From Desulfobacteraceae bacterium (GTDB lineage: Bacteria; Desulfobacterota; Desulfobacteria; Desulfobacterales; BuS5), in contig JAUVKE010000084.1 in the NCBI GenBank assembly GCA_030592105.1, forward strand, positions 1 through 8,995: DNA of 8,995 nucleotides, in the 5' to 3' direction. Position numbers and translations under genes: made by a program. Positions 1 to 8,995 of this stretch are shown here, piece after piece; positions within the stretch are counted from its first letter, which is position 1, and every line of letters starts with the position of its first letter. The notes under the pieces are model-generated. The model saw nothing but the letters and a program-made list of their open reading frames with translations. It ran no database searches and was not told where the DNA came from.

Positions 1-60
1 AAAATTGCGAAACTCGTTCGTGCCTCACTCAAACAGTCGCACTTTTTTGGCTACGCTGCA

Positions 61-179
61 CTAAGAAATTCTACGAAATTTATTCAATACGCTACAAAAA
101 CAATTAAACTCCCCTCGCGCAAGATTCTAACCGGACACTACTGAGGAATTCTACTAATTTATATAATGCCATTAAACTC
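61..179 (+). repeat. Imperfect direct repeat in the gene-free end
   Basis: Two copies share the start CT(A/G)AG(A/G)AATTCTAC, at 61-74 and 141-154. Each then runs into an AAATTTA/TAATTTA stretch and closes with ATTAAACTC, at 103-111 and 171-179. The copies differ by small insertions and are separated by about 30 bp. No coding capacity is visible at 1-222. The neighbouring 1-60 stretch resembles dispersed intergenic sequence rather than a gene, but I cannot name it. Confidence 0.4.
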
Positions 180-222
180 TATCTCATTTTCATATTTTGT
201 TGTGCCTGATAGGGCATGCCGG

Positions 223-480
223 TTATACAACATTTTTTCCGCAGCAACTGCCGGGTCCTGCACAGCCGGAAGCTTCACCAGGAGAAAAACCGCAGCAAGC
301 TGTGTCACCGGAGCCGGGCAAGCTGTTTTTTGCCAATCCTGACATGGAAGAATGGGCAGACAAACATTTTTTTATATTTTTACTGCCGCAAAAATTGCAC
401 CGGGGATGATCATCAGATTCGAAAATCAATATTTCGCTTAATTTCCCACAATCCCTGCATTCATAATCAAATAATGGCAT
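223..480 (-). CDS. FmdB-family zinc-ribbon protein with a cysteine-rich tail
   Basis: An 85-residue protein starting MPLFDYECRDCGKLSEI, the usual opening of FmdB-type putative regulatory zinc ribbons. Cys8, Cys11, Cys28 and Cys31 form the two CxxC knuckles of the zinc site. The C-terminal half is a low-complexity Gly/Cys segment with Cys62, Cys63, Cys73, Cys79 and Cys80, ending GSCCGKNVV. The role of the family is not established; the name comes from a gene beside formamidase. ATG 480 has AAGGAG 7 nt upstream. It is the last gene of the operon, 17 nt after the CGGC gene. No clear hairpin terminator follows its stop. Confidence 0.88.
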   Translation of the reverse strand: MPLFDYECRDCGKLSEILIFESDDHPRCNFCGSKNIKKCLSAHSSMSGLAKNSLPGSGDTACCGFSPGEASGCAGPGSCCGKNVV

Positions 481-497
481 GGTGAAACTCCTTATTA

Positions 498-863
498 TTA
501 CGCAAAAATATTGTCCGGTTTGTACGGGTGGGTTCCTTCGATGACCTCCACACCGGCCTTGGCCTTGATTTTCCCTATAATCGTATCCTTATAGGGACAG
601 TGATCGATAATACATGGCGCAATATGAACTTTTGTTATTTTTTCTTCCATCGGCTTGTTCCATAGATTCACCTGCGCAAGCCGGGTGACAATAGTTGCAC
701 CTGGACAGTCACCACAGTTTAGTAGCCCGATAATCTGGGCATCCTGGCCTTTATAACGCTCAAATTCACCATCTTTTCTGTTGAACCCGACTATACACCT
801 GCTGCAGCCGATGCAGACATCGTCCATTGCTTTTTTACACCCTACAATTAATATTTTTTCCAT
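498..863 (-). CDS. CGGC-domain cysteine-rich protein
   Basis: A 121-residue protein matching the CGGC domain family (PF08821 type), thought to bind metal but with no established reaction. It has eight cysteines: Cys9, Cys17, Cys20, Cys23, Cys50, Cys53, Cys84 and Cys89. The name-giving CGGC motif appears as CGDC (50-53) in NCGDCPGATIV. HIAPCIIDHCPYKD (80-93) and the closing VIEGTHPY (107-114) fit the family. The Cys17-x2-Cys20-x2-Cys23 group near the N-terminus looks like a ferredoxin-type or zinc-type ligand set. ATG 863 is chosen over the longer frame to 914, which would overlap mrp, because GGGAG sits 5 nt upstream. It is 22 nt after mrp and 17 nt before the FmdB-like gene. Confidence 0.85.
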   Translation of the reverse strand: MEKILIVGCKKAMDDVCIGCSRCIVGFNRKDGEFERYKGQDAQIIGLLNCGDCPGATIVTRLAQVNLWNKPMEEKITKVHIAPCIIDHCPYKDTIIGKIKAKAGVEVIEGTHPYKPDNIFA

Positions 864-885
864 GTTAACTCCCTTTTTTTTACTA

Positions 886-1722
886 CTATCCGGATATTGA
901 CATTTTTTCGGCAATCTCTGAAAATATTTTTGTCACTGGCGAATCCGGATATTTCTCCTGATAGGAAACACCTGTATCTCCGCATTTAACCATATTGGGA
1001 TCAAGTGGTATTTTCCCAAGAAATGAAATTCCGGATGAAGAAGCGGTTTTTTGTCCGCCTCCACTGCCAAATATGTCAATCGGTTTGCCGCAATGGGGGC
1101 AGGCATAGCTGCTCATATTTTCAACAAGCCCGAAGATTTTCATTTTAACGACTTTGCAAAAGTTTATTGACTTACGAACATCTGCAAGGGCAACCTCCTG
1201 GGGCGTTGCTACAATAATTGCCTGAGCGTCTTTAATAAGCTGCGCCACAGTTAATGGTTCGTCACCTGTGCCCGGCGGTGAATCAATAATCAAAAAATCA
1301 AGATTTCCCCAATCAACATCTCCAATAAACTGCCGTATGGCACCATGTTTTACAGGCCCCCTCCATATAATTGCATTATCCTTATCCTGCAGCAAGGATT
1401 CCATTGAAACTGCAGCAAGGTTTTTTGAAAAACTCATGGGTTGAATCTTTTTGTTCTCGCCGACATCAAGCATGCCGCTGAAACCAAGCATTCTTGGTAT
1501 ATCCGGACCATGAATATCCACATCCATAAGCCCTACTTTAAATCCCTTATTTGCTAAAGCTATTGCTATATTAACGGAAACACTGGTTTTCCCAACTCCC
1601 CCCTTGCCACTCATGATCATAAATTTGTTTTTAATTTTTGTCAGGGCTTGTTTTGCCAGTTCATCGGGATCCGGTTTTGGAGGCTTATCCGCAATCCCTA
1701 TTCCTTTTTGGGTTGTTTCCAT
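886..1722 (-). CDS. Mrp/NBP35-family P-loop ATPase (Fe-S cluster carrier)
   Basis: A 278-residue cytoplasmic ATPase of the Mrp/ApbC/Nbp35 branch of the MinD superfamily, whose members carry and transfer Fe-S clusters. It has the deviant Walker A motif SGKGGVGKTS (38-47), Walker A' MDVDIHGPDIPRMLG (66-80), switch II/Walker B LIIDSPPGTGDEPL (144-157), and the Mrp signature ENMSSYACPHCGKP (201-214), with Cys208 and Cys211 as the dimer-bridging cluster ligands. A polar tail of about 30 residues precedes the core. The frame opens from a TTG at 1746, but ATG 1722 has AAGGA just upstream and is preferred. The TAG stop is 22 nt before the CGGC-protein start. In ORP systems of Desulfovibrio, MinD-type ATPases work with a NifX-like protein; the single Mrp here may load a cluster onto the NifX-like product. 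That partnership is inferred from the operon. Confidence 0.95.
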   Translation of the reverse strand: METTQKGIGIADKPPKPDPDELAKQALTKIKNKFMIMSGKGGVGKTSVSVNIAIALANKGFKVGLMDVDIHGPDIPRMLGFSGMLDVGENKKIQPMSFSKNLAAVSMESLLQDKDNAIIWRGPVKHGAIRQFIGDVDWGNLDFLIIDSPPGTGDEPLTVAQLIKDAQAIIVATPQEVALADVRKSINFCKVVKMKIFGLVENMSSYACPHCGKPIDIFGSGGGQKTASSSGISFLGKIPLDPNMVKCGDTGVSYQEKYPDSPVTKIFSEIAEKMSISG

Positions 1723-1781
1723 ATTATCCTTCTTTATCGTTACCAATGCTCCTCAACCTTTCCAGCATCAGTAAAAAATTT

Positions 1782-1865
1782 GTAACTATTCAGCCTCTTA
1801 TCTGTGAGTTTTTCATGGTTTAATCAGATTATACCTGCTGCCGTGCATATTCGCTGAATAGTTAC
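1782..1865. mobile_element. Probable MITE: 84-bp element with terminal inverted repeats
   Basis: The ends are perfect inverted repeats, GTAACTATTCAGC at 1782-1794 and GCTGAATAGTTAC at 1853-1865. The segment is immediately flanked on both sides by AAAATTT (1775-1781 and 1866-1872), an exact 7-bp direct repeat that looks like a target-site duplication. The flanks also extend the pairing, making a 16-bp perfect stem (1779-1794 with 1853-1868). The 58-nt interior is non-coding. It sits between the receiver gene and the Mrp gene. An intrinsic terminator is the main alternative, but a 58-nt loop is long for one. The transposase family is not identifiable here. Confidence 0.6.
1828..1833 (-). promoter_or_regulatory. 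Possible -10 box inside the inserted element
   Basis: On the minus strand the interior of the element contains a perfect TATAAT, about 106 nt before the Mrp start. No good TTGACA-like -35 box lies at the right distance upstream, so this is only a weak promoter candidate that could drive mrp and the genes after it independently of sigma54. Confidence 0.2.
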
Positions 1866-1878
1866 AAAATTTTTTTCT

Positions 1879-2250
1879 TTATTTTATATTCAACACGATG
1901 TTTAAATGGTAAAGTAATTTAATTCCATCCTCTTTACCCGGTTTTTTCGGCAATTGCATTAATATCCCCAGGCCTTCGCTTGCCTCGTGAAAGTCATCTG
2001 GAGAAAGGGAGCTTATTGCAGCACAATTAAGCAATGGATTAAATAATATAAGTTTTTTAATACATTCAATCCCGTTCATGTCGGGAAGCTTTTCATCTGT
2101 AATTATCAGATCAAATTTTTCTTTTTTTAATCTGGAAAGAAGATCGCCGCAAGATTCAACCCATGTAATTTGAGCGTTATTTTCTTCAAGCCCTGTTTTT
2201 AAATCGGATAATGAGTTTTTATCAAGACTAACAAGTAATATGCGAATCAT
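1879..2250 (-). CDS. Stand-alone receiver-domain protein with an incomplete acidic pocket
   Basis: A 123-residue CheY-like receiver domain with no output domain. Asp52 in DLIITDEKLPDMNG is at the phospho-acceptor position. Ser80/Ser81 (AAISSLS) match the conserved Thr/Ser, and Lys103-Pro104 the conserved Lys-Pro. The paired acidic residues that normally bind Mg2+ after the first strand are replaced: the segment reads ILLVSLDKN, with Ser8 and Leu9 where DD is expected. Phosphorylation may therefore be weak or absent, and the domain may work as a protein-interaction module. No histidine kinase is encoded nearby. ATG 2250 follows GGGAGAG. It is part of the NifX-like/Mrp operon by orientation, although a 201-nt gap and a probable inserted element border it. 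Confidence 0.88.
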   Translation of the reverse strand: MIRILLVSLDKNSLSDLKTGLEENNAQITWVESCGDLLSRLKKEKFDLIITDEKLPDMNGIECIKKLILFNPLLNCAAISSLSPDDFHEASEGLGILMQLPKKPGKEDGIKLLYHLNIVLNIK

Positions 2251-2451
2251 TCATCTCTCCCTGGTATAAATATGATATTGCCCATGAATTTTCGGGTTGG
2301 TTTTAATCCCGGTCATTTTGAAATATAAGACATGGGGGTGAGTATTGAGAATAAGGATAGAGTAAAGTTTTTTTCAATGCTCAGTGGCCCAAGATAAAGC
2401 CAAACCCAGATTTTCAAGCATTTCTATCCCTTTGTCTAAAAAATGCGGCTC
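2251..2451. other. 201-nt gene-free interval inside the operon
   Basis: No recognisable gene, sigma54 promoter or clear terminator lies between the glycine-rich gene and the receiver gene. The first part continues the glycine-rich gene's frame beyond its TAA for 26 codons and contains a 15-codon ATG frame (2421-2374). The rest is AT-rich, without a convincing hairpin. The ribosome site of the receiver gene (GGGAGAG) is at its left end. The operon could be continuous through it or have an unseen internal promoter. Confidence 0.5.
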
Positions 2452-2616
2452 TTAATTTTGTCCCCCACGGCCCTGGCCGCCGCCTTTACCCTGACCTTGC
2501 CCTTTTCCACGGCCTGTTTTTTGGCCTGAACCTTTCCCCCCTTTTCCCGGCTGACAGCCTCCACTTCCTTTGCCTGTGCCCTGTCCCTGGGACCCTGTGC
2601 CATCTCCTCTGGGCAT
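2452..2616 (-). CDS. 54-residue glycine-rich protein with a DUF5320-like start
   Basis: A small gene under 60 codons that simple length cut-offs miss. The ATG at 2616 follows a near-ideal ribosome site AAAAGGAGGTG with 8 nt spacing, and the frame ends at TAA (2452-2454). The product starts MPRGDGTGSQGQGTGKGSGG and goes on with Gly, Gln, Lys and Arg repeats, one cysteine (Cys21), no hydrophobic core and a strong positive charge. The opening MPRGDGTG with a cysteine near residue 21 resembles small DUF5320-type proteins, which in anaerobes occur beside NifX-like and Mrp/MinD genes. The function of those proteins is unknown. It lies 32 nt after the NifX-like gene in the same operon. A longer open frame across the same bases (2486-2680) lacks a ribosome site and overlaps the NifX-like gene. 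Confidence 0.78.
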   Translation of the reverse strand: MPRGDGTGSQGQGTGKGSGGCQPGKGGKGSGQKTGRGKGQGQGKGGGQGRGGQN

Positions 2617-2648
2617 AGTCTTCACCTCCTTTTGTTGTTAAAAAAACA

Positions 2649-3011
2649 TTACATTTTTTTTGTTCTGTTACGTTTTCCACCGCATCCAGGCATCAGAAAT
2701 ATCGATTTTATCCTATTCTCTTTTGCATAGGAAAGGAGCACTTCTTCCAGTTTACCGCCAATAAAAGGAATGAGTTTTATTCCACTGGCTTCAATTATTT
2801 TTGCCGGCGTTTCTGAAATAGCTCCACAAATTAAAACATCTACTCCAAGTTTGTCAAGTGAGTCTGCCAGGCAGTGAGTCATTTCAGGCTTAAAAAGTTC
2901 ACAACACCTGGATATGATCTCTTTATTTTCGATCTCTGCGATGAGGAGTGTCCGGGCAGAATCGAAAACTGGTGATATTTTATCTTCCCAGGCAGTAAGT
3001 GCAACTTTCAT
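2649..3011 (-). CDS. NifX/NifB-like (dinitrogenase Fe-Mo cofactor biosynthesis, MTH1175/orange-protein type) protein
   Basis: A 120-residue protein of the NifX/MTH1175 fold, single-domain relatives of which bind or carry metal clusters; Desulfovibrio orange protein carries a Mo-Cu-S cluster. Typical features are the start MKVALTAWEDKISPVFDSAR, a central LGVDVLICGAISETPAKIIEASGI region (55-78), and a short cysteine/glycine tail MPGCGG (108-112). Cysteines lie at 36, 37, 47, 62 and 110. The frame is open to 3047, but ATG 3011 is preferred: it has AAAGGAGAT just upstream, whereas 3047 lies inside the promoter core. It is the first gene of the sigma54 operon, 32 nt before the glycine-rich gene. 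The cluster it binds, if any, cannot be told from sequence. Nitrogen fixation itself is not implied, since no nitrogenase genes are present. Confidence 0.88.
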   Translation of the reverse strand: MKVALTAWEDKISPVFDSARTLLIAEIENKEIISRCCELFKPEMTHCLADSLDKLGVDVLICGAISETPAKIIEASGIKLIPFIGGKLEEVLLSYAKENRIKSIFLMPGCGGKRNRTKKM

Positions 3012-3040
3012 ACTTAAATTATCTCCTTTTATCAAAAAAT

Positions 3041-3060
3041 GTTGCAAAGCTTATGCCAGG
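3041..3060 (-). promoter_or_regulatory. Sigma54 (-24/-12) promoter of the NifX-like/Mrp operon
   Basis: On the minus strand the sequence reads CCTGGCATAAGCTTTGCAAC. This has the invariant GG (3057-3056), exactly ten bases, then GC (3045-3044). It closely matches the sigma54 consensus TGGCAC-N5-TTGCA. Transcription should start near 3032, about 20 nt before the ATG at 3011, with the ribosome site AAAGGAGAT in between. The gene for a sigma54 activator lies immediately upstream. The core overlaps the first codons of the longest open frame of the next gene, which is why the shorter start is chosen there. Confidence 0.87.
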
Positions 3061-3140
3061 TACGAAGAAAGGGGTTCATTAATATGCAAAAGTAATGAAT
3101 ACAGGTGGTTTACAAGGATAAAATGCGAGAACAAGGGAGT

Positions 3141-3162
3141 TGTAATGCATTAATGCAATACA
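3141..3162. promoter_or_regulatory. Near-perfect 22-bp palindrome, probable enhancer (UAS) for the sigma54 activator
   Basis: The core TGCATTAATGCA is a perfect 12-bp palindrome. It is flanked by TGTAA on the left and ATACA on the right, so only one pair of positions breaks the symmetry over 22 bp. The centre lies about 120 bp upstream of the predicted transcription start of the NifX-like operon, within the usual range for enhancer-binding proteins. Each arm reads as a half-site of the form TTAATGCA(T/A)TACA. The Fis-type helix-turn-helix protein encoded next door is the obvious candidate ligand, by inference from position. Confidence 0.65.
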
Positions 3163-3170
3163 GGCAGATG

Positions 3171-3183
3171 TTAATGCAACACA
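3171..3183 (+). promoter_or_regulatory. Additional enhancer half-site
   Basis: TTAATGCAACACA matches 12 of 13 bases of the right arm of the palindrome (TTAATGCAATACA at 3150-3162) in the same orientation. The offset is exactly 21 bp, two helical turns, so a second bound dimer would face the same side of the DNA. A shorter relative (TAATGAATACA) occurs at 3093-3103, and a small palindrome GCAATATTGC at 3191-3200. Confidence 0.45.
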
Positions 3184-3204
3184 AATAGTCGCAATATTGC
3201 ACAG

Positions 3205-4593
3205 TTATATGTTTTTTTGAGTGATTTTTGATCGCCCATCAATTTTCGGTAAAGATATCCCAAGTTTATTGATTTTTCTAAAAAGAGTACTTTTATGGAT
3301 GCCGAGATCATCGGCAGTATCCATGCGGTTAAAATTATTTCTCTTTAGAGCATTTGTAATCATTTTGATTTCTGCTGATTTTACAGGATCGCTGAAGCTG
3401 TTATGTCTCAGAGTATCCCTGGATTGCCTGGCAAAGTTTTCAGGGATGTGCTGCAACATGATGTTGCCGTTTGCGCACAGCACAAAAGCATGTTCAATAA
3501 TATTTGCAAGCTCTCTTATATTGCCGGGGAAATTATATGACATTAGACTCTCAAGCACCTGATGATCAATACCCCTTACAAATTTTTTACGAATTTTGTT
3601 TAATTTGTTAATAAAATGGTTAATAAGAAGGGGAATGTCTTCCATGCGCTGTCTTAAGGGGGGGAGCTTCAGATGTATTACATTGATCCTGTAAAAGAGG
3701 TCCTGGCGGAATTTTCCGATCTCAACCATTTTGGGAAGATTTTTATTTGTCGCTGCAATAATGCGAACATTTGCCTTTTCTTTTTTTTCACTTCCAAGGG
3801 GCTGAAATTCACGTTCTTCCAGTACCCGGAGCAGCCTAACCTGAAACGCAGCGCTTGTATCGCCGATTTCATCGAGTAAAATGGTGCCCCCTTCTGCTGC
3901 AGCAAAGTATCCTCTCTTGTCTTTCAGGGCATTTGTAAAGGCACCGGCCTTAAAACCGAAAAGCTCTGATTCCAGTAGTGTATCTGGAAATGCTCCGCAA
4001 TTGATTGGAATAAAAGGCTTGTTTTTACGATGACTTAAATTGTGAATAGCCCTTGCAGTCAGTTCTTTTCCTGTGCCTGTCTCTCCATCAATTAATACAG
4101 TGCTGTCGCTTTCGGAAATCTGGGGAAGAATTTTAAAAATTTTAGCCATGGCAGGACTGCGGCTTATAATATCACCCATTTGATAGCCTGCAGAGAGTTC
4201 TTTTCTTAGTTCCTCCACAAGGCTGTGATCCCGAAATGTTTCAACACAGCCAAGGATTTTACCTTTTTCATCTTTTAACAGCGATGTGGATACAGTGATG
4301 GGAATACGTTTTTTTTCGCTATTAATGATATATGTGGAGGTGCTGACAAATGATTTCCCTTCTTTCATTGTCTTTTTCAAGGCACATTCACCTTCACACA
4401 TATTTGAGCGAAAAACGTTCCAGCATTGCCTGCCTATGGCTTCATTCCGGGAAATCCCTGTAATTTCCTCTGCTGCACGGTTGAAAGACATGATCTTCCA
4501 GTTAAGGTCAACAGTAAAAACACCGTCAGAAATACTTTCAAGAATAATTTCTGTTACATTTTCAGCTATTTTATCTGATTTGAAGTTTTTCAT
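3205..4593 (-). CDS. PAS-domain sigma54-dependent transcriptional activator (bacterial enhancer-binding protein)
   Basis: A 462-residue cytoplasmic activator that remodels sigma54 RNA polymerase. A PAS sensor domain occupies about 12-125. It contains Cys57, Cys66 and Cys70 in a CWNVFRSNMCEGEC context, a possible redox or metal site. The AAA+ domain follows at about 140-370, with Walker A GETGTGKE (170-177), Walker B TILLDEIGD (237-245), and FYRINV with PPLRQR near 300-316. The sigma54-contacting GAFTGA loop reads GAFTNA (217-222). A Fis-type helix-turn-helix, ADDLGIHKSTLFRKINKLGI (427-446), ends the protein. There is no receiver domain, so the PAS domain should be the sensor. The ribosome site is weak. 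The frame is open for about 28 codons upstream, but they contain no ATG, GTG or TTG, so ATG 4593 stands. The operon downstream has a sigma54 promoter and a palindromic enhancer-like site, so this is its probable local regulator. Confidence 0.95.
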   Translation of the reverse strand: MKNFKSDKIAENVTEIILESISDGVFTVDLNWKIMSFNRAAEEITGISRNEAIGRQCWNVFRSNMCEGECALKKTMKEGKSFVSTSTYIINSEKKRIPITVSTSLLKDEKGKILGCVETFRDHSLVEELRKELSAGYQMGDIISRSPAMAKIFKILPQISESDSTVLIDGETGTGKELTARAIHNLSHRKNKPFIPINCGAFPDTLLESELFGFKAGAFTNALKDKRGYFAAAEGGTILLDEIGDTSAAFQVRLLRVLEEREFQPLGSEKKEKANVRIIAATNKNLPKMVEIGKFRQDLFYRINVIHLKLPPLRQRMEDIPLLINHFINKLNKIRKKFVRGIDHQVLESLMSYNFPGNIRELANIIEHAFVLCANGNIMLQHIPENFARQSRDTLRHNSFSDPVKSAEIKMITNALKRNNFNRMDTADDLGIHKSTLFRKINKLGISLPKIDGRSKITQKNI

Positions 4594-4634
4594 TGCCTGT
4601 TTTAAAAGGGTAGTCTCGATCCTTTTGAAAGTAA

Positions 4635-4676
4635 AAGCCGCAGCCTGTCCTGATAAATCAGAGAAGGCTGCGGCTT
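4635..4676 (-). terminator. Rho-independent terminator of the dehydratase operon
   Basis: A perfect 11-bp stem (AAGCCGCAGCC at 4635-4645 with GGCTGCGGCTT at 4666-4676) encloses a 20-nt loop that contains a second 5-bp stem (CTGAT/ATCAG at 4650-4661). Read on the minus strand, the stem is followed by TTTTACTTTC, a short T-rich tail. It lies about 70 nt past the activator stop and 42 nt before the sigma54 activator start, so it separates the two transcription units. It could also form in the leader of the activator mRNA if transcription reads through. On the plus strand the following sequence is less T-rich. Confidence 0.8.
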
Positions 4677-4748
4677 AACTCTTTTATTAATAAAAATTGC
4701 GCAAAGAGAATCTAAAAATTAGATGTAAAATTATTTTCAAGCCAGTTT

Positions 4749-5543
4749 TTAAGCCTGCATAAATTTTTCACGCGCGATAAGGGCTGCTCCCAATGCACCC
4801 ATGATCTGGGGTTCTTCCGGTACCATGAGAACTGTTTTTATGCTTTTTTCCAGAGCTTCCACCATACCTTTGCTTTTTGCAACTCCCCCTGTCATTGCAA
4901 CCCTTTCTTTTTTACCAACCTGGCCAAAAAGGCCTGTAACCCTGCGTGCTATTGACCTGTAAACTCCCAGGGCTATATCAGCTTTTTCTGTGCCCTGGGC
5001 AAAGAGGGAGATCACCTCTGATTCGGCAAATACAGTACACATGCTGCTTATTTCCACATCTGTTCTAGATTTTTCAGCCAACGTACTCATTTCACTAAGA
5101 TCGACCCCCAGGGAAACAGCCATTACCTCCAGAAACCGGCCGGTTCCTGCTGCGCATTTGTCATTCATGGCAAATTTTACAGCTTTACCCTCTTTATTTA
5201 CCTCTATTACCTTGCTGTCCTGTCCTCCGATATCAATAATTGTTCTTACTTCAGGAAAGACAAAATTTGCGCCTCTGCCGTGACAGCTTATTTCTGTGAC
5301 CTGGCTGTCCGCAAAGGGGACACGCGCCCTGCCGTATCCGGTTGATATGATATAAGACATATCTCCCATGCTCAGTTCTGCTTTTGCCAGGGTATTATTC
5401 ATGACTGTTTCAGCGGCACCTTTGTAAACAGCCCCGCTTTGCAAAATAGAGTATGCTTTTATCTTATTCTTTTCATCAATAATAACAACCTTGGAAAAAA
5501 GGGAACCAATATCTATTCCTGCAAAATATTTTATATTATTCAC
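4749..5543 (-). CDS. ATPase activator of 2-hydroxyacyl-CoA dehydratase (HgdC/BcrD/BadF family)
   Basis: A 264-residue ASKHA-fold ATPase, the usual length for HgdC-type activators. Such proteins form a homodimer bridged by one [4Fe-4S] cluster and couple ATP hydrolysis to injection of a low-potential electron into the dehydratase or reductase. The phosphate-binding motif GIDIGSLFSK is at 9-18, DIGGQDSK at 104-111, the two cluster cysteines are Cys130 (NDKCAAGTGRFLE) and Cys169 (SSMCTVFAESEVISL), and the adenosine motif MTGGVAKSKG is at 217-226. The first loop reads GSLFSK, where many relatives have GSTTTK. It starts with GTG one base after the stop of the preceding subunit, with AAGGA about 10 nt upstream. 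It is the last gene of its operon, followed by a hairpin terminator. A single activator points to an HgdC-type dehydratase rather than a BcrABCD reductase, which carries two different activator subunits; this is inference. Confidence 0.95.
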   Translation of the reverse strand: MNNIKYFAGIDIGSLFSKVVIIDEKNKIKAYSILQSGAVYKGAAETVMNNTLAKAELSMGDMSYIISTGYGRARVPFADSQVTEISCHGRGANFVFPEVRTIIDIGGQDSKVIEVNKEGKAVKFAMNDKCAAGTGRFLEVMAVSLGVDLSEMSTLAEKSRTDVEISSMCTVFAESEVISLFAQGTEKADIALGVYRSIARRVTGLFGQVGKKERVAMTGGVAKSKGMVEALEKSIKTVLMVPEEPQIMGALGAALIAREKFMQA

Positions 5544-5544
5544 T

Positions 5545-6795
5545 TTATTTTTTCCTTGCAGCCATCATCTCCGCCAGAGCTTCGAGTCTTGTGTCTATCT
5601 GCCCGAAGGAATTCATCCTTGAATCGACCATATCACCTTCAATGACAACACCGGGGATATTATGTTTCTTTTCTATGGCCTTGATAAAATCCGGATGTCC
5701 CAGATTCCACATTCTGCATGATTTGGAACTGAACATGATAACGCCGTCAAGACTGTATTCCTCCACCCATTTTTGAATGGCTGGAAGACTCATATTGGGA
5801 AGATTCTGTTTTGCAAGGCCTCCGTTGGAATATACCTGTTTTACAAATTCTTTGATGGGGTCCCCATTTAAATCGATTGTCTCAGGATGGGGAAAAAATT
5901 CCCATGGATACCTACCCACCAGGGGAACTATTCCAAGATCTGTCATTTTTCTGGAAAATTGTCCAAGAAAACCCCATGGAAGCCAGCCGTCCCAGTATAC
6001 TCTGTACTTTTCAGGTTCAATGGCCCCTATCCCTTTTTCAGCCCTTTCAGCTAATTCATCCCGGAGTTGGGTATAGTAGGGTACTGCATCTGGACTTCCC
6101 ATCATGTAAAAAACAGGGGCAATACTTACACCGTAATCCCAGAGTGTCCATGGTGAGGGTATTTTTTTAAAATACTCCCAGCATTCATTTCTTAGTATAC
6201 AGGTCTCTTTGTGTATGGCCATTATCTCAATGAGTCTGTCATAATCAAAGGGTTTTCCGCATATTTCTTCTATTCTCGGAATAAGTGATCCCCTTACCTG
6301 ATCTTCACAATATTTTTCCAGGCCAGGCACCAGACTTTCATTCACAGGGGGAGGTGTATCAATCCCTATAACATTTATGTCCATTCTGCGGTATAATCCT
6401 TCTGCATAATGGGACATTTCAGTACAGAGCCTTCCTGTGATCAGGAGGTCAGGCATGGGAAGGAGCACATCTTCTCTGACCGGGATCCCCTTTTTTATGG
6501 CCATTGCCATTCCCATATGAGCCTTATGGTATGAACAGGTGTCAAGCATATCCCCTTCTGCTTCGGCTATTTTAAGGAGATCGTCTGCGGCGCCTCTTCC
6601 GCCGGCATATGCTGCATATCCGGCCATGAAGTGGCATTTCATACCCATTGCATATGGAAAAATAAACATGGGGCCGGAACACCACGCAACCATTTCGCCC
6701 CTTTTCTTTGCCGTGCGTAAATCAGCCCAGTGCTTGTCAACCATGGGGCCTATGAGTTTTGTTGTTTTAAGCCGGTTTGTTTTATGTTTTGACAT
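5545..6795 (-). CDS. 2-hydroxyacyl-CoA dehydratase / benzoyl-CoA reductase family subunit (HgdA/BcrB-like)
   Basis: A 416-residue second catalytic subunit of the same superfamily, predicted to pair with the HgdB/BcrC-like product. The C-terminal signature DGVIMFSSKSCRMWNLG (350-366) followed by VVIEGDMVDSRMNSFGQIDTRLEAL (383-407) matches the family pattern in which a cysteine binds the cluster. EGDMLDTCSYHKAHMG (80-95) supplies another conserved cysteine. Cys87 and Cys360 are the likeliest ligands, with Cys39 or Cys124 as a possible third. The frame is open further upstream, but ATG 6795 is preferred because AAGGAG sits 7 nt before it. It lies 1 nt after the upstream stop, and the downstream activator starts 1 nt after this stop. 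BcrB, BadE and HgdA assignments cannot be separated by eye, so no substrate is claimed. Confidence 0.92.
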   Translation of the reverse strand: MSKHKTNRLKTTKLIGPMVDKHWADLRTAKKRGEMVAWCSGPMFIFPYAMGMKCHFMAGYAAYAGGRGAADDLLKIAEAEGDMLDTCSYHKAHMGMAMAIKKGIPVREDVLLPMPDLLITGRLCTEMSHYAEGLYRRMDINVIGIDTPPPVNESLVPGLEKYCEDQVRGSLIPRIEEICGKPFDYDRLIEIMAIHKETCILRNECWEYFKKIPSPWTLWDYGVSIAPVFYMMGSPDAVPYYTQLRDELAERAEKGIGAIEPEKYRVYWDGWLPWGFLGQFSRKMTDLGIVPLVGRYPWEFFPHPETIDLNGDPIKEFVKQVYSNGGLAKQNLPNMSLPAIQKWVEEYSLDGVIMFSSKSCRMWNLGHPDFIKAIEKKHNIPGVVIEGDMVDSRMNSFGQIDTRLEALAEMMAARKK

Positions 6796-6796
6796 A

Positions 6797-7942
6797 TTAC
6801 ACTCCTTGTAAAATTTCAACAAATGTTTGCAGTCTTGTTTTTACCTGTTCAAATGAAATTATCTCATGTTCAACTTCAATGAGAATCTCAGGTATCCCTT
6901 TTGCAGCAAGTTTATTTTTGATATCAGGATAATAGCACATATGGGGAGGACAATATTTTATCATCAGGCTGATAATTCCTTTTGCATTGTTTTTTTCGGC
7001 CATTTCTATGATATAGTCTGTCCAGTCGGTTCTATAATCACCTTTTGTGGGGCATGGCGGGGTCTTTTTCATGTAGCGGTTAGCCAGGGCTTCATAGGGG
7101 TTTCCATTTTTTTCAACGGGATTGGCAAAATATTTTGATCCAACAAAAATATCATCATCCACGATAACCATGCCAAGATCTTCAATTATAGTGAGGATCT
7201 CAGTATTAACTGTCTGGCACAGGCCTCCATATGTTATAACTTTGATCCGTTCATCTTTTAAAAGAGTCTGTTTTCTGTTGTTTAATTCTTCAACAACCTT
7301 TTCAAGGAGAGTATTATTGATGTCTTTGGACATGAGCATGCTGGAATGAACCACCGCAAGCATCTCTTTTCCCTTTATTATCCCGGGATTTTTTCTTCTT
7401 AATCCATATATTTCAGATAAAAGTTTCCTGTTTTTATTATAAATATCTATGGCGTTATTAAGGGTATCATCTGTTATGGTGTTTCCTGAGACTTTTTCAA
7501 GACCGGTTTTAAATCTTTTGAATTCCTCTAACAGATAGTTGTAGCTCACATTATCATCATAAAGGGCAGGGAGTGACAAATATTCTATGTAAGGCACTTT
7601 TGAGGCCTGTTCCAGGAGGAATGGGAGCCCCTGGGCCTGGAGACACATCCTGTTGACTACTATGCCGTCAATAAAGTCGAGTTTTTCTTTGACAAGGTCA
7701 TCAATAAAACTGCGTGTAAGGCCACAGTTAAATGTTGCCACGTGGGAATGGCCCATGGTTACTGATTCATCACTGCGCCATGAAATCACGGGGAGCATCC
7801 CTGAAGCAAAGACAATCTCTTCAGGTATGTGCATTGCAAAACAGGATATTATTTTTTTATTATTGTCAATTTTCCATTTTTTTAAATAATCGTATGGATT
7901 TGTCGAAATTTCGATGCATTGTTCGATTGGTTTTTTATCCAT
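6797..7942 (-). CDS. 2-hydroxyacyl-CoA dehydratase / benzoyl-CoA reductase family subunit (HgdB/BcrC-like)
   Basis: A 381-residue subunit of the HgdB/BcrC/BadD family. These proteins hold a [4Fe-4S] cluster at or near the active site and take up one electron driven by ATP hydrolysis in the partner activator. Family landmarks are present: IPEEIVFASGMLP at 39-51, FNCGLTRS at 71-78, VNRMC at 96-100, VDDDIFVGSKYF at 261-272, IKYCPPHMC at 328-336, and the closing IPEILIEVEHEIISFEQVKTRLQTF stretch around 350-374. Cys73, Cys100 and Cys331 are the best candidate cluster ligands. Two deviations are visible: the aspartate that usually follows the second cysteine is missing, and the cysteine of the usual VVDDxCxG motif is Phe266. 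The ATG at 7942 follows a strong GGAGGTG ribosome site. The next gene starts 1 nt after this stop and its ribosome site lies inside the last codons here, which suggests translational coupling. The substrate is not determined. Confidence 0.92.
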   Translation of the reverse strand: MDKKPIEQCIEISTNPYDYLKKWKIDNNKKIISCFAMHIPEEIVFASGMLPVISWRSDESVTMGHSHVATFNCGLTRSFIDDLVKEKLDFIDGIVVNRMCLQAQGLPFLLEQASKVPYIEYLSLPALYDDNVSYNYLLEEFKRFKTGLEKVSGNTITDDTLNNAIDIYNKNRKLLSEIYGLRRKNPGIIKGKEMLAVVHSSMLMSKDINNTLLEKVVEELNNRKQTLLKDERIKVITYGGLCQTVNTEILTIIEDLGMVIVDDDIFVGSKYFANPVEKNGNPYEALANRYMKKTPPCPTKGDYRTDWTDYIIEMAEKNNAKGIISLMIKYCPPHMCYYPDIKNKLAAKGIPEILIEVEHEIISFEQVKTRLQTFVEILQGV

Positions 7943-7963
7943 TACACCTCCGTTGAATTATGC

Positions 7964-8995
7964 TTATAATTTTATATTGTCTGCTATAATTTCCCTGTGA
8001 TAATCAGCATCACCAAAGGCGAGCTCATGTGTCTTGGCGTTGCGGAAATAAAGCTCCATTTCATATTCGTCGATTATACCTATCCCCCCATGTATTTTAA
8101 CTCCAAAAAGAGAGACATCTCTTGCAGCGTCACTGGCCCTTGCTTTTGCCATTGATATTTCTTTTGCGCACTCCTTTTTTTCAGCAACCTTCCAGGATGC
8201 AAAATAGGTTAAATATCTTACCTGCTCCACACTTAAGGCCATGTCTGCAAGTTGGTGGGCAATCGCCTGGAAGCTTCCTATGGGCCTTTGAAACTGTTTT
8301 CGTGTTTTTGCGTAATCGCTTGTCATGTCAAGTATTGCATCGATGGTTCCCAAAAGATAGGCAGAATAAGATATGGCACCGAGATTATTGATATAATCTG
8401 AAATCTCCTTTCCAGCCCCTTCTTTTCCCAGGATATTTTTGGCGGAGACTTCTACATTTTCAAGGGTCATTTCAAATAATTTGTCTGTTCCCATGGAATC
8501 CAATGGTGTCTGTTTAACTCCAGGGAGATCGGTGCTGAGGATAAAACAGGTGTCCCCTTTTTCTGTATCTGCAAAATAGATGAACATGTCCGCTGTATTG
8601 GCAAAGGGGACAAAGAGTCTGGTTCCATTTAGAATGTAACTCTTGTTTTCTTTTTTTGCACTCTCTTTAACAGGTTCGATCTGTTCGTGTGATGGCTTGA
8701 TAAGTGCGGTGGTTATAATAAGCTTGCCGTCGACCATGTCAGGGAGGAAAGTTTTTTTCTGGATATCTGAACCAAATTTATTGATTGTAAAACCGGAAAC
8801 AGCCGATTGGATAAAAGGCCCTGGGAGCTGAATTTTTCCCATTTGTTCGATTAAAACCATGAGTTCTAAAAAATTCCCATCCAATCCACTATATTCTTCG
8901 GGGATTCCAATTCCCATCCATCCCAGTTCTGCCATCTGATTCCAGAGCTTGTCCCCATACCCTTTGTCAGTATTTTCTGTCTCTTTTGCCATGGT
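7964..8995 (-). CDS. Acyl-CoA dehydrogenase, 5' end outside window
   Basis: Flavoprotein of the acyl-CoA dehydrogenase family, which oxidises an acyl-CoA to the 2,3-enoyl-CoA and passes electrons to an electron-transfer flavoprotein. The visible residues begin in the middle of the N-terminal helical domain (LWNQMAELGWMGIGIPEEY), so roughly 30-40 residues lie beyond the window edge. The ATG at 8992 is probably an internal methionine, because the frame stays open to the edge. Numbering from that ATG, the family's RKQFQRPIGSFQA segment (FAD binding) is at about 231-243 and HGGIGIIDEYEMELYFRNAK at 301-320. The common YEGT..IQR ending with its catalytic glutamate is absent; the C-terminus reads ELAFGDADYHRE, as in the PimD-like branch. 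The TEP.AGSD-type segment is also unrecognisable. It lies 21 nt upstream of the dehydratase genes, so it probably acts in the same acyl-CoA pathway. The substrate is unknown. Confidence 0.9.
   Translation of the reverse strand, partial: TMAKETENTDKGYGDKLWNQMAELGWMGIGIPEEYSGLDGNFLELMVLIEQMGKIQLPGPFIQSAVSGFTINKFGSDIQKKTFLPDMVDGKLIITTALIKPSHEQIEPVKESAKKENKSYILNGTRLFVPFANTADMFIYFADTEKGDTCFILSTDLPGVKQTPLDSMGTDKLFEMTLENVEVSAKNILGKEGAGKEISDYINNLGAISYSAYLLGTIDAILDMTSDYAKTRKQFQRPIGSFQAIAHQLADMALSVEQVRYLTYFASWKVAEKKECAKEISMAKARASDAARDVSLFGVKIHGGIGIIDEYEMELYFRNAKTHELAFGDADYHREIIADNIKL

Follow-up and report, generated by a model that had tools for sequence, protein, structure and literature searches.

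The six genes studied here, from a Desulfobacteraceae bacterium of the sulfate-reducer type, are, judging from their content and arrangement in relatives, a trimmed, split arrangement of the orange-protein (ORP) gene family and not a new system. In our reading, to which we give a probability of about one half, the operon would represent the regulator, storage and delivery part of an ORP-type Fe–S gene cluster, parted from, or lacking, the ferredoxin–MinD/ORP part. The window, i.e., the whole stretch of DNA that was analysed, comprises 8,995 nucleotides.

Gene content and kinship with ORP clusters

As annotated in the window, the six genes occupy positions 223-3011 of the minus strand in the order NifX-like, Gly-rich, receiver, Mrp, CGGC and FmdB (Table 1), with intergenic gaps of 32, 201, 156, 22 and 17 nt in that order. 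These genes, their own sigma54 activator and a sigma54 promoter were all located as the initial annotation had described. Its proposal of one transcript stood in part: a scan of the minus strand within the six-gene unit returned no terminator-like site, but weak sigma70-like sites are present in the 201-nt gap 5' of the receiver, so that the predicted single transcript is only likely, not proven.

Table 1. Coordinates of the predicted genes and regulatory sites in the window
Feature	Position	Strand	Match or characteristic
FmdB-type zinc ribbon, Cys-rich tail (CCG...CAGPGSCCG)	223-480	-	TIGR02605, E 3.2e-10
CGGC-domain Cys-rich protein	498-863	-	PF08821, E 8.3e-27
Mrp/NBP35 P-loop ATPase	886-1722	-	PF10609, E 9.6e-98
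Stand-alone pseudo-receiver, CheY fold	1879-2250	-	PF00072, E 4.7e-11; conserved Lys -> Leu; HEASEGLGILMQLP stretch
Gly-rich protein, 54 aa, cationic	2452-2616	-	DUF5320-like start MPRGDGTG
NifX/ORP-like (Di-Nase) protein, 120 aa	2649-3011 (ATG at 3011)	-	PF02579, E 1.3e-11 (scan of ORF 2649-3014)
Putative sigma54 -24/-12 promoter TGGCATAAGCTTTGCA	3043..3058	-	exact pattern match
Palindromic site YGCA-N4-TGCR, copy 2	3146..3157	.	begins 146 nt before NifX ATG
Palindromic site YGCA-N4-TGCR, copy 1 (candidate activator site)	3190..3201	.	begins 190 nt before NifX ATG
Sigma54 activator, PAS - AAA+ - Fis-type HTH	3205..4593	-	CX8CX3C in PAS (CWNVFRSNMCEGEC); GAFTNA loop

The relationship to the ORP system that had been suggested earlier was borne out by four loci (L006, L010, L016 and L018), in which NifX-like, Gly-rich or DUF5320, receiver and Mrp genes are found together with a ferredoxin–MinD ATPase pair. 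The same gene set is elsewhere split over two loci (L003/L170, L005/L168 and L008/L169), and in Desulfosarcina the ferredoxin–MinD pair is encoded elsewhere in the genome. This pair (Orp3/Orp4 type, presumably equivalent to MIND1/MIND2) is absent from the window, where, as already noticed in the initial annotation, Mrp is the single ATPase; the source bacterium either lacks the pair or encodes it outside the window operon. Because relatives hold the receiver alongside the MinD pair, the receiver is not an addition, and the MinD pair is the missing part. The receiver and the two Cys-rich proteins had both been taken for distinguishing additions, a view that the comparison does not support: the receiver is present in the four two-MinD clusters named above (and MIND1 lies on the same strand in 28 of the 34 loci retrieved with the receiver), while L010 and L016 additionally hold CGGC and FmdB.

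Conservation of the six-gene order in relatives had been proposed as a check, and a lack of conserved co-occurrence as an argument against the grouping. The genes do co-occur in relatives, but the exact order was found only in the window and in L001 (where NifX and Gly-rich are fused) among 81 loci, mapped with gene profiles seeded from these same loci and with the first possible start codon taken for each gene.

The comparison with D. vulgaris relies on published descriptions of its ORP system rather than on D. vulgaris sequences. According to the available text of PMC6345978, that system shares with the window a NifX-type domain and an Mrp ATPase. The window operon differs in being devoid of the ferredoxin–MinD pair, in encoding Mrp and Di-Nase as separate genes, and in having pseudo-receiver, CGGC, FmdB and Gly-rich genes.

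Predicted control by sigma54

The sequence TGGCATAAGCTTTGCA is the sole sigma54 promoter match in the window at ≤1 mismatch. Such matches alone are not rare, at least one (≤1 mismatch) being contained in 133 of 200 shuffles; the site is nonetheless credible as a sigma54 promoter, because it sits 31 nt 5' of the NifX ATG and because relatives have such a site upstream of their NifX gene too, one pattern finding it in 8 of 13 loci and a looser one in 3 others. The sigma54 pattern was also present in 4 of 12 more distant loci.

The palindromic site was found upstream in 11 of the 13 loci, at a density of 15 sites per 3,900 upstream nt vs 14 per 164,039 nt in the remainder of these loci, with a pattern picked by eye on the very 13 loci that were later counted. 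In unseen, more distant loci the recurrence was weaker, 3 of 12, a figure reached by 4 of 2000 random draws. Five MinD operons standing apart showed the sigma54 pattern in no case and the palindrome in one, and a regulon common to separate MinD operons is therefore unsupported.

Of 23 full-length cluster activators, 22 share the CX8CX3C motif that the window activator has in its PAS domain; these 23 derive from 30 rows, from which we left out two fragments (L134 and L149) and six entries not adjoining a cluster (L075, L127 twice, L135, and the second ORFs of L120 and L137), adding L170. The D. vulgaris regulator DVU2106, which we take to be OrpR, reportedly carries an Fe–S cluster in its PAS domain. 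Like the window, D. vulgaris orp1/orp2 and DVU2106 combine a sigma54 promoter, a single-component activator and upstream palindromic sites, as described in the available text of PMC3897727 and PMC4641369. Two differences from these descriptions were apparent: a search of positions 3043-3204 for WATCARN4TTR at ≤1 mismatch revealed no IHF-like site between palindromes and promoter in the window, and the activator loop reads GAFTDA in D. vulgaris vs GAFTNA in the window.

Proposed storage and delivery proteins, and the pseudo-receiver

The translated Mrp sequence shows a deviant Walker A motif (GKGGVGKT) and a CPHC (CXXC) cluster-ligand motif. It aligns to positions 2-248 of the 365 of the MrpORP model NF041136 with 377.1 bits, under the curated cut-off of 450 bits, and the NifX-like protein aligns to positions 265-363 of the same model with 32.8 bits. 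The two proteins hence match the two halves of MrpORP (DVU2109), Mrp with its CXXC and Walker A motifs in place, but they are encoded by two genes and not as one fused chain. In vitro, the P-loop domain of MrpORP passes clusters to ORP proteins (PMC6345978, available text). In FmdB, the Cys-rich tail is invariant across 10 aligned sequences.

The gene for the Gly-rich protein has its own Shine-Dalgarno sequence, AAAGGAGGT. The product, with 25 Gly, 9 K/R, 1 D/E and a pI of 11.2, matched nothing above cut-off in the family scan (DUF5320 appeared at E 0.22). In relatives, the Gly-rich part forms the C-terminal tail of the NifX-like protein, and the two are a single chain in 119 homologues of the best 120 of 555 matches to a fused query (L001, itself included), a count that leaves out the unfused Desulfosarcina proteins. 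In L008, NifX and receiver share one ORF.

A cationic tail attached to a NifX domain recalls the iron-sulfide store IssA. By architecture, the relatives' Di-Nase domain with its high-pI, cationic Gly-rich tail resembles IssA and IssX, the latter being uncharacterised non-thermophilic homologues according to the available text of PMC5524996. In contrast to these proteins, the Gly-rich tail is a separate gene in the window, and the window protein contains 0 aromatic residues and the relatives' tails a median of 1.4%, vs 14/70 in IssA.

The gene set is compatible with the handling of a metal–sulfur cluster, as the initial annotation had surmised. One version of its unknown cluster, in which the operon would assemble a heterometal cluster (with Mo/Cu or another metal) for an unknown metalloenzyme, could appeal to the NifX-type domain, Mrp and the two Cys-rich proteins, and to the binding of a Mo-Cu-S cluster by Orp8 described in PMC6345978 (available text). 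We consider it unlikely, as no metal-uptake, metal-sensor or pterin gene emerged from a Pfam scan of eleven window proteins, nor was there any sequence sign of a second metal.

The receiver lacks at least one of five conserved receiver residues and is, in the sense of PMC12632262 (available text), a pseudo-receiver by sequence. Among the best 120 of 2,085 homologues, which comprise the window protein, the conserved Lys is replaced in all (Leu in 115, Ile in 5), and of the acidic pair, one position holds an acidic residue in 101 and the other in none; 111 retain the phospho-acceptor Asp, which L006 has lost. The retained Asp and acidic residue would suit an ordinary phospho-acceptor of an unlinked kinase, carrying input to the operon; given the universal loss of Lys and of the second acidic position, and the loss of the Asp itself in L006, such a role seems rather improbable. 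The CheY fold and the loss of conserved active-site residues are shared with other bacterial pseudo-receivers (PsR), but the window receiver is stand-alone, tied to an Fe–S gene cluster and without a DNA-binding output domain.

When the receiver profile was applied to 297 genomes, 33 of 34 strong matches adjoined MinD or Di-Nase genes and the remaining one a CGGC gene; this count leaves out G001 (which contains L001, one of the profile seeds) and the four matches L151-L154 (<60 bits). None of these four has a same-strand MinD or Di-Nase gene, although a NifX-type gene is present on the opposite strand in L153. Within 3-kb loci, a cluster gene was found for 30/30 pseudo-receivers vs 1/30 ordinary receivers, the latter being the best-scoring of six genomes rather than a random draw. 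A receiver lies within ~1.5 kb in only 7 of the best 30 MIND1 loci, implying that ORP-type clusters can dispense with it or keep it farther off. The pseudo-receiver is a frequent, and apparently undescribed, component of ORP-type clusters.

A plain ORP operon, for cell-division/Z-ring positioning via ORP/MinD proteins, would agree with the kinship to ORP-type clusters and with what has been hypothesised for D. vulgaris (PMC4672049, available text). This too is improbable: besides the missing MinD pair, the partial genome of L001 gave no full-length MinD-pair match, and the retained genes resemble storage and delivery, not what a positioning system would retain. Maturation of an upstream Fe–S enzyme, a 2-hydroxyacyl-CoA dehydratase of the HadB/HadC type with its activase, is improbable as well. 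In the window and L001, the HadB-like gene and activase do lie upstream of the activator and share its strand, but no other locus of the 81 mapped contains them, and those others hold ORP-type genes without either.

Proposed working and meaning

If the operon is indeed the regulator, storage and delivery part of an ORP-type cluster, the activator would sense redox or Fe–S status via a cluster on the PAS CX8CX3C motif. It may then bind the two palindromes, recognised by their recurrence, and fire the putative sigma54 promoter. The NifX-like domain and its cationic Gly-rich partner, whose architecture is that of the relatives' fused chain, could hold anionic Fe–S species as IssA does, and Mrp, by homology, would bear [4Fe-4S] clusters on its CXXC motif. 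CGGC and FmdB may assist Mrp, to which the sister contig, L001, would add a NifU-type scaffold. Having lost catalytic residues, the pseudo-receiver might act as a phosphorylation-independent protein-contact partner of the machinery. Delivery would be to ORP/ferredoxin–MinD proteins if present, or else to other Fe–S enzymes.

More tentatively, and with considerable doubt on our part, anaerobic bacteria might run a redox-controlled iron-sulfide reserve, in which IssX (NifX plus Gly-rich arm) stores Fe–S, Mrp draws on the store, and the pseudo-receiver, no longer a phospho-signalling protein, serves much of the ORP family as an adaptor that senses clusters or partners.

Studies in Desulfovibrio have so far left the role of the ORP system open. 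Our results would resolve it into exchangeable parts, joined or separate: the regulator with NifX-Gly and pseudo-receiver; Mrp with CGGC, FmdB and NifU; and the MinD pair with ORP. With such a modular view, the roles can be separated and tested one by one. The pseudo-receiver provides a marker gene for many ORP-type clusters, and also a new question, because the switching of bacterial pseudo-receivers has been called a mystery (PMC12632262, available text). The NifX-Gly fusion, in turn, offers a case in which storage of iron sulfide could be tested in bacteria. If the iron-sulfide reserve were real, it would give a cellular role to IssX and to one pseudo-receiver family.

Gene content of the operon and its promoter region

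We could confirm the gene set described in the initial annotation, with its sigma54 promoter and activator (see the table), and its frames belong to known families, except for the Gly-rich protein, which gave only a marginal DUF5320 match (E 0.22). The activator and the NifX-like gene are separated by 193 nt, which also contain two 12-nt palindromes. The contig seems to end just beyond FmdB, at the window edge. No other minus-strand frame of at least 50 aa follows FmdB in the final 222 nt, which contain neither a NifU-type nor a second CGGC frame.

Features of the window
Feature	Position	Strand	Remark
Acyl-CoA dehydrogenase, two HGD-D (HadB/HadC-like) dehydratase subunits, activase	4749-8992	-	upstream of the sigma54 activator
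Sigma54 activator	3205-4593	-	
Third palindrome-pattern match	3754-3765		within the activator gene
Sigma54 promoter, exact match	3058-3043		inside the 193-nt gap
Six genes in order: NifX-like, Gly-rich, receiver, Mrp, CGGC, FmdB		-	after the activator and the gap
A- and T-homopolymer runs	2640-2661		end of the NifX frame, ahead of the Gly-rich gene
CGGC protein	498-863	-	
FmdB-type protein	223-480	-	

OrpR, as DVU2106 of D. vulgaris is said to be named, reportedly senses redox state via a PAS-bound Fe-S cluster. Of 23 full-length cluster activators, all but that of L136 have a CX8CX3C motif in the PAS domain: a first pattern recovered 16 of 22, five more differ from it in the residue that follows the last Cys, and the activator of locus L170 brings the count to 22. 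The palindrome lies upstream of NifX in 11 of 13 loci. These upstream regions contain 15 sites in 3,900 nt, compared with 14 in 164,039 nt elsewhere in these loci, and none of 2,000 draws of random stretches placed it in more than 3 of the 13. Among 12 unseen, mostly more distant loci, the palindrome was present in three and the sigma54 pattern in four. The overall arrangement resembles that described for the orp promoters of D. vulgaris, with DVU2106 binding to palindromes and acting together with sigma54 and IHF (PMC3897727); unlike there, an IHF-like site was not found in the upstream region of the window.

The Mrp protein has the Walker A and CPHC motifs. The MrpORP model (NF041136, an Mrp–Di-Nase fusion) is matched in one half by Mrp and in the other by NifX; MrpORP is described as passing clusters to Orp3/Orp4 (PMC6345978). 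The CGGC protein has ten invariant positions, five of them Cys (30 sequences), and its model is confident (pLDDT 93), but no PDB entry matched it at an E-value of 0.001 or below. The C-terminal Cys-rich tail of the FmdB-type proteins (CCG...CAGPGSCCG, invariant in 10 aligned) may bind metal and could serve as a marker of the family.

A dedicated pseudo-receiver

The receiver model has a CheY fold (pLDDT 93.8; top PDB match 3crn, E 7.5e-7). Among the best 120 of 2,085 homologues at E 1e-10 or better, the conserved Lys is replaced in all 120 and the phospho-acceptor Asp is retained in 111; within the acidic pair, the first of the two positions compared is acidic in none and the other in 101, in a part of the alignment that is uncertain by one residue. 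Ser80 is invariant in 39 of 39 sequences, and we read it as standing in for the conserved Thr, whose column is gapped in the alignment. Conservation is highest in a stretch that reads HEASEGLGILMQLP in the window (HEA[ST]EGLGILM in 73 of the same 120) and covers the fourth helix and fifth strand, within the alpha4-beta5-alpha5 face, described as functionally important and as a dimer surface in many pseudo-receivers (PMC12632262).

A profile built from ten receivers gave 39 matches across 38 of 297 genomes of the phylum; leaving out the match to L001, a relative's locus that was itself a seed of the profile, 34 of the remaining 38 scored at least 60 bits. A same-strand cluster gene lies no more than 600 nt from all 34, and for 33 of them the neighbours include a MinD or Di-Nase gene (L131 has a CGGC gene only); none of the four weaker matches has either on the same strand. 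The neighbours of the 34 include the two ferredoxin-MinD ATPases (MIND1 28, MIND2 29), NifU (20), the sigma54 activator (14), NifX (12) and Mrp (8). Within loci of ~3.3 kb, a cluster gene was found in 30 of 30 around profile matches versus 1 of 30 around ordinary receivers, taken as the best-scoring ones in six genomes. MIND1 occurs in 183 of the 297 genomes, including all 34 with a strong receiver match. In the reverse direction, the 30 best MIND1 loci include only 7 with the receiver within ~1.5 kb; some of the rest (L120, L121, L122, L126 and L134) carry it at a greater distance in the same cluster. Counted both ways, the pseudo-receiver is therefore a frequent and dedicated cluster part, though not a universal one.

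The NifX-like protein and its Gly-rich tail

NifX and the Gly-rich protein form a single open frame in L001, L006, L015, L018 and L042. With the L001 fusion as query, 119 of the best 120 of 555 homologues carry a tail that is 40 residues or longer, contains 20% Gly or more and has a pI of 9.5 or above (medians in this set: 82 aa, 33% Gly, pI 11.8); the lone exception, P0248, shares 81% identity with the query. The NifX frame of the window is unlike that of the fused relatives, and P0248 is likewise unfused. In L005, L007, L011 and L013 the protein stops soon after the domain, with no tail. A second Di-Nase protein (L005:8871-9623; L008:8773-9507) ends in a DUF5320-like region rich in Gly, Met and Arg, so that an arm of this type is also found on another NifX-fold protein encoded in the operon.

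In the window a Shine-Dalgarno sequence stands at the Gly-rich start, and a similar stretch is present in the four fused frames examined, which suggests that fused frames may yield both fused and free Gly-rich forms. In Desulfosarcina widdelii (L008:7236-7988) the NifX-like domain runs into the pseudo-receiver within one 250-aa open frame, suggesting that the two proteins make contact.

By analogy, the NifX-Gly protein appears to resemble IssA, whose Di-Nase domain is described as bearing a cationic Gly-rich tail and storing thioferrate; IssX, a clade named by the same authors, is called uncharacterised there (PMC5524996). The tails found here, however, lack IssA's aromatics, and we therefore claim likeness, not family membership.

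ORP-type parts, together or apart

Scanning with the Mrp protein yielded 195 stretches that were confirmed; the best 80 were mapped along with the window, using profiles seeded from these same loci. The expected conservation of the six-gene order held only in part: the exact order recurs in L001 only among the 81 mapped loci, with NifX and the Gly-rich protein as one frame, whereas co-occurrence of the parts was seen in other loci. The Mrp of L001 is 88% identical to that of the window, and a HadB-activase pair adjoins the ORP-type operon in these two loci only (81 mapped). Past FmdB, L001 continues after 37 nt with a gene for a NifU-type scaffold (PF01592, E 9.7e-19), followed by a second CGGC protein.

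By alignment, the pseudo-receiver accompanies Mrp in 12 of the 80 loci. Full clusters (L006, L010, L016, L018) comprise NifX, DUF5320, receiver, both ferredoxin-MinD ATPases, two further Di-Nase proteins and Mrp, with the activator in L018 and CGGC and FmdB in L010 and L016; the MinD pair is also present in L012 and L019. In L005, L007, L008, L011 and L013, NifX, receiver and Mrp are joined by a Di-Nase protein that has a Gly-rich tail; the activator is present in four of these five, and the MinD pair in none. Six genomes with reduced or related loci were searched, and the pair was found in every one. In four, Di-Nase and ORP-type genes are its only companions; it stands beside activator, NifX and receiver in HSG16 (L170), and beside a NifU-type gene in Desulfonema magnum (L171). 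In the two complete Desulfosarcina genomes, ~1 Mb separates it from the Mrp locus. The genome of L001 gave no full-length match to the pair in the assembly searched, which is only 1.6 Mb. Upstream of MIND1, L168, L169, L172 and L173 have a stretch around TGCTTGACG in common, judged by eye; it resembles a sigma70 -35 region, rather than a sigma54 promoter, in these stand-alone MinD-ferredoxin operons.

In the Mrp tree, the window and L001 are paired (99/98) inside a group of eleven that also holds the other reduced loci, L003, L014 and L015 (no receiver) and L004 (with the MinD pair), and the full clusters adjoin this group. The kinship to the ORP system that had been proposed is borne out by the MrpORP-model matches and the ORP-type relatives; the idea of a different system is not, and the operon is a variant form of the ORP system. 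Within such clusters, neither the pseudo-receiver nor the NifX-Gly tail was found described in the open-access literature, and both are apparently unreported. Given the tree grouping and a MinD pair that stands in the cluster or elsewhere in the genome, the ORP-type system is made of parts that sit together or apart.
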